From the NCBI GenBank assembly GCA_016188575.1, contig JACPHN010000124.1, positions 1-64,000 on the forward strand: a stretch of 64,000 bases of DNA. The letters are read 5' to 3'. A program made the position numbers and the translations under genes. Below, piece by piece: positions 1 through 64,000 of this stretch. The stretch comes from Candidatus Schekmanbacteria bacterium. Its GTDB lineage: Bacteria > CSSED10-310 > JACPHN01. The notes under the pieces were generated by a model. That model had not been told where the DNA came from, made no database searches, and saw nothing but the letters and a program-made list of their open reading frames with translations. Every line of letters begins with the position of its first letter. Within the stretch, counting starts at the first letter, position 1.

Positions 1-21
1 AGTCCTGAGTCCTGAGTCCTG
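1..21. repeat. AGTCCTG tandem heptamer, three copies at the window edge
   Basis: AGTCCTG is repeated three times head to tail at the very start of the window. It may continue outside, so its true length is unknown. No gene overlaps it. Confidence 0.7.
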
Positions 22-226
22 CGTGAAGATGAAGAAGGACGCGCGGTTCCCTCTTGCTCTTGGTCTTTCTCAGCACTCAGCACTTCTGTTTTGGGACACA
101 TTTGGGAAGAGTAAGACGCGTTGACCTGCTCTCGACGAGAACCTCTGTGAGCTTTCGGCACGGGTGCGCAAGGAGCAGCAGCGCGGTAGAGCAGAGCGAC
201 CAGGACGACACAAGACCGCTATTTTC

Positions 227-292
227 GGCGTCGGCCGAATGTGGTATACACCTGAGGCCGCCACGCAGGGGCGCGATTCATCGCGCCCGGTC
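227..292 (+). repeat. Dispersed repeat, copy 1 (GGCGTCGGCCGAATGTG end plus GC palindrome)
   Basis: The segment starts with GGCGTCGGCCGAATGTG and ends with a near-perfect palindrome at about 268-288 (GGGCGCGA/TCGCGCCC arms). The same arrangement recurs at 33874-33945, including the shared middle GAGGCCGCCACGCAGGGG. It abuts the broken 3' end of the TnsA-like gene, whose last nine codons read into it, so it probably marks the breakpoint. Confidence 0.7.
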
Positions 293-748
293 GTCGCGCC
301 CGGTAACCTGCGGCTTCCACTCTTCCCAGCCGGCCGTCTGGCCCCGGATCACGAAGAAGTCGGGCGTGTGGATGACGCCGATCTGCTTTCTCTTGTCGGT
401 CTCGTAGCGCAGTTTGATGGGCGGCGGCTGGTCGTAGTATTCGAGCACGTCCTCGTCGTATTCGTACTCGTAGATGCCGGCGAGCTCGGCCTTGTGACTC
501 TCGTCCTGGATGACGAAGCCCATCTTGCGGCTCGGGTAGCGAACGACGACATTGCCGGCACCGCCGCGGACTCGGCGAGATGGCGGGGAGGCTCGGATGG
601 CCGCGATGAGCTCGCGCGCCGCTTCGGAGAGCTTCAGCTCCGCACCGTGACTTGCGAATTCGTCCTCGGAGAACATTGCCAGGACCTCAGGGATTGCGTC
701 GCGGATTGAAGTCACGCCGCGTCCGCTTGCACGCGTTCTTTCTGCCAC
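278..748 (-). pseudogene. TnsA-like transposon endonuclease, 3'-truncated
   Basis: This 156-residue product looks like the N-terminal catalytic part of TnsA-type endonucleases, which cut the 5' ends of Tn7-like elements beside a TnsB transposase. The conserved core is visible near the C terminus: a TPDFFV strand with the metal-binding Asp, then GWEEWKP with the catalytic Lys. Full proteins continue well beyond this Lys, but here the reading frame enters repeat sequence and stops (tail VTGRDDRAR). No TnsB, TnsC or other transposase follows. The frame opens with GTG at 748 inside a GCCACTTTAT repeat; an ATG 25 codons later (MFSEDEF) is an alternative start. It is a relic of a mobile element, probably non-functional. 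The family call rests on motif appearance only. Confidence 0.6.
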
Positions 749-905
749 TTTATGGTTTACTCAGCGCGCTACGGAAGTCCATCCCGGCCCGTTCAAGATC
801 ACGTCCATCTGCTCATTGGCGCTGGAGCATAAGCTAACGCCATGACGGACCAGGGCCGGGTTAGCGCATGAAGTGGCAAAATGCGCCACTTTATGCTTTA
901 GGTGA
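744..905 (-). mobile_element. Candidate Tn7-like transposon end with repeated binding-site-like motifs
   Basis: GCCACTTTATGGTTTA (744-759) and GCCACTTTATGCTTTA (885-900) are direct repeats, and AAGTGGC (871-877) faces GCCACTT (885-891) as an inverted pair. Read on the minus strand, the outer edge begins TGTCACCTAAAGC (near 905) and the repeats lie between it and the TnsA-like gene. Tn7-like ends start with TGT and carry several TnsB sites next to tnsA, so the arrangement fits. No second end or target duplication was found. Confidence 0.4.
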
Positions 906-1513
906 CACGCTCACTGGCAAAGCGAACATGGCACGCACTGGGTCGCCGACGTCTTGCGGCAGGGCGCCTGAGGACCTCCCCTTCCCATAAGCGGTTGTCA
1001 TCAGCACCCTACATACATCCAGGAGCGATCTCGGAGCCGATCCCACACTTGGCGGAGAAGCCCCGAGGCGCCGGAGGATTGCTCGCTCGCTTCGAAGGCA
1101 GACTCGGGCCTTCACACTGACACCTGTCGTGACGACTTCCGGCGAGGTCTGTTTGGTAGGGCAGCCAGTTCGCCAAGACGAGTCGAGGCGCGTACATCTG
1201 TCTCGTCACGGCCCGCTCTGTCCCGCGTCGCCGGCCTGCGTCTGGTCGCGCTTCAGCCATGACCGTGCGGCGCTGGTGCCGACGGAACCGCAGATTACCG
1301 CTCAGCCATCGCATCGACGGCTTTTGGGCCGGTGGCTCCAGGTCAAACCTTGCAGTAAGAGCCATGATGGTAGTTATTACCACTAAATCGCGCCGTCCGT
1401 GACTCCGCCCCCGACCAAACCCGCCTCGCCTCCGCCTCGCCCCCTCCTCACGGCGCTGGCACGGCTTGTGCATCTTCCTCCCCAAAATCCTCTCTTCACC
1501 ACGGAGCCAAATC
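906..1513. other. Intergenic region without a convincing gene
   Basis: Open frames here are short and lack ribosome-binding sites or recognisable motifs. A small palindrome, TGGTA-GTTAT-TACCA, lies at 1368-1382 upstream of the secreted-protein gene and could be a regulatory site. Nothing else is supported. Confidence 0.4.
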
Positions 1514-3625
1514 ATGATCATGTCCTTCTCAAGAACCTCCGCCGCCAATCTGACCCGGCATCGGTTCGCTGTCGCTGCTGCGCTCACGGCCCTGCTCGTT
1601 GCGGCTGCCGTTCCCAGCTCACGCGCCGCCTATGCAACGGAGGACGGCGACTCCTCCGACTGGCAGCAGACCATCGACGAGCTTCAGGATTCGACCAGTG
1701 GCGCCACCTCGGGAACCAGCTCGGATGCCGACGCCGACACCGACGCGGACGGTGTCGCCGACAGCGCGGACTTCTGCGTCGGCGACAGCGAGGTCGACGC
1801 GCTGGGCACCCAGGGCGAAGCGTCGATCCTCCACTTCTACATGGGCGACGGCCCGGTCTTCACCATCGCCCAGGATCTCGGTACGAAGCTGGACAAGGCC
1901 ATGGAAGACTACGACTACACCATTCTCCTCAAGGAAGAAAACAACCTCGGTGCGATCGAGCTGAGTGCCAGTGCAGAGAACGGCGCCGACGAATTTCTGA
2001 GCCCCTCGGAAAGCAACTTCTTTGCCGCACTCCGCTCGGTCGTGCGCAAGGGATACCTGGTCGACATCTGGATCTGGGCGCACGGCAGCGACAGCGGCGG
2101 CGATGGTTCGTTCAAGGCGAAGGGCAGTTGGATCACCGGTACCGATCTCTGGACCAACCTCAAACCGTCGGCAATCGGGTGCAACGGGAAGCTCGCGCCC
2201 ATTCGCATGGTCCACTCCATCTCCTGCTACCACAGCTACATGGGCGATTACTGGACGAAGGTGGGTGCGCAGGTCGTCAGTGGCGCGCGCTACATCAACT
2301 TCCTGCCGAATCAGTTCGGGGGGTTCGCGAGCTCCTGGAACGACGGCAATACGATGAATCAGGCGCTGGACGACGCCAACACGTCGGCCTCGCGGACGCT
2401 CGTGCACGCCTACCTCGAAGCCGATGCCCAGCTCCGGACCGATGGCCGGCCGTGGTACTGCTACCCGGTTGCCAACGTGCTCGGGGAGAACAACTGCGCC
2501 GAATGGTACATCGGCGACTGGTGGGGGCTGGAGGACGAGCCGTACAGCAACTACGACACCAGCGAGAGCGGCCAGTGGAACGTCAACTACTCGTCGAGCA
2601 AGCTCGTTTACGGCGATGGTTCCATCAGCCGTAACGACACGTCCTTCGAGTGGCGGGCTCCTGTTGACCTGTCGATCTCCGACGTCGACGTTTCCACCGA
2701 CTGGGCACTCTACCGGTCCGACGGCCAGCTCAAGCGCAGAGCGACCTTCAAGGTGACGATAACCAACAATAGCGATACCTACGTCTCGCCGTCCGTGACC
2801 GTTCGCGGCCCCTCGACGACAAGCGTCACGTCGACCTCGGCAACTGTCGATCCGATCGATCCCGGCCATTCGGCCGACGCCTACATCCAGGTCGTTACCA
2901 ACTTTCTGCTCCCGTCGTCCCTTACCTTCACGCTCGACCCATCGTCCGAGGTCAACGACGACGATCGCTCGAACAACACCTTCGTCGCCGAGCTGAAGCC
3001 TGACTACGAAGCTGACATCTACGTATCCGCGCTCGACCGGACCTTGGGGACCGCCACCGTGTCCTGCCAGGCCCATAACTACGGCTACGTCAGCGCCACC
3101 GCGAGCTCCGTCGTTGCGGTCTACGCGAACGGCACCAAGAAGAGCGAGGCGACAATGTCCGCGTTGTCAGTCAACGGCTACTCCTCGATGGGCTTCTCTC
3201 TGAGCGGTCTGACCTGGCACACGATTATGGGTCTGACGCTCACGTGTGAGCTCGACGATACCGATGTCATCGCGGAAATCAGCGAGACGAACAATTCGGC
3301 CTCGGAAAACGACGGCGCCGTGGATCTCGACCAATTGACCTCGAACTGGGTCGCAGAGGCGATCGCGGCATACGGCGAGCGCCTGCGCGAAGCGGCCGAG
3401 ATTGCCGCGCTCGTGGAAAAGACGATGACCGAGATGTGCGACGACATCCTGATTCTGCGCGATACCACGACCGGCCCGGTGCTCGCCAATTACTTCCTCG
3501 CCGACTACCTTGGCGGCACCAGTTTCGCGTCCCTGGTCGATAGCTATAGCCGGGGCACGATCACCGAGGCCACCTTTGTATTGACGCTGCAATCCAGACT
3601 GACGTATTACGCGGCCCTGAAATAG
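1514..3625 (+). CDS. Secreted caspase-fold-like (clan CD-like) protein with CARDB-type domains
   Basis: The 703-residue product has a long N-terminal signal sequence (hydrophobic stretch about residues 18-38, ending SSRAAYA), then an acidic Asp-rich segment (about 71-85) like thrombospondin-type calcium-binding repeats. The next domain ends one predicted strand with WIWAHGS (His190) and a later one with HSISCYHS (Cys238). This His-Gly/Cys layout resembles caspase, gingipain and legumain-type peptidases, but activity is inference. The C-terminal half contains beta-sandwich segments such as VDLSISDVDVS and VSPSVTVRGP, typical of CARDB adhesion-like modules. ATG 1514 is chosen over 1466 because it directly precedes the signal sequence. 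The gene stands alone. Two other genes here (9106, 34155) encode unrelated-length proteins with the same His/Cys layout. Confidence 0.65.
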   Translation: MIMSFSRTSAANLTRHRFAVAAALTALLVAAAVPSSRAAYATEDGDSSDWQQTIDELQDSTSGATSGTSSDADADTDADGVADSADFCVGDSEVDALGTQGEASILHFYMGDGPVFTIAQDLGTKLDKAMEDYDYTILLKEENNLGAIELSASAENGADEFLSPSESNFFAALRSVVRKGYLVDIWIWAHGSDSGGDGSFKAKGSWITGTDLWTNLKPSAIGCNGKLAPIRMVHSISCYHSYMGDYWTKVGAQVVSGARYINFLPNQFGGFASSWNDGNTMNQALDDANTSASRTLVHAYLEADAQLRTDGRPWYCYPVANVLGENNCAEWYIGDWWGLEDEPYSNYDTSESGQWNVNYSSSKLVYGDGSISRNDTSFEWRAPVDLSISDVDVSTDWALYRSDGQLKRRATFKVTITNNSDTYVSPSVTVRGPSTTSVTSTSATVDPIDPGHSADAYIQVVTNFLLPSSLTFTLDPSSEVNDDDRSNNTFVAELKPDYEADIYVSALDRTLGTATVSCQAHNYGYVSATASSVVAVYANGTKKSEATMSALSVNGYSSMGFSLSGLTWHTIMGLTLTCELDDTDVIAEISETNNSASENDGAVDLDQLTSNWVAEAIAAYGERLREAAEIAALVEKTMTEMCDDILILRDTTTGPVLANYFLADYLGGTSFASLVDSYSRGTITEATFVLTLQSRLTYYAALK

Positions 3626-3690
3626 CAGGAGCGTACCTGTTGACCCCCTCCCCCCCGCTTGCGGGGGGGACACTGGGGGGGAGATCAGGA
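3626..3690. repeat. GC-rich inverted repeat after the secreted-protein gene
   Basis: The segment CCCCCCGCTTGCGGGGGG forms a strong hairpin in the 3' flank of the upstream gene. GC hairpins of this kind often precede DUF559-type ORFs, and a DUF559 stub follows. It could also help end transcription, although no T-tract is visible. Confidence 0.5.
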
Positions 3691-3813
3691 ATGGCGCTAC
3701 AACGCGCTCGCACTCGTTCTCGCCCGCTGAGAGCCGAGATGACCGACGCTGAACGACTTCTCTGGGCGATCGGGGTAGCGGTGCCACACGGTACCCCTGC
3801 CCCGCCGGGTTGA
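3691..3813 (+). pseudogene. DUF559-family (Vsr-like endonuclease fold) N-terminal relic
   Basis: The 40-codon frame contains RARTRSRPLRAEMTDAERLLW, the hallmark start of DUF559 proteins (an Arg/Leu-rich stretch, then MTDAERLLW). Full members run to roughly 120 residues and carry the endonuclease-like core later. Here the frame departs into unrelated residues after LLWAI and stops. It lies directly behind a GC-rich inverted repeat, the usual setting of this family. It is a non-functional fragment. Confidence 0.65.
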
Positions 3814-3875
3814 CGCACGCTGGCCGCCTACGGTAGAGTTGCTGCAGGAAACCGAGAACACGGGAGGCGCGGCGG

Positions 3876-5819
3876 ATGGGTAACGGCGAAAGCAAGTGGT
3901 TGATTGCAATCGTCTGCGTGCTCTGCGTGCTGTCGCTGTCTCAGCTCATGAACACCTGCGCGATCGATCGCCTCGAGCGTCAGGTCATCCGCGTCGCCCG
4001 CGCCCTCGAAGCGCAGTCGGGCGGCGGTGGCAGGATGCGCTCACCGGTAGCGACGGGCGCCGCCGGGGCTGCTGCCGCCAATCAGCCGGGAGCCTCCACC
4101 GGCATCGAAGTCACCGGCTGGGGCGGGCGCAAGGCCGAGATCCTCCACGTCGAAGGCGCGGTCCCCAATCCACCGTTCCTCTTGGCCGACAAGCCCAAGC
4201 CCCAAAACGACACCTACGTCAACCGTCGCATCAGCCCCCCCGGTTCGCTCAACACCTACGCCACAAACGAGAGCGATACCGACCAGATCGCAAAAAATGT
4301 GCTTGGAGGTCTGGTGATGAGCGACCCGGACCGCCCCTCCGAGGTTCAACCGGCGCTGGCAACCCGTTGGGAAGTCTCCGAGGACAAGCTCAAATACACG
4401 TATCACCTGCGCAAGGGCGCCCAATTCGCGGACGGACGGCCGTTCACCGCCGCCGACGTGCTCTTCTCGTTTGCCGTGGTGCGCGACCCCGAGGTCAACG
4501 CCGAGCACCTGCGCAGCAAGTTTGACGACGTCGAGGAGATGCTCGCTCCTGACCCCCAAACCGTGGTCGTCAAATACCGCCGGCGCTACTGGAAAGGGCT
4601 CTATTCAGTTGGCTATAACCTGCGAATCCTGAACAAGGGCTGGTACGAAGAGCAGCTCCCGAAGTGGGCGGAACGCCTCGGGATCACCGAGCACGCCATT
4701 GAGCCCGGAAAGCCTGGTTTCGGGAAAGTCTTCAACAAGATCTCCGTCCCCTGCCCCGGGACGGGGCCCTACTACTTTGCGGCCGATCGCTACCTGCCGG
4801 AAACGTTCGTGGAGCTCGTGCAAAACCCATTTTACTACGGGATTCAGGTGAAGCCGGACTGGTACAACTTCTCCAGGCTTCGCTGGGTGTTCATCGCCGA
4901 CGCCGTGGCCGCGTTCGAAGAGTTCCGCAAGCAGCGATTCGATATCACCGTCGTCGACAAGAATTCGTGGGATGACGAGTACAGCAAGGACCCGACGATC
5001 ACCTCGATCGCCAATTACTACCAGTACGACCACACCGGTCTCGGCTACTCGTACATCCAGTGGAACTGCCGTCACGCGCCCTTCGACGACGCTCGGGTGC
5101 GGCGTGCGATGACGCACCTCACCAATCGGCAGTGGATTCTGGATGAGGTTGAGCGCGGTGGAGGCACGGTTGCGGCGTTTCCGTGGAAGCGCATTTATGC
5201 GACGTACTCGAACGATATTGCGCCGCTCGCCTTCGACATCGAGGCGGCGCGGGCGTTGCTGGCCGAGGCGGGTTGGAAGGACTCCGACGGTGACGGCGTG
5301 CTCGACCGCGACGGCAAGCGGTTCGAGCTCGAGCTCAAGGTGGGCTCGACGCGCCGCTTCTTCCAGCAGGTGGGGGCGGTCCTCAAGGACGCCTGCGACA
5401 AGGTGGGAATTCGCATGACGCTGCGCACTCTCGAGTGGTCGACCTTCATCCAGGACTTTTACGAACGGCGCTTCGACGCCGCCTGCCTGTACGCTTCCCC
5501 CGAGGACCCGTGGATGGACAACTACGACGAATACCACAGCTCCCAGGACGTCCCCCGGGGCGGGAACTCCGGCGGTTGGCACCACGGCCGGGCGGATGAG
5601 CTACTCGAAGCCATGCGCGTGGAGTTCGATGCGGACAAGCGTGCCGAAATGGCCCACGACTTCAACCGGATCTTCGCCGCCGAGCAGCCGCAGACGCTGC
5701 TTTTGCATACGCTCGTGAGCGTGCTCCAGCACAAGCGGATACGCGATGGCAAGGTGCGCCCGAGCGGCTTGCAGTTTTTCGACGTCTGGGTCGACCCGCA
5801 AGACGTTCTGTATAAGTAA
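3876..5819 (+). CDS. Peptide ABC transporter substrate-binding protein (family 5, YejA-like)
   Basis: A 647-residue extracytoplasmic solute-binding protein of the oligopeptide family. An N-terminal hydrophobic segment (about residues 8-26) is followed by a short predicted coiled coil (DRLERQVIRVARALEAQ), so the protein may be membrane-anchored rather than released. Family 5 features follow: EVQPALATRWEVSED, then LRKGAQFADGRPFTAADVLFS, and later FDDARVRRAMTHL. A GGGAGG box precedes ATG 3876. Two permease genes follow with a 2-bp gap and a GTGA overlap, so it delivers peptides or peptide-like compounds to them. The permeases resemble YejB and YejE, hence the YejA-like label, but the substrate cannot be read from sequence. 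Confidence 0.85.
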   Translation: MGNGESKWLIAIVCVLCVLSLSQLMNTCAIDRLERQVIRVARALEAQSGGGGRMRSPVATGAAGAAAANQPGASTGIEVTGWGGRKAEILHVEGAVPNPPFLLADKPKPQNDTYVNRRISPPGSLNTYATNESDTDQIAKNVLGGLVMSDPDRPSEVQPALATRWEVSEDKLKYTYHLRKGAQFADGRPFTAADVLFSFAVVRDPEVNAEHLRSKFDDVEEMLAPDPQTVVVKYRRRYWKGLYSVGYNLRILNKGWYEEQLPKWAERLGITEHAIEPGKPGFGKVFNKISVPCPGTGPYYFAADRYLPETFVELVQNPFYYGIQVKPDWYNFSRLRWVFIADAVAAFEEFRKQRFDITVVDKNSWDDEYSKDPTITSIANYYQYDHTGLGYSYIQWNCRHAPFDDARVRRAMTHLTNRQWILDEVERGGGTVAAFPWKRIYATYSNDIAPLAFDIEAARALLAEAGWKDSDGDGVLDRDGKRFELELKVGSTRRFFQQVGAVLKDACDKVGIRMTLRTLEWSTFIQDFYERRFDAACLYASPEDPWMDNYDEYHSSQDVPRGGNSGGWHHGRADELLEAMRVEFDADKRAEMAHDFNRIFAAEQPQTLLLHTLVSVLQHKRIRDGKVRPSGLQFFDVWVDPQDVLYK

Positions 5820-5821
5820 CC

Positions 5822-7810
5822 ATGCTTTCCCACGCCATCCGCAGCATCCTGTCGATGATTCCCACACTGCTTGGAATTACCTTGGTGACTTTCCTGATTA
5901 TCAGCTTGGCACCGGGGGATCCCGTGGCAACGAGTTTTGGCGCGGGCGCGGGAGAACCGGGTGCCGAGGCCGGGGCGGGGCAGAGCCGTGAGCGCCTGGC
6001 GGATGCCATCAAGGCAAAAAAGAAGCTGCTCGGAATGGTGCGAGAGGACCACGCCGTGCGGGTGTGGTCAGGCCCCGATGCGCCCGTCGCCGCGGTGGAC
6101 GACCGCACCGGCGCCGCGGCGATGAGTGCGCTAGGCGCGTTCAGGGAGCTCCCCGGCTGGGCTTATGCGCTCGCGCCGCGGGCGAACGACCAGCTCGTCG
6201 TTGGGGGCGAGGCGGGCTATGTCCTGATCGCTGACCTCGTCACTGGCGCGGTGCAGCGGGAGCTCGCGGGCGGGCTGCAGCGGATCGCGAGCGTGGCGAC
6301 CGCGTCCACCGGCGACCTCATCGCGGCCGCGGACATTGACGGTCGCATCGCCCTGTGGCGCGGCGAGGCCGTCAAGCCCGCGGCGGTGCTGGAACCCCTC
6401 GGCAAGCCGGTGCGGAGCCTCGCCTTCCTGCCGGACGGCAGCCGCTTGCTCAGCGCCTGTGACGATGGGCTTATCCGCCTGCATCAGGCGGACACCGGAG
6501 CCGTAATGAAGACGTATTCCGGGCACATCGCCGGCGTCTACTCCCTCGCGGTGAGCGCCGACGGGACGGGTTTCTACTCCGCGGGGTACGATCGCGTTCT
6601 CCGGCACTGGCGCTGGGTAGGCGTCGGCGGGGAAGCCGCGCCGCGGCCGCGATTCGTTCATGGGCAAGCGGTCAACGCCCTGGCGCTTTCCCCGGATGGC
6701 TCCCTGCTGGCCACGGGTAGCGACGACCGCGTGCTACGCGTCTTTGCCGTGCCGGACCTGGCCGGCGACGCCGCCGAGGTCGCGCCGGCGGCGGAGCTTG
6801 CCGGCCACTACCGCGAGATTACCGCCGTGGCTTTCGGCGCCGAGTCGCGGACGCTGTTCAGCGGCAGCCGCGACGAGACAGTCCGCTCCTGGGACCTCCG
6901 AGCGCGGCGGCAAGTCGGCCAGACCACCGTGGCCACCGGTGTCGTCCATGCGCTCATCGGCGACCCCGCCGACCCCGCAGCGGTCCGTTCCGCCGCCAGT
7001 GGATGGGTCAGCGTGCCCATCATCAGCCGCTATCTGAAATGGCTGAGGCGCGTCGTTACCTTCGACTTCGACCGCTCGTTCGTCGACGACCGCAAGGTCA
7101 TGGAGAAGATCGGCGCGGCGCTCCCGGTGACCCTGGGCCTGAACGCGATCGCCCTGGTGCTCATCTATGCGGTGTCGATCCCGCTTGGCATCACCGCTGC
7201 GGTGCGCCGAGGCACGGCGTACGACCACGTTTCTTCGGTCGTGCTCTTTGTGCTCTATTCAATTCCGAACTTCTGGCTCGCCACGCTGCTGATCATGGGG
7301 TTATCGTCCAAGCAGACCCTGGACATCCTCCCGTCTGTTGGCCTGCACGATATCGGCGAGCAGGACTTGTCGTTCTTGCCGTGGCTGGCTGACTTCGGCT
7401 TGCACCTGGTGTTGCCGATCGCCTGCATGGTTTACGCCGGGTTTGCGAGCCTGTCCCGCTACGCCCGCACGACGATGCTCGAAACGATCGGGCAGGACTA
7501 CATTCGCACGGCGCGGGCAAAGGGGCTGCCGGAAAGCCTGGTCCTTTACAAGCACGCCCTGCGCAACTCGCTCATCACGATCGTCACGTTGGCCGCCAAT
7601 CTCCTGCCGGCGATGATCGGCGGGTCGGTGATCGTCGAGTACATTTTCAGTATCAACGGCATGGGCAAGCTCGGCTTCGACGCGATCCTGGCGCGCGATT
7701 ACCCCGTCATCATGGCGATCACCACGTTCAGCGCGTTTCTCACGCTGCTCGGCATCCTGCTGTCGGACTTCCTGTACACCGTGGTCGATCCGAGGATCAC
7801 GCACAAGTGA
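5822..7810 (+). CDS. YejB/DppB-like ABC permease with a WD40 beta-propeller inserted in periplasmic loop 1
   Basis: Residues 1-30 form the first transmembrane helix and end with the family motif LAPGDP. From about residue 434 the standard inner-membrane permease continues: the coupling-helix region DYIRTARAKGLPE, then IEYIFSINGMG-type and VVDPRI C-terminal motifs. Between them sits about 320 extra residues (75-395) made of WD40-like repeats: repeated S/G-DD-RVLRVF or D-ETVRSWDL ends, each after a hydrophobic A-F-PDG-L strand (for example at 200-222, 241-263, 285-308, 333-357). The first piece, DHAVRVWSG (76-84), can close the ring with 372-393, giving about seven blades. Family members are normally 310-370 residues long. 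The gene begins 2 bp after the binding-protein stop. Topology would put the propeller in the periplasm, where it might bind the solute-binding protein or substrate. Confidence 0.9.
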   Translation: MLSHAIRSILSMIPTLLGITLVTFLIISLAPGDPVATSFGAGAGEPGAEAGAGQSRERLADAIKAKKKLLGMVREDHAVRVWSGPDAPVAAVDDRTGAAAMSALGAFRELPGWAYALAPRANDQLVVGGEAGYVLIADLVTGAVQRELAGGLQRIASVATASTGDLIAAADIDGRIALWRGEAVKPAAVLEPLGKPVRSLAFLPDGSRLLSACDDGLIRLHQADTGAVMKTYSGHIAGVYSLAVSADGTGFYSAGYDRVLRHWRWVGVGGEAAPRPRFVHGQAVNALALSPDGSLLATGSDDRVLRVFAVPDLAGDAAEVAPAAELAGHYREITAVAFGAESRTLFSGSRDETVRSWDLRARRQVGQTTVATGVVHALIGDPADPAAVRSAASGWVSVPIISRYLKWLRRVVTFDFDRSFVDDRKVMEKIGAALPVTLGLNAIALVLIYAVSIPLGITAAVRRGTAYDHVSSVVLFVLYSIPNFWLATLLIMGLSSKQTLDILPSVGLHDIGEQDLSFLPWLADFGLHLVLPIACMVYAGFASLSRYARTTMLETIGQDYIRTARAKGLPESLVLYKHALRNSLITIVTLAANLLPAMIGGSVIVEYIFSINGMGKLGFDAILARDYPVIMAITTFSAFLTLLGILLSDFLYTVVDPRITHK

Positions 7811-8937
7811 GAGACCAGGTCGCAAAGGAATCGCCGCACCCGAGGCGGCCGTCGCCGCAAGACTACTGGTCTATCGTGCGCGCCCAGTTGCGGCGAAACA
7901 TCGGCGGCATGATCGGCTTCTGGATCATTGTGGTGCTGGTGCTCACGGCGCTTGCCGCTCCGCTGCTCGCTAATGACCGCCCCATTGTCGCCGTCTATCG
8001 AGGAGAAGTCGTCTTTCCTTCACTCAAGGCCTACGTTGACTTGTGGGTGCCGTGGAAGAGCTTGCGATACAGCTTGAAAAGCTGGCAGTGGAACGTCGAC
8101 CCGCCATACTTTCCGTTCTCGGAGCACTATCCGCAGCTCGCCGGCAAGAGCTGGAAGGAAGTCGACGGCGGCGCGGAGCTGACGTTTGCCATCTGGCCGC
8201 CGCTGCGCTGGAATCCGAACCAGTTCGATGCCACCGCGCTGCGGCTCTTGCCATCGGCGAGCAGTGGGCACTATTTCGGCACCGACGACCAGGGGAGAGA
8301 TATCCTCGCCCGACTCATCCATGGCACGGTCGTGGCCCTATCGGTGGGCGTGATTTCGGTGGGCATATCGGCCATTATCGGCATCGCGCTGGGGCTGCTT
8401 GCCGGCTATGTGGGCGGCGCCGTCGACGTGTTGCTTTCTCGGGTCACCGAGGTGGTCATGTGTTTTCCCACGTTCTTCTTGATCATCGCCGTCATCGCTT
8501 TTCTCGAGCCGTCGATGATCAACATCATGCTCGTCCTCGGCCTGGTTGGCTGGACCGGCAAGTTCCGCCTGATCCGCGGCGAGGTCTTGCGGTGCCGCGG
8601 TCTGGAGTACGTGGTTGCGGCCGAGGCGATGGGTGTGCCGGCGTGGCGGATCATGGTAAAGCAAATCCTGCCGAATGCCATCGCGCCTGTGTTTGTGTCG
8701 ATTGCGTTCGGCATCGCGTCCGCAGTGTTGACCGAGACGAGCCTGTCGTTTCTGGGGTTCGGAGATCCGACGGTTCCGTCCTGGGGTGAAATCGTCAGTC
8801 AGGGTCGCGCGTACGTGTCGCAGGGGTTATGGCACCTGACGGTTTTTCCCGGGATCGCCATTTTCGTCACCCTCACCGCTTTCAATCTTTTTGGCCAGGG
8901 CATGCGCGACGCCATGGATCCCAAGCTGCGAGCGTAG
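7807..8937 (+). CDS. YejE/DppC-like ABC transporter permease
   Basis: A 376-residue peptide-transporter permease that pairs with the upstream propeller-bearing subunit. GTG 7807 overlaps the preceding TGA (GTGA), so translation is coupled. The N terminus has one transmembrane helix (about 34-54), then a long periplasmic segment with NDRPI and WPPLRWNP, features shared with YejE, followed by HYFGTDDQGRDILARL, which precedes the membrane core. The cytoplasmic EAA-type loop is seen as LEYVVAAEAMGVP, and SWGEIVSQGR is near the end. No ATP-binding subunit (DppD/F or YejF type) follows within the window. The transporter must therefore borrow an ATPase encoded elsewhere or lack one. Confidence 0.9.
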   Translation: MRDQVAKESPHPRRPSPQDYWSIVRAQLRRNIGGMIGFWIIVVLVLTALAAPLLANDRPIVAVYRGEVVFPSLKAYVDLWVPWKSLRYSLKSWQWNVDPPYFPFSEHYPQLAGKSWKEVDGGAELTFAIWPPLRWNPNQFDATALRLLPSASSGHYFGTDDQGRDILARLIHGTVVALSVGVISVGISAIIGIALGLLAGYVGGAVDVLLSRVTEVVMCFPTFFLIIAVIAFLEPSMINIMLVLGLVGWTGKFRLIRGEVLRCRGLEYVVAAEAMGVPAWRIMVKQILPNAIAPVFVSIAFGIASAVLTETSLSFLGFGDPTVPSWGEIVSQGRAYVSQGLWHLTVFPGIAIFVTLTAFNLFGQGMRDAMDPKLRA

Positions 8938-9105
8938 AAGGCGGTGGCCATCTGGAATGCCATGCAAGTCTTGTGCACCCGGCTCGCAGCGAGTGGCCGT
9001 GGTGCGGTCACGCAACTCTCAAAGCTGTGGGTCGATAATTCTGCCAGCGTTTTTGGAACCTATTCAGACGCCAAACACGTCGGGCGCCGCCGGGAGGAGT
9101 AAAAG

Positions 9106-10746
9106 ATGACAACGATAGGGAGCGAGCTGCGACCAACACCGGCTACCGTTACTCCGGACCTTGTGGGCACCGGGGTAGACGCTGCGGGAGGCACGGGGCC
9201 TGCCGTCGAAGTCGAGGGCGCCGCTGGCGCCGCGCCTGCGGCTGCGGCGGACGCCTACGAGGAGGCCCGCGCCGGTGCGACGGGGGCACTCGCCGCGGCG
9301 CCGGCAGAGGGGGCCACGGCAGCCGCAGCGGCCAGTCCGCTGGCGGGAAACGCCGAGTTTACTCAGGCGGGTCGCACTGTTGACCTGGACGATATTCGCG
9401 CCGGCCGCGCCACCATGGGCGTCGGTGCCCGCGGAGAGGCCGTCGAGCGCCTGCAGCGCGCACTTCGCGACAACGGCGCGGACATCGCGCCCGATGGTCA
9501 GTTTGGCTCCCGCCAAACCAAGCCGGCCCTGCAGGCGTATCAGCGCAGCCACGGTTTGCCGCCGACCGGAAGCCTGGACAGAGCGACTCTGGCTGCGCTC
9601 GACGGCACTCCCGCTCCGGACGAGCCCCCGCATGGGCTACAAAATGCCCGCTTTGCGACCGACCCGACGCTCCAGCAAGTCCTCGAGGGCACGAAGAAAT
9701 TGCGCTCCGGTGCCAGTGGCCCGGCCGTCACCGCCGTTCAACAAGCGCTCTCCGATCTCGGTTTCGAGCTCCCCGCGTATGGTCCGGACGGTGGATTCGG
9801 CGGCGAGACGGTGACCGCTCTCCGGCGTTTCCAGCGGACCAATGGCCTGCCGCAGACCGGCCAAGTTGACAGTGAAACGCTGCGCAAGCTCGATGAGCTC
9901 GCGCCCCCCCCGGCCCAACGCGTCGATCGCTCTCCCGAATACGACCGACTTTTCGAAGATGGCACTCTGGACGTCGGCATCGCCATCGGCTACGACGAGA
10001 GCGGTTGGGGGCCTCATGCGCGACGCGACGTGCTTTCAGGATTGCGGCGGTTGGAGTATTCCGAAGTGCGGAGAGCCGACCATACCGACGAGCAGTTGCG
10101 CGACATGGGTATTGATCCGGGATCGTTTCAGGACGGCGTCCAGATCTTCCACCGTAAGCTCGAGCATAACGGGCAAGAAGTGAATTCCGTGGTGCGGTTG
10201 ATGGACGAGGACACCCCAAACGCCGTCGATCGCTTCAGCGGCTCCCTGCAGAACGCGGACGTCGTGATGTACGGAGGCCATGCGCGGTACGGCACCGGGC
10301 CTGACTTCGACGAAAAGGACTCGACGGCCGGAAATTTCGTGCTCGGCGTCAACTCCTCGTTGCATCGGTCGGGCAAGCTCAAGCCCGGCTACGACGCGCA
10401 CATGAACCAGATCTTGCGCGGGCAGCCGAATCGGCTCGAGGGGCTGGATCTCCCCGAGGATCGCTATCAGTTGTGGTACTTCAACGGCTGCACGACGCTC
10501 AACTACCTCGACGAAGTTCGCGGTCTAGCGCAGGGGAAGGACGATACCAATCTCGACGTCGTCGGCTCCAGGCGGCCGCTACTGTGGAATCACGTCGGCA
10601 CCAATCTCGTGACCTTCCTGGAGGGGTTGCAGAACCGCAATACGATCGGCCAGATCACCTCGAGTCTGCAGACCAACGAGGAGGGTACGGCGGGCGCCTT
10701 CTACACGGACGGATTTGGGGACAACCGCTACGGAGCGCGCAACTGA
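9106..10746 (+). CDS. Peptidoglycan-binding protein with C-terminal caspase-fold-like His/Cys domain
   Basis: The 546-residue product starts with a low-complexity Ala/Gly-rich segment (1-100). Two PG_binding_1 modules follow, at about 107-167 (GARGEAVERLQRAL, then SLDRATLAALD) and 202-263 (VTAVQQALSDLGF, then QVDSETLRKLD). The C-terminal domain has VVMYGGHARYG (His392) and WYFNGCTTLNY (Cys462), each ending a hydrophobic strand, as in clan CD peptidases. Catalysis is unproven. No standard signal peptide is visible, so export is uncertain even though wall binding is predicted. A GGAGG box lies 9 bp before ATG. The gene lies 168 bp after the permeases and could be co-expressed with them. Confidence 0.7.
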   Translation: MTTIGSELRPTPATVTPDLVGTGVDAAGGTGPAVEVEGAAGAAPAAAADAYEEARAGATGALAAAPAEGATAAAAASPLAGNAEFTQAGRTVDLDDIRAGRATMGVGARGEAVERLQRALRDNGADIAPDGQFGSRQTKPALQAYQRSHGLPPTGSLDRATLAALDGTPAPDEPPHGLQNARFATDPTLQQVLEGTKKLRSGASGPAVTAVQQALSDLGFELPAYGPDGGFGGETVTALRRFQRTNGLPQTGQVDSETLRKLDELAPPPAQRVDRSPEYDRLFEDGTLDVGIAIGYDESGWGPHARRDVLSGLRRLEYSEVRRADHTDEQLRDMGIDPGSFQDGVQIFHRKLEHNGQEVNSVVRLMDEDTPNAVDRFSGSLQNADVVMYGGHARYGTGPDFDEKDSTAGNFVLGVNSSLHRSGKLKPGYDAHMNQILRGQPNRLEGLDLPEDRYQLWYFNGCTTLNYLDEVRGLAQGKDDTNLDVVGSRRPLLWNHVGTNLVTFLEGLQNRNTIGQITSSLQTNEEGTAGAFYTDGFGDNRYGARN

Positions 10747-10776
10747 GCGGATGCCAGGTGGCGGCGGAGGCAATCG

Positions 10777-11526
10777 ATGGGGTGGGTCAAACGAGCGCTC
10801 GCACTGGTGCTCGTGGCGACCGTCCCGGGAGTCGAGGGGTTTGGGTTCTGGTGCCCGCGCGGTGTTGCGGCGGGCAGTGGAGATAAGAAGATGCAACAAG
10901 CAGTAAGAACGGCCGAAGATGATCGCGCCGCAGTCAAGGATCGAGTCGCCGCGATCGCGGCGCTCGGCGAGGTAGACGCGGCGGAATCCGTGCCTTTGTT
11001 GATGAAGCTGTTGACGTCGATGGAGCCGGACATTACCGCCGCGGCGGTGCAGGCGCTGGCGCGGCACGGGGCTCCGGCGATGCTGTCGGGGCGGCTCGCG
11101 ACCGGCAGCGCCAGTGAGCGCCGCGCTGCGGCCTTTGCGCTGCGGTATTTTCCAACGGCGTCGACGGCAGGATCCCTGCGGCGCGCCCTGTCCGATGCCA
11201 ATGCCGAGGTCCGGTTCACGGCGGCATGGTCAATCGGCGTGCTGGCGATCCGCTTGCAGGACGAGGCGCTGATTCGCGAGCTCGTGGAGGCACTGGCGGG
11301 GTTGCTGGTCGATGGCAGCGTGGACGTGCGCTTTTGGGCAGCCTGGGCCATCGGCACGGGCACGCAGCGCCTGGGGCGGGCGACCAGCGGACGCCTGGCG
11401 GAGGCTTCCGCGAACACCGTTTCCCGCGCCCGCCAGGCGCTCGAGCGACGCGTCGTCACCGAGACCGACCCCGACGTGAGGTCGGAGCTCGAGCGATCCC
11501 TGCGGAAGATCGGCCGCGTGAACTGA
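10777..11526 (+). CDS. Exported HEAT-repeat protein
   Basis: A 249-residue protein with an N-terminal signal-like stretch (about 5-35) and then consecutive HEAT-like helical repeats: DRVAAIAALGEV, PDITAAAVQALARHG, ASERRAAAFALRYF, AEVRFTAAWSIGVLA and VDVRFWAAWAIGTG. Such repeats form a superhelical protein-binding surface, and no catalytic motif is seen. The gene follows the peptidoglycan-binding protein by 30 bp, with a GGCGGAGG box before ATG, and is probably co-transcribed with it. The partner is unknown. Confidence 0.75.
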   Translation: MGWVKRALALVLVATVPGVEGFGFWCPRGVAAGSGDKKMQQAVRTAEDDRAAVKDRVAAIAALGEVDAAESVPLLMKLLTSMEPDITAAAVQALARHGAPAMLSGRLATGSASERRAAAFALRYFPTASTAGSLRRALSDANAEVRFTAAWSIGVLAIRLQDEALIRELVEALAGLLVDGSVDVRFWAAWAIGTGTQRLGRATSGRLAEASANTVSRARQALERRVVTETDPDVRSELERSLRKIGRVN

Positions 11527-11540
11527 AACCGGCGGTGGCG

Positions 11541-11570
11541 GTGGGGGAGGAGCGGCTGCTCCTCTCACCC
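11541..11570. terminator. Hairpin between convergent genes
   Basis: GAGGAGC (11547-11553) and GCTCCTC (11558-11564) pair around a GGCT loop, with further flanking G/C pairing. It lies between the HEAT-repeat gene and the convergent gspG. No T-run follows, so function as a terminator is tentative. Confidence 0.35.
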
Positions 11571-11615
11571 GCCCCGAACTGCGTTCGGGGATTTTCTTGC
11601 CGGGCATGCCGCTGC

Positions 11616-12062
11616 TCAGCCGCAGACCTCCGAGCAGTACTCCTCGTCTCCTTTGGCGCACACACGGTAGTCGCTGCCGCCGGCTTCCAGCTCGTATGTG
11701 TAGGGCGTGGCCCACGGATCTACGGGGACTTCCTTGGCTTTTCTGAGGTATGGCCCGCCCCAGTTGCCGATCCCGTCGTCCGCAGTTAGACCCGCAAGCG
11801 ACTGAGGATAGCGCCCGGTGTCGAGGTGATACGCCTCGATGGCGTTTCCGATGGTGCCGATCTCCCCCTTTGCGGCGTTGCACCTGGCTTTGCGGGATTG
11901 CGAGCTCACCTTGATGGCGACCATGCTGCTCAGGAGGCCCATGATGGCCACCACGACCATGATTTCCATGAGGCTGAAGCCGGCCTGGGCGCGAGCTCGC
12001 GAGGTGTTCCGGCCGCCGGCGGCAGGTGATGTGGAAGTTGACGCGCACTGGATCGATGTCAT
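11616..12062 (-). CDS. gspG: Type II secretion major pseudopilin GspG-like
   Basis: A 148-residue type IV pilin-like protein. The prepilin peptidase site is QAG|FSLMEIMVVVAIMGLL, with Phe29 as mature residue 1 and the conserved Glu at +5 (Glu33), followed by the N-terminal hydrophobic helix. The C-terminal region keeps GspG features: GNAIEAYHLDTGRYP, DDGIGNWGGPYL and VPVDPWATPYTYE (calcium-site loop region). ATG 12062 is chosen because AAGGAG stands 7 bp upstream; the frame is open further upstream to 12164. No other secretion genes neighbour it, so it is an orphan pseudopilin that would need a distant Gsp machine or a pilus-like system. Confidence 0.85.
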   Translation of the reverse strand: MTSIQCASTSTSPAAGGRNTSRARAQAGFSLMEIMVVVAIMGLLSSMVAIKVSSQSRKARCNAAKGEIGTIGNAIEAYHLDTGRYPQSLAGLTADDGIGNWGGPYLRKAKEVPVDPWATPYTYELEAGGSDYRVCAKGDEEYCSEVCG

Positions 12063-12237
12063 GTCGCACTCCTTCGGATAGAGGCTTTCTGCGTGATCGC
12101 TGTTACACGAGAAGATGGACATCGTCCCCGGAATCATGTTCCCTGGGTTGCCTGACAGGCTCACGGACGACCGTCCCTCGGCGGCGCGAGGAGCGCGCGA
12201 CTGCCAGCGCCGATGAGCAGAGCTGCGCGTGTCCGCG

Positions 12238-13473
12238 CTAGTCCTGCACGAGGCGATCGGAAAGTTCCCGCACGCGGCCCGCTCCGTATTCGAGTAGCGC
12301 CCATAGCAGACGGGTCGCGATCTCCGATTCGGCGCGGGTCAGAGACAGAAAATCGTCGCGGCGGATCGCCAGCAGCGTCGTCGCTTCTTGCGCGACGACG
12401 GCGGCGGATCGCGGCGCGTCGTCGATCAGCGCCAGCTCGCCGAAGTGTCCTCCCGGCCCGATCGTCGTCAGCACCACGCCGCGCAGCTCCACGCGCACCG
12501 CGCCGGCGATGACGATGTAGAGCTTGTCGGCGGCGTCGCCTGCGGCGAACACGGCCTGGCCGGCGCGAAAGCTCTCTGCATTCATGATTTTCCCGACGCG
12601 CAGTCGTTCCTGCTCGTTGAGCTCGCGAAACAGGAAAAGCGTTTCGAGACGTTCCAGCGTTTCGAGCCAGTCGCGCTCCTGAGGCGCAGCCGTGGGAGTC
12701 GGCTGAATCGCCACGAGGACCAGGCTCATGGTGCCGAATACCGGGCGCTCGCCGAGGGCCTCGAGCTTTTTCGCCAGCGCCGTCACGGCCTCGTCCGGGT
12801 CCTTGACGGCGGCAGCGGCGAGGAAGTCGGACTTCCCGAGGTAGCGTGTGAGGTTCGAGGATCCGATCACGAGCACATCGTGGTCCATGAGGTCCACGAC
12901 CGCCGTGTCGACGCGGAGCGCCGGCGAAAGGCCGAATGCCGCGCACACTTCGGAGGCCACCATGAGCTGGATGCGGCCGGTGTCCGAAACGCGGCCTTGC
13001 TCGGCGAGATGCCGGTGGAGTGTGTGGGGTTCATTGAGCGCTCGCACGCGGTCGCCGCGGACGAGGAACAGGCGACAGGTACCGGCGTGAGCGATATACG
13101 CGCTCTGCTCAAAGCAGAAAACGCCGGCGGCGGAAGTTGCGGTGCCGCGTCTCCAGGGGGCGACGTGGGTGGAGTGAAGAAGATGAGCATTGGTTTCCGA
13201 CAGGATGATCTCGATTGCCGCCAGGATCTGGCGCCGTAGGTCCGCCGCCGCGCTCGCGTCGACCCGGGAAAGCTGGTGTCGCAGCCGCTGTGCGCCCTGG
13301 TGAAGCTGGTCCAGGCACAGCAAGGACGCGTGCGCCCCTCGGGGGGGGTCGGCGAGGCCGTCGGCGACGGCAAAGAAGCCCAGATCTTCGTCCAGGATGA
13401 AGTGGTCGTTTCGCGGTTGCCGGGCTCCTCCCTGGGGCGGGAGCCGCAAGCTGGCAGCTACGGTCTGGACCAT
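12238..13473 (-). CDS. PP2C-like phosphatase fused to a cyclic-nucleotide-binding domain
   Basis: The 411-residue product has an N-terminal PPM/PP2C-type domain (about 1-255) and a C-terminal cNMP-binding domain (about 275-395). PP2C traces include the early Asn-Asp pair, GFFAVADGLADPP (motif VADG, but the usual GG after it is missing), GTATSAAGVF and AYIAHAGTCRLFLVR. Metal-binding residues are therefore partly altered and activity is uncertain. The cNMP domain shows FRAGQAVFAAGDAADKLYIV and the phosphate-cassette-like FGELALIDDAPRSAAV. The frame also opens at TTG 13488, but ATG 13473 has a GGAG nearby. It lies 30 bp downstream of parA and probably forms one operon with CHAD and parA, where it could tune a Ser/Thr phosphorylation step. 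Confidence 0.8.
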   Translation of the reverse strand: MVQTVAASLRLPPQGGARQPRNDHFILDEDLGFFAVADGLADPPRGAHASLLCLDQLHQGAQRLRHQLSRVDASAAADLRRQILAAIEIILSETNAHLLHSTHVAPWRRGTATSAAGVFCFEQSAYIAHAGTCRLFLVRGDRVRALNEPHTLHRHLAEQGRVSDTGRIQLMVASEVCAAFGLSPALRVDTAVVDLMDHDVLVIGSSNLTRYLGKSDFLAAAAVKDPDEAVTALAKKLEALGERPVFGTMSLVLVAIQPTPTAAPQERDWLETLERLETLFLFRELNEQERLRVGKIMNAESFRAGQAVFAAGDAADKLYIVIAGAVRVELRGVVLTTIGPGGHFGELALIDDAPRSAAVVAQEATTLLAIRRDDFLSLTRAESEIATRLLWALLEYGAGRVRELSDRLVQD

Positions 13474-13503
13474 GTGGGGGTACTCCAACTGACAGTGCGG
13501 CGA

Positions 13504-14250
13504 CTAGCACCCTAGCCGCGCTCGAAGCTCGCTCCAAAGCTGCTGAAACGCTTTCGCTGCGGCGCTTGTGCGGGCGAAAACGCAGAGCGGGTTCCGCTCT
13601 ACTCCCATCCGCTCCACGCTGCTCGCGCACGGAATCGCGGAGGCGAGAAAGTCGTGCGCGCCATGTCGCCGCTGCCCGGCGATTTGCTTGTGGAGCGCCT
13701 TGCGATTGTCCACCATGGAAAAAAAAGGAAGCACCAAGGGCTTTCTTGTACTCAGCGCCGCCATGACCTCATCGAGCTGTGCCAGCGTGCGCAACGACAA
13801 GGTGGTTGGCACCACGGGCACCAGCAGCGCATCGGCCCGAGCGAAGACGCTTTCCGTCACGAGCGAGATGCTCGGAGGGCAATCGATAAAGAGCGCGTCG
13901 TACTCTGTGGCGAGCGGCTTCACAATGCGCGCGATCAGTCGGTCTGGCTTCTTCTCGCTGCTTAGCGTCAGCTCCATTTTGCGGTAGGAAAGATCCGCGG
14001 GCAGCATGTCGAGGTGCTCGAAATCGGTCGCCCGCACATGGTCCCCGGCTTCCTTGCCCTCGTGCACAAGGCGCTTGACGCCCCCTTTGATCTTGGGCTT
14101 GATGCGGAAGTAAAAGGTCGCCGCCGCCTGGGGATCGAGATCCCAAATCAGCGTCCGCAGGCCGTCACGGGCCGCCAGATAGGCGAGATTGACGGCCGCC
14201 GTCGTCTTGCCGACGCCGCCCTTGACGTTGTAGATGGCCACGATTTTCAT
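13504..14250 (-). CDS. ParA/MinD-family partitioning ATPase
   Basis: A 248-residue ParA-type ATPase. The deviant Walker A is KGGVGKTT near residue 10, with the signature Lys. The switch region appears as LIWDLDPQAAAT, and Walker B-like LFIDCPPSISLVTES is near the middle. Such proteins bind DNA as ATP dimers and position cargo over the nucleoid. There is no ParB gene or visible parS nearby. The start codon overlaps the stop of the CHAD gene (ATGA), so ParA is made together with the CHAD protein, and the PP2C-cNMP gene follows. The context suggests an intracellular cargo linked to CHAD, perhaps polyphosphate granules, rather than plasmid partition. Confidence 0.9.
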   Translation of the reverse strand: MKIVAIYNVKGGVGKTTAAVNLAYLAARDGLRTLIWDLDPQAAATFYFRIKPKIKGGVKRLVHEGKEAGDHVRATDFEHLDMLPADLSYRKMELTLSSEKKPDRLIARIVKPLATEYDALFIDCPPSISLVTESVFARADALLVPVVPTTLSLRTLAQLDEVMAALSTRKPLVLPFFSMVDNRKALHKQIAGQRRHGAHDFLASAIPCASSVERMGVERNPLCVFARTSAAAKAFQQLWSELRARLGC

Positions 14251-15851
14251 CAGGGCTCTGCGGCCGTGACCGCGGCGCCACCGAAGTTGCGCCGATAGAG
14301 CTCGGATTGTTCAGCGCGGATGAACGCCTCGAATTTGCTTTGAAACTCCTCGCGGTCAGCCTGCTGGCGCTGTTCGAAGCTCGCGAAGAGCTGGCCCATC
14401 GCGAAGAACGTCCGTACCGGTGTCCCTCGCAGCGCCAGCATTTCCTCGGCGAGCTGCACCAGTTTGGCGCGCTGAACTTCCAGGTCCTGAAAGGAGCCGA
14501 GATTGTCTTGAAGCGCCTTCAGGGTCGTCACCAGCGCCTTCATGTCATCCTTCGGAAAGAGGCTCTGAAAGAACTCGAGGAGGTAGCGCAGCTTCTTGCA
14601 GGTGATGCGGAGCTCATGGAGCTGACATGCGGGGCTCTGCGCGCTGATCGCGATGCCTTCCTTGACGGCGCGACGGAATGTCCTCCAGATTCTGTTGCGG
14701 GCTATCTCCGCGACCGCGGTGGCGCCGAACGGGGTTTCCACGTGCTGCGGCACCGGCGTATTGAGGTAGGCGCGCCATTGCTGCACGAATCGCGCGTAGC
14801 GCTCGGACTTCAGAGCGGTGGCGAGATTTTGGTGTGCCGCTTGCTGTTTTTCGCGCAGAAAGGCGATGAGAGGGGCGAGGTAGCTTCTGACCTGCGCAGG
14901 CAGGCGTTGTATGTAGTCTTCCATAGTAATCAGGTAGACGTCGAGGTCGCGGGTCGGTCCGGTTACTTCGCCGAGCCATCGAAGCTCTTCGGAGAACTTG
15001 GCGGCGATGGCGCTGGGCAACACGCCCTTGATCTGGCTGAAAATCGACCGAGAGCGGCGCACGGCGACGCGGAAATCGTGCAGGAACTCGGGGTCGGTGT
15101 CGGCGATTGTTCCCGCCTCGTTCTGCTCCATGGTGTCGAGCAATTTGCTGAAAATGGCGTTGAGCGCCTGATCGGCGCGCATTTCCGGAGCCAGGGCGAC
15201 GTCGAGCTTGGCAGAGTAGCCGCCGGGCGCGCGGCCAATGGCGCCGAAAGCTGCAGCGAGGAAGCCGTCCGCGGTTTCGACGGCGCCGAGCTTTTCCTGG
15301 ATGGCCTTGGCGGCCTTTCTCGCCGCCTTGGGGTAGCCCCTGAGGGCGAGCAGGCTGAGCGTGACGCCCACTCGCGCTTCCTCGCCGGGGTGAGTGGGCG
15401 GCGCCGCCCAGGCCTCTTCGGCGACGATCCGCAGCACTGTCTTGGCCTCGTGGTCGCGCACGGCCATTTGTCGGGTGTCGTAGCGCACCTGCAGGACGGG
15501 CAGGAGAGCTCTGACATCCAGGATCGGAGTGAGCTGCTGACGGAGCGGAGATTCGGGGAGCTCGCGAGCAAACCGCGGTGCGCGCGGCGTTTCAAGGGTC
15601 TGCACCGTGGTGCCTGTCGCGCTCGCTGTGAGGGTCAAGGCCAGACTGCACGATCCGGCGACCGCTTCGCAGCTCAGGGCCAAGTCGTTATCGTGGCAGC
15701 GCCAATCGAACGTGTCCAGGAACGTGACGATGCGGCTGCTGGCGGAGATGGCGACGGCGCCAAGCTCTTGCACCAGCCATGAGACGATGCCGTCGAGAGG
15801 GGCCGTGGCATGGGATCCGAAGACGGCAAGGCGTCGCGTGGATTCGAACAT
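14250..15851 (-). CDS. CYTH-like/CHAD-domain protein
   Basis: A 533-residue protein whose C-terminal half is a CHAD domain, an alpha-helical His/Lys/Arg-rich domain that binds polyphosphate. The two family signatures are LHDFRVAVRRSRSIFSQ and QLHELRITCKKLRYLLEF. The N-terminal part resembles a diverged CYTH (triphosphate-tunnel) domain, with an acidic strand TFLDTFDWRCHDND, but the classical ExExK start is not obvious. ATG 15851 has GGAG upstream and is preferred over 15968. It overlaps parA by ATGA. Known family members locate to polyphosphate granules, which is the basis for inferring a granule-related role for the operon. Confidence 0.85.
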   Translation of the reverse strand: MFESTRRLAVFGSHATAPLDGIVSWLVQELGAVAISASSRIVTFLDTFDWRCHDNDLALSCEAVAGSCSLALTLTASATGTTVQTLETPRAPRFARELPESPLRQQLTPILDVRALLPVLQVRYDTRQMAVRDHEAKTVLRIVAEEAWAAPPTHPGEEARVGVTLSLLALRGYPKAARKAAKAIQEKLGAVETADGFLAAAFGAIGRAPGGYSAKLDVALAPEMRADQALNAIFSKLLDTMEQNEAGTIADTDPEFLHDFRVAVRRSRSIFSQIKGVLPSAIAAKFSEELRWLGEVTGPTRDLDVYLITMEDYIQRLPAQVRSYLAPLIAFLREKQQAAHQNLATALKSERYARFVQQWRAYLNTPVPQHVETPFGATAVAEIARNRIWRTFRRAVKEGIAISAQSPACQLHELRITCKKLRYLLEFFQSLFPKDDMKALVTTLKALQDNLGSFQDLEVQRAKLVQLAEEMLALRGTPVRTFFAMGQLFASFEQRQQADREEFQSKFEAFIRAEQSELYRRNFGGAAVTAAEP

Positions 15852-16181
15852 AGGCTGGGCTCCGCAAGAGACAGCGCCGGGGCCCGGCACCTGCGCGTTC
15901 GCTCGCCACGTGTCAGACCTTGACGTGGACAGGCGGGCACGCCGGCCGGCATGTGTAGCGCCTGGCACGCCGCGCCTGACGCACGAGATGGCAGACTAGA
16001 GCAGCGGCGCGGTCTCGTCAAGTAGCGAAATGGTCCGGGATCAACCACCTACTTGACCTCGGAGCGACCGCGCCCCCTCTGTCCCTCCCCACGCAAGCGG
16101 CGGGAGGTGCGGTGGGGGGTCTTCGTGATGCGCTTTCCGAGCAGCATGCAGCCGCCTGGGCGGTGACTTCAGGTGGCCGCC
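15852..16181. repeat. Intergenic region with dispersed repeat family A, copy 1 (about 16060-16167)
   Basis: The segment from about 16060 to 16167 contains a C-rich tract, a GC hairpin and then GTCTTCGTGATGCGCTTTCC followed by GCATGCAGCC. The same block occurs near 36165, 43085, 50893 (inverted) and 61498. The rest of the region holds the presumed promoter of the CHAD operon, but no clear box is visible. Confidence 0.7.
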
Positions 16182-17450
16182 TCAGAGCGCCGCGGCGCCC
16201 GCCGTCGCCGGGACCGGATCACAGGCAAAAAGCGTGGCCATGAAGCCCGTCATTTCGCTCATCCCAAGATCGCCACGCGTCGCGCTCACCTCGTCGAAGG
16301 CTGTGACCCCGTCCGCGGGAATGCCGGGTCCGGCCGCAAGCACCGGCACCGGCCCTGCGAGGTGGTCCCCCGTAATGCTGCTCGTGCCGTGATCCGAGGC
16401 GATGCCGATGCGCAACGCTTCTCCCGCGCGGTCGAGAAAGCAGCCCAGGGCGACATCGATGCGCTCGATGAACTGCGCCTTCTGCACCGCGCGCCGGTCG
16501 TGCGCGCTGATGTCACAGCCTTTGATGTGCAACACGATGAGGTCGAAATCGTGGCTGTACTTGAGAGCGAGCGCGAATTTCGCGTCGAGGTCGGTGTCTA
16601 TGGTGCCGGTCATCGAGGCGTCGGAGAGCACGCGCATGCCGGCGAGCAGGCAGAGCCCGGCGACCGTTCGGTCGGCGCCAATTTCCAGTCCGCTTAGCGG
16701 TTTCCCGCATGCCGAGACCTGAGGCAGAGGTCGGTTCGTGCCGGCTCCCCGCGAGAGCAGGGCGTTGGCGGGGGGTAGGCCCCGGCGACGGCGCCATTCG
16801 TTCACGGGATGGCCGCGAAGCCGCTCGGCGGCCATGCGCTCGAAGCGGTCGATGACCTGTGCGGTGCGGCGTGCGGCAGGATCCTGTGGCGAGATCGGCC
16901 GCGGCGTAAGCCGCATCTCCTGGCTCCCGACTTGACGCGGGTCGCTGCCGAGCACGCGATCGGACAACCCCGGGCCGCGCAGCACCAGCGCCAGCCGATG
17001 GCCGGTGCACAGCGCGAGATCCACCGCGACATCGGGATCCGGCCGCAGGGTGCGAATGGCCTCCAGGAGCTCCTCTCTGCCCGTGTCAATGCGGCCCGCC
17101 CGACAATCCACGATCCGCCAATCATCGCTCACGCTGGCCCAGTTGCAGCGGAACGCGACATCGCCGGGGGCCATCGTCAGCCCCGCCCCGCGAGCCTCCA
17201 TCGATCCGCGCCCGATGGGGTAGCGATCGGGATCGTATCCGAGTACGGAAAGTGTGCCCGCGGCCGTATTTGGAGCGCCGGCTCCACCTCCCGGGCGCGC
17301 CAGACCGTTCCGTCCGCGCCGCGCCAGGTCGTCCATCGCGGGCGTCCTGGCAACTTGCAGCGGAGTCCGATTTCCGAGCGTCGGGTTGGGATGGTCGCCG
17401 ATCCCGTCGAGAATCAGCAGGACCGCCGCATGGAAACGTTTCCCAATCAT
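16182..17450 (-). CDS. apgM: 2,3-bisphosphoglycerate-independent phosphoglycerate mutase, archaeal type
   Basis: A 422-residue alkaline-phosphatase-superfamily enzyme of the ApgM group, interconverting 3- and 2-phosphoglycerate. Metal-binding motifs include LLILDGIGDHP near the start, LIVLHIKGCDISAHD, and GIASDHGTSS toward the end. ApgM proteins usually read PGSDVANLSLLGYDP around the nucleophile. Here the aligned stretch is PNTAAGTLSVLGYDP, placing Thr at the usual Ser position, which this superfamily tolerates. The gene overlaps the upstream 2-phosphoglycerate kinase by ATGA, so both enzymes act on 2-phosphoglycerate from one message. A role beyond central glycolysis, such as 2,3-bisphosphoglycerate metabolism, is possible. 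Confidence 0.85.
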   Translation of the reverse strand: MIGKRFHAAVLLILDGIGDHPNPTLGNRTPLQVARTPAMDDLARRGRNGLARPGGGAGAPNTAAGTLSVLGYDPDRYPIGRGSMEARGAGLTMAPGDVAFRCNWASVSDDWRIVDCRAGRIDTGREELLEAIRTLRPDPDVAVDLALCTGHRLALVLRGPGLSDRVLGSDPRQVGSQEMRLTPRPISPQDPAARRTAQVIDRFERMAAERLRGHPVNEWRRRRGLPPANALLSRGAGTNRPLPQVSACGKPLSGLEIGADRTVAGLCLLAGMRVLSDASMTGTIDTDLDAKFALALKYSHDFDLIVLHIKGCDISAHDRRAVQKAQFIERIDVALGCFLDRAGEALRIGIASDHGTSSITGDHLAGPVPVLAAGPGIPADGVTAFDEVSATRGDLGMSEMTGFMATLFACDPVPATAGAAAL

Positions 17451-18619
17451 CCCGTGTTACGTTTTACTTTTTCTTGTAAGCTGTGAATGACAGTATGTAC
17501 GAGCTCGTTTATCGCCGTATCAAAATCATCGTTATTGATGATATCCATATTGAGCTGATCCGCGACAGCGACAAAGTAGTCGTTGATCAGACGAATCCGA
17601 TGAAAATCGCTCAGCCCGCCAGGGTTCTGACGGACGCGGTGAGCCCGGGTTCGCCGCTGTAGTCGGGTGCGGTGCGTGACGCGGTCGGCCACGGACAGGA
17701 CCACGGGAATGTGATAGGCCTTGTCTTTCAGGTCCGGCCAGGCGAGCAGGGCCGGCACCAGGTGCACGCCTTCGATGATGAGATTCATGTTTTCCGCGAT
17801 GGCGCGCTCAACTACGGCGCGCACCCCGACACAGACCTTGGCGGCCTGATGAGTAAATCCGGCAAGAACGCGATCGGCCTCGCTGGAGCCGATGGTCGCG
17901 AACTCCTCCAGGCTCCCAGCATTGTACGAGGAGCTGTGCAGGGCCGGCAAGATCGCATCCGTAAACACGATGCGCATGATTTGGCGGATAATGTCCGTGC
18001 CGCTCACCTTCATGATCCCGAGCCGACTGGCGAGCTCGGTCGCGAGAGTAGACTTTCCAGTGCCCCCGGCGCCGCCGAGATAGATGATGACCGGCCGATC
18101 GAGGCGATCGATGCGCACGGCCAGATTGTAGTGCTCGGCCGCGTCCTTCCCGAACTGCTCGCGAATTCTCTCGAAGACCCGCTTGGAAAGCGTGTCAGCT
18201 TCGATCTCCAGAATCCCCTCCGCGCGCAGGGAAAGCTCGAAATCGCGCGCCATGGCGTATGCCTCGCTCGGGTCGATGCCTGCGCCGGTGATCGAGCGCG
18301 CCAGCAGGCCCTTGGAGAATGGCACGATAGCGCCCGCCGAGCGGATGCCGATCGTTTTTGGGGTGTCGGCGACGGTCTCGCGTAATCCTTGCAGCACGGG
18401 CGCGCCGTAGGCGGCGACGATCTCGTCGTCGACGATCTTGCGCAGCGCCGCGGTGGTGACCTTGTCGGTGTCGCGGAGGCGGTTGCGCACCGAGTTGGCG
18501 ATCCGATGCGCTTGCTCGAAGCTCATCCCGCGGGTCAGGAGAGAATGCGTGAGAATGCCGCGCATGAACGGCAGCTTCTGGTTGGCGTCGCAGACGACTT
18601 TGAGGCGGGCTTTGCTCAT
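17447..18619 (-). CDS. 2-phosphoglycerate kinase (ATP-cone plus P-loop kinase)
   Basis: A 390-residue protein that matches 2-phosphoglycerate kinases, which make 2,3-bisphosphoglycerate from 2-phosphoglycerate and ATP. The N-terminal region (about 5-95) looks like an ATP-cone regulatory domain (VCDANQKLPFMRGILTHSL). The kinase P-loop is YLGGAGGTGKSTLATELA (about 180-197), followed by VSGTDIIRQIMR and NLIIEGVHLVP. The enzyme is best known from methanogens, where its product leads to cyclic 2,3-diphosphoglycerate; no cyclase gene is seen here. The stop overlaps the apgM start by ATGA. It is transcribed divergently from the selenoprotein gene across about 210 bp. Confidence 0.85.
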   Translation of the reverse strand: MSKARLKVVCDANQKLPFMRGILTHSLLTRGMSFEQAHRIANSVRNRLRDTDKVTTAALRKIVDDEIVAAYGAPVLQGLRETVADTPKTIGIRSAGAIVPFSKGLLARSITGAGIDPSEAYAMARDFELSLRAEGILEIEADTLSKRVFERIREQFGKDAAEHYNLAVRIDRLDRPVIIYLGGAGGTGKSTLATELASRLGIMKVSGTDIIRQIMRIVFTDAILPALHSSSYNAGSLEEFATIGSSEADRVLAGFTHQAAKVCVGVRAVVERAIAENMNLIIEGVHLVPALLAWPDLKDKAYHIPVVLSVADRVTHRTRLQRRTRAHRVRQNPGGLSDFHRIRLINDYFVAVADQLNMDIINNDDFDTAINELVHTVIHSLQEKVKRNTG

Positions 18620-18752
18620 CGGTGGGGAAGGGGGTGGAAATGTGCCGGGGAGAGCGGGGAGAGCGAGAGGCTAGTGTTCCTGAGGGACGTTGTCAATCAC
18701 CGGTTGGTGCGGCCGCCGCGAACAGGCGGTGGCTCCAGGTGGGCGCGCCTCG

Positions 18753-18781
18753 TTGACACGGTGCAGACACACGGATAAGCT
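18753..18781 (+). promoter_or_regulatory. Sigma-70-type promoter for the selenoprotein gene
   Basis: TTGACA (18753-18758), a 17-bp spacer and TAAGCT (18776-18781) lie about 50 bp before the selenoprotein start. The -35 box is perfect and the -10 box partial. Confidence 0.55.
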
Positions 18782-18828
18782 ATTCTCGGTCGCTGCGCGC
18801 GATCGTGCAGTTTCTTTCAAGGAGACCA

Positions 18829-19065
18829 GTGGTGCACATTCAGCTCATTTTCTGCGCGGCCTGAAACTACGAGCCGCAGGCCGTCAGTTTGACGGAAAAG
18901 ATCCTCAAGAAGCTCAAACGAAAAATCAGCTCTCTCACGCTGGTGCCGGATGCCGGTGGCAAGTTCGAGCTGAGCGTTGACGGGGAGTTGATCTATAGCA
19001 AGTTGGGCACCGGGAAATTTCCGGAGGAGAGCGCGATACTGGCGCAACTCGAGAAGAGAGTCTAG
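18829..19065 (+). CDS. SelW/SelT/SelH (Rdx)-family selenoprotein with in-frame UGA
   Basis: Read through one UGA (18862-18864), this frame encodes 78 residues of a thioredoxin-like Rdx protein. The N terminus is IQLIFCAAU, giving the family redox motif CxxU (CxxC in Cys homologues) right after the first strand. It is followed by NYEPQAVSLTEKIL, then SLTLVPDAGGKFELSVDG and GELIYSKLGTGKFPEE, all hallmark family segments. The length matches full-size homologues. AAGGAG (18819-18824) precedes two GTG codons (18829, 18832); either may be the start. A hairpin suited to a bacterial SECIS lies just after the UGA. Standard gene callers miss the gene because of the UGA. It likely acts as a small oxidoreductase. 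Acylphosphatase follows 18 bp downstream. Confidence 0.85.
18881..18895 (+). promoter_or_regulatory. Candidate bacterial SECIS hairpin
   Basis: CCGTCA-GTT-TGACGG forms a perfect 6-bp stem with a loop beginning G-U. The loop begins 23 nt after the UGA, inside the coding sequence. This matches the described bacterial SECIS pattern: a short stem, a G among the first loop bases, and 16-37 nt from UGA to loop. It would bind SelB to insert selenocysteine. Confidence 0.7.
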
Positions 19066-19083
19066 GGCGAAGCAGGAGCGCGG

Positions 19084-19362
19084 TTGGTGGACAAGAGAGC
19101 GCACGTCGTTATTTCGGGACGGGTGCAGGGGGTGTTCTTCCGCGCCAGCACCGTGGAGGAAGCGAGGCGGCTCGGGTTACGGGGCTGGGTCCGTAACTTG
19201 GTTGATGGCCGGGTCGAGGCGCTCATCGACGGCGACGCCGCGGCGGTTGACCGCATGATCGAGTGGTGCCGGCAAGGCCCCGCGCTCGCGCGGGTCGACG
19301 AAGTCCACGTGAGCTGGGAAAGTCCGGGTGCGGAGCTATCCGGGTTTCGCGTGTATTACTGA
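19084..19362 (+). CDS. acyP: Acylphosphatase
   Basis: A 92-residue acylphosphatase, hydrolysing acyl phosphates such as acetyl- or bisphosphoglycerate-type mixed anhydrides. The phosphate-binding loop is [12 protein letters not shown] with the catalytic Arg, and the catalytic Asn lies in [19 protein letters not shown]. The C terminus GFRVYY is typical. An AGGAG box (19073-19077) serves TTG 19084 or GTG 19087. It follows the selenoprotein gene by 18 bp and probably shares its promoter. Confidence 0.9.
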
Positions 19363-19453
19363 GGTGCGCGAGGCGAGCGGAGGGCGCGCGCGTGATCGGC
19401 CGCGCGACAAGCGGACCGGCCGCGACGCTCTCTTCCCAAGGAGCATTCCAATC

Positions 19454-19774
19454 ATGGGTTCACAGGGCCACCTCGCCGTGGCTGTGGTCATGGCGATTCA
19501 CGCCAGCGTCTTTGGCTGGCTCGCGGGGGCTCGCCGCAGGGACCTCAGAACGCTGATATTGGCCGTGGCGTTCGGGCTCTTGGCCGTATCGCAGCTTCTC
19601 CCGGTGATTTCGCCATCGGCGAGCATTTCGCACGTGGCTGCCGTCGTTGGCTGGCTGGGGCGCATCTTGCTCGGCATCAGCTTGACGATTCTCGGTGTGC
19701 GCCTCGTGCGTGCTCGTGCCGCTCGCAAACGGCCGGCGGAGCTTGCTCCCGGCGCTGTTGCCCCCGTTGCGTAG
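19454..19774 (+). CDS. Small membrane protein, unknown function
   Basis: A 106-residue hydrophobic protein with three likely membrane helices (about 5-24, 33-52 and 59-83) and a basic, Ala/Pro-rich tail. AAGGAG stands 10 bp before ATG 19454, which fixes the start; the same frame is open upstream but with poor composition. It follows acylphosphatase by about 90 bp. No family is recognised. Confidence 0.6.
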   Translation: MGSQGHLAVAVVMAIHASVFGWLAGARRRDLRTLILAVAFGLLAVSQLLPVISPSASISHVAAVVGWLGRILLGISLTILGVRLVRARAARKRPAELAPGAVAPVA

Positions 19775-19952
19775 GCCCACCGCGACGCGGAGATCGGCGG
19801 GAACCTCCCCAGTTGCCGAGCAATCGCTCGGCGAGGGGGATGCGTGCTCCTTCGGAGAGCGTGCCACCTGCTCTTCACAGTTGTGAGGTGAGGTGCGAAA
19901 TCCGTTGCGCATGCGCCAGCAAGAAATCGCTGGCCCATGCCACGTCTCTTCA

Positions 19953-19969
19953 TGGCATGGAACTTGCAT
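19953..19969 (+). promoter_or_regulatory. Sigma-54-type (-24/-12) promoter before the acyltransferase gene
   Basis: TGGCATG-GAAC-TTGCAT has the invariant GG and GC exactly 12 bp apart, matching the RpoN consensus TGGCACG-N4-TTGCW. It lies about 50 bp upstream of the acyltransferase ATG. Inverted CATGCCA/TGGCATG arms (from 19937) overlap it and might be a regulator site. Confidence 0.65.
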
Positions 19970-20018
19970 AGTAGTACGGCCGCGAGGACTGGTTGAAGGG
20001 TCAACAAGGAGTGTAGCC

Positions 20019-20906
20019 ATGCGTCTACCGACGCGAATTCTCTCGGCCATCTGGCTGAACATCACGGCACTCGTCGCTTTTGTGTTTTTTCGTGTTCTCA
20101 ATCACGTGGAAGTCCAGGGCCGGGAGCACATTCCATCGCGCAATAGAGTGATTGTGCTTGCCAACCACGTCAGCATGATCGACTCGTTCGCCATCGGCGT
20201 CGCTGCCTACTATCCCCGGGCCATGGTGCGCCCCTCCCTGTTCCCATGGCACCCGGCGGCGCTGGAGAACTTTTTTCAAGGCCGCCTGCTCGCGGTGCTG
20301 TCGACGCTTTGGCGCTGCATTCCCGTGCGCCGCGGCGAACGTGACTTTGGTGCTCTCACCGCCATGACCGAGCGGCTGCAGGAAGGGACCATGCTGCTTT
20401 TCCCCGAGGGGACGCGTACCCGCAGCGGGCGCCTTGGCATGGGGCGGCCGGGCGTGGGCAAGCTCCTTCACGACGTCCAGCCGATCGTCATCCCCGCGGC
20501 CCATACCGGCATGGAGGAGATACTTCCCGTCGGTGCGCGCTTCCCGCGGATCGGGAAGCGAGCGCGCATTGCTTTCGGAGCGCCGATCGACCTGTCCGAA
20601 TACTACGAGCTGCCCGCCGGAAAAGACACTTCGCAGCTCATCGTCAACCGCGTAATGGCGGAAATCGCGGTGCTGCGCGGCGCACTCTTGACGCCGAGCG
20701 GTGCCGGCTCCGGTGCGACCGCACCTCATGCAGCGGCGAGCCCGGTGGCGACGTCCCTCACTGCCACGGTCCGCGGTGCCCGGCGCAACGCGCCCTTGAC
20801 ACTGCCGACTTCCCCGGCTAAGGAGTATCCCAATACGGAAAGTGCAGCCCCGAATCTGAGTGGCTCACCGAATCATGGGATCGCCGGTAGGAGCAGTGAC
20901 CGCTAG
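20019..20906 (+). CDS. plsC: 1-acyl-sn-glycerol-3-phosphate acyltransferase (PlsC-like)
   Basis: The 295-residue enzyme transfers a second acyl chain to lysophosphatidic acid at the inner membrane, or acts on a related acceptor. A membrane segment lies at about 8-28. The acyltransferase blocks are NHVSMID (HX4D catalytic motif), FFQGRLLAVLSTLWRCIPVRRG, and LLFPEGTRTRSGRLG (FPEGTRS block). About 75 C-terminal residues are low-complexity and unrelated to the fold. AAGGAG precedes ATG 20019, and a sigma-54-type promoter sits upstream. The next gene starts one base after its stop, so the FHA and receiver proteins are co-expressed. Confidence 0.85.
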   Translation: MRLPTRILSAIWLNITALVAFVFFRVLNHVEVQGREHIPSRNRVIVLANHVSMIDSFAIGVAAYYPRAMVRPSLFPWHPAALENFFQGRLLAVLSTLWRCIPVRRGERDFGALTAMTERLQEGTMLLFPEGTRTRSGRLGMGRPGVGKLLHDVQPIVIPAAHTGMEEILPVGARFPRIGKRARIAFGAPIDLSEYYELPAGKDTSQLIVNRVMAEIAVLRGALLTPSGAGSGATAPHAAASPVATSLTATVRGARRNAPLTLPTSPAKEYPNTESAAPNLSGSPNHGIAGRSSDR

Positions 20907-21533
20907 TTGCACCAGATAACATGCCCCGGGTGCGGGTGGCGCGTGGACCCCGAGCTGCAGGACGCTACGCGGCGGCGGGGTTTGGTTGTCTGCCCGCAAT
21001 GCCGAATTTCGATCGCCATCGCCGGCTTTTCGGCAGACGCCGCGCCGGAACCGCCCGACATCCCTCCCGCAACGACGGATGATTTCAAGCGCACACTTGA
21101 GATCCACGACCTGCGGCCGGAAGTGCGCCCAGCGGTGACTCCCGGTCGTCTGGGAAAGGAGCCGTATCTGGATGATTCGATTCGCGCTTCGCTCCGCTTT
21201 GCCCAGAAGGGGCGTGTTTCTCGAATCGTCCCCATGAAAGTGCCGCGCTTCGTGATCGGGCGCGAAGATTGTGATCTGGTGGTGCGGGACCCCGAGGTTT
21301 CGCGCCGCCATGCCGTGATCGAAGCGTACGGGCGAGACTTCGTGCTGGTTGACCTGGGCAGCACCAATGGCACCCACGTCAACGGCGCTCTCGTCGACTC
21401 CTGCCGGCTGCAAAACGGGGACTGTATCAGGGTAGGGGAGCTCGAGGCGGTGTTTCGCATCGCCAGCCGAGACGACGAGCACGAAGACGGCGCCACGGGA
21501 ACCGCGCCCGCCCAACGGGACGAGGGGCGGTAG
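20907..21533 (+). CDS. Zinc-ribbon plus FHA-domain protein
   Basis: A 208-residue protein with a small zinc ribbon at the N terminus (Cys6, Cys9, Cys29, Cys32: CPGCG and CPQC) and an FHA domain at about 105-195. FHA hallmarks are FVIGREDCDLVVRDPEVSRRH and LVDLGSTNGTHVNG, which bind phosphothreonine peptides. The TTG start immediately follows the acyltransferase stop, and a GTG-started receiver gene follows 2 bp after its own stop. It probably reads a Ser/Thr-kinase signal; the large kinase at 45858 is one possible partner. Confidence 0.85.
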   Translation: MHQITCPGCGWRVDPELQDATRRRGLVVCPQCRISIAIAGFSADAAPEPPDIPPATTDDFKRTLEIHDLRPEVRPAVTPGRLGKEPYLDDSIRASLRFAQKGRVSRIVPMKVPRFVIGREDCDLVVRDPEVSRRHAVIEAYGRDFVLVDLGSTNGTHVNGALVDSCRLQNGDCIRVGELEAVFRIASRDDEHEDGATGTAPAQRDEGR

Positions 21534-21535
21534 AG

Positions 21536-22726
21536 GTGCGCATCCTGGTCATCGACGACTCATCTTTCCAGCGCAAGCGTCTGGCGGATGAGCTCACCAA
21601 GGGCGGACACGAGCCTTTTCTTGCGGAGAGCGGCGAGCAGGGCTTGCAGATGATGCGCAGCCATGCGCCTGAGGTCATCATTCTCGACCTGACGATGCCG
21701 GACATGGACGGACGCGATGTGCTCAGGGCCAAAAAAGCTGACCTGCGCATCGCCCGAATTCCCACGGTGCTGATCAGCTCGGATCCCGTCGAAGTCCACG
21801 TCGAGCAGGCGCTTACCCTGGGTGCCAACCTGGCTCTGCGCAAGCCGCTGAAGCCCGGAGAGGTTACCACCGCGGCGGAGCAAGTGGCGGAGCTCCTTCG
21901 CGCGCAAAAAGGACATGGCCGCGGCGCGGAGCTCGGAGGCGCCAAGGACCCGATTCTGTCGCACGAGGTGGTGTGCGCGGGGTGCGGCTGCCGTGAAGTG
22001 CCGTTCTACCGTCTCATGCCGCGCAGCCAGCTCATCAAGACCGATCCTTTTCTGGTGCCCGAATACGAACCTACTGGCGGCTACGGACCGAGCAACTTTC
22101 TTTGTCTCAGCGTTGCCGTGTGTCCGGAGTGCCTGGTCGCCTCCGAGCTCGAGGAGCATTTCGGCAAGCTGGATCAGGCCGTGCCACCCGATGTCGACCG
22201 CCTCGGGGATCGTTACGTCGAAGCGCTGAAGAAGGGCCGCCAGGAGCGGGCCACCCTCGCTGAGGCGCACCTCGGAAACGTCGTAGGCGCAGCGCTTCGT
22301 GAGGTCATCAACCGCCCGCGCACCCTCATGGCGGGGCTACTCTCCTATCGGCTCGCGGTCACTACTGCCCACGCTCGTTCCAAGTTCTCGACGGAAGATC
22401 AGAACTTCCGATTGGGCTCGTTCTACCTGAGGTCGGCGCGCTTGCTACGGGAGCTTGAACGGCCTGAGGACGAAAGTGGAGCCCTGCGCTCCGCTCTGGA
22501 ATTCTTCGAGCAATCCAACAGTCGCGTGCCGTCCGCCAAGACGAACTACGTGATGGCGCTCGTGCTCAGGCACTTTGGCGAGGAACGTCGCGCCCTGCAC
22601 TTTCTCACGGAGCTTCGAACCGACCGCGTCGATTTCGCCGAGAAGGCGACTCCGGAGGGCGTGAAGACGCTTCGACACTTCCAACGCCTGGCGACGAAGA
22701 TGTTCGAGGAGATCCGCTACGGATAA
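21536..22726 (+). CDS. Receiver domain fused to DUF2225-like zinc/helical module
   Basis: The 396-residue protein starts with a complete receiver domain: acidic pair at IDD, phosphoacceptor Asp in VIILDLTMPDMDG, Ser in VLISS, and Lys in ALRKPLKP. The remainder resembles DUF2225 proteins, with CAGCG and CPEC metal-ligand pairs around a YEPTGGYGPSNFLCLSV segment, followed by helical TPR-like sequence (NYVMALVLRHFGEERRALHFL). There is no DNA-binding output. GTG 21536 is 2 bp after the FHA stop. It is probably a protein-interaction effector in the same circuit as the FHA protein. Confidence 0.75.
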   Translation: MRILVIDDSSFQRKRLADELTKGGHEPFLAESGEQGLQMMRSHAPEVIILDLTMPDMDGRDVLRAKKADLRIARIPTVLISSDPVEVHVEQALTLGANLALRKPLKPGEVTTAAEQVAELLRAQKGHGRGAELGGAKDPILSHEVVCAGCGCREVPFYRLMPRSQLIKTDPFLVPEYEPTGGYGPSNFLCLSVAVCPECLVASELEEHFGKLDQAVPPDVDRLGDRYVEALKKGRQERATLAEAHLGNVVGAALREVINRPRTLMAGLLSYRLAVTTAHARSKFSTEDQNFRLGSFYLRSARLLRELERPEDESGALRSALEFFEQSNSRVPSAKTNYVMALVLRHFGEERRALHFLTELRTDRVDFAEKATPEGVKTLRHFQRLATKMFEEIRYG

Positions 22727-22756
22727 AAAAACACCGCGTCCCTCAGAACGCGGTGT
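22724..22756 (-). terminator. Rho-independent terminator after tRNA-Leu
   Basis: On the minus strand ACACCGCGT and ACGCGGTGT pair perfectly around an 8-nt loop and are followed by a run of seven T (22724-22730). It ends the tatC-tRNA transcript and lies in the 3' flank of the converging receiver gene. Confidence 0.85.
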
Positions 22757-22761
22757 CGCGA

Positions 22762-22845
22762 TGCCGAAGGGGAGACTTGAACTCCCACGAGCTTGCGCCC
22801 ACTAGACCCTGAACCTAGCGCGTCTGCCAGTTCCGCCACTTCGGC
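22762..22845 (-). tRNA. tRNA-Leu (anticodon CAG)
   Basis: The cloverleaf is visible: a 7-bp acceptor stem (GCCGAAG/CTTCGGC), a D-arm with GGCGGAACTGGCAGACGC, anticodon loop TTCAGGG (anticodon CAG), a class II long variable arm, and a T-arm with GTTCAAGTC. CCA is not encoded. It sits just downstream of tatC on the same strand. Confidence 0.92.
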
Positions 22846-22865
22846 CAAAACTGCTAGCAAGCATA

Positions 22866-23732
22866 CTACCGAGATGCTTGCTCGTCAAGACCCTCTCCCG
22901 ACTTGGGTGCGAACCACGTCGCCGCATAAATGCTGAGCTCATACAGCCCAATCAAGGGGACAGCCAGAGCAATCTGCGTCACCACGTCCGGTGGTGTCAA
23001 GATCGCGCCCACGATGAACGCTACCAGCACGAAATAGCGGCGAAATCTCTTGAGCGCCTCGGGCGTTACGATTTCCAGCCGTGTCAGCAGCACGAGCAGC
23101 ACGGGGAGGTCGAAAACAAGCCCAAATGCAAGAAGCAACTTCAGAAGAAATGAAAGCGTGCTGTCCATCGACAGCATGGGCGTGATCGGACCTTCCGCCA
23201 GCGATACAAAAAAGCGGATTCCCAGTGGAAAGACGAGGAAATAGCAGAACAGGCCGCCAAGAATGAAGAAACCGGCGGACGCGCCGACGAAAGGAAGCGC
23301 CAGGCGCCGCTCATTCTTGTAAAGACCCGGCGCTATGAAGAGCCACAGTTGGTAGAAGATCCACGGACACGCCAGGAAAATGCCCGCCACCAACCCGGTC
23401 TTCAAATACGTCACGAACGGCTCGATCGGACTAATGTACACGAGCCCGCTTTTTTGCGGATCGATCCCCGTGGCCTGCAGTTGCTCCACGACGGGAATCA
23501 GGACCAGCCGAAACAGCTCCTTCGAAAACAAGATTGTGATCGAAGAGGCGATTGCGGTACCCGCCAGCGATCGAAGCAGACATCGCCTGAGCTCCTCGAG
23601 ATGCTGCAAGAAGGACATCCGCCCCCCGAGGTCATCGTCAGCAGGCGGCTGTGTCGACGGAATCCGCTGCCTGGCTACCACCTCGTCTATCGGCGGCATG
23701 AGCGGTGGGGAATCGGATCCGCCGTCGCTCAT
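22866..23732 (-). CDS. tatC: Sec-independent translocase subunit TatC
   Basis: A 288-residue polytopic membrane protein with six predicted helices, the receptor core of the Tat pathway. The first cytoplasmic region shows MSFLQHLEELRRCLLRSL, the family signature that binds twin-arginine signals. PWIFYQLWLFIAPGLYKNERR gives the second conserved block, with the first periplasmic region between them. About 38 extra residues precede the core compared with usual TatC. Its ATG overlaps the stop of the tatB gene (ATGA). Confidence 0.93.
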   Translation of the reverse strand: MSDGGSDSPPLMPPIDEVVARQRIPSTQPPADDDLGGRMSFLQHLEELRRCLLRSLAGTAIASSITILFSKELFRLVLIPVVEQLQATGIDPQKSGLVYISPIEPFVTYLKTGLVAGIFLACPWIFYQLWLFIAPGLYKNERRLALPFVGASAGFFILGGLFCYFLVFPLGIRFFVSLAEGPITPMLSMDSTLSFLLKLLLAFGLVFDLPVLLVLLTRLEIVTPEALKRFRRYFVLVAFIVGAILTPPDVVTQIALAVPLIGLYELSIYAATWFAPKSGEGLDEQASR

Positions 23733-23974
23733 GCCTTCTTGTCCACATCAGGTGCGCCGGGTTCGGACAGCGCCGACTTGGCCTCGCCCGCGGTCCGCTC
23801 GACCTCTCGCACTTCCGCCTCCAGGCTGGAGCGGACCTGAGCCGCCGCTCGCCGGAATTCGGCCAACGATTTTCCAACCGTGCGCGCCACGTCAGGCAGC
23901 TTGCGTGGGCCGACGACCACCAGCGCCACGATCAGAATGACTACGATTTCCCAGATCCCAAGTCCGGGGAACAT
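23729..23974 (-). CDS. tatB: Tat translocase subunit TatA/TatB
   Basis: An 81-residue protein with one N-terminal membrane helix, GIWEIVVILIVALVVVGPRKLP, ending in the conserved GP-KLP hinge, and then an amphipathic and charged helix. It overlaps tatC by ATGA. TatA and TatB are hard to separate at this length; the helix ending EVREVERT and the Ser/Pro-rich tail slightly favour TatB. No second TatA-like gene is visible here. Confidence 0.8.
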   Translation of the reverse strand: MFPGLGIWEIVVILIVALVVVGPRKLPDVARTVGKSLAEFRRAAAQVRSSLEAEVREVERTAGEAKSALSEPGAPDVDKKA

Positions 23975-24020
23975 ACCCTCACCCGGCCTGTCGAGGCCGA
24001 TCCTTCCGCTTCGCGCGCGA

Positions 24021-24776
24021 TCACTTCGGGTTGATGCAGAGAATCGCCCGCGACAGATTCAAGATGTTGACCTTCTCCACGCGCCGCGGCACCAGCTCCG
24101 CATCGCGAAGCAGCTTTTCCCAACACACGTCGGTCTCGAAGCCCAGAAACGTCGCTCCCGTGGCGATGAGCTCTTCGACCCTGCCGACTACCTTGTGCTC
24201 GCTCTTGAAGTGGTTGGTGATCACAATTTTCCCACCCGGCTTGCACACGCGCTTGAACTCCCGGATGGCGGCCACGGGGTCAGGGACTACGCTGATCGCG
24301 TACAGCGACACCACGGCATCTACCGAATTGTCCGCGAGGGCGAGATGCTGCATGTCCATCAACCCAAAGTCGACCTGCTCAAGGCCTTCCTGCTGGGCGC
24401 GATCCTTGGCGCGCCGAATCATTGGAGCGCACAAGTCAATCCCGACGACCTTGCAATAGGACGGAAACAACGGCAGGTTCAAACCGGTTCCAACGCCGGC
24501 GTCGAGCACCACGTCGCCGGGCTTCGGATCCAGCAGCTCGAGGCTGACATGCCTGCCGGATTCGAACACTTTGCCAAAAATGAGATCGTACACCGGTGAG
24601 TACGCCTGGTACGTCTTGTTGATGCGTTCTGTCGTGGGGAGCACCTTCTGGCGGAGCGTGTGGCCCAAACGGTGCTTGCCGTTTCCGTTCGCCAGCCCCT
24701 CGAGCCCGACCGGCCGATCGCCAAAAAACCTGCCAACGCCCGCTTCGCTCTCTCGAGCTGTTCTCTGCTGTTCCAT
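24021..24776 (-). CDS. PmtA-like phospholipid N-methyltransferase (SAM-dependent)
   Basis: A 251-residue class I methyltransferase resembling Rhodobacter-type phosphatidylethanolamine N-methyltransferases. The family-specific start YQAYSPVYDLIFGKVFESGR precedes the SAM-binding motif VVLDAGVGTGLNLPLFP, followed by VVGIDLCAPMIRRAKD and DAVVSLYAISVVPDP. ATG 24776 is chosen since upstream sequence in this frame is low-quality. The tatB gene follows 46 bp downstream. It would methylate phosphatidylethanolamine toward phosphatidylcholine at the membrane; other small-lipid acceptors remain possible. Confidence 0.75.
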   Translation of the reverse strand: MEQQRTARESEAGVGRFFGDRPVGLEGLANGNGKHRLGHTLRQKVLPTTERINKTYQAYSPVYDLIFGKVFESGRHVSLELLDPKPGDVVLDAGVGTGLNLPLFPSYCKVVGIDLCAPMIRRAKDRAQQEGLEQVDFGLMDMQHLALADNSVDAVVSLYAISVVPDPVAAIREFKRVCKPGGKIVITNHFKSEHKVVGRVEELIATGATFLGFETDVCWEKLLRDAELVPRRVEKVNILNLSRAILCINPK

Positions 24777-24849
24777 CTTGATCTCTTGATTCTCTGGACA
24801 GTATGCTCCCCAACACGGATAGACGCTGCAGTTGTAACATGACGGGCTG

Positions 24850-26244
24850 GTGGTGTCAAGGACAGTTTGGGCATCGTTGGTGGCGGTGGCGCTCCTTTCG
24901 GGAGCGACAGCCGGAGGTTGGTGGGCCGCGGCGCGCGCGGCGGGAGGCGCAGCGCCCGCGCAAGCGGGCATGTTCGCGCTGGGGCTTCTCGCGGTATTTC
25001 TGGTGTTCGGCGGCCTCATGCGCCATACGTGCGCCGATGCCTTGCTCCTGGGGGCCGCATGGGCGGCGCTGCTTCCGCGATTCGCCTTGAGCTGGCTGGC
25101 GTTTACGCCGGATTCCGCGAAACTGCTTCTTGGCGCCATGTGCCTGGGAGGCCTCCTCACCGTGGCGGCGATGTCCGTGCAGCGACCGGCCCTGAGCTTG
25201 CCGCAAAGCGTTCCCAGGGGACTTGCCCAATGCGCAGCCGCGATGGCTGTAGCGGCGGCGGTTTTCGGCTCCTTTTTTGGCTTCGATCGCGACTCCGTGG
25301 CCGCGGCCGCTGGCTATGTGAGCGGCACGGACTGTGCGCCGCTTTACGTCTCGGGCCAGCTCGAGGCAGCGTTAGCACTGGCGTGGCTGGTGGTGCTCGC
25401 CGGCGCGGCGGCGGCGTGCGGTGTTCCTTGGTCGCCAGGCGCGTGCTGCGCGCGGCGCCGTCCGGCCCTGACCGCACTGCTCCTGCTCGCCGCGCTACTC
25501 GTCGGAATGGCGCGCCACATGCCTGAGCTTGCGGGCGACTCCGCCGCCCACCAGGCGGCGCGGGCGTTCGCGTGGCTCCCGGTCGCGGCATGTTTCGGCC
25601 TCGGCGCGCACGCGCTCGCGGCCCACCTCGGCAAGAGGCTCGCGAGTCTCGCAGGGGAATCGGCGATGGCGCCGCTCAGACGACTCGGAGTAGCGTACTG
25701 TGTGGCGGCGCTGGCAATCGCAGGCCTGACGGGCGCTGCAAAGCTGGCCAACCCGACGCGCGATCTCGGCGAGCAGCGCGCGCTCCTGGGAATAGCCGAG
25801 CCGATTGTTGTCGCGTTTTCGCCGGCCGACGAGGGGCGGTACGGCCTTTCAGGGTTCGGGCCGCTCCAGCGGACTCCCGTGCAAGGAGAGCCGTATCGCT
25901 GGTCGATAGACCCGGCGCCGTCGCTGTGGGTAGAGCTCGCGCGGCCGTACGACCGCACGGCGGTGCTCAAGATCCATCCGGCACCATGCTCTCGGTGCCG
26001 GCACAGAAGCATGGACGTCGAGCTCAATGGCGTTACAGTCGCTCGACTCCGTCTCTCCGACGGTTTTCACGAATATTCGGTGCCTCTGCCGCGCGATTTC
26101 CAGAAGGCCGGACCTAACCTGATCGCGTTTCGCTTTGACTTTGGAGCTCGGCAACCAAGCCCTGCGGGTGGCGCCGGCGGCTTTGACCGGCTCGCGGCCG
26201 CCTTCGCGAGCCTCGTGATCGAACCCCAGCGCCGCCTTTCCTAG
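24850..26244 (+). CDS. Polytopic membrane protein with C-terminal beta-rich domain
   Basis: The 464-residue protein has about eight hydrophobic helices in residues 1-300 (for example LGLLAVFLVFGGL, ALALAWLVVLAGAAAACG and LGVAYCVAALAIAGLTG). An extracytoplasmic beta-rich domain follows (about 315-464), with VELNGVTVARLRLSDGFHEY, resembling jelly-roll carbohydrate-binding folds found in oligosaccharide-related membrane proteins. No catalytic motif is recognised. GTG 24850 is the first codon of the open frame and is divergent from the methyltransferase. A glycosyltransferase gene converges downstream, so a surface-glycan role is possible but unproven. Confidence 0.6.
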   Translation: MVSRTVWASLVAVALLSGATAGGWWAAARAAGGAAPAQAGMFALGLLAVFLVFGGLMRHTCADALLLGAAWAALLPRFALSWLAFTPDSAKLLLGAMCLGGLLTVAAMSVQRPALSLPQSVPRGLAQCAAAMAVAAAVFGSFFGFDRDSVAAAAGYVSGTDCAPLYVSGQLEAALALAWLVVLAGAAAACGVPWSPGACCARRRPALTALLLLAALLVGMARHMPELAGDSAAHQAARAFAWLPVAACFGLGAHALAAHLGKRLASLAGESAMAPLRRLGVAYCVAALAIAGLTGAAKLANPTRDLGEQRALLGIAEPIVVAFSPADEGRYGLSGFGPLQRTPVQGEPYRWSIDPAPSLWVELARPYDRTAVLKIHPAPCSRCRHRSMDVELNGVTVARLRLSDGFHEYSVPLPRDFQKAGPNLIAFRFDFGARQPSPAGGAGGFDRLAAAFASLVIEPQRRLS

Positions 26245-26276
26245 TCCGGGAAAGAGAATGCGAGCGAGTGCCCAGC

Positions 26277-28391
26277 TCAATCACGAGAATCGCGACTGCC
26301 GCAGCCGCCGGACCGAAATCCCCTCGCCCCGGCTCCGCCGGCGGCACCCTCGCCCTCGTCGAACACTGCCCCCACCGCCGCGGTGTACGTCTGCACGAGG
26401 TGCTCCCAACTGTACCATTGCCGCACGAACTCCCGCCCCCTCTCGCCCAGCTCCCGCCGCTGCTCGGAATCGGCGCCCAGGCGCTTGAGACCACCAACGA
26501 GCTCCGCCCGCGACTGGTAGCTCAGGCCACCGCCGCTCGCCTCGACCTGTGACCGCAACACGTCGCACTGGCCGTTCACCAGCACAGGCACACCGTAGGA
26601 CCAGCTCTCCAAGACGAGGATCGACAGGCTCTCGAAATAGCTCGGGTTGACGACGTATCGCGCGCCCGCAATGGCGGCGTTTTTCTCATCTTCGGAAAGG
26701 AATCCGAGATACCGGAGCCAGGGCGCCTCGGGAAGCGGCATTTCGAGCTTGCCGAGCAAGACCAGGCGAGGGAACGCTCCGGGTTCTGCGGCGTGGGCTT
26801 CCGCAAACCCTGCCAGCAGCTCGTCGCATCCCTTCGAGGCGCAGATGCGACCTGCAAACACCGCGTAGTCATGCCGTAGAGAATACCGGGCGCGGAACGA
26901 CTCGATGTCGGGCCGGTGGGTGACTGCATCGATGCCGATACCGGCGATGTGCCAGGGCGTGCTCTCATTGTGCGCCAGGCGATGGCAGAAGGCGCGCTCT
27001 GCGTCGGTCATGTAGATGATTCTCTTTGGCATTCGTAGCAACGGCCCAAAGATTTGCAGATAGATCGGTGGCTCGTTATGAGCTGTTGGAACGAGGATGG
27101 ACCGGTTGCGGACCATTTGGAGGCCAAAATACGTTGGATAATAGAGATAACAGTAGAATATGAACGCGTCGAACTGATGAGCGACATCGGAGATATGATC
27201 GAGCAGCCTTGGACAGCGCGGCCCTTGTGCACGCATCCACGCAAGCTCGTTTGCGAGCGGGCGCGTGGCGGCGCGGAAAAGACTCTGGCTGAGAATTTCG
27301 AAGTCTGCCGGGCGCCGCTCCTCGGGCACGGGGAAGCGGCGAACGGTCACTCCATTCACTTCGGAAAGTCCCGCGGCGTAGGCGTTGCTCCAGGTGTCGT
27401 AGTCGACCGCGCAGGTAGTGAGGATCTCCAGCTCGAAGACGTCGCGCAGTCGTTCGGCGGTGGTGCGACAAAGGAGCTCGGCGCCGCCGGCGACTTCGGT
27501 GCCGTAGCGCTGCACTACCATGGCGACGCGAAGTCGCCGGGGGGCGATTCGGCGCGGACGACTGCGGGCAGCTCCCGAAAACAGCGAGTCGAGGAGCTGC
27601 GACACAGAGTTGCAGCGCGCGAAGGCACCGGCGGAGGGGGACGGGTCACCGCAATCCCCGGGTACGAGGCGGCCGAGCCGCGCGGCGAGATGGCTCGCTG
27701 CCGCCGCGGCGGCGTTCTGCCACGACCCGAGAACGCGCGCGGCGCGGCTCACCAGAGCGCGCCATTGACCTGGCGATGACGGCCGGCGAACGGTAGACAC
27801 CGGCTGGCCGTTCATGCTCTCCAGCACGTGCGCGCCGCCTGCAGAGGTCGCGGTGGGCGCGACGATCAGCGCACACTCGCCGCTCGCGCCGGCAAGCCCC
27901 GGCGGAGGCCCTTCAGGACCCAATACCAGGACGTAGGAGAGCGCCTGCAGGAGGTTGTCCCACTCCGGATCGGGGTCCACCTCCCCGAGCTCGACCTCGG
28001 CCCGAGCGGGAAGAAGCACCACCGGCGAGAAACCCATCGCGACCGCCTGCCAGGCCGCGGTGTCATCGTGCGCCACGAACGTGCAACCCCGCCGCCTCGA
28101 CCCGCGCGCCGGCAAGCCGTGAAACACGACCGGGCCAATCCACGAGGAAACCATGGGGTCGCGGTCCGGCTCCTCGCTATCCACAATCCACAAGAGATCG
28201 TCCGGCGATTCTCCCAGGCTGCCAGCGCCGCTCTCGCAGACCTCGCCCCGAGCCTCACGCCAACTCGTCCGCACGCCCCACAACCGGAGAGCTTCGCGGA
28301 CGGCGGCTGCCACGCGAGTCGCCGGCGAATAGGGCGACGCTTCGCCGACCACGAAGTGAACCCGGAGCGAAGTGGCGTGCCGTCGCTTCAC
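26277..28391 (-). CDS. GT4-like glycosyltransferase with long N-terminal extension
   Basis: A 704-residue protein. The C-terminal two thirds (about 285-690) is a GT-B glycosyltransferase of the GT4 type: VAMVVQRYGTEVAGGAELLCR opens the first Rossmann half, YAVFAGRICASKGCDELL starts the second, and YFESLSILVLESWSYGVPVL is the nucleotide-sugar-binding EX7E-type block. The first 280 residues look like a separate domain, partly glycosyltransferase-like (VVGEASPYSPATRVAAAVREAL) but without a recognisable donor site. The DUF2203 gene lies 6 bp upstream, so they are co-transcribed. Donor and acceptor are unknown. Confidence 0.75.
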   Translation of the reverse strand: MKRRHATSLRVHFVVGEASPYSPATRVAAAVREALRLWGVRTSWREARGEVCESGAGSLGESPDDLLWIVDSEEPDRDPMVSSWIGPVVFHGLPARGSRRRGCTFVAHDDTAAWQAVAMGFSPVVLLPARAEVELGEVDPDPEWDNLLQALSYVLVLGPEGPPPGLAGASGECALIVAPTATSAGGAHVLESMNGQPVSTVRRPSSPGQWRALVSRAARVLGSWQNAAAAAASHLAARLGRLVPGDCGDPSPSAGAFARCNSVSQLLDSLFSGAARSRPRRIAPRRLRVAMVVQRYGTEVAGGAELLCRTTAERLRDVFELEILTTCAVDYDTWSNAYAAGLSEVNGVTVRRFPVPEERRPADFEILSQSLFRAATRPLANELAWMRAQGPRCPRLLDHISDVAHQFDAFIFYCYLYYPTYFGLQMVRNRSILVPTAHNEPPIYLQIFGPLLRMPKRIIYMTDAERAFCHRLAHNESTPWHIAGIGIDAVTHRPDIESFRARYSLRHDYAVFAGRICASKGCDELLAGFAEAHAAEPGAFPRLVLLGKLEMPLPEAPWLRYLGFLSEDEKNAAIAGARYVVNPSYFESLSILVLESWSYGVPVLVNGQCDVLRSQVEASGGGLSYQSRAELVGGLKRLGADSEQRRELGERGREFVRQWYSWEHLVQTYTAAVGAVFDEGEGAAGGAGARGFRSGGCGSRDSRD

Positions 28392-28397
28392 GGAGCG

Positions 28398-28796
28398 TCA
28401 GTTTTCGCCGAGGCCGTCGCGCAGCGGTTGCCTGCCGGCAAACCCGGCGTCGACTTCGTGCCACCACTCAATGCGCGACTCGCCGAGCCGCCAGCAGAGG
28501 TACACGAGTCTGCCCTCGTGGACGCACGGGAAGTCGCACAACCCCGACTCGAGGTCCTTGACGAGCACGCCGAGGCCACTGATCTGGCGCACGGTGTCGC
28601 CCAGCGCCTCGATCGCCGCCAGATACCGTGGACCATCCGCGGAGCCGCCGTTCCACTGCGCATTCTTGCTGGCAAGCGTGACTTCCTCGCGGCTGCTCAC
28701 GATTGTCCGCCAGCTCGAAAGCGCGCTGCGCAACCGCTGCCGCAACGTAGGGAGCAAAGCCTGGGCCTCGCCCACCGTGAAAACATGTGCGTGCAC
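28398..28796 (-). CDS. DUF2203-family protein
   Basis: A 132-residue protein with the complete DUF2203 signature: FTVGEAQALLPTLRQRL at the N terminus, GVLVKDLESGLCDFPCVHEG in the middle, and LCWRLGESRIEWWHEVDAGF near the end. The family has no assigned function. GTG 28796 follows GGGAG with 7-bp spacing and gives a length typical of the family; the frame is open further upstream to 28868. It sits 6 bp ahead of the glycosyltransferase gene. Confidence 0.8.
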   Translation of the reverse strand: MHAHVFTVGEAQALLPTLRQRLRSALSSWRTIVSSREEVTLASKNAQWNGGSADGPRYLAAIEALGDTVRQISGLGVLVKDLESGLCDFPCVHEGRLVYLCWRLGESRIEWWHEVDAGFAGRQPLRDGLGEN

Positions 28797-29906
28797 TGCC
28801 GTTCTCCCTGACCATCCCGTGCGTCCACGCGGTGTGAGCAGTGTACAAGGGCGCGGAAGCGAAGTCAAATAACAGGCGGCTCGCCCGTATCTGTGCCAGC
28901 AACAGGCAGGCAGTTGGGCAGCCGCCTGGAGCCTGCTGGCCGGCGTGGGCGCAAGCGCAATAGCTCCGGACGCCGCCGTTCCCGGGGGGACGCTTGGGGA
29001 AAGGTGGGAACGTGGCGACGTTGGCGGGCATGATCGACCTTGCCGGCGGTGCTGCCGTTGGGCTCATGAGGTGGCGCGAGCGCCTGGGCGAGAAGCCCTG
29101 ACGGTCGCGGTGTGAGGTCGAGCGCATCGATGGGCTCCGCGAGCTCCGCGCAGCGGTCGGCGTCGGCCAGCGTCGACGTGACCCTTGCCTTCCGGTCGAG
29201 TGGCACGATCAGCTCGAGTGGCGAGCTGCCGTCGGGAAAGCGAAACTCGCGCGTGGCTTCGCCGGTGATCAGCTCGTCATCGAAGCGCTGCAAAGCCGAG
29301 GGCGGTTTCGAGTTACGGAACCGTCAGGGCCCCCGGCCATCCCGCCGTCTCCACCCGACACGCTCGCAACCACCTCACGCCGGGCCTGCCCGCCCTCCGC
29401 CCTCACCCACCCCACCCCCCGCCTCCTGGAAAATCGCTCCGCAGCCGGCTACGACCTGAATGATCGCGGCCTCTGCCCGCCCCGCGACCTCCGCACCCGC
29501 AAAGCGCCGAATCTCGTGTCCGCACCCGTATCGTTCGAGCAACATCGCGCTCTGCGGCGAATCTTCCGCTGGCGCTCGCTCTCTTGGCCGAGCTTCGCCG
29601 CGACGGTCCCCGCGGTGGATTCAGGTCGCAGCCGCCACCTGGCGAAGCGATCGACCCGTGGAGTCGTGGCGATACCGGTGGTGCCTTCGCTCTACTTGAC
29701 GAGGCCCCTACCGCTCGTCATGATGAGAACCAGGTCGCCATGGTATCAAGCTCACATGGAAGCGCCAGGAGTCATCGCGTGTCGCTGACCGCCGGTTTGG
29801 CGGGCGGGGGCAGGCTCGTGCGGAGCGCAACCGGCGCTGTGGGCAAGATCACGGTGGCGTCCCGCGTGCTCGGCCGCGAAACGAGCGCCGCGCCGAGAGC
29901 CGGCGC
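28797..29906. other. 1.1-kb region without a confident gene, probably decayed
   Basis: No frame gives a recognisable family. On the minus strand 28865-29293 begins with plausible protein-like sequence (RFDDELITGEATREFRFPDG) but turns into Pro/Arg-rich text. On the plus strand 29584-29910 ends in a TGA that overlaps the next GTG (GTGA), as expected for a gene once coupled to the following kinase. The region is best seen as remnants. Confidence 0.45.
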
Positions 29907-30062
29907 GTGACGGAGAACGGTGCCGTCGAGAGCATCCCGGCGCCCGGAGCGCGGCCCGACCAGATGAATGCGCCGGCGTTCGAACGCGCCGTCCTGCAAT
30001 ATGTCATCGACAACGTTTGCGCGACGAGGCGGGCGAGGTCGAGGGCATCCTCGGTATCCTGA
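29907..30062 (+). pseudogene. Severed N terminus of the hybrid kinase (PAS start)
   Basis: GTG 29907 opens a 51-codon frame whose residues FERAVLQYVIDNV are the typical start of a PAS sensor domain. The frame then leaves the PAS sequence and stops, while the PAS end (RDEAGEVEGILG, then DITDRKQ) continues in another frame at 30017. Most of the PAS domain, roughly 80 residues judging from intact relatives, is missing at the junction near 30015. Confidence 0.65.
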
Positions 30063-32191
30063 TCGACATTACCGACCGCAAGCAGATGGAGCTCGAGCTC
30101 ACGCGCGCCAAGGATGCTGCCGAGCAGGCGGCGCGGGCCCGCAGCCAGTTCATCACCAACGTCAGCCATGAGCTGAGAACGCCGCTAACCCTGATTCTCG
30201 GGCCGGTCAAGGACGCGCTGGAGGATGCCGGTTTGAACGCGGGGACGCGGGAGCTCCTCGCGCGCGTGCAGCGCAACGGCTTCCGACTCTACAACCTGGT
30301 CAACGATATCCTCGATTTCGCCAAACTCGAGGCGGGGCGCGTGTCCGTTCGCTACGAGCGCTTCGACGTGCTGCCGTGGCTTGCCTCGCTGATATCGGAT
30401 CTGCAACCGCTGGCGCAGGCGCGCGGGCTCTCCCTGCGGTTTTCGCCGCGCGTCGAGAGCCTCGTCGCGGCTGTCGATCCAAGCCTGCTCGAACGGATCG
30501 TCCTCAACCTCCTGAGCAACGCGCTCAAGTTCACCAACGCCGGCGGTGGGGTAGAGGTGGTGCTCGCGGTCGCAGGTGAGAGCATGCGGCTGCAAATCTC
30601 CGACACCGGCATCGGGATCGCGAAGGAAGAGCTGGACCGGCTTTTTCGGCCGTTCGCGCAGGTAGACAGCTCGGCCACCCGCCGGTTTGGCGGCACGGGG
30701 CTCGGGCTGGTCGTCGTCCGGGGGGTGACCGAAGCGCTCGGCGGCTCGGTGACCGTGGAGAGCGAGCGTGGTCGGGGTTCGACGTTCACGGTGCAGTTGC
30801 CGGCTAATCCGGCCGGCGCCGCCGCCGTCACCGGCGCGCTGCCGGACGCCGAGGCGACGGTAACCGTCGAGCTTGGGAGCACGGCCTGGCAGCGGCGGAT
30901 GGGCGAGTCGACGCTCGGCGGCGAGGCGGTGAAATCGGCATCGACCCCGGTCGCCCACGGGCGCCGGCCGAGCGTCCTGGTCGCCGATGATGATCCGGAT
31001 ATGCGCGCCTACGTCGCCGCCACGCTGCATGAGCTCTCGGTTACCGCGGTCGCGGACGGCGCCCGGGCCTGGGCGGCGTTGAACACCCTCGCCTTCGACG
31101 CGGTGGTGACCGACGTCATGATGCCCGAGCTCGACGGCATCGCACTCACCGCGCGCATCAAAGCGGACGCGCGACTGAAGCACCTGCCTGTGCTGATGCT
31201 CACGGCCTGGGGGGGCAGCGAATCGGCGGCCACGGGGCTCGATGCCGGCGCCGACGACTACGTGCACAAGCCATTCGTAGCGGAGGAGCTTCGGGCGCGC
31301 GTCCGGGCGGCGGTGCGCAACAGCCAGTTGCAACGGGCCTTGCGGGAAAAGTCGCGGGAGGCCGGCATGGCGGGGGTTGCGAGCGGCATCCTGCACAACG
31401 TCGGCAATGTGCTCTGCAGCATCAACCTGTCCATGGGATTGCTGCGCGACGGCTGCGAGCGGTCCAGTGTCGACCTGCTCGAAAAACTCGCGTCGCTGGT
31501 AGCGAACGAAGGCCGTGATCCGGCTACCCTCGCCGCGTTCCTCACCTCCGATCCCCGCGGCCGCCAAATTCCGCAGTCGCTGTCGGCGATCGCGGAACAG
31601 CTCCTCAAGGAGCGGTCCGGGATCCGCACGGAGCTCGCAGCGCTTCGGCAGCAGCTCGAGCACATCACGGCGATTGTCGGCGCGCAGCAAGCGTGGGCAC
31701 GGCCCTCGGTAGAGCTCACGCTCGTCGAGCTGCCCAGGATCCTGAGCGAGGCCGTGCTCATGAGCCGCCTGGCGGCCGGGGGTCCGCACATCCGGATCGA
31801 ACGAGATCTCGGCGCGGTGCCGGCGCTGACCACGGACGCCCACGCAGTCCTGCAAGTGCTGATCAACCTCCTCAACAATGCCAAACAGGCGCTGACCGAG
31901 AGCACCGTCGAGCCCAAGGTCCTGCGGATCCAGACGCGCCTCGATGGGCAGCACGCCGCCACCATCGCGATCTCCGACAATGGCGTGGGAATCGCGCCGG
32001 AGAGCTTGCCCCACATCTTCGAGCCGGGGTTTACGGCGTGGCCCGTGGGCCACGGCCTCGGCCTCGGCCTGCACACCAGTGCCATCGCCGCAGAGGAGAT
32101 GGGGTGGGCGCTTGCGGCGCACAGCGACGGTCCTGGGAGGGGCGCCACGTTCTCCGTGACGCTGCCGCTCGGAGGACATGACCATGGCTAG
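30017..32191 (+). CDS. Hybrid histidine kinase (PAC end, HisKA/HATPase, receiver, second kinase core)
   Basis: The open frame has 724 residues. It starts with the end of a PAS/PAC domain (ILIDITDRKQ), then a HisKA H-box NVSHELRTPLTLI (His51) and an ATPase core with NLLSNALKFTNAG, DTGIGIA and GGTGLGL. A receiver follows (about 317-430) with VADDDPD, TDVMMPELDG and VHKPF. A second kinase core comes last: SGILHNVGNVLCSIN-type H-box, NLLNNAKQAL and FEPGFTAWPVGHGLGLGLH. TTG 30017 is not a natural start, because the true N terminus lies in another frame upstream. Function is doubtful unless the truncated form is made. The next kinase gene overlaps by 14 bp. Confidence 0.75.
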   Translation: MRDEAGEVEGILGILIDITDRKQMELELTRAKDAAEQAARARSQFITNVSHELRTPLTLILGPVKDALEDAGLNAGTRELLARVQRNGFRLYNLVNDILDFAKLEAGRVSVRYERFDVLPWLASLISDLQPLAQARGLSLRFSPRVESLVAAVDPSLLERIVLNLLSNALKFTNAGGGVEVVLAVAGESMRLQISDTGIGIAKEELDRLFRPFAQVDSSATRRFGGTGLGLVVVRGVTEALGGSVTVESERGRGSTFTVQLPANPAGAAAVTGALPDAEATVTVELGSTAWQRRMGESTLGGEAVKSASTPVAHGRRPSVLVADDDPDMRAYVAATLHELSVTAVADGARAWAALNTLAFDAVVTDVMMPELDGIALTARIKADARLKHLPVLMLTAWGGSESAATGLDAGADDYVHKPFVAEELRARVRAAVRNSQLQRALREKSREAGMAGVASGILHNVGNVLCSINLSMGLLRDGCERSSVDLLEKLASLVANEGRDPATLAAFLTSDPRGRQIPQSLSAIAEQLLKERSGIRTELAALRQQLEHITAIVGAQQAWARPSVELTLVELPRILSEAVLMSRLAAGGPHIRIERDLGAVPALTTDAHAVLQVLINLLNNAKQALTESTVEPKVLRIQTRLDGQHAATIAISDNGVGIAPESLPHIFEPGFTAWPVGHGLGLGLHTSAIAAEEMGWALAAHSDGPGRGATFSVTLPLGGHDHG

Positions 32192-33644
32192 CGGCTGCGC
32201 CAACCGCAGAATTCTCGTCATCGATGATGATCCCGTGGTCCGGCAGTACTTCCAGAAGGCGCTCGGTGACCCCGGTTTGGCGGCGCGGAGCGGCCTCGGC
32301 TGGGTCGAGCGAGAGGTCCTCGGCCAACCCCCCGGCGACTCGCAGGCGCCGATTTTCGCGGTCGACACCGCCGCTTACGGAGAAGCGGGGTGCCGGCAAG
32401 TCGAAATAGCAGTGGATGCTGGCGTGCCCTACGCGGTGGCATTCGTCGACATCCGTATGCCGCCCGGCTGGGACGGCGTCGAAACCGTCGAGCGCCTGTG
32501 GCGGATCGACCCCAATGTCCAGGTCGTGATCATCACCGCATACTCGGACTATTCATGGGCGGAAATTCATGGCCGGCTGGGCCTGAGGGACGGCCTGTTG
32601 ATTCTCAAGAAGCCATTCGATCACGTCGAGCTCTTGCAAATGGCCCACGCGTTGACGCGAAAGTGGGGGCTCCAGGAGGCGGAGCGGCGACGCGCGGAGG
32701 AACTGGAAGCCGCCGTCAGCGCCCGCACCCGGGAGCTCGAGCAAGCCAACCAGCGGCTGATTGAAGAGGAAAAGCAGCGGCAGACGATCGAGGCAGAGCT
32801 CCGGCTGACGCAGCGGCTCGACGCAATCGGCCACCTCGCGGCGGGCATCGCGCACGAGATCAACACTCCGACCCAGTATGTCAGTGACAGCGTCCACTTT
32901 CTGCGCAGTGCGTTCGCCGACCTCGAGATTCTCCGGCTGAAGCTGCGGGAAATCTGCTCTCGTTCTTGCGACCAGGGGATCGGCGACCCGCTGGGGGCCG
33001 AGATCGCAGCGCTGGAGGGTGAGCTCGATGTCGACTACCTGACGGAGCGCGTGCCGAAAGCGTTCGAGTCGGCGCTGGATGGTCTCGGGCGCATCGCCAG
33101 GCTCGTTGCCGCCATCAAGGAGCTTGGGCATCAGGGTAGCGGCGAAATGCGCCCGGTGGACCTGAACCGAGCGTTGCTGACGACCCTGGAAGTAGCGCGA
33201 AATGAGTACAGATACGTTGCCGAGGTCGAGACGTGTCTCGGAGAGCTACCGTCCGTGATCTGCCTTGGCGGCGAGATGAATCAGGTGTTCCTGAACCTGA
33301 TCGTCAACGCCGCCCACGCCATCGCCGACGTCGTGGGCGAGAGCGGGTCGAGGGGAACGATCCGCGTCCGCAGCACGGTCTGTGGCGGCGAGGCGGTGAT
33401 TACCATCGGAGACACCGGATCCGGGATTCCAGAAGCGATCCGCAGTCGGATTTTCGATCCCTTCTTCACGACCAAGGCCGTCGGGCGGGGAACGGGCCAG
33501 GGACTCGCAATCGCCCGCTCGGTCGTCGTGGAAAAACATGGCGGGAGCCTGACGTTCGAGAGCGAGGTCGGGCAGGGCACGACGTTCACCGTGCGCATTC
33601 CCCTCGATGGTGGTGGAGCTGCTGAACCCGAGGGATCGGCATGA
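32178..33644 (+). CDS. Receiver-histidine kinase
   Basis: A 488-residue cytoplasmic protein. The receiver (about 10-160) has IDDDP, phosphoacceptor AFVDIRMPPGWDG and Lys in LKKPF; it holds an insertion before the Asp. A coiled coil (about 165-210) leads to the H-box GHLAAGIAHEINTPTQYV and the ATPase core NQVFLNLIVNAAHAI, GDTGSGIP, FDPFFTTK and GTGQGLAI. ATG 32178 overlaps the previous gene, with ATG 32184 as an alternative. The stop overlaps the next ATG (ATGA), coupling it to a truncated receiver gene. Confidence 0.88.
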   Translation: MTMASGCANRRILVIDDDPVVRQYFQKALGDPGLAARSGLGWVEREVLGQPPGDSQAPIFAVDTAAYGEAGCRQVEIAVDAGVPYAVAFVDIRMPPGWDGVETVERLWRIDPNVQVVIITAYSDYSWAEIHGRLGLRDGLLILKKPFDHVELLQMAHALTRKWGLQEAERRRAEELEAAVSARTRELEQANQRLIEEEKQRQTIEAELRLTQRLDAIGHLAAGIAHEINTPTQYVSDSVHFLRSAFADLEILRLKLREICSRSCDQGIGDPLGAEIAALEGELDVDYLTERVPKAFESALDGLGRIARLVAAIKELGHQGSGEMRPVDLNRALLTTLEVARNEYRYVAEVETCLGELPSVICLGGEMNQVFLNLIVNAAHAIADVVGESGSRGTIRVRSTVCGGEAVITIGDTGSGIPEAIRSRIFDPFFTTKAVGRGTGQGLAIARSVVVEKHGGSLTFESEVGQGTTFTVRIPLDGGGAAEPEGSA

Positions 33645-33742
33645 CGAAGCGCCTCCTGTTTGTGGACGACGAGCCGCGGATCCTGGAAGGCCTGCGGATC
33701 CTGCTGCCACCGAGCGATTGCGCGAAGTGTGGCCGCTGCTGA
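33641..33742 (+). pseudogene. Truncated response regulator (receiver stub)
   Basis: ATG 33641 overlaps the kinase stop (ATGA) and encodes TKRLLFVDDEPRILEGLRIL, a classic receiver beginning of the type seen in HDOD response regulators. After about 22 residues the sequence leaves the family and stops at 33742. Repeat-rich DNA and a differently composed gene follow, so an insertion or deletion removed the rest. Expression of the stub would give an inactive peptide. Confidence 0.7.
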
Positions 33743-33807
33743 GCTCGAGCGGGCGAGCTGGTTGCCCCGCCTTGTCGGGGCCAAGCAGCGGGGAGTCTCG
33801 CCAGAAT

Positions 33808-33855
33808 TTGTACAAAGCGCCACGGGCTTGTACAAATCAACCTTGGCTTGTACAA
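33808..33855. promoter_or_regulatory. Three TTGTACAA palindromes at exact 20-bp spacing
   Basis: TTGTACAA occurs at 33808-33815, 33828-33835 and 33848-33855. The 20-bp period places the sites on the same face of the helix, as in operator arrays or transposase-binding sites at element ends. A related TTGTACCA occurs at 33893-33900. The binding protein is unknown. Confidence 0.55.
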
Positions 33856-33873
33856 GATCCGCGCAAAACGAAC

Positions 33874-33945
33874 GGCGTCGGCCGAATGTGCTTTGTACCA
33901 GAGGCCGCCACGCAGGGGCGTGATTAATCGCGCCCGGTAACTGGG
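33874..33945 (+). repeat. Dispersed repeat, copy 2 (GGCGTCGGCCGAATGTG end plus palindrome)
   Basis: It shares GGCGTCGGCCGAATGTG, GAGGCCGCCACGCAGGGG and the palindrome ending TCGCGCCCGGTAAC with 227-292. A second palindrome, GGGGCGCGA-TGAT-TCGCGCCCC, follows at 33985-34006. The inverted end ACATTCGGCCGACGCC lies at 34032-34047, so the segment 33874-34047 is bounded by inverted repeats, like a small non-autonomous element. Confidence 0.7.
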
Positions 33946-34031
33946 GCGGATCATTCTCGGCCCGATGATCCCTGACCCGGCATCGGGGCGCGATGATTCG
34001 CGCCCCGAAGAACTGCAAATGGCGAAACCGG

Positions 34032-34062
34032 ACATTCGGCCGACGCCAGATTTCCGGCATGA
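34032..34062 (-). repeat. Inverted partner end of the dispersed repeat
   Basis: ACATTCGGCCGACGCC is the exact inverse of the left end at 33874. The flank GATTTCC-GGCATG is repeated, with small changes, at 45791-45808 next to the third copy. Confidence 0.65.
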
Positions 34063-34154
34063 GTATTGCTTTTCTATCGGAGGAACGGCGCGGCACGTCG
34101 CACGTTCCCTCTGCTACATTCCATGGACTATCGCGATCACACGGGAGAAAAGCA

Positions 34155-35141
34155 ATGTTGTCGAAAACCCACGGCTATCCTTTGCCGGCAGCGGTGCGAG
34201 TAGAGCGCACGACGAAGCGGTTTGTATACCTGTTCGTGCTGGCCGCTATTACAGCAATCGGCTTGCTTTGGAGCGATTCTGCGCAAGCTGACCATGAGAC
34301 TCATGTGTACGGCATCGCCGAGTACGGCGAATCTGGGCAATGCCGCAAAGTCAGCGCTCATTCCGAGCACACGGATACTGCCGCCGAATTTCTTGAGATC
34401 TTTGAGGAGCTCAAGGACGAGGGCGATTGGGACTCGACGATTACACGCAACAACGATGCTGCGCGCGGAAGCTTCTGGACGGATAAGAGCAAGGAGTCGA
34501 CCTGCAAATGCCAGAGCTATCAAGATGATTGCTGGTGCACTGGACATGACACTGATAGCAATTTTGGCGCGGATGAAGCCGATGTCGTTTTTATCCATAC
34601 ACACGGCGGCTCGGGTTACAAAACGGATGGGAAGAAAGCAGACTACACGAAACTGTACATGGGAAACATCAAGAATGACTGCGAGGTCTCAACAAAAAAC
34701 AATATGTTGTGGGGTGGCGACTCTGCCGGAGATCTCGATATAGCAGTTGTAAAAGCATGCCAATCTGCTCAATATGAGGTATTCGTTAATGGTGGTTTCT
34801 GGAGCATGATTGACAGCGATAGCACATTCCGCATGTGGAACGGCTTTCACGGCGATTCCTCCTGCTGGTGGGGAACCTCAGGATGGATCGGCGATTACGC
34901 AGAAGACTCCGTCTGGGAAGGCGTGGGCGAGAACTGGGTTGATGAAGCGTACGACGACTGGGGCGACGACGATTGCCCTGTTTCGATCGTATTCTGCAAC
35001 AGTGAATCGAAGTGCGACACCATGTATGCGCACGGCGGCTGGCTCGACCGTAAGGATACCGGAGCCAAGACGCTTTCCAAGGCATATTTCATCGGCGGAT
35101 GCAATCCAGATCCAGGTCAAACGCTTCCAGAAGAAAACTAG
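34155..35141 (+). CDS. Secreted caspase-fold-like protein, AT-richer than neighbours
   Basis: A 328-residue product with a signal peptide (hydrophobic 22-40, cleavage likely after DSAQA). Two segments stand out: VVFIHTHGGSG (His150) and DIAVVKACQSAQ (Cys202), each closing a hydrophobic strand as in clan CD peptidases. Many Cys, Trp and Asp residues (for example KCQSYQDDCWCTG) suggest a disulfide-rich extracellular protein. The catalytic role is inferred only. GGGAG stands 7 bp before ATG 34155. Base composition is visibly lower in GC than the surrounding genes, and repeats with a truncated receiver gene lie directly upstream, suggesting horizontal arrival. The following secreted protein gene starts about 30 bp later. 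Confidence 0.65.
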   Translation: MLSKTHGYPLPAAVRVERTTKRFVYLFVLAAITAIGLLWSDSAQADHETHVYGIAEYGESGQCRKVSAHSEHTDTAAEFLEIFEELKDEGDWDSTITRNNDAARGSFWTDKSKESTCKCQSYQDDCWCTGHDTDSNFGADEADVVFIHTHGGSGYKTDGKKADYTKLYMGNIKNDCEVSTKNNMLWGGDSAGDLDIAVVKACQSAQYEVFVNGGFWSMIDSDSTFRMWNGFHGDSSCWWGTSGWIGDYAEDSVWEGVGENWVDEAYDDWGDDDCPVSIVFCNSESKCDTMYAHGGWLDRKDTGAKTLSKAYFIGGCNPDPGQTLPEEN

Positions 35142-35170
35142 ACAATGGGGCTAAATAGAAAGGGATAGCA

Positions 35171-36073
35171 ATGACAACACGGATGCGATTTGTTGTAGAA
35201 ACGCTCGTGGCGACTTCATGCTTCATCTTGATGGCCGGTGCGCCGGCGCGGGCGGGGCAAGAAGACGCAGCCTCTTCAAGTGCAATCGCCTTTGATCTCA
35301 CTGATTTGAGCAAAACCCCGGCCAACATTGCCCCCGCCGCCATGCTGAAGAGAGCATCTTTTCAGGTGGCGAACCTGGCCCGCAACATGCTGAATATCCA
35401 GGCGCCGTTCACTACAGTTGGCAAGCTGCGAAGTCGCGAGCAGTCTGAGACGGCGGACTGGTGGGTAGAGGTGGATGCGCTCCAGGGCAGAGCGCTGCTG
35501 ATTTCCAAACGGCCCGCGGGCGAGCCGGCGGCCACCCGCGCCACGGCGCCGACGCGGGCAGCTCTGAAAGAGGACTCCATGAGACTTCTGAAGAGCTTTG
35601 GCATTCCCTACGGAGAGCTTGGCGAGGTCGTGCAAACCGCTGCCATGGGCCAGGTAATAACCCGCGATAACCAGGTAGGCGCCCCGACGCTGCACGCCCA
35701 CAAGACATTCGTCTTCCGCACCGTGAATGGCATTCGCGTGGATGGCCACCGCTCAGTGATCACGCACACGCCTGCTGGTGCTCTGAGCCGCGCGCTGATC
35801 AAGTGGCCACCGCTCGCCGCTTCCGGACACCGAATGACGAGTCGGTTCACTCCCGCCGAAATCCAGAACCTGGCACAGCAGGCGATTTCCGCGCGCGGTG
35901 ATCATCCCGAGAAGGTGCGTTTGCGCTGGCGGTACGAGCCTGTTTCCACGCCGACAGGAGAGGTCGTCCTGAAGCTCCGGGCGCAAGCCGTGTACCACAC
36001 GAGAGAGGGGAAGACAGAGGAGCACATCGGGGAGCCTACTGCGGTGAACCTCGACGTCAGCGGCGACAACTGA
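35171..36073 (+). CDS. Secreted protein of unknown function
   Basis: A 300-residue exported protein with signal peptide (hydrophobic 8-24, cleavage near APARA). No known family is recognised. The mature part has mixed alpha/beta composition, with TFVFRTVNGIRVDGHRSVIT and LRWRYEPVSTPTGEVVLKL reminiscent of repeated beta segments in peptidase-propeptide-like (PepSY or FTP-type) domains. That resemblance is weak. It follows the caspase-fold-like gene by 29 bp with GGGATAG before ATG, so the two are probably one unit, perhaps enzyme and inhibitor or chaperone. Confidence 0.6.
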   Translation: MTTRMRFVVETLVATSCFILMAGAPARAGQEDAASSSAIAFDLTDLSKTPANIAPAAMLKRASFQVANLARNMLNIQAPFTTVGKLRSREQSETADWWVEVDALQGRALLISKRPAGEPAATRATAPTRAALKEDSMRLLKSFGIPYGELGEVVQTAAMGQVITRDNQVGAPTLHAHKTFVFRTVNGIRVDGHRSVITHTPAGALSRALIKWPPLAASGHRMTSRFTPAEIQNLAQQAISARGDHPEKVRLRWRYEPVSTPTGEVVLKLRAQAVYHTREGKTEEHIGEPTAVNLDVSGDN

Positions 36074-36093
36074 TCGCGACCCACGCGCCGTTT

Positions 36094-36120
36094 GTCGGAG
36101 CGGCCCCGCGTCGCTCCGAC
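36094..36120. terminator. Perfect 9-bp hairpin after the secreted-protein pair
   Basis: GTCGGAGCG (36094-36102) pairs with CGCTCCGAC (36112-36120) around a 9-nt GC loop. It lies 20 bp past the stop codon. No T-tract follows, so it may be a weak or Rho-assisted terminator or an RNA-stabilising hairpin. Confidence 0.45.
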
Positions 36121-36164
36121 TGCCCGGCCCGAGCTCTCAGCGCCGCCTACGGCCGGATGGCCGG

Positions 36165-36302
36165 GTTCTTTCCAAATCCACTTCCGGTTCGATGTCGACG
36201 CCGTCACGCCCCCCTCCGTCCCTTTCCCCGCTGCCACGGGGAGGCGAGGTGGGGGGTGTTGGTGATGCGCGTTCCGCGCAGCTTGCAGCCAAGCGGGGGG
36301 TG
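36165..36302 (+). repeat. Dispersed repeat family A, copy 2
   Basis: The block runs from AAATCCACTTCCGGTTCGAT through a GTCGACGCC segment, a C-rich tract, a GC hairpin and GATGCGCGTTCCGCGCAGCT. It matches copies near 16060, 43085, 50893 and 61498. The remaining intergenic DNA up to 36495 shows no gene. Confidence 0.75.
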
Positions 36303-36495
36303 GAAGCGGGCGGCGCTTCTCCTTGAGCTCCTTCTCTTGCGCCGGTGGCAGCGTGCCATGGCCGAACGCAGCGGTTGACCGCAGCGTGCGCCGCCAGGCG
36401 TTGCGCACCCGGCGCAGGAGCGCATACAGTCTGGTGTGCTCGCGGCGTGGCACATATCCGCGGTCGCGAAAAGCCAGCACGAGTGAGAGACTTCC

Positions 36496-36969
36496 ATGCG
36501 CCAAGCGAGCGCCATCATCGCCCTTGCCGCCTGCGCCGCCTGCGCCGCGTGCGACAGCGGCGGCAGCTCTGCCCCGGAGCTCGCCGACGGCGTCTACGAA
36601 GTCGAGCGCGTCATCGACGGCGACACCGTCGTGCTTGCCGGCGGCACGCACGTGCGCCTGATCGGCGTCGATACGCCCGAAGTCGGCGACTGCCTGGCCG
36701 CGGAGGCTACTGCCCTGACGCGTGCGCTCGTGGACCATCAGCACGTCTACGTGGATATCTGCGAGGATGAGCCCGAAGACCGCTACGGCCGCACGCTCGC
36801 ATTTGTCTTCTCCGGCACCGCGCACGTCAACGCCCGCTTGCTCGAAAGCGGCCTGGCCGAGCTGCTCTACCTGTCTCCCTGCCAGAGTTACGTACAGGCT
36901 TTCGCCGCGCTGGAAGCGCAGGCGCGGGAGGCCGGTCTCGGCATCTGGGCGCAATGCCCCCCGCCCTGA
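36496..36969 (+). CDS. Thermonuclease-like (SNase) lipoprotein
   Basis: A 157-residue protein with a short signal sequence and a lipobox-like LAAC, so probably an outer-surface or periplasmic lipoprotein. The staphylococcal nuclease fold is clear: VERVIDGDTVVLAGG holds the calcium-binding Asp residues, VRLIGVDTPEV the catalytic Arg and Glu region, and DRYGRTLAFVF the second catalytic Arg. It should cut DNA and RNA to 3'-phosphate products outside the cytoplasm. The gene stands alone and converges on the RND pump gene. Confidence 0.88.
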   Translation: MRQASAIIALAACAACAACDSGGSSAPELADGVYEVERVIDGDTVVLAGGTHVRLIGVDTPEVGDCLAAEATALTRALVDHQHVYVDICEDEPEDRYGRTLAFVFSGTAHVNARLLESGLAELLYLSPCQSYVQAFAALEAQAREAGLGIWAQCPPP

Positions 36970-36991
36970 CCCGCGCGGGCGACTGCGGCGG

Positions 36992-39900
36992 CTACTCGCC
37001 CCGGCGGCGCGCCGCCTCCGCCCGGTCCCCCCGCCAGCCGCGCCACAGCAGCCGCGGCAAGCCGATCCCGAGGATGAGCCCAAATGCCACTCCCGCGGCC
37101 GGTACCGACACCGCCGAGCTCAAGGTCGCGGTATGCACCGCCATTGCCACCACGACCGGACCGCCGATGGCCGCCAGTGCGAGGTTCCGGATCCCCGCCG
37201 CGTGTCGCGCGGACCAGGCCACCGCGCCATCGAAGAGCGTATACACCACGGGAATGACGACCAGTGTCAGCGGCGTTGCTGTCAGCATGCCGGCGAAAAC
37301 CGCCATGCCCATCGACGCCCGGCTCTCGCCGCCTTCCGAGAAGGACAGCGCCACCGGAATCATGCCGACCATGGTCGTCACGGCCGTCATCAGCACCGGG
37401 CGCAGCCGCACGGGGCCGGCCGCCTGCATCGCTGCGGCGCACGTCGCGCCCTGGTGGCGCATCAGGTTGGCGTAGTCCACCAGCAGAATACCGTTCTTGG
37501 TGACGATTCCCACCAGCATGACGATGCCGATGAAGGACAAGATGTCGAGCGAAAGCCCGCTCAGCGCGAGCCCCGCCGACACTCCGATCAAGGCCAGCGG
37601 CAGCGTCGCCATGATCGTCAGCGGGTGGATGAACGAATCGAACTGCGCCGCCAGCACCAGATACACGACGAGGATGGCCAGGATCAGCGCCTGCAGCAGA
37701 TACCGGAACGAATCCTGAAAGGTCTTGGACGAACCGGCAACTTGCGCGGTATAGAGCCCGCCCGGCGGCAGGGTTTCGGCGATGATGGTCTCCACCTCTT
37801 TCAGCGCGTCGCCGAGGCCCTTGCCGGCAAGGTTGGCGAAGATCGTCGCCGAGCGCTGGCGGTTATAACGGTTGATGACGTTGGGGCCGACGGCCCGCTC
37901 GATGCGGACCACATTGGCGAGCTCCACGATGGTGCCGTCGCGGGAGCGAATCAGGATGCGGCCGAGGTCCGCGGGCTCCTGGCTGTGAAGCGGGTCGGCC
38001 TTGAGCCGGATCGGATAACGGTCTCCGCCTTCCTGGACGAAAGCGACGTCGGTGCCTCCCATGATCATGTTGATGGCGCCGACGATGTCGCGGGCGGGGA
38101 CGCCCAGCGCCTTGGCGCGCTCGCGGTCGATGAGCACGCGCGCCTCGGGCCGCTCGAGATCCAGACTCGAGTCGACGTCCTTGAAGCCGCCGGCGGTGCG
38201 CATGCGGCGCACGATTTCGTCGGCGTAGCGGGCCAGGCCGTCCAGCTCCGGTCCCTGTATCACGTATTGCACGTCCGTGTTGCGTTGCCCGCCGCCCACC
38301 GGGGAGATCCGGTCGACGAACGCCATCAGGCCGGGAATGCCGTTGAGCTCGCGGCGGAGGCTATCCATCACCTGGTCCTGAGTGCGGCGGCGCTCGCCGG
38401 GTCGGGTGAGGTTGACGAAGGCGATGCCGACGTTCGGCTGCGGCGCGCCGCCACCACCGCCGAATCCCGTCGCGACGAAGGCGCCGTGCATCTCGGGTTG
38501 CGCCAGGACGATCTTCTCGACCGCCCTGGAGAGCTCGTTGGTCCGCGCCAGCGCCGTGCCGACGGGTGCCTGAAAGCGCACCAGAAAGCGCGATTCGTCG
38601 GACGGGCGGGAGAACGTCTTGGCGACCAGCGGCGAGGCGGCGAGCCCGGCGCCGGCGGCGAACAGCACCGTGGCGGCGACGAGCACCGTCTTGCGGTGCG
38701 CGAGCGCCCACGCCAGAAGCTTCGCGTAGCCGCGCTCGAGAAACACGAAGATGGATTCGAACGGCTTGCGCAGGATGCCGAACAACAGCAGCCCCGCCAC
38801 GACCAGCAGCGCCGAGCTCGTCCCCTCCAGCGCGCGATACACGAACAGGCCCATCAGCGCCGTGATGACGAGCAGCAGCGGCCAGAACCAGCGCTCCGGC
38901 AGGTGCCGCGAGGCGTCGGCGCGGTCCAGAAAGCGCGAGGCCAGCATTGGCGTCAGCGTCAGGGCGATCACGAGCGAAATGGCGAGCGCAAACGACACGG
39001 TGATGCCGAACTGAAAAAAGAACCGGCCGATGACTCCCTTCATGTAGGCGATCGGCAGAAACACGGCGATGATCGAGGCGGTGGCCACGATGACGGCGAA
39101 GCCGATCTCCTTCATGGCGTCGCGCGCCGCGCTCAGCCGATCCTCGCCGTGCTCGAGGTGGCGATAGACGCATTCCACCACGACGATGGCGTCGTCCACG
39201 ACCATCCCGACCGCCAGCGACAGGCCGAGCATCGTGAGGTTGTTCATCGTGAAGCCTGCCGCGTTCATCAGCGCGAACGTCGAGATCAGCGACGTCGGCA
39301 GGGCGAGCGCGATGATCGCCGTGGCGCGGGCGGATTCCAGGAAAAGGAACATGACCAGGGCCGTCAACAGCACGCCGAAAAGAATGTCGAACTGCACGCC
39401 GGTGATCGAGCCGCGAATGAAGCGTGAGCTGTCGAAGGCGACGTTGAGCGCGACGCCGGGCGGCGCGTCCTTCTGCAGCTCGGGAAGAAACGCCTTGACC
39501 CGTTCCGCCACCTCCACCGTGTTCGCGCCGGATTGCTTGCGCACGCCCATGCCGATGGTGGGGACGCCGTTGAAGCGAGCTATGGACTGCGCGTCCTGCA
39601 GGCCTTCCTCGACGCGCGCCACGTCGCGCAGTCGCACCGGCTGCTCACCACCGCGCAGCAGCATGCCGCCGAGCGCCGCGGCCGACGAGAACTCGCCGAA
39701 CACGCGGATGGGGATGTCGCGCTCCGCGCTCTCGGCCTTGCCCGCCGGCAACTCGACGTGCTCGGCAACAATCTCCTGCGCCACGTCGAGCGGTCCCATA
39801 CCGCGCGCCGCCAGCGCCTGCGGGTCGAGCCAGACGCGATAGGCGCGATTGCGGAAGGCGCCGAGCAGCACCGAACCGACGCCGTCGAGCTGCTGCATCC

Positions 39901-40387
39901 GCGGCTGCGCGACCTGATCGACCCAGCGCGCCAGCTCCCAGTAGTCGCCATGCGACGTCGCCGAAGCCCACATGATCGGCTGATCGGCGATGTTCAGCTT
40001 TTGGACGATGGGGGGATCGAGATCTTCGGGGAGAAACCGCGTGGCGATCCCGACGCGGTCGCGGATCTCCTGCACTGCGACGTCGATGTCTTTCTCCAGC
40101 GCGAACTCGACGATCACCACGCCGTTCCCGAAGGACGAGATCGACGAGATCGTCTCGATCTGGGCGAGCGTGGCGACCTGATCCTCGAGCACTCGGGTGA
40201 CCGTCCCCTCGACCACTTCCGGGCTCGCGCCGGGGAGGCTCGCCGACACGGTGACCACGGGAAACTCGATCTCGGGGTAGAGGTCGATCCCCATGCCGAA
40301 GTAACCGATCAACCCGAAGACGATCGTCGAGATGGCGATGACGAGCGTCAGGACGGGGCGATGGATGGAGACGTCGGAGATGCTCAC
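36992..40387 (-). CDS. RND efflux transporter, inner-membrane pump (HAE1-like)
   Basis: The 1131-residue pump begins with the family sequence ISDVSIHRPVLTLVIAISTIV and has the duplicated six-helix plus large periplasmic-domain layout. Conserved blocks include GIDLYPEIEFPVVTVSASLPGASPE-type pore-domain sequence, the TM4 Asp pair in GMVVDDAIVVVE, and IGIVMLVGIVTKNGIL near TM10. GTG 40387 overlaps the adaptor's TGA (GTGA), so upstream in-frame sequence to 40558 is not part of it. It exports drugs or other small molecules through the adaptor and TolC-type channel encoded just before. Confidence 0.93.
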   Translation of the reverse strand: MSISDVSIHRPVLTLVIAISTIVFGLIGYFGMGIDLYPEIEFPVVTVSASLPGASPEVVEGTVTRVLEDQVATLAQIETISSISSFGNGVVIVEFALEKDIDVAVQEIRDRVGIATRFLPEDLDPPIVQKLNIADQPIMWASATSHGDYWELARWVDQVAQPRMQQLDGVGSVLLGAFRNRAYRVWLDPQALAARGMGPLDVAQEIVAEHVELPAGKAESAERDIPIRVFGEFSSAAALGGMLLRGGEQPVRLRDVARVEEGLQDAQSIARFNGVPTIGMGVRKQSGANTVEVAERVKAFLPELQKDAPPGVALNVAFDSSRFIRGSITGVQFDILFGVLLTALVMFLFLESARATAIIALALPTSLISTFALMNAAGFTMNNLTMLGLSLAVGMVVDDAIVVVECVYRHLEHGEDRLSAARDAMKEIGFAVIVATASIIAVFLPIAYMKGVIGRFFFQFGITVSFALAISLVIALTLTPMLASRFLDRADASRHLPERWFWPLLLVITALMGLFVYRALEGTSSALLVVAGLLLFGILRKPFESIFVFLERGYAKLLAWALAHRKTVLVAATVLFAAGAGLAASPLVAKTFSRPSDESRFLVRFQAPVGTALARTNELSRAVEKIVLAQPEMHGAFVATGFGGGGGAPQPNVGIAFVNLTRPGERRRTQDQVMDSLRRELNGIPGLMAFVDRISPVGGGQRNTDVQYVIQGPELDGLARYADEIVRRMRTAGGFKDVDSSLDLERPEARVLIDRERAKALGVPARDIVGAINMIMGGTDVAFVQEGGDRYPIRLKADPLHSQEPADLGRILIRSRDGTIVELANVVRIERAVGPNVINRYNRQRSATIFANLAGKGLGDALKEVETIIAETLPPGGLYTAQVAGSSKTFQDSFRYLLQALILAILVVYLVLAAQFDSFIHPLTIMATLPLALIGVSAGLALSGLSLDILSFIGIVMLVGIVTKNGILLVDYANLMRHQGATCAAAMQAAGPVRLRPVLMTAVTTMVGMIPVALSFSEGGESRASMGMAVFAGMLTATPLTLVVIPVVYTLFDGAVAWSARHAAGIRNLALAAIGGPVVVAMAVHTATLSSAVSVPAAGVAFGLILGIGLPRLLWRGWRGDRAEAARRRGE

Positions 40388-41553
40388 GGTTGGGCGTGCT
40401 CCGCGACCGGTGTGGGGGGAGCGGTAGGCGCCGGTGCCGTGGTGGGCTCCGCCGCCCCTGCGGTCTTGGGCGCTACTCGGGTGCCCGGCGCGATCGAGGC
40501 GGCGCCGAGCGTCACCACGGCCTCTCCCGCGTTGAGCCCGCGGCGTACCTCGACCCACCCGCCGGCCTCGAGGCCGGTCTCGACGGGGCGTTTTTCGAGG
40601 ACCGTGGCATCGCCGGCACCGGTGCCGGTGACGGCGGCGAGCGCGTACGCCGAGCCGTCCGCCTCGCGGCGCATGGCGGTCACGGGAACCGCAAGCACGC
40701 CGTGCTGCTCCTGCAGCACGAACGTTACCCGCGCGAACATGCCCGGCAGCAGCCTTGGGTCGCCGCGGGCGACGTCGATCTCGATCTTGACGGTCCGTGA
40801 CCGGGCGTCGACGCTTGGGGCCACGCGATACACCTCGCCGGTGGTGGACAGCGGCAGCGCTTCGACCTCAACCGAGACTTTCATGCCGCCGCGGATGTGC
40901 TGCGCGACCGACTCGGGGACGTGCACCTCCGCGCGCAGCGGATCGATATCCGAGAGCTCGATGATGGGCGCGCCGGGAGCCACCATCTCCCCTGGCTCGG
41001 CGTCTCGCATGGTGATGACGCCTTCGCTGGGCGCCGTGATCGTGTATTTCACGAGCACCGCTGCCGCCGTCGCCACCGCCGCGCGCGCCACCGCGACGTC
41101 GGCCTGCGCGAGCTCGGCGCGATCGCCGGCCTCCTCGAGGTCCTCCGCGGTGGCGGCCCCCTTGTCACGCAGGGTCACCATGCGCTCGAGTCCCCGCCTG
41201 GCGGCGGCAGCGGCGACCTCCGCCTGGCGGAGCCGCTCGCGCGCTTGGGCAAGCTGCGCATCGGGCACGGAAGCGTCGAGGACCACGATGGCCTCGCCCG
41301 CGCGCGCGTGGTCGCCTACGTCCGTGGGCAGCCGCAGGATCCTCCCCGCGACCTCGGCGGCGATGACCACGGTACGGGCCGCCTTGAGCGTCGACATCTC
41401 CTGGTATGAAAGGCGCACGTCGCGCGGTTCTACCGTCACGATCTCCACGGGCACCGGCGGTCGCTCGCGCGTGGCCGACGTCGGCGGCTCGCAGCCGGCA
41501 AGCGCCATCACGGCCAGCAACAAGACTCCACACGCGTATCGGTTGCCGCTCAT
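40384..41553 (-). CDS. RND periplasmic adaptor (membrane fusion) lipoprotein
   Basis: A 389-residue adaptor with signal peptide and lipobox ALAGC. The order is beta-barrel (VEIVTVEPRDVRLSYQE), lipoyl half (AEVAGRILRLPTDVGDHARA), coiled-coil hairpin (about 95-165, Ala/Arg/Glu-rich), second lipoyl half (APSEGVITMRDAEPGEMV), then barrel and C-terminal domains (RVAPSVDARSRTVKIEI). The tail is Pro/Thr/Ala-rich. ATG 41553 overlaps the TolC-type gene's stop (ATGA), and its own stop overlaps the pump start. It links pump and channel. Confidence 0.92.
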   Translation of the reverse strand: MSGNRYACGVLLLAVMALAGCEPPTSATRERPPVPVEIVTVEPRDVRLSYQEMSTLKAARTVVIAAEVAGRILRLPTDVGDHARAGEAIVVLDASVPDAQLAQARERLRQAEVAAAAARRGLERMVTLRDKGAATAEDLEEAGDRAELAQADVAVARAAVATAAAVLVKYTITAPSEGVITMRDAEPGEMVAPGAPIIELSDIDPLRAEVHVPESVAQHIRGGMKVSVEVEALPLSTTGEVYRVAPSVDARSRTVKIEIDVARGDPRLLPGMFARVTFVLQEQHGVLAVPVTAMRREADGSAYALAAVTGTGAGDATVLEKRPVETGLEAGGWVEVRRGLNAGEAVVTLGAASIAPGTRVAPKTAGAAEPTTAPAPTAPPTPVAEHAQP

Positions 41554-42929
41554 GGCTGGGTTCCTTCCTGTATGACCGCATCTGTTCCGGTAGCGTGAGC
41601 GAGTCGCGCGAGCGCGAGCTGGTAGGCGTAGGCGACTTCTGCTTCGGCGTTGCGGGCGGTGGCGAGGGTGAGCGAGGCCTGGACGACGTCGAGCGAGGTG
41701 GCGCGGCCCACCGCGAACATCACCTGCGCGAGCCGCAGCGCCTCGGCCGCGGCCGCGGCGCCCTCCCGGCGCGCCGCGAGCGCTTCCTTGCCGGAGGAGA
41801 GCTCGCGATGAAGCTGGCGAACCTCGCGGATCGCGTCCAGACGCGCGCGCTCGCGCTCGGCCTGCAGACTTTGCGTGGTCGCGAGCTGCTGGCGAGCGGT
41901 TTCCCGCACCTTGAAACCGTCGAACAGCGGGAGCTGGACGGTGACGCCGGCGTATGCCGAGAGCGCTTCGTTGCCGGAAAAGAACGGCGACGCGGTGATG
42001 TAGTCGTGGTATGCATAGGAGCCGGACGCGACCGCGCCGATCAGCGGCCGGCCCTGGGCGTGGGCGAGACGGGTCAGGGCCTCTGACGAGCGAATCCGCC
42101 GCGCGAGCGCTGCGAGGCTGGGGCGGTGGCGCAGCGCCAGCTCTTCGGCGGCGGCCACGTCCACCGGCGTCCCGAGCGTGAACAAGTCTCCGGCGACGGC
42201 GACGTCTGTGCCCGGCTCCATGCCCATCGCGACCGCCAGCTCCTGGTGCGCATTCCCGACCGCGGCCGTCGCCGCCACATCGCGCGCCCGGGCCCCGGCC
42301 AGCTCGGCCGCGGCGCGCACGACGTCGAAGCGCGTGCCCACCCCGGTTTCCTCGCGCAGCCGCGCACGTTCCACGAGCGCTGCGCTGACCGACACCGCTT
42401 CGGCCGCGACCTGGTGATTCGCCTTGGCGAGCAGCACGCCCGCGAACGCCGCTGCGACCCGCAAGGTCACGGCAGCGCGCGCCTCGGTGATCGCGACCGC
42501 GGCGGCGGCTTCTTCCTCGGCGGCCGCGCTCAGCGCGTGCGTGAGGCGCCCGAACGAATAGAGCGTCTGCGTCACCGACAGCGTGGCTGCAAAGAGGTTT
42601 TCGTCGATGCCGAGCGAGGAGGTGGTCTTGAAGCTCTCGGCGCGGCGGATGTCGCCGCTGACGGCGATTTGCGGGAGCGCTCCCGAGCGCACGACCCCCG
42701 TGGCGGCGCGGACCCGGTCCGCGCCTGCGGCGGCCTGGCGCAGCTCGGGCGCCTGCTGGAGCCCGAGGGCGATGGCGTCCGCGAGCGTGAGCGGCGCGGG
42801 CGGGGTGAGCGAGCTCGCCGCCGCCGCGGGCTCCTCGGCGCCTGCGGTGACGACGGCACCGGCCGGCAGCAGCATCGCCGCCACCAGTGCCGCAGCGAAC
42901 GCGCGCGTTATCTTGCTGAGGATTGTCAT
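41550..42929 (-). CDS. TolC-type outer membrane efflux protein
   Basis: A 459-residue outer-membrane factor with signal peptide (about 1-31). It shows the internal duplication of the family: LTLADAIALGLQQAPELRQA opens the first half, VTQTLYSFGRL the first barrel region, and YAGVTVQLPLFDGFKVRE the second, each followed by long coiled-coil helices. It is the first gene of the three-gene efflux operon (channel, adaptor, pump), an order that differs from the common adaptor-pump-channel. The upstream 480 bp hold repeats and no visible regulator gene. Confidence 0.92.
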   Translation of the reverse strand: MTILSKITRAFAAALVAAMLLPAGAVVTAGAEEPAAAASSLTPPAPLTLADAIALGLQQAPELRQAAAGADRVRAATGVVRSGALPQIAVSGDIRRAESFKTTSSLGIDENLFAATLSVTQTLYSFGRLTHALSAAAEEEAAAAVAITEARAAVTLRVAAAFAGVLLAKANHQVAAEAVSVSAALVERARLREETGVGTRFDVVRAAAELAGARARDVAATAAVGNAHQELAVAMGMEPGTDVAVAGDLFTLGTPVDVAAAEELALRHRPSLAALARRIRSSEALTRLAHAQGRPLIGAVASGSYAYHDYITASPFFSGNEALSAYAGVTVQLPLFDGFKVRETARQQLATTQSLQAERERARLDAIREVRQLHRELSSGKEALAARREGAAAAAEALRLAQVMFAVGRATSLDVVQASLTLATARNAEAEVAYAYQLALARLAHATGTDAVIQEGTQP

Positions 42930-43084
42930 GGCTTGGGCGCCTGGTCTCGGGGGGCGTGACTGCTGGCGGGGAAGAAGAGGTCTTGCGGGCGGCGGGTTGG
43001 GCGCGCCCCCGAGTTGCGGGCGGCGCAGGTCGCGGCTGGTGCACTCTTAGCGCCGTCCGCGCCGTTCGTCAATGGGCTCGCGGA

Positions 43085-43200
43085 CCCTGAATCCACCGCC
43101 TCTTCGATGTCGACGCGACCGCGCCCCCCTCGCCTCCTCCCGCTGGCGGGAGGTGAGGTCGGAGGTCTTCGTGATGCGTTTTCCGCGCGGTGCGGGCAAT
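43085..43200 (+). repeat. Dispersed repeat family A, copy 3
   Basis: GAATCCACCGCCTCTTCGAT, a GTCGACG segment, C-rich tract, hairpin CCCGCTGGCGGG and GTCTTCGTGATGCG follow the family order. Its terminal CCGCGCGGTGCGGGC runs directly into the 42-bp tandem array, as if the array grew from the repeat's edge. Confidence 0.75.
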
Positions 43201-43392
43201 TCCCGAATACGTGAGAGCCCCATCCCGCGCGGTGCGGACAGTTCCGGAATGCGCGAGAGGCCCATCCCGCGCGGTGCGGGCAATCCCCGAATACGTGAGA
43301 GGCCCATACCGCGCGGTGCGGGCAACTCCCGAATGCGTGAGAGGCCCGTTCCGCGCGGTGCGAGCAACTTTCGAATTCGTAAGAGAACCGTC
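43183..43392. repeat. 42-bp tandem repeat, five units
   Basis: Five head-to-tail units of exactly 42 bp start with CCGCGCGGTGCG and carry a variable middle (CCCGAATACGTGAGAG or similar). As 42 is divisible by 3, both strands stay open (14-residue repeats such as RERPIPRGAGNSRM), but no ribosome-binding site or sensible start exists. Units 1-4 are close and unit 5 is the most diverged. The array lies between the TolC-type gene and a helical-protein gene. Confidence 0.85.
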
Positions 43393-43408
43393 GTGAGCGC
43401 CGCCCGCG

Positions 43409-44125
43409 CTAGGGAACCTGCGGCGATTCCTCGGCAGCTCCGCTGCTTGCCGGCCTTTCGCCGCTCCGCTCTGCCGCGGCGAAGAAGAGACGTACGTACG
43501 ACCGCTGCCGCGGGAAGCGCTCCAGTAGGCGTTTCTCCAGTTGGTAGAGTGCCAGGGAAGCGTCCGCGACCGCATGCACCAGCGCGCTGCGCAGCCCGGC
43601 CTCCGTCACCTCCCCCGCATCGCGCTCCGCCAGCGCGGCCTGCTGCCGTTCGGCGCGATCACGCAGATCCGCGAGCATCTCCGCCTTGCCGGGAAATTCC
43701 GGAACATCCGCGAAGCGGGCGACGGCCTCGAGCACCCGCGTAGGTTCCAGCCGGAGCTCACTGTGGATGAGCTCCGCGATCTGTTCGCCAAAGACGCGAT
43801 CGGCGCCTTGCGGCAAAGCCGTTCGCTGGAGCTCCAGACGCATTCGCGCCTTCGCCGCGCGCACGCCGCGATCGAGCGCGCCATCCCCGACCGTCACGCG
43901 CGCCTGCAGACGCGCACCGTCGACCACGCGGAACCGCTCGAGCGCGGCCTCGGCCTGCGCTACCTTCTCCAGGTGCACCGCCAGCGCATCATGGTCAGCC
44001 CCCATGGCATCGCGCTGCTCCTGGCTCAGATCCTTGTCCATCGCGCGCGCCGCTTCGAGCGCGTGCATCGCGTGCGCCAGCGCCCGGGTCATCGTGGCGG
44101 AAGAGCTGTTCGGCGTTGCAATCAT
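43409..44125 (-). CDS. Helical protein of unknown function
   Basis: A 238-residue, highly alpha-helical, charged protein without signal peptide or membrane segment. No family is recognised. The C-terminal part has LYQLEKRLLERFPRQRSYVRLFF, a segment that looks conserved in style, followed by a Ser/Glu-rich tail. ATG 44125 follows GAGGAGAG. Neighbours give no functional hint: an efflux operon lies downstream and an ADP-ribosylglycohydrolase relic upstream. Confidence 0.6.
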   Translation of the reverse strand: MIATPNSSSATMTRALAHAMHALEAARAMDKDLSQEQRDAMGADHDALAVHLEKVAQAEAALERFRVVDGARLQARVTVGDGALDRGVRAAKARMRLELQRTALPQGADRVFGEQIAELIHSELRLEPTRVLEAVARFADVPEFPGKAEMLADLRDRAERQQAALAERDAGEVTEAGLRSALVHAVADASLALYQLEKRLLERFPRQRSYVRLFFAAAERSGERPASSGAAEESPQVP

Positions 44126-44294
44126 GACATTCTCTCCTCGTGATTCAGCCGGTTGTCGGCGCCAGCCGGAACCCCGCTGCGCGGGCGACGCCCTCCGGCG
44201 GCGCTGGTCGGGATTGTAGCCGGCACTGACGCTTGTGGCCATGGTCGCGCGCTTGGCTCCTCCCCGCGGCAGGCACGCCGCGCCGCGTTCGCGC

Positions 44295-44519
44295 TCAGCC
44301 GCCGCTGCCTGCGCCACGCCCGTCCGGGATGCCGGTGCCCAAAGCGGCGAATGAAGTCGAGATAGGGTTCCCCGAGAGGATGGCATCGGCTACCGCAACC
44401 GTAAGGACGGTGTCGTCGGTGAAGCGGCAGCGGGGATGAAAGAGCGGAAAGTCCTTGATCTTGATCCTTTGATGCTCGTAGACCGAGCCGATGATGTCTC
44501 CGGCGATCGCTCCAATCAC
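44295..44519 (-). pseudogene. ADP-ribosylglycohydrolase (DraG-like) N-terminal relic
   Basis: The first 51 residues match the start of the ADP-ribosylglycohydrolase family: MIGAIAGDIIGSVYEHQRIK, then DFPLFHPRCRFTDDTVLTVA, containing the magnesium-binding TDD. Intact enzymes are about 250-350 residues, with further Asp ligands near the C terminus. Here the frame diverges after ILSGNP and stops. The remainder is absent downstream. It is a truncated gene. Confidence 0.8.
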
Positions 44520-44533
44520 GGGTGTTCCTTCCT

Positions 44534-45679
44534 TCAGCCGCCGGGCGGCTGGTTGCTGGGTGCTGGCGAGGGCTCCGGCGAGGGCTCCGGCGAGGGCTCC
44601 GGCGAGGGCGTTGGCGACGGCTCGAGCGCCGCCGCCGGCGCCGGTGACAGCGACTTCTCGGGCAGCGCCGACGTTTCGGGTAGCGGCGACGGCGTTGGCG
44701 GCGGTGAAGGTGAAGGCGCCGCGGACGGCTCCAGCGCCGCCGGCGGCGGCGGGGACGGTTTCGGCGCAGGCTCCGCGGTCTCCGGCGACGGTACCGGGAC
44801 CACGAGCACGAGCTCGTCCGTCGTCGTCGCTGCGTGGCCCTGCTCAACCTCGCTGTCGACCGCGATGCGGAGGAAGTTATCGCCTGCGAGCAGATCGAGC
44901 CGCACCACCTCCGAGGTCCGCGGATACGGCCGGAACAGCCGCGTCACGTCCTTGTCGTTCAGCCCGACCCGTAGCGTCTCGGGGCGGATCTTGACGCCAT
45001 AGTAGATGACCACGTCATACGTCTCATCGCCGGCCGCGAGCGTCGTCAACTTCGCCATGGGCGCCGCGTACGCGAGGGGGATCGCCGGGTCGTGCGCCGA
45101 CACTTGGTCGCCGTCGAAGAGCAGGTGCACAATCGCCGCGCCTTTTTCGCCAACGGCGGCGTCCACGTCGAGCAGATAGGTATTCTTCGCGAGCGCCGAA
45201 GTGGACCCGGCCAACCGGACCGTCGCTGTCTTGGCCGGTCTGCCAAGCTCAACAAGGAGATCGTAGCTTGCCGGCACCATGCCGTACACGGACAGCTCGT
45301 AGGTGCCACCCCCCTGCGGATAGACTTCCAGGATCCGGCTGCCCCCGGTGCCCGCTTCCGTCGCGCGCCCCGAGTGCACGTGGCTGCGGATGTTCTCGCG
45401 GTAGTAGCCGACGGTGCACGGAATCTCGTCGGCGACCATGCGCGAGTGCTCGTGGAACCCCGAGATCGCGCCCGCGGGGTCGCGCAGGCCGAGCTGCACG
45501 AGCGGCAAGTGAGAATAGGCTTCGACGCGCAGGCGCGCGCGAGCCGTCCGGAGGCACGGCGGCGCCGCTCCCGCCGCGCCCGCCGCCTCCGCCGCGGGTC
45601 CTGGGTGGCCGCCGGCCAGGCTCACCGCAAGCACCACGGCGACCGCGACTCTGCACGACAACGCTCGCATCCCGATCAC
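44534..45679 (-). CDS. Exported protein with Pro/Ser/Glu-rich C-terminal tail
   Basis: The 381-residue product has a signal peptide (hydrophobic about 9-33), a globular part of unknown family (about 40-275) with beta-rich segments such as SRILEVYPQGGGTYELSVYG and YDVVIYYGVKIRPETLRVGL, and a low-complexity tail rich in Pro, Ser, Glu and Ala. The last part is PSPEPSPEPSPEPS, encoded by three exact 12-bp units (44571-44606). The frame starts at GTG 45679, with ATG 45670 as an equally good choice. The tail could span the cell wall or tether the protein. Confidence 0.6.
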   Translation of the reverse strand: MIGMRALSCRVAVAVVLAVSLAGGHPGPAAEAAGAAGAAPPCLRTARARLRVEAYSHLPLVQLGLRDPAGAISGFHEHSRMVADEIPCTVGYYRENIRSHVHSGRATEAGTGGSRILEVYPQGGGTYELSVYGMVPASYDLLVELGRPAKTATVRLAGSTSALAKNTYLLDVDAAVGEKGAAIVHLLFDGDQVSAHDPAIPLAYAAPMAKLTTLAAGDETYDVVIYYGVKIRPETLRVGLNDKDVTRLFRPYPRTSEVVRLDLLAGDNFLRIAVDSEVEQGHAATTTDELVLVVPVPSPETAEPAPKPSPPPPAALEPSAAPSPSPPPTPSPLPETSALPEKSLSPAPAAALEPSPTPSPEPSPEPSPEPSPAPSNQPPGG

Positions 45680-45706
45680 GCTGTGTGCACGAGCGCCGAA
45701 ATAGCG

Positions 45707-45808
45707 CCTCGGCCGAATGCGGAAGGTGCTCCTCTACAAGTGTCCACGCGCATTGCGCTCGCCATGGCGTAAAGGACATTCGGCCGACGCTGGATTTCCT
45801 CGGCATGG
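45707..45808. repeat. Dispersed inverted-repeat element, copy 3
   Basis: CCTCGGCCGAATGC (45707-45720) faces GGACATTCGGCCGACGC (45774-45790) across about 53 bp, and the right flank GGATTTCCTCGGCATG matches that at 34048-34062. The ends are those of the repeats at 227 and 33874, but the interior differs. It lies between the large kinase gene and the exported-protein gene. Confidence 0.65.
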
Positions 45809-45857
45809 GGCACCATCAAGTCGACCCCGCACGCGGCGCCGGGTCGTGAGGTCAAGC

Positions 45858-48800
45858 TCATGGCGAAACGCTCCTTTTTCGTGGTGGCGGCGTCGCCGCC
45901 GCCTTGCTTCTCATGTCGGCGATGAGCGCCGCGAGCTCTCCCCGCGGGGGCAGCGCCCGTGGCGCGATACAGTCGATCTCGCGGAGCTCGCGCGCCGGTG
46001 AGCTGCCGCGCCGCATCGCAAGTTGCCCCATCCAGCACCAACAGCTCATTTCGGTCTCCGGGGCGCCGACGGCGCGGCTTAGCTCGATGGCCCTCTCGAG
46101 CCAGCGACGTGTCGTCGCGGTCGCCCTCCCCGCCTGAATGTTGGCGGCCGCCATCTCGCACAGTGTCTCGGCGGCGTTGGCGAGGTCCCTGGCCGCGCGA
46201 TGTCGCTCCCCGGCGCGGCGCCCGGCGTCGAGCGCGGCGCTGTAGTCGCCGCGAATCCGGTGCACCCACGCGGTGATCTGCAGCACCGCTCCGGCCAGGC
46301 GGTCGTCGCCCGCGCGTTCGTGCAGCGCCAACGCCTGGGCCGCGAGCTCCAGCGCCTCGTCATGGGCCCCGCTGGAGGCCCGCGCTTGCGCGAGATTGCC
46401 GAGCACCCAGCCTTCGTTGGGGAGGTCCCCCATGCGCCGAAACACCGCCAGAGCCCGCCGGTACTCCGCTTCCGCCGCCGCGACATTACCCACGAGCTCC
46501 ATGCAATTCGCGCGGTTGGTGATCGTCATGCTCGCTTCCCGAGCCGCACCGGCGCGCTCGAGAATCGCGAGCGCTTCCTCGTACAGCTTCACGGCCAGCT
46601 CGATCCGGCCCTGGCTGCGGTGGATCGCCGCGAGGTTGTTCAGGGCGCTGGCTTCGGGAATCCGGTCTCCCGCCGCGCGGTGAATCGCCAGCGCGCGCTC
46701 GCACATCTGCATCGCCGGTTCCATGCGCCCCGTTTCAAAGTACAGGACCGCAACCTGGCGCAGGGCTTCGCCCACGATCCGCGGCTGCTGCCGGGAGCGC
46801 CCGGTGGCGGCGATCCGCAGCAGCTCGGTCTCGGCGCGATCGCGGTGGCCGCACAGCCGGTCCACGGTCGCGAGCGCCAGTGCGCAGCTCATCGCCGTCT
46901 GCGCGTCCTGTGCCGCCTCCGCGGCTCTGGCAGCCGCCTGCAGCCAGCGGGTCGCCTGACCATAGCGACCCGTGGGGATCAGCACGAGCCGCGCGAAGTC
47001 GAGGTCGGAGACGGCAAGCTCCGCCGGGACGCGCAGAATCTTTCCGAGCACGCGAAAGCAGCGTTCGGCGAAGTCGTATTGCCCGGCCGCGGCGCTGCGC
47101 TCGGCCGTGACCTTGTACGCCGCGATCGCGCGCGTCCGTTGCCCCGCTTCGAGCCGCAAGGCGCCGACGAGAACGCCATAGGATCGCTCGCGGATGGCGT
47201 CCGCGACGATCCAGTCGGCGCAGGCGGCATTCAGGCGCCGCCACCTGGCGCGCTCGGCGGTGCCGCGGGCGACCTCGCGGAGCCGGCGGTGGGCCAGTTT
47301 GAAGCGGTCGCCGTAGACCTCGTCCACCAGCGCCAGCGCCTCGATCTCCGCGAAGCTTTCCTCGAAGGCGCTTTCCGTCATGCCGCTGACCGCTCTCAAG
47401 GCGTCCATGCTGCCGATCTCCGCCGCCGCCGCCGCCGCCTGGGCCAGGTGCACCGCGGCTTCCGAAAGGACGCCCAGGCGTGCCTTCAGGGCGCCATCCA
47501 GATCGCGCGGCAAGGCCTCACGCAGGCCTTCGAGCGCGGCTGCCGCCGCACCGCCGCCACCCCCGCCGCGTCCGCCACCGCCACCGCCGCTACCCGCGCC
47601 CACACCGCGCAGCTCGAGCTGGCCGCGGTGGTTTCGCGCCAGGACGCCGATGGCGGCGGCTGAACGGACGAGCTCGGCAACCAGCATCGGATTGCCTCCC
47701 GAGGCTTCTCGAATCGCCGCCGTGAGCGCTTGCGGCGGCATCCGGGCTCCCAGCATGTCGCCGATCATGCGCTCGGTTTGCGCCGCGTCGAGATCACCCA
47801 CGGTCACACTCGTGACCAGATCCCGGCCCATGAGCGGCGCGACCTCGCGCGGCACGCGGTCCGGCTCCGCCGTCAACAGCATGAGCATGGGCAGGCTGCC
47901 AAGCTCCTTCGCCTGCATGGCCGCGCTCACCAGCTCAAGCGTGAGCGCGTCGAGGTGCGGGAGGTTGTCGAGCACGAGCAATACCGGCCGCTCGCCCTCC
48001 GCCGTCGCTCCCCGCAACAGGTCCCACAACGCCGTGACGGCCCGCAGTCGCGCCGCGCGCGGCGGCAGCGTGCTCTCCGTAGAGGGCGCCAGCACGCATG
48101 CCAGGTCGCGCAGTGCGCGCTCGCGATCGGTCGCCGACCCATCGGCGCGGAAGTCGTCCAGTAGCTCCTCGATCACGCGCCGCAAGCTGTTGCCCGGCGC
48201 CTGGGCCTGCGGCGAGCCGGTTGCCGCGAGCAGGCGGAAGCCGTGCCGTTCCGCGAGCTGGCACGCCTCCAGCGCGAGCCGCGTCTTGCCGCAGCCGGCC
48301 TTGCCGAGAAGCAGACCGATGCACCCGCGCTTGTCCCGGGCGCTCGCGAGGAGCCGCCCGAGGGTGCTCACCGCCTCGCTCCGGCCGACCAGCCGCGGCC
48401 GGAATGGCAGCACCGAATGAACGCGCGCCGCCGATGGCGGCGGTGGCGGCGGCACCGGCACGCCCATGGTCTCCAGGCACGCGGCCACGGCGGCGGGGTG
48501 ACTGAGGCGATGCGCCGGATCCTTCGCGAGGAGATCGAGCACCAGGCGGTCGAGCTCCGCAGACACGTCCGGCGCGTGCTTCGACGGCGGTTCGACGGGG
48601 CGCACCAGGTGCATCCCGGCCACGATAACGTCGCTTTCGCCCAGGAACGGCGGCCGTCCGGCGGCAATCTGGTACAGGATGCAACCGAGCGAATAGAGGT
48701 CCGCGCGCGCATCGACGACCTCCCCGCGGATCTGCTCGGGCGCCATGTAGCTGACCGTGCCCGTGGCGCCGACGTGGGCGCTGAGCTCGTCGGTGCTCAA

Positions 48801-49439
48801 CAGGCCGGCGCCGCGCGCCGCGATTCCGAAATCGACGAGCACCGGCTGGCCATCGGCGCGGACGAACACGTTTTCCGGCTTCAGGTCGCGGTGGACGATG
48901 CCGAGGCCATGCAGGTAGGCCAGGACGTCGCAGAGCCGGGCGATGGTGGCGAGCGCGGGCAGCAGGCGGGGCGGCAGCTCGGGGGGGGTAGCGGCAGCGC
49001 CGGCCGCGCCGTCCTGACCGCTCGCGTCACCCGCTTCGGGGAAGGCTGCGGTTTCTTCTATCGCCGGCAGCTCCAGGTCGGTCGGCTCGCCTGTCAACGC
49101 CGGCGCTACCAGCGTGTTCTCGAAGCACGCCGGCTGCGCGGAGTCGACCAGCGCGAGCAGTGTCGGGCCATCGAGATGCTCCATGGCATACCACGGCACC
49201 TCGCTCCACATCCCCTCGGCGACGATGCGGACGATGCCGGGATGGCGGAGGCGGGCGAGCGACCGGATCTCGCGGCGGATGCCCTTGAGGACGCTCGGGT
49301 GCAGGCCGCGCACCGTCTTCACGGCGACGACAGCTCCGGTCGCTTCCTCGACGCCGCGGTAAACGACCCCCATGCCGCCGCGCCCGAGGATTCCCTGGAT
49401 GCGATAGGGGCCGATGTAGCGCGGCAGCTCGGTGGTCAT
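45858..49439 (-). CDS. Ser/Thr protein kinase-AAA ATPase-TPR protein
   Basis: A 1193-residue signalling protein. The kinase domain (about 12-320) is intact: GRGGMGVVY loop, Lys41 in VAVKTV, HRDLKPEN (183-190), DFG (203-205) and APEQ. An acidic/Ala insertion of about 60 residues lies before the catalytic loop. After a Pro linker comes an AAA/STAND-type ATPase with P-loop GKAGCGKTRL (379-388) and LLVLDNLPHLD, then a Gly-rich stretch and a long array of TPR helices (about 850-1150, for example ALNNLAAIHRSQGRIELAVK). No membrane helix is visible. Its ATG overlaps the stop of the Nudix gene. It resembles large myxobacterial regulatory kinases. FHA and PP2C proteins elsewhere here could be partners. 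Confidence 0.92.
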   Translation of the reverse strand: MTTELPRYIGPYRIQGILGRGGMGVVYRGVEEATGAVVAVKTVRGLHPSVLKGIRREIRSLARLRHPGIVRIVAEGMWSEVPWYAMEHLDGPTLLALVDSAQPACFENTLVAPALTGEPTDLELPAIEETAAFPEAGDASGQDGAAGAAATPPELPPRLLPALATIARLCDVLAYLHGLGIVHRDLKPENVFVRADGQPVLVDFGIAARGAGLLSTDELSAHVGATGTVSYMAPEQIRGEVVDARADLYSLGCILYQIAAGRPPFLGESDVIVAGMHLVRPVEPPSKHAPDVSAELDRLVLDLLAKDPAHRLSHPAAVAACLETMGVPVPPPPPPSAARVHSVLPFRPRLVGRSEAVSTLGRLLASARDKRGCIGLLLGKAGCGKTRLALEACQLAERHGFRLLAATGSPQAQAPGNSLRRVIEELLDDFRADGSATDRERALRDLACVLAPSTESTLPPRAARLRAVTALWDLLRGATAEGERPVLLVLDNLPHLDALTLELVSAAMQAKELGSLPMLMLLTAEPDRVPREVAPLMGRDLVTSVTVGDLDAAQTERMIGDMLGARMPPQALTAAIREASGGNPMLVAELVRSAAAIGVLARNHRGQLELRGVGAGSGGGGGGRGGGGGGAAAAALEGLREALPRDLDGALKARLGVLSEAAVHLAQAAAAAAEIGSMDALRAVSGMTESAFEESFAEIEALALVDEVYGDRFKLAHRRLREVARGTAERARWRRLNAACADWIVADAIRERSYGVLVGALRLEAGQRTRAIAAYKVTAERSAAAGQYDFAERCFRVLGKILRVPAELAVSDLDFARLVLIPTGRYGQATRWLQAAARAAEAAQDAQTAMSCALALATVDRLCGHRDRAETELLRIAATGRSRQQPRIVGEALRQVAVLYFETGRMEPAMQMCERALAIHRAAGDRIPEASALNNLAAIHRSQGRIELAVKLYEEALAILERAGAAREASMTITNRANCMELVGNVAAAEAEYRRALAVFRRMGDLPNEGWVLGNLAQARASSGAHDEALELAAQALALHERAGDDRLAGAVLQITAWVHRIRGDYSAALDAGRRAGERHRAARDLANAAETLCEMAAANIQAGRATATTRRWLERAIELSRAVGAPETEMSCWCWMGQLAMRRGSSPARELREIDCIAPRALPPRGELAALIADMRSKAAATPPPRKRSVSP

Positions 49440-50005
49440 CGGGGGGAGGCTCCGCCGTCCGCCTGCAGGCGATACTTGTGGCGCCGCGGGTCGCCGAGGG
49501 GTCCTTGCAGCGGGGTGTCGTCGTCAGCCCAAAGCGCGGCGGCGGCGATCGCGCGCCGAATCAGATCCTTGCCGTCGGGCGGAACGATGACGCGCACCGC
49601 GGGCGCGGCCAGCTCCGCGAGCCGCCACCAGCGCGCCTCGCTCCCCGCCATGTCGTCGCCCGGAACGATGGCGCCGCCGGCATACGCCGCGACCACGCAC
49701 AGGCTGAGCATCAGCGGTACGCTCGCGTCATACGCGAAGCTCTCCGCGTGAAATACGGCGATCGGCCGCATAAGGACGTCCGCGCCGGCTTCCTCACGAG
49801 TCTCGCGACAGGCTGCGTCGAGCACCGTCTCACCGGCCTCCATGGCGCCGTTGATGACTTCCCACGCGCCCTTGCGCTCGGGATGCGCCAGCAGCAGAAT
49901 GCGCTGTGCGGCGTCGATGAGATAAACGGAGACCGCCGCCGGGAAACACGCAAAGGCGCGCTTTCCCGCCACGTCACGAACGGTCGGCTGTGCGCGCTGT
50001 ATCAT
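49436..50005 (-). CDS. Nudix hydrolase
   Basis: A 189-residue Nudix enzyme. The box GAMEAGETVLDAACRETREE-AG fits GX5EX7REUXEEXGU, with the metal-binding Glu pair intact. It hydrolyses nucleoside diphosphate-linked substrates; the substrate is unknown. The stop overlaps the kinase ATG (ATGA), an unusual pairing. It is divergent from the hydrolase gene with only 45 bp between the starts. Confidence 0.88.
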   Translation of the reverse strand: MIQRAQPTVRDVAGKRAFACFPAAVSVYLIDAAQRILLLAHPERKGAWEVINGAMEAGETVLDAACRETREEAGADVLMRPIAVFHAESFAYDASVPLMLSLCVVAAYAGGAIVPGDDMAGSEARWWRLAELAAPAVRVIVPPDGKDLIRRAIAAAALWADDDTPLQGPLGDPRRHKYRLQADGGASPR

Positions 50006-50050
50006 GGCCGCTCCCGATGTCGTAAATCCCTGGAAGAAGCAACTGCGATC

Positions 50051-51064
50051 ATGACCTTAGAGTCCCAGGAGGCGCCGGCGCAAGCGCCGGGAGCCGCGCG
50101 GCGAGGTGGCCTGGCCAGCCGGCTGTCGGCAGCAGCGGGGCGCCTTCGCGAGGCCGCCCGACTGCTCGTCCTCGCCGGAACCCTGCGCGTGCCGGCGCCC
50201 GTTTCACCGCTGCCCTTCACCTACCACGACCGCGCCGGCGAGCGCATGCCGGAGTCGTTGCTGCCACGGCCGGCGCGCGGCGATCCGCTGTTTGTGTTCC
50301 TGCCCGGGAAGGACGATCGCGCTCGCGATTTTGTCGACCGCGGGCTGGTAGGATCGCTGTTGGAGGCGCTACCAGGGAGTGCCTGCGTGGCCGCTGACGC
50401 TCACCTCGGCTACTACCTGTCGCACGAGATCGTCGACCGCCTGCGCGATGACGTGGTGCTGCCGGCGCGCGCCGCGGGGTACACCAACGTCTGGCTGGTC
50501 GGGCTCTCCATCGGCGGCCTGGGGGCGGCCGGCTACGCCATGGACCATCCCGATCACGTCCGCGGCCTGATCCTGCTGGCACCGTATCTGGGCCCGAACG
50601 CGCTCTTGCGCGCCGCCGCCGGCGGTGGCGACCTGAGCTCATGGCGCGGCGACGGGGACTTTCGAATTTTCGTGGACGTCGTCGAGTGGTTGACGCGAGC
50701 TGCCCGGTCCGCCGCCGCCATGCCGATTCTTCTCGGATACGGCCGCCACGACCGGCGCCGGGCCGGCGCCGAGCTGCTCGCGCGCCTGCTGCCGCCGGAG
50801 CGCGTCAGCGTGGTTGCCGGCGGACATCGCTGGCCGGTCTGGCAACGCCTGTGGCGGCTCATGCTGCCGGGCCTGCCTGAAGTCACCGCCGGTTCGCCTG
50901 CGAGCCGCGCGGAAAGCGCATCACAAAGACCCCTCACCTCACCTCCCCTCGCTTGCGGAGGGAGGGGCGGGGAAGAACCGCCCCCCGGAAGCGGGGTACG
51001 GGGCGGAGGGGGCCAGCATCCGAGGGACGAACATGAAGAACGATTCTTTCCACGCTCTGAGTGA
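50051..51064 (+). CDS. Alpha/beta-hydrolase with repeat-derived C terminus
   Basis: The frame has 337 residues. The hydrolase fold shows LFVFLPGKDDRARDF after the first strand, the nucleophile elbow VGLSIGGLGAAGY (Gly-Leu-Ser-Ile-Gly, Ser nucleophile), PILLGYGRHDRR with the acid, and VVAGGHRWPVW with the His. The natural end is expected near LPGLPEV (about residue 278). Beyond it the frame runs through dispersed repeat family A (inverted copy at 50893-50990) and overlaps the next gene, adding about 55 residues of Arg/Gly/Pro-rich sequence. The substrate is unknown. Confidence 0.75.
   Translation: MTLESQEAPAQAPGAARRGGLASRLSAAAGRLREAARLLVLAGTLRVPAPVSPLPFTYHDRAGERMPESLLPRPARGDPLFVFLPGKDDRARDFVDRGLVGSLLEALPGSACVAADAHLGYYLSHEIVDRLRDDVVLPARAAGYTNVWLVGLSIGGLGAAGYAMDHPDHVRGLILLAPYLGPNALLRAAAGGGDLSSWRGDGDFRIFVDVVEWLTRAARSAAAMPILLGYGRHDRRRAGAELLARLLPPERVSVVAGGHRWPVWQRLWRLMLPGLPEVTAGSPASRAESASQRPLTSPPLACGGRGGEEPPPGSGVRGGGGQHPRDEHEERFFPRSE
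50893..50990 (-). repeat. Dispersed repeat family A, inverted copy 4
   Basis: In reverse orientation this segment reads as the other copies: hairpin CCTCCGCAAGCGAGGGG, then GTCTTTGTGATGCGCTTTCC and CGCGCGGCTCGCAG. It overlaps the 3' end of the hydrolase frame and precedes the methyltransferase gene. Confidence 0.72.
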
Positions 51065-51671
51065 GTACGCGTTGGAGCTAGTGCGCGGTGCGGAGCCGCC
51101 GCTGCTTGCGGCGCTGGCCGAGGAGACCCGGCGGGCGACCTCGCGTCCGGGGATGATGATCGGGCCGGTCGAGGGCGCGCTCTTGCGTTTGCTCGTGCAG
51201 CTTGCGCCGGCGCGGCGCGTGCTCGAGATCGGCACGTTCACCGGATACAGCGCGCTGTGGATGGCTTCCGGCCTGCCGCCGGACGGGCGGGTCGTGTCCT
51301 GCGACGTCAGTGAGGAATGGACGAGCATCGCGCGGCGGTACTGGGAGCAGAGCCCCGATGGCGGGAAAATCGAGCTCCGGCTCGGGCCGGCGGCGGCGAC
51401 GCTCGCCGCTCTGGTAGGCCCGTTCGACTTGGCCTTCATCGACGCGGACAAGGAGAGCTACCCGGCATATTGGGAGCGCTGCCTGGAGCTGGTGCGGCCC
51501 GGCGGTCTCATCGTCCTGGACAACGCGCTCTGGGGTGGGACCGTGCTCGCGCCGGACGATGAGGCGTCACGGACTCTCGCCGCGCTCAACCGCCGCATCG
51601 CCGCCGACTCGCGCGTCGCTGCCGTGCTGCTCACGGTCCGGGACGGGATGATGGTCACGAGAAAGCGGTGA
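51033..51671 (+). CDS. SAM-dependent O-methyltransferase (COMT/CCoAOMT type)
   Basis: A 212-residue class I methyltransferase. Motif I is VLEIGTFTGYSALWMASGLP, followed by VVSCDVSEEWTSIARRYWE, the metal-site region FDLAFIDADKESYPAYWE, and GGLIVLDNALWGG, the order of catechol/caffeoyl-CoA O-methyltransferases, which use a divalent metal. ATG 51033 has GAGGG upstream and gives a standard length. It is followed 68 bp later by a cupin-like gene. The acceptor is unknown. Confidence 0.88.
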   Translation: MKNDSFHALSEYALELVRGAEPPLLAALAEETRRATSRPGMMIGPVEGALLRLLVQLAPARRVLEIGTFTGYSALWMASGLPPDGRVVSCDVSEEWTSIARRYWEQSPDGGKIELRLGPAAATLAALVGPFDLAFIDADKESYPAYWERCLELVRPGGLIVLDNALWGGTVLAPDDEASRTLAALNRRIAADSRVAAVLLTVRDGMMVTRKR

Positions 51672-51739
51672 GGCGGCGTGCTTCGCCACCGCGTGCTTCG
51701 CCACCGCGCACCGCGGGCGGCACGGGAAGGGAGGTTTGC

Positions 51740-52135
51740 ATGCGCGTCGTCACGGTTACCCCGCCGTCGTTTCCGAGCGTCGAGAGAGATTGCCCGTTGC
51801 TTCCGCAGGCGGGGCGGGAATGGCAAGTCCTCTGCGGCGATGCGGACCACTGGCGCGCTGGCGTGTTCTCGCCGCAGCCGGCGCGGGCGGAGGAGATCGG
51901 GGAGCTGGAGCGGCACACGTGCCCGGAGCTATTCTTGCTCATGCACGGCCGCGTGACTCTGGTTCTCGCCGACGGCGCGGAGGGCAGGCGCGAGCTGCCG
52001 CTGGAGCTTGGCCGACCCGTGCTGGTGACCTCTGCACACGCCGGGTATTGCCCGGACGGGGCGCACACCGGCGCCGCGCTGGTCATCGAGCGCGATCGCT
52101 TCAGTACCGAGTATCGCGCGCCGGAGGCGTGGTAG
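51740..52135 (+). CDS. Cupin-like small protein
   Basis: A 131-residue protein with the order and spacing of a small single-domain cupin: ELERHTCPELFLLMHGRVTLVL for motif 1 (His and Glu present, further metal ligands not clear) and a closing HTGAALVIERDRF. Function is unknown. GGGAGG precedes ATG 51740. It follows the methyltransferase and probably shares its transcript. Confidence 0.6.
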   Translation: MRVVTVTPPSFPSVERDCPLLPQAGREWQVLCGDADHWRAGVFSPQPARAEEIGELERHTCPELFLLMHGRVTLVLADGAEGRRELPLELGRPVLVTSAHAGYCPDGAHTGAALVIERDRFSTEYRAPEAW

Positions 52136-52174
52136 GGGCCGCGCGGCGCGCGGCGGCAGGCGCCGGTAACGCGC

Positions 52175-52912
52175 TTACTGGACCCGGTCCAACGCCCGCG
52201 ACAAGATGTACCGCAACACCGCGGCCGACGTCATCCTCCGGCCGGGATTGTCGCTCTGGAGCCGGGAGCGCATCGCCTCCAGACCTTCCGCGAGCTGAGC
52301 GGCGCGCCCTTCCTCCGACCCATCGGGCGCGTCGCTGGCAAGCAAGCGGACGAGGTTGATGCGAAACTCGAGGTCGCCGGTGACCAGACACGTCGATCCC
52401 TGCAACCGCCCGCCGGACACTCGCTTCATCTCGTCTTCGCGCCGCGCCATCTCCATCAGCAAGAACGGAATGTCGACGCGAATGGGCGCGCCCGAGTCCC
52501 ATGCACCGTCCGCAATGAGCCCTTCGTCGAAGGAAAAGGCCCCCGCGTCGCGGTGGCGGATAGCCCCAAAGACAATGTCCTCCAGGCACGCCCGGCGCGC
52601 CTCTGCCGCCTTTTCCCAGGTGAGGCAACCGTTGGCCACGAGGATCTCGACAAAGCCCTTCGCCGCGTGGCGCGCTTCGCGCTTGGCCTGCTCCAGGCTT
52701 CTGGCGTCGCAGATGCCCCGCCGCAGGAGGACCTTGGCCAGTCGCTCCGCCTTGTTTGTGCTTTCCGCATGGACGAGCTTGCCCCGCTGCAGAAACAACC
52801 GGCGCTCCACTCCGCCTTGCTCCAGCTTGAGCACCCCCGATTTTTCATCGCGCGCCAGGCTATCGATGACGCTGGCAAAGGAAATGGTTTCCAGGTCCCC
52901 TTGCAGTCCCAT
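52175..52912 (-). CDS. DUF4388 (PATAN-type) protein
   Basis: A 245-residue protein. The N terminus matches DUF4388: LQGDLETISFASVIDSLARD, then GVLKLEQGGVERRLFLQRGK and LVHAESTNKAERLAKVLL, a module found in bacterial signalling and gliding-related proteins. The rest is helical and lacks a known output domain. ATG 52912 begins the domain at its usual first residues; longer upstream extensions are unlikely. It stands alone between the cupin-like gene and the secreted cassette. Confidence 0.8.
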   Translation of the reverse strand: MGLQGDLETISFASVIDSLARDEKSGVLKLEQGGVERRLFLQRGKLVHAESTNKAERLAKVLLRRGICDARSLEQAKREARHAAKGFVEILVANGCLTWEKAAEARRACLEDIVFGAIRHRDAGAFSFDEGLIADGAWDSGAPIRVDIPFLLMEMARREDEMKRVSGGRLQGSTCLVTGDLEFRINLVRLLASDAPDGSEEGRAAQLAEGLEAMRSRLQSDNPGRRMTSAAVLRYILSRALDRVQ

Positions 52913-53015
52913 TCGTTTCGTCCCAAATGGCGCGCGGTGCACCCGGCGCCGTCGTGATCCGCATTCGTGGTGATTGGGGCAGTATATACACGGCACCGAA
53001 TCGGCCTGCCAGTCC

Positions 53016-53071
53016 GCGGCTGTCAATCGCAGCGCGAGAACCCAGATCGCCCGCCTACGGAGCGGGATCGG
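53016..53071. repeat. 56-bp direct repeat, copy 1 (flank of the metallopeptidase cassette)
   Basis: This 56-bp segment recurs at 57781-57836 in the same orientation with four mismatches; the shared core is GAGAACCCAGATCGCCCGCC. It contains the stop codon of the secreted-protein gene that ends at 53055. Confidence 0.85.
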
Positions 53072-54296
53072 AGCGAAGTATCTGTTGTTGCTCTCTGACC
53101 CACTGCTCGTACTTGGGTCGCTGGTAACGCCGGGGATCGCAATACCAGGCTTCCTCGCGGATTCCCGGAAAGTCCCTGAGCTGGCGCTCACATACCTTTT
53201 GGTGACTCGTCGCCGCTTTCCGATCTCTGGCTTCCCACGACGCGGGGCTCCGCTCGGCCGCGATGATCGCGTCGGCATCCGGGGGGCGGTAGCCGTGCAG
53301 CTCCTGGTAGAGGCGGGCGATGCGCTGTGCGGGAGGCGGGTCGCCGTCAATGTCGATAGCGGTCATGTGGTCCTCCGGCGCTGCCCTTGCCAGACTCGCC
53401 CATGCTTGAGCGACAAGCTCGCGTGCGCGGTCGAGCTCGCCGAGCCCCTGGGCCACCCAGGCACCTCTCTCGGCGAAGCTCCAGGCGTCGGGCGCCGCTT
53501 CCAACACCGCCGGCAAGGCGGCGAGCGCACGCGCCTTCCAGATCACGTCCTGAGGATCGTCGAGGCCCTCCTGTCGCGCCCTCATGGCGGCGTTGAAGCG
53601 CCGCGCCCGAGCTTCCTTGAACGCCTCGGGAGTGCCGGGGGGCTCCAGCCAGAAACAACCGTCCATCGTTTGTTGGTCGAAACCGAATCGGCTCAGTGCC
53701 TCCGTCGGGGCTTCGACCCGAAAGCTGTATAGCCCTGGGGCGGCGCCCTCCGTGAAGATCGCGAAGTGGGGAACCCAGGCACCGGCGCCGTACGCCGACG
53801 GTTGCTGGTTCGCGTAACGTTCATGCAGGCGAAAGGTCTCGATGCTGAGGTCCGGCGATGGGCCGCTCGCAATGGCGACGCGGACGCTATCCCAGGGGAA
53901 AGTGCGCGCCGCGGCCACGCCGGGGAGGGGCCGCTTCTGGGCTGGTACGCCGTGCAAGTCATAGTACCATGCCGGCTTTTCCACAGGGCTGAATTCGTAG
54001 CACGTCTTGAAGTCGTGCCCCCGACACAACCAGCTGACTGCCACCACAATCCGGTCGCCGGCGATGAACTGTCGGCAATCCTCGGGGTCGCGCTCCGGCA
54101 GGAACGTTCCCAGGTGGCTGTCGGATTCGAGGGGGCCGTTGCGCCTGGGGTGCACGCATACATGCCATTCGTCGAGGCAATACGACGGCGACCCTACTAT
54201 GAGGACCAGCTCAGCCTGCTCCGCGCGGGCCATGCCAGCAGACATTGCAACCACGTGCGCTACAAGCGAACAGAGCACGAGAGATCTAATCGTCAT
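53055..54296 (-). CDS. Secreted protein of unknown function, paired with the metallopeptidase
   Basis: The 413-residue product has a signal peptide (hydrophobic about 5-24, ending MARA). The mature part is rich in Cys, Trp, Tyr and Pro in its first half (for example GSPSYCLDEWHVCVHP), suggesting disulfides, and helical in the second (AALPAVLEAAPDAWSFAERG). No family is recognised. It starts 11 bp inside the end of the metallopeptidase-like gene on the same strand, so the two are co-translated. It may be an accessory or substrate-recognition subunit. Confidence 0.65.
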   Translation of the reverse strand: MTIRSLVLCSLVAHVVAMSAGMARAEQAELVLIVGSPSYCLDEWHVCVHPRRNGPLESDSHLGTFLPERDPEDCRQFIAGDRIVVAVSWLCRGHDFKTCYEFSPVEKPAWYYDLHGVPAQKRPLPGVAAARTFPWDSVRVAIASGPSPDLSIETFRLHERYANQQPSAYGAGAWVPHFAIFTEGAAPGLYSFRVEAPTEALSRFGFDQQTMDGCFWLEPPGTPEAFKEARARRFNAAMRARQEGLDDPQDVIWKARALAALPAVLEAAPDAWSFAERGAWVAQGLGELDRARELVAQAWASLARAAPEDHMTAIDIDGDPPPAQRIARLYQELHGYRPPDADAIIAAERSPASWEARDRKAATSHQKVCERQLRDFPGIREEAWYCDPRRYQRPKYEQWVREQQQILRSDPAP

Positions 54297-57200
54297 AGTC
54301 GAACCTCACCTGTTCCTTGTCCTTCTGGTCGGGCAAGAGGGAGATCACGTTTCCCCAGGCCGGGTCGTAGGTGTTCTCGGTCCGGGAGAGGTAATTGCCG
54401 ATCATCGCCGTCAGCCGCGTGTCGCGGTACGCGCAGGCGCGGTCCTCTGGGTCCGGTGTGCCCGGCAGGCAATAGTGGTCGACGCTGACCGCGTGCCCGA
54501 CCTCGTGAGCGGTGACGTAGCGGAGAGTGACGAAATCCAGATCGTCTTCGAGGACGCCCTCACGGTTGCGAGGCGGCGAAGCACAGGAAATCGCCATGGG
54601 GAAGACGTGAATGCGCTCGACACGGTCGGGCGTGGCCTCCTCTCCCGGGATGCGGGTTGCTCCCAGAACGCTCGCCGTGTCACAGTCCTGATCCCGGAAG
54701 TAATCCCATCGGTACTCGATGCGGACGCCGCTCTGAAGATGCGTTCCGGGAATCGCCCCGCTGTTCTTGTTCACGACGGTGTAGCGTTTCGCTTCTTCCT
54801 TGGCATACTCGAGCGGCGAATACTCGACTGGGCGCTCCGTCTTACCGTCGTGGTCGAAACGCAGGACGTGGACGCTCAGACCCCACATCGGACTCAGGAG
54901 CTCGGCGAGCAATGTCCTTGTGGGAAGATCCAGCACAGGCAGGTCAGGCGTCTCGACAGCGGGTACCACGAAGAGGTCTTTTGTGCTCGGGTCCGTGCGG
55001 TGAGGCATGCGATCGACGACGAACCCGCGAAATTCCTCGTACGCCGTAAAACCATCGCCGACTAACCCTGCGGCGGGGGAGCCGGAGACAGGCGGCGCCG
55101 CGTCCGTGTCCTCGAGCGTCGTCCACGTGTCCCTGATCGTCTCATTCACGCCGTGAGCCTTCCAGCCGTCGTCCGGAAGGCCCGTCTTGTCGTTGTCAAG
55201 CGGGAGCTGTAAGAGCTCTTTCGCCGGTGCGCCCCCGCCCGCGGGGAGCCCGACGTAGGTCTTCTCGCCCTCGACATCCACCTGCACCGCGAAGTGCCCG
55301 TGCGCGCCGAAGTCGGTGGTGCCCGCGTCGATGCGCACGGTTTCGAGTGTCTCGCGGCGCTCTTCCAGCGGACCGCCGAGCTGGTAGCGCATCGGCACCG
55401 CGACGCTCGGATCCCAGAAGAGCTTGGCGACGTGGTTTTCGAGAAGCTCCGCGTACGCGAATCCACCAGTCGAGCCGAGCGCGACCTCCGCGGGCGCTCC
55501 ACCTCGCTGGTATGTCACCCGATACTGGACGTCGTCCTCGGAGCCCGGATTGTCCGCCGGGTAATTGTTCGCGATGCCCGGGAAGGCCGTGCTCGCCGTG
55601 GCGAAGGTGAGCTTGGCGCGGTCGGCGGCGAATTTCGGGACCGACTCGAGGCGGTAGGTCACCGTGGCGGCGGGCTTGCCGGGGTCGGCGACGTCCCCGA
55701 GTGGCACGAAGCTCCGCGGCGTGTCGTTGCGATACCGGAATTTCCAGCGCGTCTCCCCTTCGGTGGCGTCCTGGGCCGTCTCGCCATCGTCGTTGGTCGC
55801 AGTGCCGTCGCCCTCCCAGTCCACGCTTCCCGGTCCGCCGCGCCGCGCGCCGCCGGACGGCGTCACCGGAATCTCGAAGAAGGCGCCGTTACCCGCCAGC
55901 CAATCAGGAATACGCAAGCCTCCCAGGTATTCCTCCTCTCCTTCCTCACACCCGTACAAGTCGCCGTGGTTGCCGCAGGCGAAGGTGCGCGCCACCGTGG
56001 CACCGCTCGCAAAACCACCCTCGTAGCTGCCATTGACCCAGATGTACTCCACGTCGATCGCCTCCGACCGTGACCGGTGCAGGCCCACCCGCGCCTCGCG
56101 ATTGTCCACGGGCCGATCGAGCACCTTGTAGGTGTCCGTCACGTGGCTCCAGCCGTCTCCCTGCTCCTCGACCAGGCACTGTCCGCGGGTGCTCGCCAGC
56201 GACACCGACACCGGCAGCGGGTCCTTTTCGTACCACACCCACTCTTCGGGTTCCGTGCCGTGCCGGCAGTAAGACAGCGCCGAATTGAGGCAGTCGTAGA
56301 GCACCCAGCTCAGTTTCACCGTCGCCGTGAGCTGCGCCGTCATCGGCACCGCCGTGGCCGCGCCGGCCGGGCAACGCAGGTCGTCCCGAATTTCGTCGCG
56401 CCATTCGAAGGTGAGATCCCAACGTTCCAGGAGCTCCTCGGCGCGCGCGGGCACGACATTGCTCGAACGCTCGACCTGGATGCTACCGCGCCCCTCGCGA
56501 ACCTCCCATTCCCGGGTGATCACCTTGAGCACGTATTCGTAGTGCGACCCGGGAACCACCTGGTTGTCGGTGTGCTCGGTCGTGCCGACATCGTCGATGT
56601 AGGCGATGACGGCGTTATCGAGCGACGTGGCCGGAGCGTTGATGGCCGTGGCGACCAGCGCGAGAACGACCGCGGCGCTGCCGCCGGCGGCGAGGGCGAG
56701 GGCCCGGCGGCGGCGGCGCGCTGACCGCCGCCCCACGAAGAGCAGCGGGAACGCGGCCAGGGGCAGGAGCAGGCTTACATCGGAGCTCGGCACGATACGC
56801 GCGATCCGGTACATCAGGACGTAAGCGACAAACTCCTGGTTACTGCGGTCGGGCGTCCACTGGTTCCATCCGAGGCCGATGGCGCGCAGCGAGCTGTCGA
56901 TGAGATGCAGGAAGGGAGCGCCCGCGGTCGCGTTGGTGTTGCCGAACGGCGGCGTGATCACGGGGAACGGCGTGTGGGTCGGGGTCGGAGTGGGGCTCGG
57001 GCCGAGCGCCGGCGTGGAGGTGACGGTGGCCGTGGAGGATGGAGTCGCTGTCGGCGTGCGGGTGGGCGTCGGGGTGCGGTTCGGACTGGCGGTGCGCGTC
57101 GGGGTCGGGGTGCGCGTGGAGCTCGGCGTCCGGGTTGCGGTGCGCGTCGGAGTCGGCGTACGCGTCGAGGTCGCTGTCCCGCTCGCCGTCGGCGTTGCGG

Positions 57201-57333
57201 GCAGCGCGTACGCCGGCAGGTCGATCTCGTCGATCCAGACGGCGTCGCTGCCGGCCGCGCCCGCGATCTTGTTCTCGAGGCCCAGCGGAACGTCCAGGTG
57301 CCGGCCGCCACCCACACGGAGACCTCGGTCCAT
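54286..57333 (-). CDS. Metzincin-like zinc metallopeptidase, C-terminal part of a frameshifted gene
   Basis: The open frame has 1015 residues. After a Thr/Pro-rich linker (about 45-120, TPTRTPT type) comes a membrane segment (about 180-235), large beta-rich regions with paired Cys, and near the end the zinc motif VTAHEVGHAVSVDHYC (HExxHxxxxxH, metzincin spacing, with Ser where Gly is usual), followed by TAMIGNYL (possible Met-turn). The codons before residue 18 are out of frame with the real N terminus, which lies in the overlapping frame 57689-57285; the present start is not natural. One missing base near 57285 would restore a single protein of about 1130 residues. Overlaps the next secreted-protein gene. 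Confidence 0.7.
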   Translation of the reverse strand: MDRGLRVGGGRHLDVPLGLENKIAGAAGSDAVWIDEIDLPAYALPATPTASGTATSTRTPTPTRTATRTPSSTRTPTPTRTASPNRTPTPTRTPTATPSSTATVTSTPALGPSPTPTPTHTPFPVITPPFGNTNATAGAPFLHLIDSSLRAIGLGWNQWTPDRSNQEFVAYVLMYRIARIVPSSDVSLLLPLAAFPLLFVGRRSARRRRRALALAAGGSAAVVLALVATAINAPATSLDNAVIAYIDDVGTTEHTDNQVVPGSHYEYVLKVITREWEVREGRGSIQVERSSNVVPARAEELLERWDLTFEWRDEIRDDLRCPAGAATAVPMTAQLTATVKLSWVLYDCLNSALSYCRHGTEPEEWVWYEKDPLPVSVSLASTRGQCLVEEQGDGWSHVTDTYKVLDRPVDNREARVGLHRSRSEAIDVEYIWVNGSYEGGFASGATVARTFACGNHGDLYGCEEGEEEYLGGLRIPDWLAGNGAFFEIPVTPSGGARRGGPGSVDWEGDGTATNDDGETAQDATEGETRWKFRYRNDTPRSFVPLGDVADPGKPAATVTYRLESVPKFAADRAKLTFATASTAFPGIANNYPADNPGSEDDVQYRVTYQRGGAPAEVALGSTGGFAYAELLENHVAKLFWDPSVAVPMRYQLGGPLEERRETLETVRIDAGTTDFGAHGHFAVQVDVEGEKTYVGLPAGGGAPAKELLQLPLDNDKTGLPDDGWKAHGVNETIRDTWTTLEDTDAAPPVSGSPAAGLVGDGFTAYEEFRGFVVDRMPHRTDPSTKDLFVVPAVETPDLPVLDLPTRTLLAELLSPMWGLSVHVLRFDHDGKTERPVEYSPLEYAKEEAKRYTVVNKNSGAIPGTHLQSGVRIEYRWDYFRDQDCDTASVLGATRIPGEEATPDRVERIHVFPMAISCASPPRNREGVLEDDLDFVTLRYVTAHEVGHAVSVDHYCLPGTPDPEDRACAYRDTRLTAMIGNYLSRTENTYDPAWGNVISLLPDQKDKEQVRFDYDD

Positions 57334-57689
57334 GGCGTGTCCCCGCTCCAGGTTCCCTTGGTGGCGGCGGCTCCGGAGCTGCCGACCTGATACAGCACCA
57401 GATTATCGCCGGCTTGCGTCGAGGTCCTGGCAAAGAACCGCAGCGTTCCGCCGGGGGCAAGGACGGTTACCGTCAGCTCGAGCCGCGCCTCGTTCCCGTC
57501 TGCAACGCCGGACGCCGAGCACGACATGCTGCCGCCGGCCGCTTCGCCGTTGACGACCGCCCAGCTCCCCGCCGGCTCGGTCACCCAGGGATTATGGGTC
57601 AGGCCGCCGGTTTCGAAGTCCTCATCCACCTGGCACGCCGCGCCCGACGCCGCCAGCACGAGCCATGCCCCGAACCCGAACGCCGCCAA
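56958..57689 (-). CDS. N-terminal part of the frameshifted metallopeptidase (lectin-like domain)
   Basis: ATG 57689 starts a signal peptide (AWLVLAASGAACQ) and then a beta-sandwich domain of the MAM/laminin-G style: DEDFETGGLTHNPWVTEPAG, SWAVVNGEAAGGS, APGGTLRFFARTST and WTEVSVWVAAGTWTFRWA. Near 57285 the frame turns into Arg-rich nonsense, while the expected continuation (LENKIAGAAGSDAVWIDEID) runs in the frame of 54286-57333. Residues after about 135 are therefore not genuine. Either a real frameshift or a sequencing error splits the gene. Confidence 0.6.
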   Translation of the reverse strand: MAAFGFGAWLVLAASGAACQVDEDFETGGLTHNPWVTEPAGSWAVVNGEAAGGSMSCSASGVADGNEARLELTVTVLAPGGTLRFFARTSTQAGDNLVLYQVGSSGAAATKGTWSGDTPWTEVSVWVAAGTWTFRWASRTRSRARPAATPSGSTRSTCRRTRCPQRRRRAGQRPRRVRRLRRAPQPGRRAPRAPRPRRAPPVRTAPRRPPARRQRLHPPRPPSPPRRRSARAPLRPRPTRRSP

Positions 57690-57780
57690 GGCTGCGACGC
57701 TCCCCCCCTGGGCCTAGGGCTCATCAAACCCTCCTCGTTGCTGGACCGAGTCGATGAGCCCAGTCTACGCGCGCCAGGCA

Positions 57781-57886
57781 GCGGCCGTCAATGGCACCGC
57801 GAGAACCCAGATCGCCCGCCTACGGACCGGGATCGGCCGGAGCGTTGATGGCCGCGGCGACCAGCGCGAGTACGACCGCGGCGCTG
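57781..57886 (-). pseudogene. Deletion remnant of a second metallopeptidase/secreted-protein pair
   Basis: 57781-57836 repeats 53016-53071 (end of the secreted-protein gene) and 57837-57886 repeats 56631-56680 (membrane segment of the metallopeptidase gene) with two mismatches in 50. Read on the minus strand, SAAVVLALVAAAINAPA joins directly to DPGP-stop. This is what a tandem duplicate would leave after losing everything between those points. Confidence 0.65.
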
Positions 57887-58019
57887 TCGCCCGTGCCCGC
57901 GAGGGTGGCGGTCGGCAACCCGCCGTGCGCCGGAATCACGATGACTTGGGCCTCGACCTATCGAGAGGTGCAATCAGGGAGATTCCGCCGCGGCTGGCCG
58001 GCTTCCGCAGGGCGGAAAG

Positions 58020-58049
58020 TTGACAGAGCGGATCCGATGTAACTACGAT
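58020..58049 (+). promoter_or_regulatory. Sigma-70-type promoter for comFB
   Basis: TTGACA (58020-58025), an 18-bp spacer and TACGAT (58044-58049). The -10 box covers ATG 58048, which supports GTG 58078 as the translation start. Confidence 0.6.
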
Positions 58050-58077
58050 GCTGGATCGTGGGACGGAGGAGGCGACG

Positions 58078-58356
58078 GTGAACTTCTTTGACGAAAACGA
58101 CCTGGAGATCTTGCGCAACGCTAACGAAGAGCGCGTGCTCGATGACGTCGAGCTGGTGCTCCGCGAGCGCACGGACCTGTGCCCGTGCCGGGATTGTCGG
58201 CTGGACATGGTGGCGCTGGCGCTCAACAATCTCCCTGCGCGCTACCGGATCTCCGCCGGTCACGGCATCCACCGAACCGACATCAGCTTCTCCCAGGTGC
58301 GGGCGGCCGTGATCAAGGCCTGTGCGATCGTCAAGCGATATCCGCACCATCGCTGA
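58078..58356 (+). CDS. ComFB-family late competence protein
   Basis: A 92-residue protein of the ComFB family. The signature CPCRDCRLDMVALALNNLP carries the clustered Cys residues, followed by YRISAGHG. The family is found with competence genes and in signalling proteins; its biochemical role is unsettled. GTG 58078 has GGAGGAGG 6-7 bp upstream. Its TGA overlaps the next gene's ATG (TGATG), so the DUF2062 protein is co-translated. Confidence 0.82.
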   Translation: MNFFDENDLEILRNANEERVLDDVELVLRERTDLCPCRDCRLDMVALALNNLPARYRISAGHGIHRTDISFSQVRAAVIKACAIVKRYPHHR

Positions 58357-58958
58357 TGCGCGGCGCTGTGGGCGAGCGGCTTTGGACCCTGTTTACCGGC
58401 CGGTGCCGCGCGGCCATAGGCGCGTCTCTACGCCAGGCGGATTCGGCGGACCGAGTAGCAGGGGGCCTGGCGATCGGCGTGTTTTTCGCCGCAAGCCCGT
58501 TCGTCGGCTTGCAGGCGCTTCTTGCTATTGGCGTTGCGACACTGGTCGGTGCCAACCGGTTGGCGGCGGTAGCCGGAACGCTGGCAAGCACGCCTGTGAC
58601 AGCGCCCCTTATCTACCTGGCGGCTTTTGCCATCGGCACCTTCGCCGCAGGCCCCGCGGCTCCTCTTCCGGCTGAAGCTCTGCCGGCGCTGCTGCTCGAG
58701 ATGGAGCGGTTCGCGGCGTCCTTGTGGCATCTCGACCTTGCGGGCGCGCACCACCACTTGGTTTCTGTCGTCTCCATGCCGGTTCTCTACGTGCCGTTGA
58801 TGCGCCTGATGCTCGGAGCCGCGATTCTGGGGGCACTGGCAGCCCTCGTTACGTATCCCGTAGCCCGGCGCGTGCTGGCGATTCACCAAGAAGCCGCGAG
58901 CTCAAACCCGAATCCCGCGTCCGCCGCTGGCCCGAGCTCCGCAGTCAAACGCGCCTGA
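58356..58958 (+). CDS. DUF2062 membrane protein
   Basis: A 200-residue membrane protein. The DUF2062 start is present: ADRVAGGLAIGVFFAASPFVG, with the small-residue and Pro pattern, followed by LLAIGVATLVGANRLAAVAG and TPVTAPLIYLAAFAIG, about four helices in all. Function is unknown; related proteins occur near lipid or glycan genes. It overlaps comFB by one base and converges on the REC-EAL gene with a 14-bp overlap. Confidence 0.8.
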   Translation: MRGAVGERLWTLFTGRCRAAIGASLRQADSADRVAGGLAIGVFFAASPFVGLQALLAIGVATLVGANRLAAVAGTLASTPVTAPLIYLAAFAIGTFAAGPAAPLPAEALPALLLEMERFAASLWHLDLAGAHHHLVSVVSMPVLYVPLMRLMLGAAILGALAALVTYPVARRVLAIHQEAASSNPNPASAAGPSSAVKRA

Positions 58959-60732
58959 ACGTCAGCGCCGCCGGGTCGACGCGGAGCTTGGCAATCGAGA
59001 GTGGGATCTGCTCGGACGGAATCGCGAAGAGATAGCCCTGCCCATAGTGCGCTCCGGTCGCCTGTACAATGTCGAGTTGCTCGGGCGTTTCGATGCCTTC
59101 CGCGACGATTGCGATGCCCACGCTCTTGGCGAAAGAGACGAGTGAGGTCACCAGATTCAGCTTGATCGTGTTTTCGCCAATGCCGCGAATGAGCGACTTG
59201 TCGATCTTCAGGAAGTCGGGCTCCAGCTCCGCAATCGTTTCGAATGAGGCGTAGCCTGCGCCTACATCGTCCAAGGCGATGCGAATGCCGAGCTCGCGCA
59301 GGAACACGCGGAGCTCTCGGAGCAAGGCCAGGTCATTGATCGCGGCCCGCTCGGTGATCTCAATGACCAGCTTCGATGCCATGTGTCGATGTTCGCCGAG
59401 GAAGCTCAGAGAGCGAAACTCAGGGTCTGACAGCGAATCCGGATCGATGTTGAGAAACAGCGCTCCCTGGAAGGCTTGCGATTCGAACTGCAGAAGCGAC
59501 CGCCGCACGCAGATCCGATCGAGCGTCCACACCTTGTTCGCGCTCGCGGCGAGCTCGAAGAGTACCTGGGGGTTTTCAAAAAGGCTTCCTTTGGGGCCTC
59601 GGCTGAGCGCCTCGACGGCGGCGATTTCAAACGTGTCCAGGTTGACGATCGGGTGCAGGACCGTGCGTATGCGATCTTCCCTGATGATCTGCTCGAGCTC
59701 CGTGATCTTCGCCTGCACGTCGCGCTCGCTATGCCGTAGCGCGCCTTGTGTCGCCCGCGCGATCGCGTCGTAGATGGTCCGCTCGAGCCGCACCTGGGGT
59801 AGGTGCTCGATTGAGGTCCAGCCGAAGTGAAAGGTGATATACCGGCCAAATTCGTCACCGAACTCCGACATGAGCGATTGCTCGAGGAGCTCGCCAAGCT
59901 CGGAGACAATCTGATCGATGCGCTCTCGCCGGCTTCCGGGATGCCTGATTAGGGCGGCCTTCTGGTCATCGCTGCTCTGGCAGATAAACAGGAGGAAGTC
60001 GCCGCCGCCAGGTGTGCTGACAACCGGGATCACCTCTTCGGGGATGGACGTCTGGCAGTAATCGCTCATGCGCACCGCGAGGAAATTCATGACGCGATCA
60101 ATGAACTGCCAGCCGTGAATTTCCTCCATGCGGTAGTATCGGCCGACATCGATGACGAGCAGGTCGACGCGGTCGCCTTGCGTGAGGTGCTCGGTCAAAG
60201 GTTCAATACAGAGCGGCAGGGTGGGGAAGAGCGTGACCTTATCGTAAAGCGGATGCGTGCTCAGCGTCTTTTCTCCATCGAGACGACGCCGTTCGAGCTC
60301 GGCGCGGAGTCGTTGCGCTTCCTGCTCGGCCACGCCGAGGCGGGTTTCGAGCTCGTCAAGAGCCTCGTGATGTCGCACGCGGTCCTTGACCACGGCAACC
60401 AGATTGCGCGGGTCGCAGGGAGCGTACAGCACCGTGTCCGCATCTGGCACCGGTGCCACTTTTCCGGAGCCATTCTCCGGCAGGGTCAGCAGAATGCGAA
60501 CGCAGCTCCTTCCGAGCTCCGCTACTCGAAGCTTCGCCAGGAGCTCGTAGGCATCCATGCCGGCGAGGCCATCCTCGACCAGTACGGCCTGCGGCCGTTC
60601 CTTTTCGGCGACGTACATTGCGCCCACGCCGTCGGTGGCATGCAGCACTCGCAGGTCGTACTCCGGGCCGAGCCGCCGCACTTTGCGGACGAGCGCGGGA
60701 TCATCGGACACCACGAGAAATGTGCTCGCCAC
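58945..60732 (-). CDS. Receiver, degenerate GGDEF-like and EAL-domain protein
   Basis: The 595-residue protein starts with a receiver-like domain (about 1-125), VVSDDPALV with the acidic pair and VLVEDGLAGMDAYE, where the phosphoacceptor Asp lies in VED. A middle region (about 175-310) resembles a worn GGDEF domain, with GGGDFLLF at the active-site position. The C-terminal EAL domain (about 340-595) keeps AVEALSRGP, FLNIDPDSL, EITERAAI, ALDDVGAGYASF, LKIDKSLI and AEGIET, so cyclic-di-GMP hydrolysis is plausible. The DDFGTG site reads DDVGAG. Confidence 0.85.
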   Translation of the reverse strand: MASTFLVVSDDPALVRKVRRLGPEYDLRVLHATDGVGAMYVAEKERPQAVLVEDGLAGMDAYELLAKLRVAELGRSCVRILLTLPENGSGKVAPVPDADTVLYAPCDPRNLVAVVKDRVRHHEALDELETRLGVAEQEAQRLRAELERRRLDGEKTLSTHPLYDKVTLFPTLPLCIEPLTEHLTQGDRVDLLVIDVGRYYRMEEIHGWQFIDRVMNFLAVRMSDYCQTSIPEEVIPVVSTPGGGDFLLFICQSSDDQKAALIRHPGSRRERIDQIVSELGELLEQSLMSEFGDEFGRYITFHFGWTSIEHLPQVRLERTIYDAIARATQGALRHSERDVQAKITELEQIIREDRIRTVLHPIVNLDTFEIAAVEALSRGPKGSLFENPQVLFELAASANKVWTLDRICVRRSLLQFESQAFQGALFLNIDPDSLSDPEFRSLSFLGEHRHMASKLVIEITERAAINDLALLRELRVFLRELGIRIALDDVGAGYASFETIAELEPDFLKIDKSLIRGIGENTIKLNLVTSLVSFAKSVGIAIVAEGIETPEQLDIVQATGAHYGQGYLFAIPSEQIPLSIAKLRVDPAALTFRRV

Positions 60733-60897
60733 GGTTGCCTACTCTCAGGCGTTCATCACCGCATTCACATTGCCGGCGGCCCGATCGCGATTCGAGGAGA
60801 CGTCGCCAGGGCCGCCAGCGCTTTACCCGCGTCTCGGCGTGGCGCGCCGCGCGCCCCACCTGGCGGGTGATTCTTACCAGGCGCGACTGCCGTTTTC

Positions 60898-61389
60898 CTA
60901 ATGGTGGGCAGCGCTGGTTTCCGTAGCTTCGGCGGCCTCGGCGCCTCCGGCCGCGGGGGCGGCGGCGGGTTCTTCAGTCGCCTGCGGCGCCTGTGCCGCC
61001 TCGCTCTTCGCGGGGCCGGCGGCTGCGTTATTTAGCGCGGCTGCCAATCCTGTCAGGCTCAGGCGGGCCGTGCTCAGACTCGACAGTGCGCTTTCCGGGA
61101 GACTCTTCTGATCCAGGGAGTTGAGCGAGGCCAGCGACTGTTCGATCGCGGCGATCTCCCTACCGTAATCGACGCGGTTGAGCTGCGTGTTCAGCTTTGC
61201 AAGGTCGGCCTCATTCTGGGCCAGCCGGTTTTCCATCTCGGTCAGTTGCGTAAACAGCTCGTCGTTGAGTTGCTGTTGAGGCAGAAATACCTTGTACGCC
61301 AAGACGACGAAGCACAGAATTGACAGAATGAGCGCCACGCCAGCGATGGTCGGGACTTTGGATTGGGAAGCGGTTGCTTCGGCAGCCAC
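60898..61389 (-). CDS. Single-pass membrane coiled-coil protein
   Basis: A 163-residue protein with one membrane helix (about 14-33, IAGVALILSILCFVVLAY), then a coiled coil (LTEMENRLAQNEADLAKLNTQ) and an Ala/Glu-rich tail. No family is recognised. The GTG start at 61389 follows a perfect AGGAGG, and a strong promoter lies upstream. It may be a structural or scaffolding protein of the envelope. Confidence 0.65.
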   Translation of the reverse strand: MAAEATASQSKVPTIAGVALILSILCFVVLAYKVFLPQQQLNDELFTQLTEMENRLAQNEADLAKLNTQLNRVDYGREIAAIEQSLASLNSLDQKSLPESALSSLSTARLSLTGLAAALNNAAAGPAKSEAAQAPQATEEPAAAPAAGGAEAAEATETSAAHH

Positions 61390-61455
61390 GTTTACCTCCT
61401 GGGACCATGGTCCTCCGGTCGAGGGGACCGTTGACGAGAGAAAAAACTTGCCCGT

Positions 61456-61484
61456 ATCTTACGCGCGCCCCTGGTGCGTGTCAA
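61456..61484 (-). promoter_or_regulatory. Sigma-70-type promoter for the coiled-coil protein gene
   Basis: On the minus strand TTGACA (61484-61479), a 17-bp spacer and TAAGAT (61461-61456) stand about 65 bp before the GTG start. Confidence 0.65.
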
Positions 61485-61497
61485 GTCGATATTGCCT

Positions 61498-61632
61498 CCT
61501 GAATCCACCACCTCTTTGACGTCGGCGTGACTATGCCCCCCTCCGTCCCTTTCCCCGTTGGCAGGAGGAGGCGAGGTGGCAGCCTTCGTGATGCGCTTTC
61601 CGCGCAGCTTGCAGGCGAAGGGGCGGTGATTA
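61498..61632 (+). repeat. Dispersed repeat family A, copy 5
   Basis: CTGAATCCACCACCTCTTTG, a GTCGGCG segment, C-rich tract, hairpin and CTTCGTGATGCGCTTTCCGC then AGCTTGCAGGC follow the family order. It fills much of the intergenic region before the sigma-54 regulator gene; the rest shows no gene. Confidence 0.75.
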
Positions 61633-61745
61633 CACTACCTCCGCGACCTCCGTAACTGGCGCGCAAGGCCGGGCAGCAACGGTTGCCCCTGGGCGGCGGC
61701 GACAAGCTCTTGTCGCACGGTTTGCGCGGCCATAAAATCCCACTC

Positions 61746-63128
61746 ATGTCTGACCAACCTGCGATTCTCGTCGTCGACGACGAGAAAAACATTCTCACCG
61801 CCTTGGCGCGAGCCTTGTCTTTGGACGGCTACGCCGTAGTTACCGCCGCCAGCGGGGAAGAGGCCCTAAGAGTCGTCGAAGAGCGGTCCGTGGACCTCGT
61901 GATGCTCGACGTCAAGCTCCCCGGGATGGACGGCCTGGAGGTCCTCGGCCTGCTGCGCTCGCGCAGCCCCGACACTCCGGTAGTGATGATGAGCGGCCAT
62001 GGCACCATTGAAACAGCCGTCCGCGCTACGAGACTGGGGGCGTTTGACTTCATCGAGAAGCCGATCAATGTCGAACGCATATTGGTGGCGGTCAGTAACG
62101 CCCTGCAGCTCGGCCGTCTGAGACGGGAAAACGTCGATCTGCGAAGACAAATCGAGGCGCGCTATCACCTCGTGGGCGACTCCCGCCCGATGCGCGAGCT
62201 GCGGGACCGCATCGCCACCACGGCCCAAACCAATGGGCGCGTCCTCATCCGGGGCGAGAACGGCACCGGCAAAGAGCTCGTCGCGCGGCAGATTCATCAG
62301 CTCAGCAAGCGTCGCACTGGGCCATTCGTCCGCATGAACTGCGCCGCGGTTCCAAACGAGCTCATCGAGAGTGTCCTCTTCGGGCACGAGAAAGGGTCCT
62401 TTACGGGAGCCACGGAAACCCGTCGCGGAAAGTTCGAGCAGGCTAATAAGGGAACGCTGTTTCTCGACGAAATTGGCGATATGGGCGTGCAGATGCAGTC
62501 CAAACTGCTGCGCGTGCTCCAGGAAGGCGAGCTCGAGCGGGTTGGGGGGAGCGAGATGATATCGGTGGACGTCCGCGTGATCTCCGCTACCAACAAGAAC
62601 CTGGAAGACGAGATTCGCCACGGCCGCTTCCGCGAGGACCTCTACTATCGGATCAACGTGATTCCGCTTACGGTCCCGCCGCTGCGCGACCGGCGCGATG
62701 ACATTTCACTGCTTTGCGACCACTTTCTCCGTAGCGCCTCCGACGAGCACGGGCGAAAGATGCCGCGCCTCGCCGTCGATGGCGCACAGGCATTGTGCGC
62801 GTACTCCTGGCCGGGAAACGTGCGCGAGCTGGCCAACATCATCGATCGCCTGGTCATTCTGGGCCCATCGGACGTGATCGATGCGGCCGCGGTTGCGCAA
62901 GTTCTGCCGCTGCAGGCTCTCGAGCCCGCATGCGCGGAAATGCCGGACACTGCCGGCGGCGATGAGCTGCCGCTACGCGAGCGAGTCCGGATGCTCGAGC
63001 GCGAGCTCATCGAGCGCGAGCTGGGGCGCCATAGCTGGAATATCAGCAGCGCCGCGCGGTCGCTCGGACTGGAGCGGAGCCATCTGTACAAGAAAATGGC
63101 GAACCTCGGCATAGGCAGAAACGACTGA
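61746..63128 (+). CDS. Sigma-54-dependent response regulator (NtrC/NtrX type)
   Basis: A 460-residue activator: receiver with phosphoacceptor Asp55 (VMLDVKLPG) and Lys105, an AAA+ domain with Walker A GENGTGKE (170-177), sigma-54 contact loop GSFTGA (217-222, usually GAFTGA) and Walker B LFLDEI (238-243), and a C-terminal Fis-type helix-turn-helix (NISSAARSLGLERSHLYKKM). No sensor kinase is adjacent. ATG 61746 starts the receiver exactly. The sigma-54 promoter before the acyltransferase gene could be one of its targets, but no link is shown. Confidence 0.93.
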   Translation: MSDQPAILVVDDEKNILTALARALSLDGYAVVTAASGEEALRVVEERSVDLVMLDVKLPGMDGLEVLGLLRSRSPDTPVVMMSGHGTIETAVRATRLGAFDFIEKPINVERILVAVSNALQLGRLRRENVDLRRQIEARYHLVGDSRPMRELRDRIATTAQTNGRVLIRGENGTGKELVARQIHQLSKRRTGPFVRMNCAAVPNELIESVLFGHEKGSFTGATETRRGKFEQANKGTLFLDEIGDMGVQMQSKLLRVLQEGELERVGGSEMISVDVRVISATNKNLEDEIRHGRFREDLYYRINVIPLTVPPLRDRRDDISLLCDHFLRSASDEHGRKMPRLAVDGAQALCAYSWPGNVRELANIIDRLVILGPSDVIDAAAVAQVLPLQALEPACAEMPDTAGGDELPLRERVRMLERELIERELGRHSWNISSAARSLGLERSHLYKKMANLGIGRND

Positions 63129-63170
63129 TCCTGCGGCGCCGAGCTCCAGAGGTGACGCCGAGCCCTGGCG

Positions 63171-63968
63171 TCAATCGGCGAGATCCACCGATACCACGGT
63201 GATGAGGGCGTCGGAATCTTCCGCCGGCCGGGATTTCCCAAGGATGGCGGTCTTCCCGAGTCCAACCGTAACGCTCGTCTTCAGCAAGCGCTCTCCGCTG
63301 CTGGTCTCGACGACGAATCCCTGCAAGGCCACCCCGGTCTCCTCCCCGCCACCGTTGCTGAACCGCGACGTGAAGCGGACGACGTAGTCGCCATCCGCCA
63401 TGCGCATCTCGACCTCCTCCCCTTCGGTGGCCCGCACCGTCGCCTCGTCAAGCACCTTGTATCCTGCGAACTTGAAGACCTTGGAGAGCTTGCCGTGCAG
63501 CCCCATGAGGGCGTCGTGCGCCTCTCTCAGTCCGGGCAGCGCCGGAGGCTCCGGCGGCTGCGGCAGCCGAGAATACGCGAGCAAAAACTTCACGTGGAAT
63601 TCGAGCACGTGAAAAGGAACGTCAACGGTGCGCAGCAACTCCTCCACGTCGTCAATTACGGAACGATAATCGCGAATCGTGATGCTGCCGCTGCGGCCGA
63701 GCGAGAGCTCGCCCTCCTCGCTCAGGACGCCTCGAACCTGGGAGAGAACCTGTTCTGGATCACGGTGACGCAGGCGGAAAGTGCGCGATTCGAGACCGGG
63801 GTGTGCCTCGGGAATCGCCTCGCCGCGCACCAGTCCTTCTCGGACGTCCGCACTGTTTTCCCCATCCTCTCGGTCCGCCGGGTCCGCAAACGCGATTTCG
63901 AGCGCGACCAACAGCGTCGCCGTCGAAAGCACCGCAACCAGAGCGGCTAGCCGAAGTCCTCGCTTCAT
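63171..63968 (-). CDS. Secreted protein with secretin N-domain-like module
   Basis: The 265-residue product has a signal peptide (hydrophobic about 6-28, ending AFA). Residues about 60-118, TFRLRHRDPEQVLSQVRGVL followed by SITIRDYRSVIDDVEELLRTVDVP, match the NolW/secretin N1-type repeat, which normally ends with a helix-strand turn at DVP. The rest is beta-rich (VRFTSRFSNGGGEETGVALQG) and lacks a secretin barrel. It may help assemble an outer-membrane complex. It converges on the regulator gene. Confidence 0.75.
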   Translation of the reverse strand: MKRGLRLAALVAVLSTATLLVALEIAFADPADREDGENSADVREGLVRGEAIPEAHPGLESRTFRLRHRDPEQVLSQVRGVLSEEGELSLGRSGSITIRDYRSVIDDVEELLRTVDVPFHVLEFHVKFLLAYSRLPQPPEPPALPGLREAHDALMGLHGKLSKVFKFAGYKVLDEATVRATEGEEVEMRMADGDYVVRFTSRFSNGGGEETGVALQGFVVETSSGERLLKTSVTVGLGKTAILGKSRPAEDSDALITVVSVDLAD

Positions 63969-64000
63969 CTCCCCTCATCTCCCGCGGAAAACATCATCTG

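Follow-up and report, generated by a model that had tools for sequence, protein, structure and literature searches.

Gene organization of the WD40-inserted permease locus

The window analyzed here is a 64,000-nucleotide stretch of contig JACPHN010000124.1 from a Candidatus Schekmanbacteria bacterium. Its plus strand carries a 662-codon reading frame at 5822–7810, open throughout, between the genes for a solute-binding protein (SBP) and a YejE/DppC-like permease (Table 1). The product consists, in order, of TM1 with the LAPGDP motif, a helix, a WD40 domain at residues 73–397 and a complete TM2–TM6 permease core. Pfam detected WD40 in four stretches (E 7.7e-34; 115.1 bits against a cut-off of 27) and BPD_transp_1 (PF00528) at residues 453–660 (E 1.1e-39; 136.5 bits against a cut-off of 26.4). 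The product is a type I ABC importer permease of the BPD_transp_1 superfamily. Its RTARAKGL coupling motif (EAA-like, RTA) is positioned between TM4 and TM5, helices 518–556 and 571–609 of the full-length model. A first-pass annotation made from the letters alone had described TM1, LAPGDP, WD40-like repeats and a membrane core, and Pfam, the alignment and the structural models bear this layout out. Its boundaries for the propeller, 6044–7006 (residues 75–395), shift slightly, as the models set the ring at about residues 73–397 (6038–7012).

No NCBIfam profile matched the fusion protein above its curated cut-off. The YejB profile (PRK15133) aligns residues 384–660 to positions 82–360 of 364 with 224.4 bits against a cut-off of 445, and the DppB profile (PRK10914) gives 166.2 bits against 590. 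The core is complete with respect to YejB, as previously described, but because the score lies under the curated cut-off the fusion is classed as YejB-like only.

The SBP begins with a hydrophobic segment, a Cys that falls within NTC or VTC in most orthologs, and a DRLExQVI stretch resembling a coiled coil, with no obvious cleavable signal. This type of anchor is common to the fused-family orthologs that reach the N-terminus and is similar in the unfused Methylobacter system L038. Elsewhere in the window, 9106–10746, adjoining the transporter operon, encodes a protein with two PG_binding_1 domains and an unassigned C-terminal region, and 12238–13488 on the minus strand encodes a protein in which a PP2C-like phosphatase is joined to a cyclic-nucleotide-binding domain.

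Table 1. Coordinates of the transporter genes and of features within the WD40-inserted permease (window positions; residues are those of the 662 aa product).
Feature	Position	Strand	Details
SBP gene, upstream partner	3876..5819	+	647 aa; SBP_bac_5 PF00496 E 3.1e-66
WD40-inserted permease gene	5822..7810	+	662 aa; start 2 bases past SBP stop
TM1, residues 2-29	5825..5908	+	helix 2-29 in model
LAPGDP after TM1	5906-5923	+	conserved in alignment
Gly-rich linker, residues 37-54, replacing usual scoop loop	5930..5983	+	mean pairwise identity 0.36, n=16
Scoop helix 2 equivalent with AIKAKKKLLG, helix residues 53-69	5978..6028	+	model and alignment
Blade 7 strands c and d, residues 73-106, predicted N-terminal closure half	6038..6139	+	domain-model strands 22-25, 28-32, 48-55
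Six complete WD40 blades, about residues 110-369	6149..6928	+	Pfam WD40 and models
Blade 7 strands a and b, residues 374-397, predicted C-terminal closure half	6941..7012	+	domain-model strands 323-329, 336-346
Helix alpha-3 equivalent RYLKWL, residues 400-413, canonical core start	7019..7060	+	DppB profile alignment
TM2-TM6 permease core, residues 426-662	7097..7807	+	PF00528 E 1.1e-39
Cytoplasmic coupling motif DYIRTARAKGL in permease core	7496-7528	+	conserved, 8/8 alignment rows
YejE/DppC-like partner permease gene	7807..8937	+	376 aa; PF00528 E 5.4e-26, OppC_N E 5.1e-8; start overlaps fusion stop by 4 bases

The inserted domain is predicted to be a closed seven-bladed ring

AlphaFold2 modeling of residues 52–416 alone produced a closed seven-bladed ring with a pLDDT of 89.3 and a pTM of 0.89. 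In the full-length model, built from eight sequences (the window and L031–L037), the ring has a pLDDT of about 85–95, the TM2–TM6 core is of low confidence and the whole-model mean is 68.7. The domain model, whose numbering converts to window residues by adding 51, contains six four-stranded blades, and blade 7 combines C-terminal strands 323–329 and 336–346 with N-terminal strands 28–32 and 48–55. These correspond to predicted strands at window residues 374–380 and 387–397, and 79–83 and 99–106. The ring is therefore predicted to close by a ‘2–2 Velcro’, with two C-terminal and two N-terminal strands in blade 7, a pairing read from strand order and from comparison with permutants. The first-pass annotation had described an N-terminal strand that could close the ring; closure is upheld by the prediction, but the single strand is ruled out by the domain model, which has two.

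Structural comparison with VIA-align identified 7bif, the designed propeller v22WRAP-T, as the best match among solved structures (Z 38.2, rmsd 2.2, 285 of 286 residues). The versions of this design that are permuted to other closures scored lower: v13 (7big) gave Z 36.7 over 276 residues and v31 (7bid) Z 35.9 over 278. Rows differing by less than 1 in Z are treated as tied, and both gaps to 7bif exceed 1. According to the WRAP-T paper, 2–2 closure is the least stable form and hardly ever occurs naturally (PMC8458387). It is apparently tolerable here because the permease holds both ends of the ring.

The ring lies at the predicted end of the scoop in the first, probably periplasmic loop

In the fused family the sequence runs from AIKAKKKLLGM through the ring to RYLKWL...DFDRSF. 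The full-length model predicts helices after TM1 at residues 34–40 and 53–69, and A65, K66, K67, L69, L70 and G71 of the junction helix are identical in 16/16 fusions. The NCBIfam DppB profile aligns window residues 397–662 to positions 59–338 of 339. For E. coli DppB, published work places a scoop motif at residues 32–62, between TM1 and alpha-3, where it enters the DppA cleft, and records that the scoop-loop double mutant E41A+R42A was without growth in a complementation assay (PMC12136057). Since the profile resumes at position 59 at window residue 397 and the DppB scoop occupies 32–62, the alignment and models place the ring between scoop helix 2, ending at about residue 70, and alpha-3, starting at about 400, with linkers of a few residues on each side. 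From family topology we infer that the TM1–TM2 loop carrying the ring is periplasmic, because the coupling motif between TM4 and TM5 must be cytoplasmic, facing the ATPases. The periplasmic placement given in the first-pass annotation agrees with the alignment, the ring models and this topology.

Measured between the PGD and DF motifs, loop 1 spans 348–387 residues in 16/16 fusions, compared to 44–82 residues in the 37 unfused permeases measured. This count includes L064 and L070 through their second, unfused operon, and leaves out the unfused L012, L023, L085 and L086, whose motifs were not matched, and the contig-end fragments L013/L082 and L084.

The fusion is an old family in three phylum-level groups

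A search of related genomes, one of the checks named in the first-pass annotation, recovered the full-length fusion in 15 further genomes at 48–58% identity, ten of the Myxococcota group and five of the Planctomycetota group, making 16 with the window. The gene order SBP, fusion, YejE/DppC-like permease is the same in 16/16 loci, and no further neighboring gene is conserved in all of them (the other clusters present at many loci are other frames over the three genes). In one locus, L065 (G527; 10024–12402, minus strand), the SBP gene of the fused operon is split over two frames by a frameshift or sequencing error. That two adjacent genes were joined by assembly error, which the first-pass annotation had put forward as grounds for rejecting the fusion, or by a misread frame, is refuted by the presence of the full-length protein in 15 further genomes. 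The same junctions recur in 16 separate genomes, and nothing was found in favor of an artefact.

A contig scan with exact peptide patterns returned 12 loci in all, only seven of them full-length (L031–L037) and five with the permease part alone. Sampling of the Myxococcota group, the phylum of G060 (locus L031), found the fusion in 10/377 genomes, five of them already known (5/372 among the new ones). In the Planctomycetota group, the phylum of G063 (locus L034), it occurs in 5/392, including two already known (3/390 among the new ones). Both samplings required E <= 1e-90 and scored at most three candidates per genome, so that diverged fusions may escape. Within the window's own phylum the fusion is present in one of eight genomes, that of the window itself. 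No other full-length match appeared among the matches listed in a separate 60-genome search, nor any fusion among the 3 and 4 genomes searched in two small phyla, each home to a genome with unfused relatives, and none of 966 matching plasmid records covers 80% of the query at a single location.

In a tree of 61 permease cores, the 16 fused cores form one clade with an SH-aLRT of 99. The tree was a quick IQ-TREE run with SH-aLRT as its only support measure, built without L040 and L041, which nearly duplicate L042. Because the fused cores form one clade, a single insertion of the WD40 ring into the permease is the simplest reading. The window core groups with L059 of the Myxococcota group (SH-aLRT 89), and for this reason the fusion may have reached the window's lineage by transfer.

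Other inserts occupy the same loop in related permeases

Five related permeases have a long loop 1 without WD40: L017 (356 residues), L029 (237), L018 (224), L087 (195) and L078 (186). Their inserts, of about 120–285 residues, are located in the same loop of YejB-like permeases. Genes for an SBP and a YejE-like permease adjoin in L080 (the place of L017), L081 (that of L029) and L087, and a YejE-like gene and ATPases adjoin in L078 and L083 (the place of L018). By eye these inserts resemble HEAT repeats, but Pfam had no match to them at E 0.1 and we make no such assignment. The insert of L013, which is cut by a contig end, is homologous to that of L017 (E 3e-12); for the other pairs homology was not clear (phmmer E of 0.008 at best). 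On the permease-core tree the mixed-insert group requires at least four changes.

Several further long frames (L073–L076 and L079) were rejected as inserts, being instead a C subunit or SBP read on in frame, or an untrimmed upstream frame. Two of them, L073 and L074, are frames of about 675 aa with an N-terminal DppB-type core and an in-frame DppC-like part, an apparent B–C fusion.

Unrelated inserts in the same loop of relatives suggest that the loop-1 site tolerates or uses inserted domains. A tentative and somewhat doubtful extension is that loop 1 of YejB-like permeases could serve as a natural socket for exchangeable adaptor domains, the WD40 ring in one clade and the other inserts elsewhere. 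Held between scoop helix 2 and alpha-3, such domains would determine the SBP or accessory protein that docks and couple docking to the gate, and one ATPase pair could then serve several tailored permeases.

ATPases are probably supplied from outside the fused operon

No ATPase gene was found next in line with the SBP, fusion and YejE-like genes at the 16 loci, of which some are on short contigs (under 10 kb for 3 of the 15 outside the window). In the Planctomycetota group, a convergent neighbor carries genes for oligopeptide ATPases at three loci (L064, L070 and L071); at L064 and L070 the neighbor is an unfused SBP-B-C-D-F operon. Four oligo_HPY ATPase matches occur in the window's genome, two of them on contig C38 in an operon with an SBP and permeases and the others as a pair on C29 (L095, 7302–9761), with no SBP or permease match within the 18 kb taken. 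An ATPase probably serves the fused operon in trans, and the orphan C29 pair is the likely engine of the transporter.

The propeller varies faster than the core and covaries with the SBP

Mean pairwise identity among the 16 fusions is 0.68 in TM1, 0.36 in the Gly-rich linker, 0.66 in the junction helix, 0.35 in the propeller, 0.56 in the alpha-3 region and 0.69 in TM2–TM6, with 0.61 for the SBP and 0.62 for the YejE-like partner. Weak constraint would account for the low propeller identity as well. This identity also speaks for a reading in which the ring is a structural decoration of no specific function, tolerated since both its ends leave one blade adjacent to each other. Against this account, which we consider very unlikely, an intact WD40 signature is kept in 16 genomes of three phylum-level groups with no internal stop in any fusion, and the junction helix is nearly invariant.

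With the fusion core and YejE-like distances regressed out, propeller and SBP distances retain a partial r of 0.57, a value reached in 1 of 2000 permutations; YejE-like and propeller distances, given the core and SBP, give r -0.03. When the YejE core and periplasmic loop were separated, the propeller–SBP value was 0.59 (0/1000 permutations as high; 0.46 with ranks), compared to 0.23 for the propeller and YejE loop (46/1000) and 0.15 for the SBP and YejE loop (123/1000). The propeller–SBP value ranged from 0.48 to 0.61 in four reduced sets and from 0.46 to 0.65 on leaving one out. The control, the YejE periplasmic loop against the propeller, correlates in two reduced sets at 0.40 (3/1000) and 0.53 (2/1000). 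The sample is 16 related sequences, in which the SBP rows of L058, L065 and L067 are incomplete. The covariation is suggestive of contact between the propeller and SBP. Shared rate may be another reading, because less conserved proteins give better distances and the YejE loop correlates in two subsets.

A candidate docking platform for the SBP

Together, these results lead us to propose, with a probability of about one half, that a WD40 ring was inserted once into the B subunit of a type I ABC peptide importer of the YejB/DppB superfamily, and that it would act there as a rigid platform for SBP docking and gating. The ring would be held in the periplasm at both ends of one blade by linkers of a few residues. 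By analogy with the family, its likely contact region is the side of the SBP dock, where it would form a rigid wall and bind the membrane-anchored SBP beside the translocation pore. It may then orient the SBP over the pore, fixing the docking position, and may help to seal or gate the cavity on peptide release, as proposed for the DppB scoop. A junction helix that is nearly invariant (0.66) while the ring varies (0.35) favors such a platform. A membrane-anchored SBP, on the other hand, is not confined to fusions, as the similar SBP N-terminus of the unfused L038 indicates.

WD40 rings are general protein-interaction scaffolds, and the ring could instead recruit another envelope partner, such as a peptidase, cell-wall enzyme, chaperone or second receptor, so that substrate is produced beside the importer and the SBP uses the canonical scoop only. 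Besides this scaffold character, much faster variation of the ring than of the core and the unrelated inserts at the same site in relatives, as expected where adaptors vary, fit recruitment. We nevertheless consider it unlikely, as outside the operon no neighboring gene recurs at every locus and the covariation is with the SBP.

A further possibility is ligand binding by the ring itself, which could pre-capture peptide or some other ligand, or sense it and gate transport in response. There is a precedent in AztD, a periplasmic propeller that passes zinc to an SBP (PMC6689063). In the present ring no catalytic or metal site is seen by eye, and the invariant residues are mostly those of the WD40 scaffold (G, H, D and W), which makes ligand binding quite improbable. 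Among the roles offered in the first-pass annotation, docking and gating gain indirect support from the insertion at the scoop end and the propeller–SBP covariation, and direct substrate binding gains none.

ABC importers pose a mechanical question, still open, in how the SBP locates its permease and fires it. A compact and rigid ring seated right at the SBP-contacting element amounts to a natural experiment on that step; it is deletable or swappable and would be a fiducial for cryo-EM. The family also offers a natural, though predicted, case of the WD40 2–2 closure that the design work calls almost never natural.

Comparison with known systems

No description of a propeller-bearing ABC permease was found in the open-licence literature, in agreement with the earlier statement that no such transporter was described. 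The parts are individually known, and it is for their arrangement that this literature gave no account. Measured against YejABEF and DppABCDF, the SBP and second permease are in the operon in 16/16 loci, and an operon ATPase is absent. YejB of the YejABEF microcin C/peptide importer has a homologous core and likewise an SBP and YejE-like partner in one operon, but it carries no propeller, and the fused operon has no YejF-like ATPase. E. coli DppB of DppABCDF (8z1v; PMC12136057) also has a homologous core, and the same loop holds its SBP-binding scoop; that region is about 30 residues long, whereas the PGD-to-DF span in the fusions is 348–387.

For the ring itself, WRAP-T v22 (7bif; PMC8458387) is alike in its seven WD40 blades and 2–2 closure, as predicted for the ring, and differs in being a designed, free-standing protein. 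AztD resembles it in being a periplasmic beta-propeller that serves an ABC importer, to whose SBP it hands zinc, but it is a separate zinc-binding protein and not part of a permease (PMC6689063).

Given the role generally ascribed to it, the P2 loop of MalF would be the nearest functional parallel to the ring. It is another loop, of another fold, in another permease family than the WD40-bearing permease. As is predicted for the ring, P2 is a large domain that a type I importer permease extends into the periplasm, and in MalFGK2-E it is located around the SBP MalE (PMC8134467).

Follow-up and report, generated by a model that had tools for sequence, protein, structure and literature searches.

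Two adjacent genes, encoding a CHAD protein and a ParA ATPase, probably form a two-gene positioning (partition) module of the ParA type, of which the polyphosphate granule would be the cargo and the CHAD protein the adaptor. This reading is drawn from the pairing of the genes across phyla, their occurrence in operons with PPK1 and Ppx, the retention of polyphosphate-contacting residues, and the intact motifs of the ATPase. The pair lies in the window, by which we mean the whole stretch of 64,000 nucleotides that was analyzed. The source genome encodes a single CHAD protein genome-wide, along with both PPK1 and Ppx.

The CHAD gene (14250..15851, minus strand) encodes a TTM(CYTH-fold)-CHAD protein of 533 aa (Pfam CHAD, E 2.7e-62), and is followed by parA (13504..14250, minus strand), which encodes a ParA ATPase of 248 aa (AAA_31, E 3e-36). 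As read from the sequence, the stop of the former and the start of the latter overlap in TGATG (14248..14252, minus strand) with one base in common, which likely couples the translation of the two genes. The preliminary description was right about the overlap itself, and the motif given there (ATGA) is corrected here. Overlaps of 4 nt or 1 nt were also found at this junction in 24 of the 53 other pairs in our comparison set (56 rows minus three duplicates). Next comes a gene with PP2C-like (E 3.1e-5) and cNMP-binding (E 2.8e-22) domains (12238..13488, minus strand), which starts with TTG at 13488, is co-directional with the pair, and is probably co-transcribed with it. Its closeness on the same strand, 15 bp after parA, agrees with what had been described before, as does the lack of parB: a scan of ten neighbouring ORFs in 9106-20906 turned up no ParB, the partner expected beside parA in a ParABS chromosome or plasmid partition locus.

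The CHAD-ParA pair is real and conserved far beyond the source genome. The preliminary description had proposed a search for CHAD next to ParA and had counted a lack of conservation against its model; the pairing proved to recur across phyla. Of 386 genomes sampled across the domain, 10, from 9 families, carried the ParA clade, and 9 of these 10 genomes had CHAD directly upstream. Among 185 gammaproteobacterial genomes, ParA was present in 16 of the 18 that encode a full-length CHAD, and was adjacent to it in 16/16. Wherever both genes occurred (16/185 and 9/386), CHAD immediately preceded parA on the same strand (25/25 genomes), and the co-occurrence of the ParA clade with full-length CHAD gave a Fisher p of about 1e-14, phylogeny ignored, for each of the two samples taken separately. 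Counting a short CHAD (G178) and a divergent one (G225), CHAD adjoins ParA in 18 of 26 gammaproteobacterial clade genomes. ParA was located elsewhere in the genome in 16 of 19 unlinked cases, based on a genome-wide look at 28 genomes that we chose out of 80 loci. Near CHAD, ParA was absent in 47 of the 80 CHAD loci, seven of which (L022, L040, L052, L065, L067, L070, and L088) end less than 600 bp past CHAD. Genomes G261, G168, G007, G001, G077, G078, and G079 encoded CHAD without ParA, and G504, whose CHAD is broken by a contig end, was scored in the same way. Neighbourhood counts were taken from tblastn and HMM matches, because a simple ORF picker miscalled frames where the GC content is high (e.g., at L078, L087, and L273). 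The pair is also adjacent in the cultivable methanotroph Methylotuvimicrobium buryatense 5G (L029).

The genes surrounding the pair point to polyphosphate metabolism. The operon order CHAD-ParA-Ppx-Ppx-PPK1 was observed in three genomes of two families (G329, G593, and G453), CHAD-ParA-PPK1 in G426, and PPK1-CHAD-ParA in a Nitrospirae MAG, while PPK2, Pit, PhoU, and Pst genes lie beside the pair at other loci. With cut-offs that we set ourselves (E 1e-12; at least 45% identity for PstB), PPK or Ppx was found at 7 of 24 loci, which include one with ParA and no CHAD (L273) and two, L003 and L224, whose contigs are some 3.5 kb long, versus none of 32 control regions, which were hand-picked at round coordinates and come mostly, not entirely, from pair-holding genomes. 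PPK1 even lies 11 bp upstream of ParA in a clade member without CHAD (G247), and is encoded by 39 of 43 ParA-clade genomes; it was not found in the other four (G002, G535, G185, and G157). Neither CHAD nor PPK1 was found beside 7 of the 26 gammaproteobacterial clade ParAs (G166, G258, G112, G233, G245, G157, and G135), nor beside the clade ParA of G522. In many Methylococcales, ParA instead adjoins glycogen phosphorylase or MgtE, which could mean another cargo.

The CHAD protein itself retains the residues expected for polyphosphate binding. Its AlphaFold model (pLDDT 91, pTM 0.87, with low confidence for the first ~20 residues) places the CHAD domain at residues 212-527 (14271..15218, minus strand), which superimposes on CtCHAD with Z 36.0 (6qv7) and on its polyphosphate complex with Z 35.2 (6qva). 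The contact residues H258, R261, R265, R301, R422, and Y423 are invariant in 36/36 rows, and all tested central contacts are kept; the corresponding sites of CtCHAD are supported by mutational data (PMC6537752).

The ATPase carries the deviant Walker A with signature lysine and the Walker A' and B aspartates of the ParA/MinD family: KGGVGKT (K10, G11, G12, V13, G14, K15, T16), D37, D39, and D123 are invariant in 80/80 clade members. In this family, non-specific binding to the nucleoid goes through basic C-terminal residues; R183 (79/80) and R219 (75/80) may be such residues. The clade has a branch support of 100/99 in a tree that omits three duplicate genomes (L004, L211, and L271) and ParA fragments no longer than 200 aa, and in which 2 of 14 outgroup loci yielded no row. 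The nearest relatives in the PDB are ParA/Soj proteins (127-79 bits), and we rejected a MinD-like or BcsQ-like identity, since these relatives are the closest and the BcsQ NCBIfam model, whose cut-off is 158 bits, scores the protein at 64 bits. That weak match nevertheless bears on an alternative that we regard as unlikely, namely that ParA acts on polyphosphate metabolism as a switch for assembly or regulation and, for instance, recruits or gates PPK1 or CHAD at one site without moving granules. BcsQ-like ATPases serve cellulose synthesis and offer a parallel, PPK1 is directly beside ParA in L201 and L271, and the pair sits inside whole enzyme operons. Against this, the sequence relationships favor partition ATPases, and the more constant partner of ParA is CHAD, a granule-coat domain, rather than PPK1.

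Quite improbable, in turn, is that ParA acts on the nucleoid or chromosome through polyphosphate-bound CHAD, in tethering, compaction, or segregation coupled to phosphate status, with the granule as anchor rather than cargo. The ParA family does bind the nucleoid, and polyphosphate positioning in Caulobacter follows chromosome segregation, according to the available excerpts of a review (PMC13052382). The absence of ParB among the neighbours scanned argues against such a role, as do the phosphate genes among the recurrent neighbours.

The N-terminal domain of the CHAD protein (residues 1-211; 15219..15851, minus strand) adopts a degenerate triphosphate-tunnel (TTM/CYTH) fold in the predicted model. 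Its VIA-align Z scores were 14.1 to HpAC1, 13.9 to AtTTM3, and 11.7 to Vtc4, the Z of 14 to HpAC1/AtTTM3 extending across about 180 residues. TTM/CYTH enzymes (triphosphatases and class IV cyclases) carry an ExExK motif and an acidic metal site. In the window protein ExExK is absent, a simple pattern for it matches 3 of 109 CHAD proteins (2 genomes), and no Glu of the domain is conserved at 80% or more among 36 relatives. Hence, we rejected an active cyclase or triphosphatase; having lost the catalytic motif, the domain probably serves as a surface for binding or regulation. Meanwhile, the PP2C-like domain of the third gene departs from tPphA at HVGDSR, which reads HAGTCR, and at SDGL, which reads SSNL; the first Asp-Gly is retained. 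The loss of metal-binding Asp makes it a probable pseudophosphatase. The gene was found beside 0/53 other pairs, and in none of the 80 and 24 neighbourhoods tallied, and was rejected as part of the module: it is a local passenger or a lineage-specific add-on. These observations leave very little room for a reading in which the CYTH/TTM-CHAD protein works as an adenylate cyclase under the control of polyphosphate, its cAMP is sensed by the PP2C/cNMP protein, and ParA is incidental. Such a cyclase was proposed for Acidithiobacillus in one report (PMC6416229), and the fold shared with class IV cyclases and the adjoining cNMP-binding domain would fit it; the missing motif, the unconserved acidic site, and the PP2C/cNMP gene's absence beside other pairs do not.

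Upstream, a 2PGK-apgM gene pair lies 331 bp from the CHAD gene, and no terminator above chance was detected in this gap. It was also rejected as part of the module, as apgM was beside 0/53 other pairs and 2PGK beside 2/53 (L072, 31% identity; L212, 27%, partial and at the locus edge). Genes of one region are often unrelated, but a chance or purely local neighbourhood of CHAD and ParA without joint function has next to no probability, being already contradicted by adjacency across phyla, reading-frame overlap, and co-occurrence after separation.

Under the positioning reading, the CHAD domain would coat the granule by binding polyphosphate, a function shown for homologues whose sites are conserved here. 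The CHAD protein would then recruit ParA and stimulate its ATPase, perhaps with the TTM domain as the contacting surface. By analogy with the ParA family, ParA-ATP dimers would bind the nucleoid non-specifically and let go upon hydrolysis, so that granules would climb ParA gradients, keep apart, and pass to both daughter cells. The preliminary description had also proposed that CHAD marks the granule and ParA positions it; this core is well supported by the pairing, operons, residues, and motifs, with the positioning itself inferred. Its further suggestion, that the phosphatase tunes the process to second messengers, is not supported, in view of the gene's distribution and its lost metal-binding Asp.

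This arrangement is reminiscent of McdAB and other ParA/MinD cargo systems, which likewise combine a Soj/ParA-type ATPase with a cargo-specific protein for non-DNA cargo on a proposed nucleoid scaffold. The adaptor there is McdB, whereas here it would be a polyphosphate-binding TTM-CHAD protein. In addition, the present ParA is nearer to ParA/Soj than to McdA (54 bits), and no carboxysome genes, as would mark an McdAB locus, were found among the annotated neighbours. Partners of ParA/MinD ATPases usually have a disordered, positively charged N-terminus (PMC10241942). This feature is not evident in the CHAD protein: no conserved basic extension was found in the 12 N-termini compared, and model confidence is low for residues 1-20. 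YgiF-type CYTH/TTM-CHAD proteins and phosins (PptA, CtCHAD) share the TTM and CHAD architecture, the CHAD fold, and the polyphosphate residues, and differ in that here the TTM catalytic motif is lost and a dedicated ParA clade is the partner. AlgP of Pseudomonas aeruginosa has the same proposed task, which is to keep granules evenly spaced on the nucleoid, but it is a lone DNA tether that resembles histone H1 and has no ATPase. Finally, the folD-ppk-parA-CHAD locus of Acidithiobacillus matches in gene content (CYTH-CHAD, parA, and ppk); the accessible portions of the reports (PMC10892726, PMC6416229) describe this neighbourhood of parA, ppk, and CHAD for a single genus, as genomic context, and do not suggest that it positions anything.

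In the available excerpts of a 2025 review, AlgP is the sole entry for granule positioning, and whether energy is spent on positioning remains to be seen (PMC13052382). Based on these findings, we lean towards a widespread, ATP-driven, ParA-based spacing and partition of polyphosphate granules, with an enzymatically dead TTM plus CHAD as adaptor. Within the literature searched, no ATPase-driven positioner had been proposed for this granule before, and the reading would give an orphan ParA clade its cargo. The placement and inheritance of bacterial polyphosphate granules thereby gain a named two-gene candidate, which rests on a dedicated ParA, its gene order with a polyphosphate-binding protein, and operons with PPK1 and Ppx. 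If true, a storage polymer would join the known cargos of ParA, as a new cargo of a known kind of machine.

The locus lies on the minus strand and comprises a CHAD gene (15851-14250, Pfam E 2.7e-62), a parA gene (14250-13504, Pfam E 3e-36) and a PP2C/cNMP gene (13488-12238). The CHAD and parA genes share a single base at a TGATG junction, which corrects the ATGA overlap reported in the preliminary description. The 9.2-Mb genome carries one CHAD copy, together with one PPK1 and one Ppx/GppA, both encoded away from this locus. Just upstream on the same strand lie overlapping genes (16182-18619) for a 2-phosphoglycerate kinase (18619-17447), first in transcription order, and an apgM-type phosphoglycerate mutase (17450-16182), separated from the CHAD gene by about 330 bp. 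A kinase relative with 31% identity follows ParA in another sampled locus (L072, 8245-9399); thus a link between these enzymes and the CHAD-ParA pair is possible but rare. Elsewhere in the window, an odd fusion of N-terminal WD40 repeats to a BPD_transp_1 peptide-ABC-transporter-type permease (5822-7810, plus strand) is flanked by an SBP_bac_5 gene on one side and another permease gene on the other.

The CHAD-ParA pair is conserved. Four CHAD proteins used as queries against named genome contigs retrieved 511 relatives, and 33 of the best 80 loci had a ParA of the same kind (clade ParA) on the same strand, at most 164 bp downstream. These belonged mainly to Methylococcales, with further records named Nitrospirae, Deferrisomatales and Myxococcales. 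Two samples not selected for the pair gave the same picture. Among 185 gammaproteobacterial genomes, the ParA profile scored 215-440 bits in 26 and at most 137 bits in the remainder; the clade ParA was present in 16 of the 18 genomes with a full-length CHAD protein, and in all 16 the coordinates place CHAD directly upstream on the same strand. Among 386 genomes sampled domain-wide, the clade ParA occurred in 10 genomes of nine families, with CHAD directly upstream in nine. Fisher p values, uncorrected for kinship, were 1.6e-14 and 4.6e-15, respectively. The 53 distinct CHAD/parA junctions included 20 overlaps of 4 nt, four of 1 nt and 27 gaps of 3-75 nt.

Physical linkage is not universal. Clade ParA was found in 25 of 28 genomes picked by hand from the 80 loci (scoring 305-367 bits, against no more than 121 bits for the second-ranking ParA), adjoining CHAD in nine and located elsewhere in 16, indicating that the partner is retained even once the genes have separated. 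Neighbours of the unlinked ParAs include, in Methylococcales, glycogen phosphorylase (seven loci: L124-L125, L133, L135, L137-L139) and the magnesium transporter MgtE (six loci: L130-L135); CNNM-type transporters occur near CHAD at eight of the best 80 loci. Eight clade ParAs had neither CHAD nor PPK1 beside them (genomes G166, G258, G112, G233, G245, G157, G135 and G522), and no clade ParA was found in several genomes with CHAD (G261, G168, G007, G001, G077, G078 and G079). The partner can also be another CHAD subtype, since a divergent CHAD protein (L200, 5782-6717, minus strand; Pfam E 3.1e-29) adjoins a clade ParA. One pair comes from a record titled Halobacteria archaeon (L041), probably a misbinned contig because its ParA nests among gammaproteobacterial ones.

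A tree that set 80 clade members against 12 further ParAs separated the clade (support 100/99; branch of 2.75 changes per column), and all 80 members retain the lysines of Walker A and the aspartates of Walker A' and B. Among proteins of solved structure, ParA (8ray, 127 bits) and the Soj proteins are closest, whereas MinD and McdA score at most 60 bits; judged by sequence, the window protein appears to be a nucleoid-type ParA.

The AlphaFold model of the CHAD protein, built with 36 relatives, had a mean pLDDT of 91 and a pTM of 0.87. Residues 212-527 superposed on CtCHAD (6qv7) across 315 residues with Z 36.0 and an rmsd of 2.0, and on the polyphosphate-bound form of that protein (6qva) with Z 35.2. 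Mutating His253, Arg256, Arg260, Arg296 or Arg418/Tyr419 of the CtCHAD central site weakened polyphosphate binding, as described in PMC6537752. The corresponding H258, R261, R265, R301, R422 and Y423 are invariant in 36/36 rows. Residues 1-211 adopt a triphosphate-tunnel fold (Z 14.1 to HpAC1, 13.9 to AtTTM3, 11.7 to Vtc4). Enzymes of this fold are expected to carry an ExExK motif; this tunnel domain is probably catalytically dead, since the motif was not found and no glutamate was conserved in at least 80% of the 36 relatives. ParA/MinD partners typically have a basic, disordered N-terminus, according to PMC10241942, whereas none is evident in this CHAD protein, the putative adaptor.

The cargo signal points to polyphosphate. 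HMM-confirmed neighbours of the pair include PPK1, PPK2, Ppx, PstS, PstC, PstB, PhoU, Pit and DUF47. When 24 loci with ParA, drawn from both samples, were searched by tblastn, seven had PPK1, PPK2 or Ppx, versus 0 of 32 control regions, most but not all of which came from the same genomes (p 0.0015). The order CHAD-ParA-Ppx-Ppx-PPK1, in one direction, was found in G329 and G593, genomes of one genus, and in G453, from another family, with the G329 and G453 enzymes verified by Pfam or NCBIfam and a histidine-phosphatase gene ahead of the G329 run. Other arrangements were CHAD-ParA-PPK1 (G426) and PPK1-CHAD-ParA (a Nitrospirae MAG). Among the best 80 loci, 57 had some phosphate gene and six had PPK/Ppx, but this set consists largely of methanotrophs that are related to one another and have pst genes close by. 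PPK1 was present in 39 of 43 ParA-clade genomes and was not found in G002, G535, G185 and G157. SixA-like histidine phosphatases recur beside CHAD or ParA in several lineages (L270, 5334-5852; L215, 4385-4897; L212, 4473-4979) and at 36 of those 80 loci.

The third gene had been proposed as a regulatory arm tuning the system, a role left unsupported: no relative lay beside any of the 53 other pairs, and the PP2C part has lost positions present in tPphA that we take to be metal ligands, an assignment helped by Asp-to-Ala variants among the aligned chains. Its cNMP-binding domain is a convincing, intact-looking match. The protein is a probable pseudophosphatase and cyclic-nucleotide reader, perhaps a local one, and nothing connects it to the module.

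A 2024 account of Acidithiobacillus (PMC10892726) describes strong conservation of folD, ppk, parA and CHAD as a group, a gene content that includes the pair plus ppk; the portion consulted gives plasmid partition as the sole role of ParA. A 2019 paper drawing the same operon proposes a cyclase role (PMC6416229). For granule positioning, the sections consulted of a 2025 review name only AlgP (PMC13052382), and searches of a library of open-licence papers, excluding bioRxiv preprints, yielded no proposal of ParA for polyphosphate granules. Several results weigh against the positioning reading: the clade ParAs with neither CHAD nor PPK1 as neighbours, the genomes with CHAD but no clade ParA, the other neighbours of the unlinked ParAs, the adaptor candidate's lack of an evident basic N-terminus, and the four clade genomes in which PPK1 was not found. 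The main rival reading gives ParA a regulatory or assembly role on polyphosphate. Considering the ParA family, positioning or partition of the granule would be the most economical mechanism, and we lean towards it. The proposal of a CHAD-marked granule spaced by ParA survives in its core: CHAD and ParA very likely act together on polyphosphate, and ParA somewhat more plausibly than otherwise positions or partitions the granule.

Follow-up and report, generated by a model that had tools for sequence, protein, structure and literature searches.

Introduction

The question raised by this locus is whether a UGA codon lying within a short open frame, in the 64,000-nucleotide stretch of DNA analysed here (the window), terminates translation or is read as selenocysteine (Sec). 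The kind of gene is already known, as the SelW-like family has been catalogued since 2005-2006: its CxxU members ranked first in abundance among the selenoprotein families of the Sargasso Sea data (PMC1088965), SelW-like selenoproteins were listed for several bacterial phyla (PMC1794560), and the motif given for the family is CxxU in reviews of 2022 (PMC9312934) and 2026 (PMC13188914), the second of which assigns it one Sec. PMC1088965 regards the function of SelW-like proteins as unclear and takes the CxxU motif as pointing to a redox role. In this work, we present comparative analyses indicating that the window gene is almost certainly a CxxU SelW-like selenoprotein of the Rdx family with a bacterial SECIS element.

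Results

Reading frame and family assignment

The frame 18829-19065 contains a single in-frame TGA, which replaces the second Cys of a CxxC motif, and an AAGGAG lies upstream, both as originally predicted (Table 1). Its translation is VVHIQLIFCAAUNYEPQAVSLTEKILKKLKRKISSLTLVPDAGGKFELSVDGELIYSKLGTGKFPEESAILAQLEKRV, where the redox motif CAAU occupies residues 9-12, near the N terminus. Profile searches bore out the SelW/Rdx identity, with a whole-protein match to Pfam Rdx PF10262 (63.1 bits, cut-off 22.6, E 2.9e-17) and a score of 59.8 bits (cut-off 34.2) for NCBIfam TIGR02174 (CXXU_selWTH). The score for the Campylobacter SelTWH equivalog NF041051 (74.8 bits) was under its 88-bit cut-off, thus the protein was not assigned to this Campylobacter-specific model. 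Furthermore, eight solved Rdx chains match the protein by sequence, including selenoprotein W (2npb, from mouse) and C17orf37 (2ljk); mouse SelW has a CxxU site, as the window gene does.

Two GTG codons could serve as the start. The spacing of the AAGGAG is 7 nt for GTG 18832 and 4 nt for GTG 18829, and residue 2 of the longer frame, encoded by GTG 18832, is the start in most relatives. Since most relatives begin at this residue, GTG 18832 is probably the better start, and the product would have 77 residues rather than the 78 of the original prediction. An antisense frame (18817-19104, 95 aa) was also considered and rejected as a gene, as stops occur in the corresponding frame of 4 of the 5 relatives compared.

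Table 1. Coordinates of the features discussed, as positions in the window.
Feature	Position	Strand	Details and basis
Shine-Dalgarno-like AAGGAG	18819..18824	+	sequence
Alternative start GTG of the SelW-like gene	18829	+	would give 78 aa
SelW-like (Rdx) selenoprotein gene	18832..19065	+	probably 77 aa, GTG start; Pfam and NCBIfam above cut-offs, starts of relatives
TGC, predicted resolving Cys of the CxxU motif	18853..18855	+	
In-frame TGA, most likely read as selenocysteine	18862..18864	+	UGA in 80/80 relatives; aligned with Cys of CxxC homologues
Putative bacterial SECIS hairpin, within the coding sequence	18881..18895	+	stem 18881-18886 / 18890-18895, loop GUU 18887-18889; covariation, codon constraint, local fold
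Stop TAG of the SelW-like gene	19063-19065	+	
Acylphosphatase gene, directly downstream	19084..19362	+	PF00708, PRK14441

Conservation of the UGA among relatives

In all 80 relatives fetched by similarity the codon of the redox position is UGA, and in none is it UGC or UGU; the records that they come from carry the labels Acidobacteriota, Planctomycetota, Verrucomicrobiota and others. On alignment with Cys-form homologues, the UGA of the window falls on the Cys of CxxC. The seeds of this search included YEPQAVSL, a motif typical of Sec forms, which favoured the recovery of such forms; therefore, a second, family-wide sample of Rdx genes was drawn by Pfam profile from 290 genomes. UGA-containing Rdx genes were found in 50 of these and the Cys form only in 10, and one match was a fragment. 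A strong tRNA-Sec match (E <=5e-11) was present in 42 of the 50 UGA-Rdx genomes versus 82 of the 240 others (Fisher p = 9e-11, a value that is indicative, as genomes are not independent samples). Some of the remaining 8 UGA-Rdx genomes, which gave no strong tRNA-Sec match, are incomplete assemblies.

Selenocysteine machinery of the host genome

The host genome (9.2 Mb in 275 contigs, 94% complete) contains the four genes selA (473.6 bits), selB (366 bits over its frame, which spans 666 aa), selC, that is, a tRNA-Sec with anticodon UCA (76.8 bits), and selD (340.6 bits), supporting the earlier proposal that the organism makes selenocysteine. Two weaker tRNA-Sec matches (L002 and L003) proved to be tRNA-Ser genes.

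The host selD itself carries an in-frame UGA near the N terminus, at the catalytic Cys position (L018:1528-1530, G000 contig C166; ...RIDCAGUASKMSPKVL...), and is probably a selenoprotein gene too. Because of this second in-frame UGA, the genome would very probably make at least two selenoproteins.

A conserved hairpin downstream of the UGA

A stem-loop with the sequence CCGUCA-GUU-UGACGG, comprising a perfect 6-bp stem and a 3-nt loop, begins 17 nt beyond the UGA, and its loop G (18887) is found 23 nt past the final base of the UGA, exactly as had been described, including the G-U with which the loop starts. Within the 40 nt after the UGA, a perfect stem of this size with such a loop arose in 0.6% of mononucleotide shuffles. 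This rarity, taken alone, is suggestive only, and it is the comparative evidence that is decisive. Among 50 distinct sequences, the stem was paired in 91.7% of cells and 3 of its 6 pairs were changed on both sides; the covariation score was 0.204 compared with 0.133 in shuffles, a value reached by 0 of 500 shuffles, and every slid control scored lower. Some of the compensatory changes are silent (GUC/UUG to GUU/UUA, turning C-G into U-A), and others alter the residue (GUC/ACG to GCC/GCG, turning U-A into C-G). Residue-changing compensation with the stem intact was likewise found in GCCGCCAGUUUGGCGG and, in Cytobacillus, in GCCGCGAGUUUCGCGG; the stem-loop of the Cytobacillus plasmid copy reads CCGCGA-GUU-UCGCGG. 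Taken together, covariation and synonymous-codon constraint support the identification of this hairpin as a SECIS element.

Folding of the mRNA gave a divided answer: the SECIS hairpin was the best fold in a shorter segment only, whereas in a 57-nt segment around the UGA the minimum-free-energy fold was another stem, in which the UGA is sequestered and the 5' arm of the SECIS takes part, with a similar result in another fold. An Rfam scan of the window returned a tRNA-Leu as its sole match.

Alternative readings of the UGA and of the hairpin

The most direct alternative treats the UGA as a genuine stop codon or as an error of sequencing, with the gene being either a pseudogene or a CxxC Rdx gene that has been interrupted; it may be argued that DNA sequence alone was seen, and that under translation table 11 no open frame spans the site. 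This reading is extremely unlikely given that the identical UGA recurs in every one of the 80 relatives, that the hairpin covaries, and that the full Sec machinery is encoded in the genome. Moreover, 43 of the 66 residues after the UGA are identical to those of the closest relative, L021, with differences mostly at third codon positions, and this clustering at third positions holds for window-versus-relative differences 3' of the hairpin. Decoding of the UGA as another amino acid (e.g., Trp under a changed code), or nonspecific readthrough, has a negligible probability: we found no point in its favour, and it is contradicted by the correspondence of the position to the redox Cys of homologues, by the presence of tRNA-Sec and SelB in the genome, by the fact that selA, selB and neighbouring genes are open in table 11, and by the confinement of the hairpin to UGA forms. 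Conservation and the Sec machinery were thus the grounds for rejecting a pseudogene, a sequencing error or a changed code.

It may also be considered that the UGA does encode selenocysteine, and that the hairpin merely follows from the conserved peptide NYEPQAVSL instead of being the RNA element read by SelB. The peptide is common to most relatives, which explains part of the base conservation, and the longer segment folds otherwise, as described above. Nevertheless, the Ser codon of the loop is the rare AGU in 68 of 73 relatives, versus 7% of the Ser codons farther downstream in the same genes, and the stem is kept by compensatory changes of both kinds, silent and residue-changing, which makes this explanation very unlikely. 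The Cys homologues that were examined carry another peptide at that place and lack such a stem, which suggests that the RNA accounts for part of the constraint on the peptide after Sec. The preferred reading, in which the hairpin acts as the putative SECIS, is the one followed below.

Genomic surroundings

The acylphosphatase gene located downstream on the same strand may start at TTG 19084 or GTG 19087, 18 or 21 nt from the SelW-like gene, respectively, and an AGGAG (19074-19078) precedes GTG 19087. Because of this short spacing and shared orientation, both genes are probably carried on one transcript. The original prediction that the selenoprotein is expressed with acylphosphatase is thus plausible from the spacing, but the pairing is not conserved: in tblastn searches of up to 3 kb of flanking sequence, acylphosphatase was absent near the relatives in 87 of 87 related loci, and no evidence was found for a functional link between the two genes. 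On the opposite side, a 2-phosphoglycerate kinase-like gene and an ApgM-type phosphoglycerate mutase gene adjoin each other on the reverse strand (16182-18619), divergent from the selenoprotein gene; this pair possibly belongs to a 2,3-bisphosphoglycerate pathway.

Discussion

At the level of sequence comparison, family membership, the UGA at the redox position, the Sec machinery and the conservation of the hairpin with compensation are all established, and SelB-dependent decoding of the UGA as selenocysteine is most likely. A ribosome meeting the UGA at 18862 would insert selenocysteine instead of terminating, with SelB and Sec-tRNA(Sec) presumably bound to the hairpin 17 nt past the UGA. By analogy with the family, the CxxU pair of the predicted thioredoxin-like product would constitute a thiol/selenol redox site, and the product probably both forms selenenylsulfide or mixed disulfide bonds with its thiol partners and resolves them.

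The arrangement is close to that of known systems. The SECIS of E. coli fdhF is also a hairpin shortly after the UGA with G-U in the loop, and it differs from that of the window in a loop G about one codon nearer to the UGA and in a bulged U; the eukaryotic SECIS, unlike the in-gene hairpin of the window, is located in the 3' UTR. The Cys-form Rdx proteins (CxxC; e.g., L111, L113 and L117) share the family and the active-site position with the window gene, but have Cys in place of Sec, the motif C(R/G)WLxRAAWMAQELL, and no SECIS stem. As for the bacterial SelW-like selenoproteins (PF10262/TIGR02174), they display the same CxxU motif, a full-length Rdx match and a SECIS that closely follows the UGA and has a G in its small apical loop, and the window gene differs from them in host lineage and hairpin details only (PMC1088965, PMC1794560, PMC13188914).

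Genes of this kind are easily missed or cut short in automatic annotation, the UGA being taken as a stop, and two further copies illustrate this. On a Cytobacillus spongiae plasmid (NZ_CP089998.1, near 370650-370865; L144:1487-1725), a Sec-form SelW-like gene lies between selD and selA and is unannotated in the gene table examined, a table stated to be incomplete; its hairpin has the same shape and a different sequence. In Thermomicrobium roseum (NC_011961.1; L143:1501-1740), the annotated start of the Rdx gene lies 30 nt after the in-frame UGA, and the database protein therefore lacks the active site. The description of the window gene as unannotatable by default was therefore apt.

Two related Planctomycetota MAGs from Centralia contain SelW-like genes with UGA at both redox positions (UAMUGYEPQAVSL; L048:3022-3033 and L071:3025-3036), with clear ribosome-binding sites and the same SECIS as the window clade, and both genomes have tRNA-Sec. 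This UxxU form appears to be rare, since an exact pattern search across 392 Planctomycetota genomes matched only the genome of L048; for the SelW-like family it is absent from two catalogues that list UxxU for other families (PMC9312934, PMC13188914). On balance, we favour the view that the conservation of YEPQAVSL in the SelW-like clade stems mainly from the SECIS RNA and not from protein function, hence its loss with the change from Sec to Cys, and that the rare branch formed by L048 and L071 encodes two selenocysteines, with probably one hairpin serving both.

The window gene constitutes a clean example of a gene dropped or truncated by standard annotation, in a large genome of a phylum with few other genomes for comparison. 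From its many relatives, a SECIS consensus backed by covariation is obtained for the SelW-like clade, which could be used in automatic annotation, and the UxxU relatives could serve to test whether one bacterial SECIS serves two UGAs nine bases apart.
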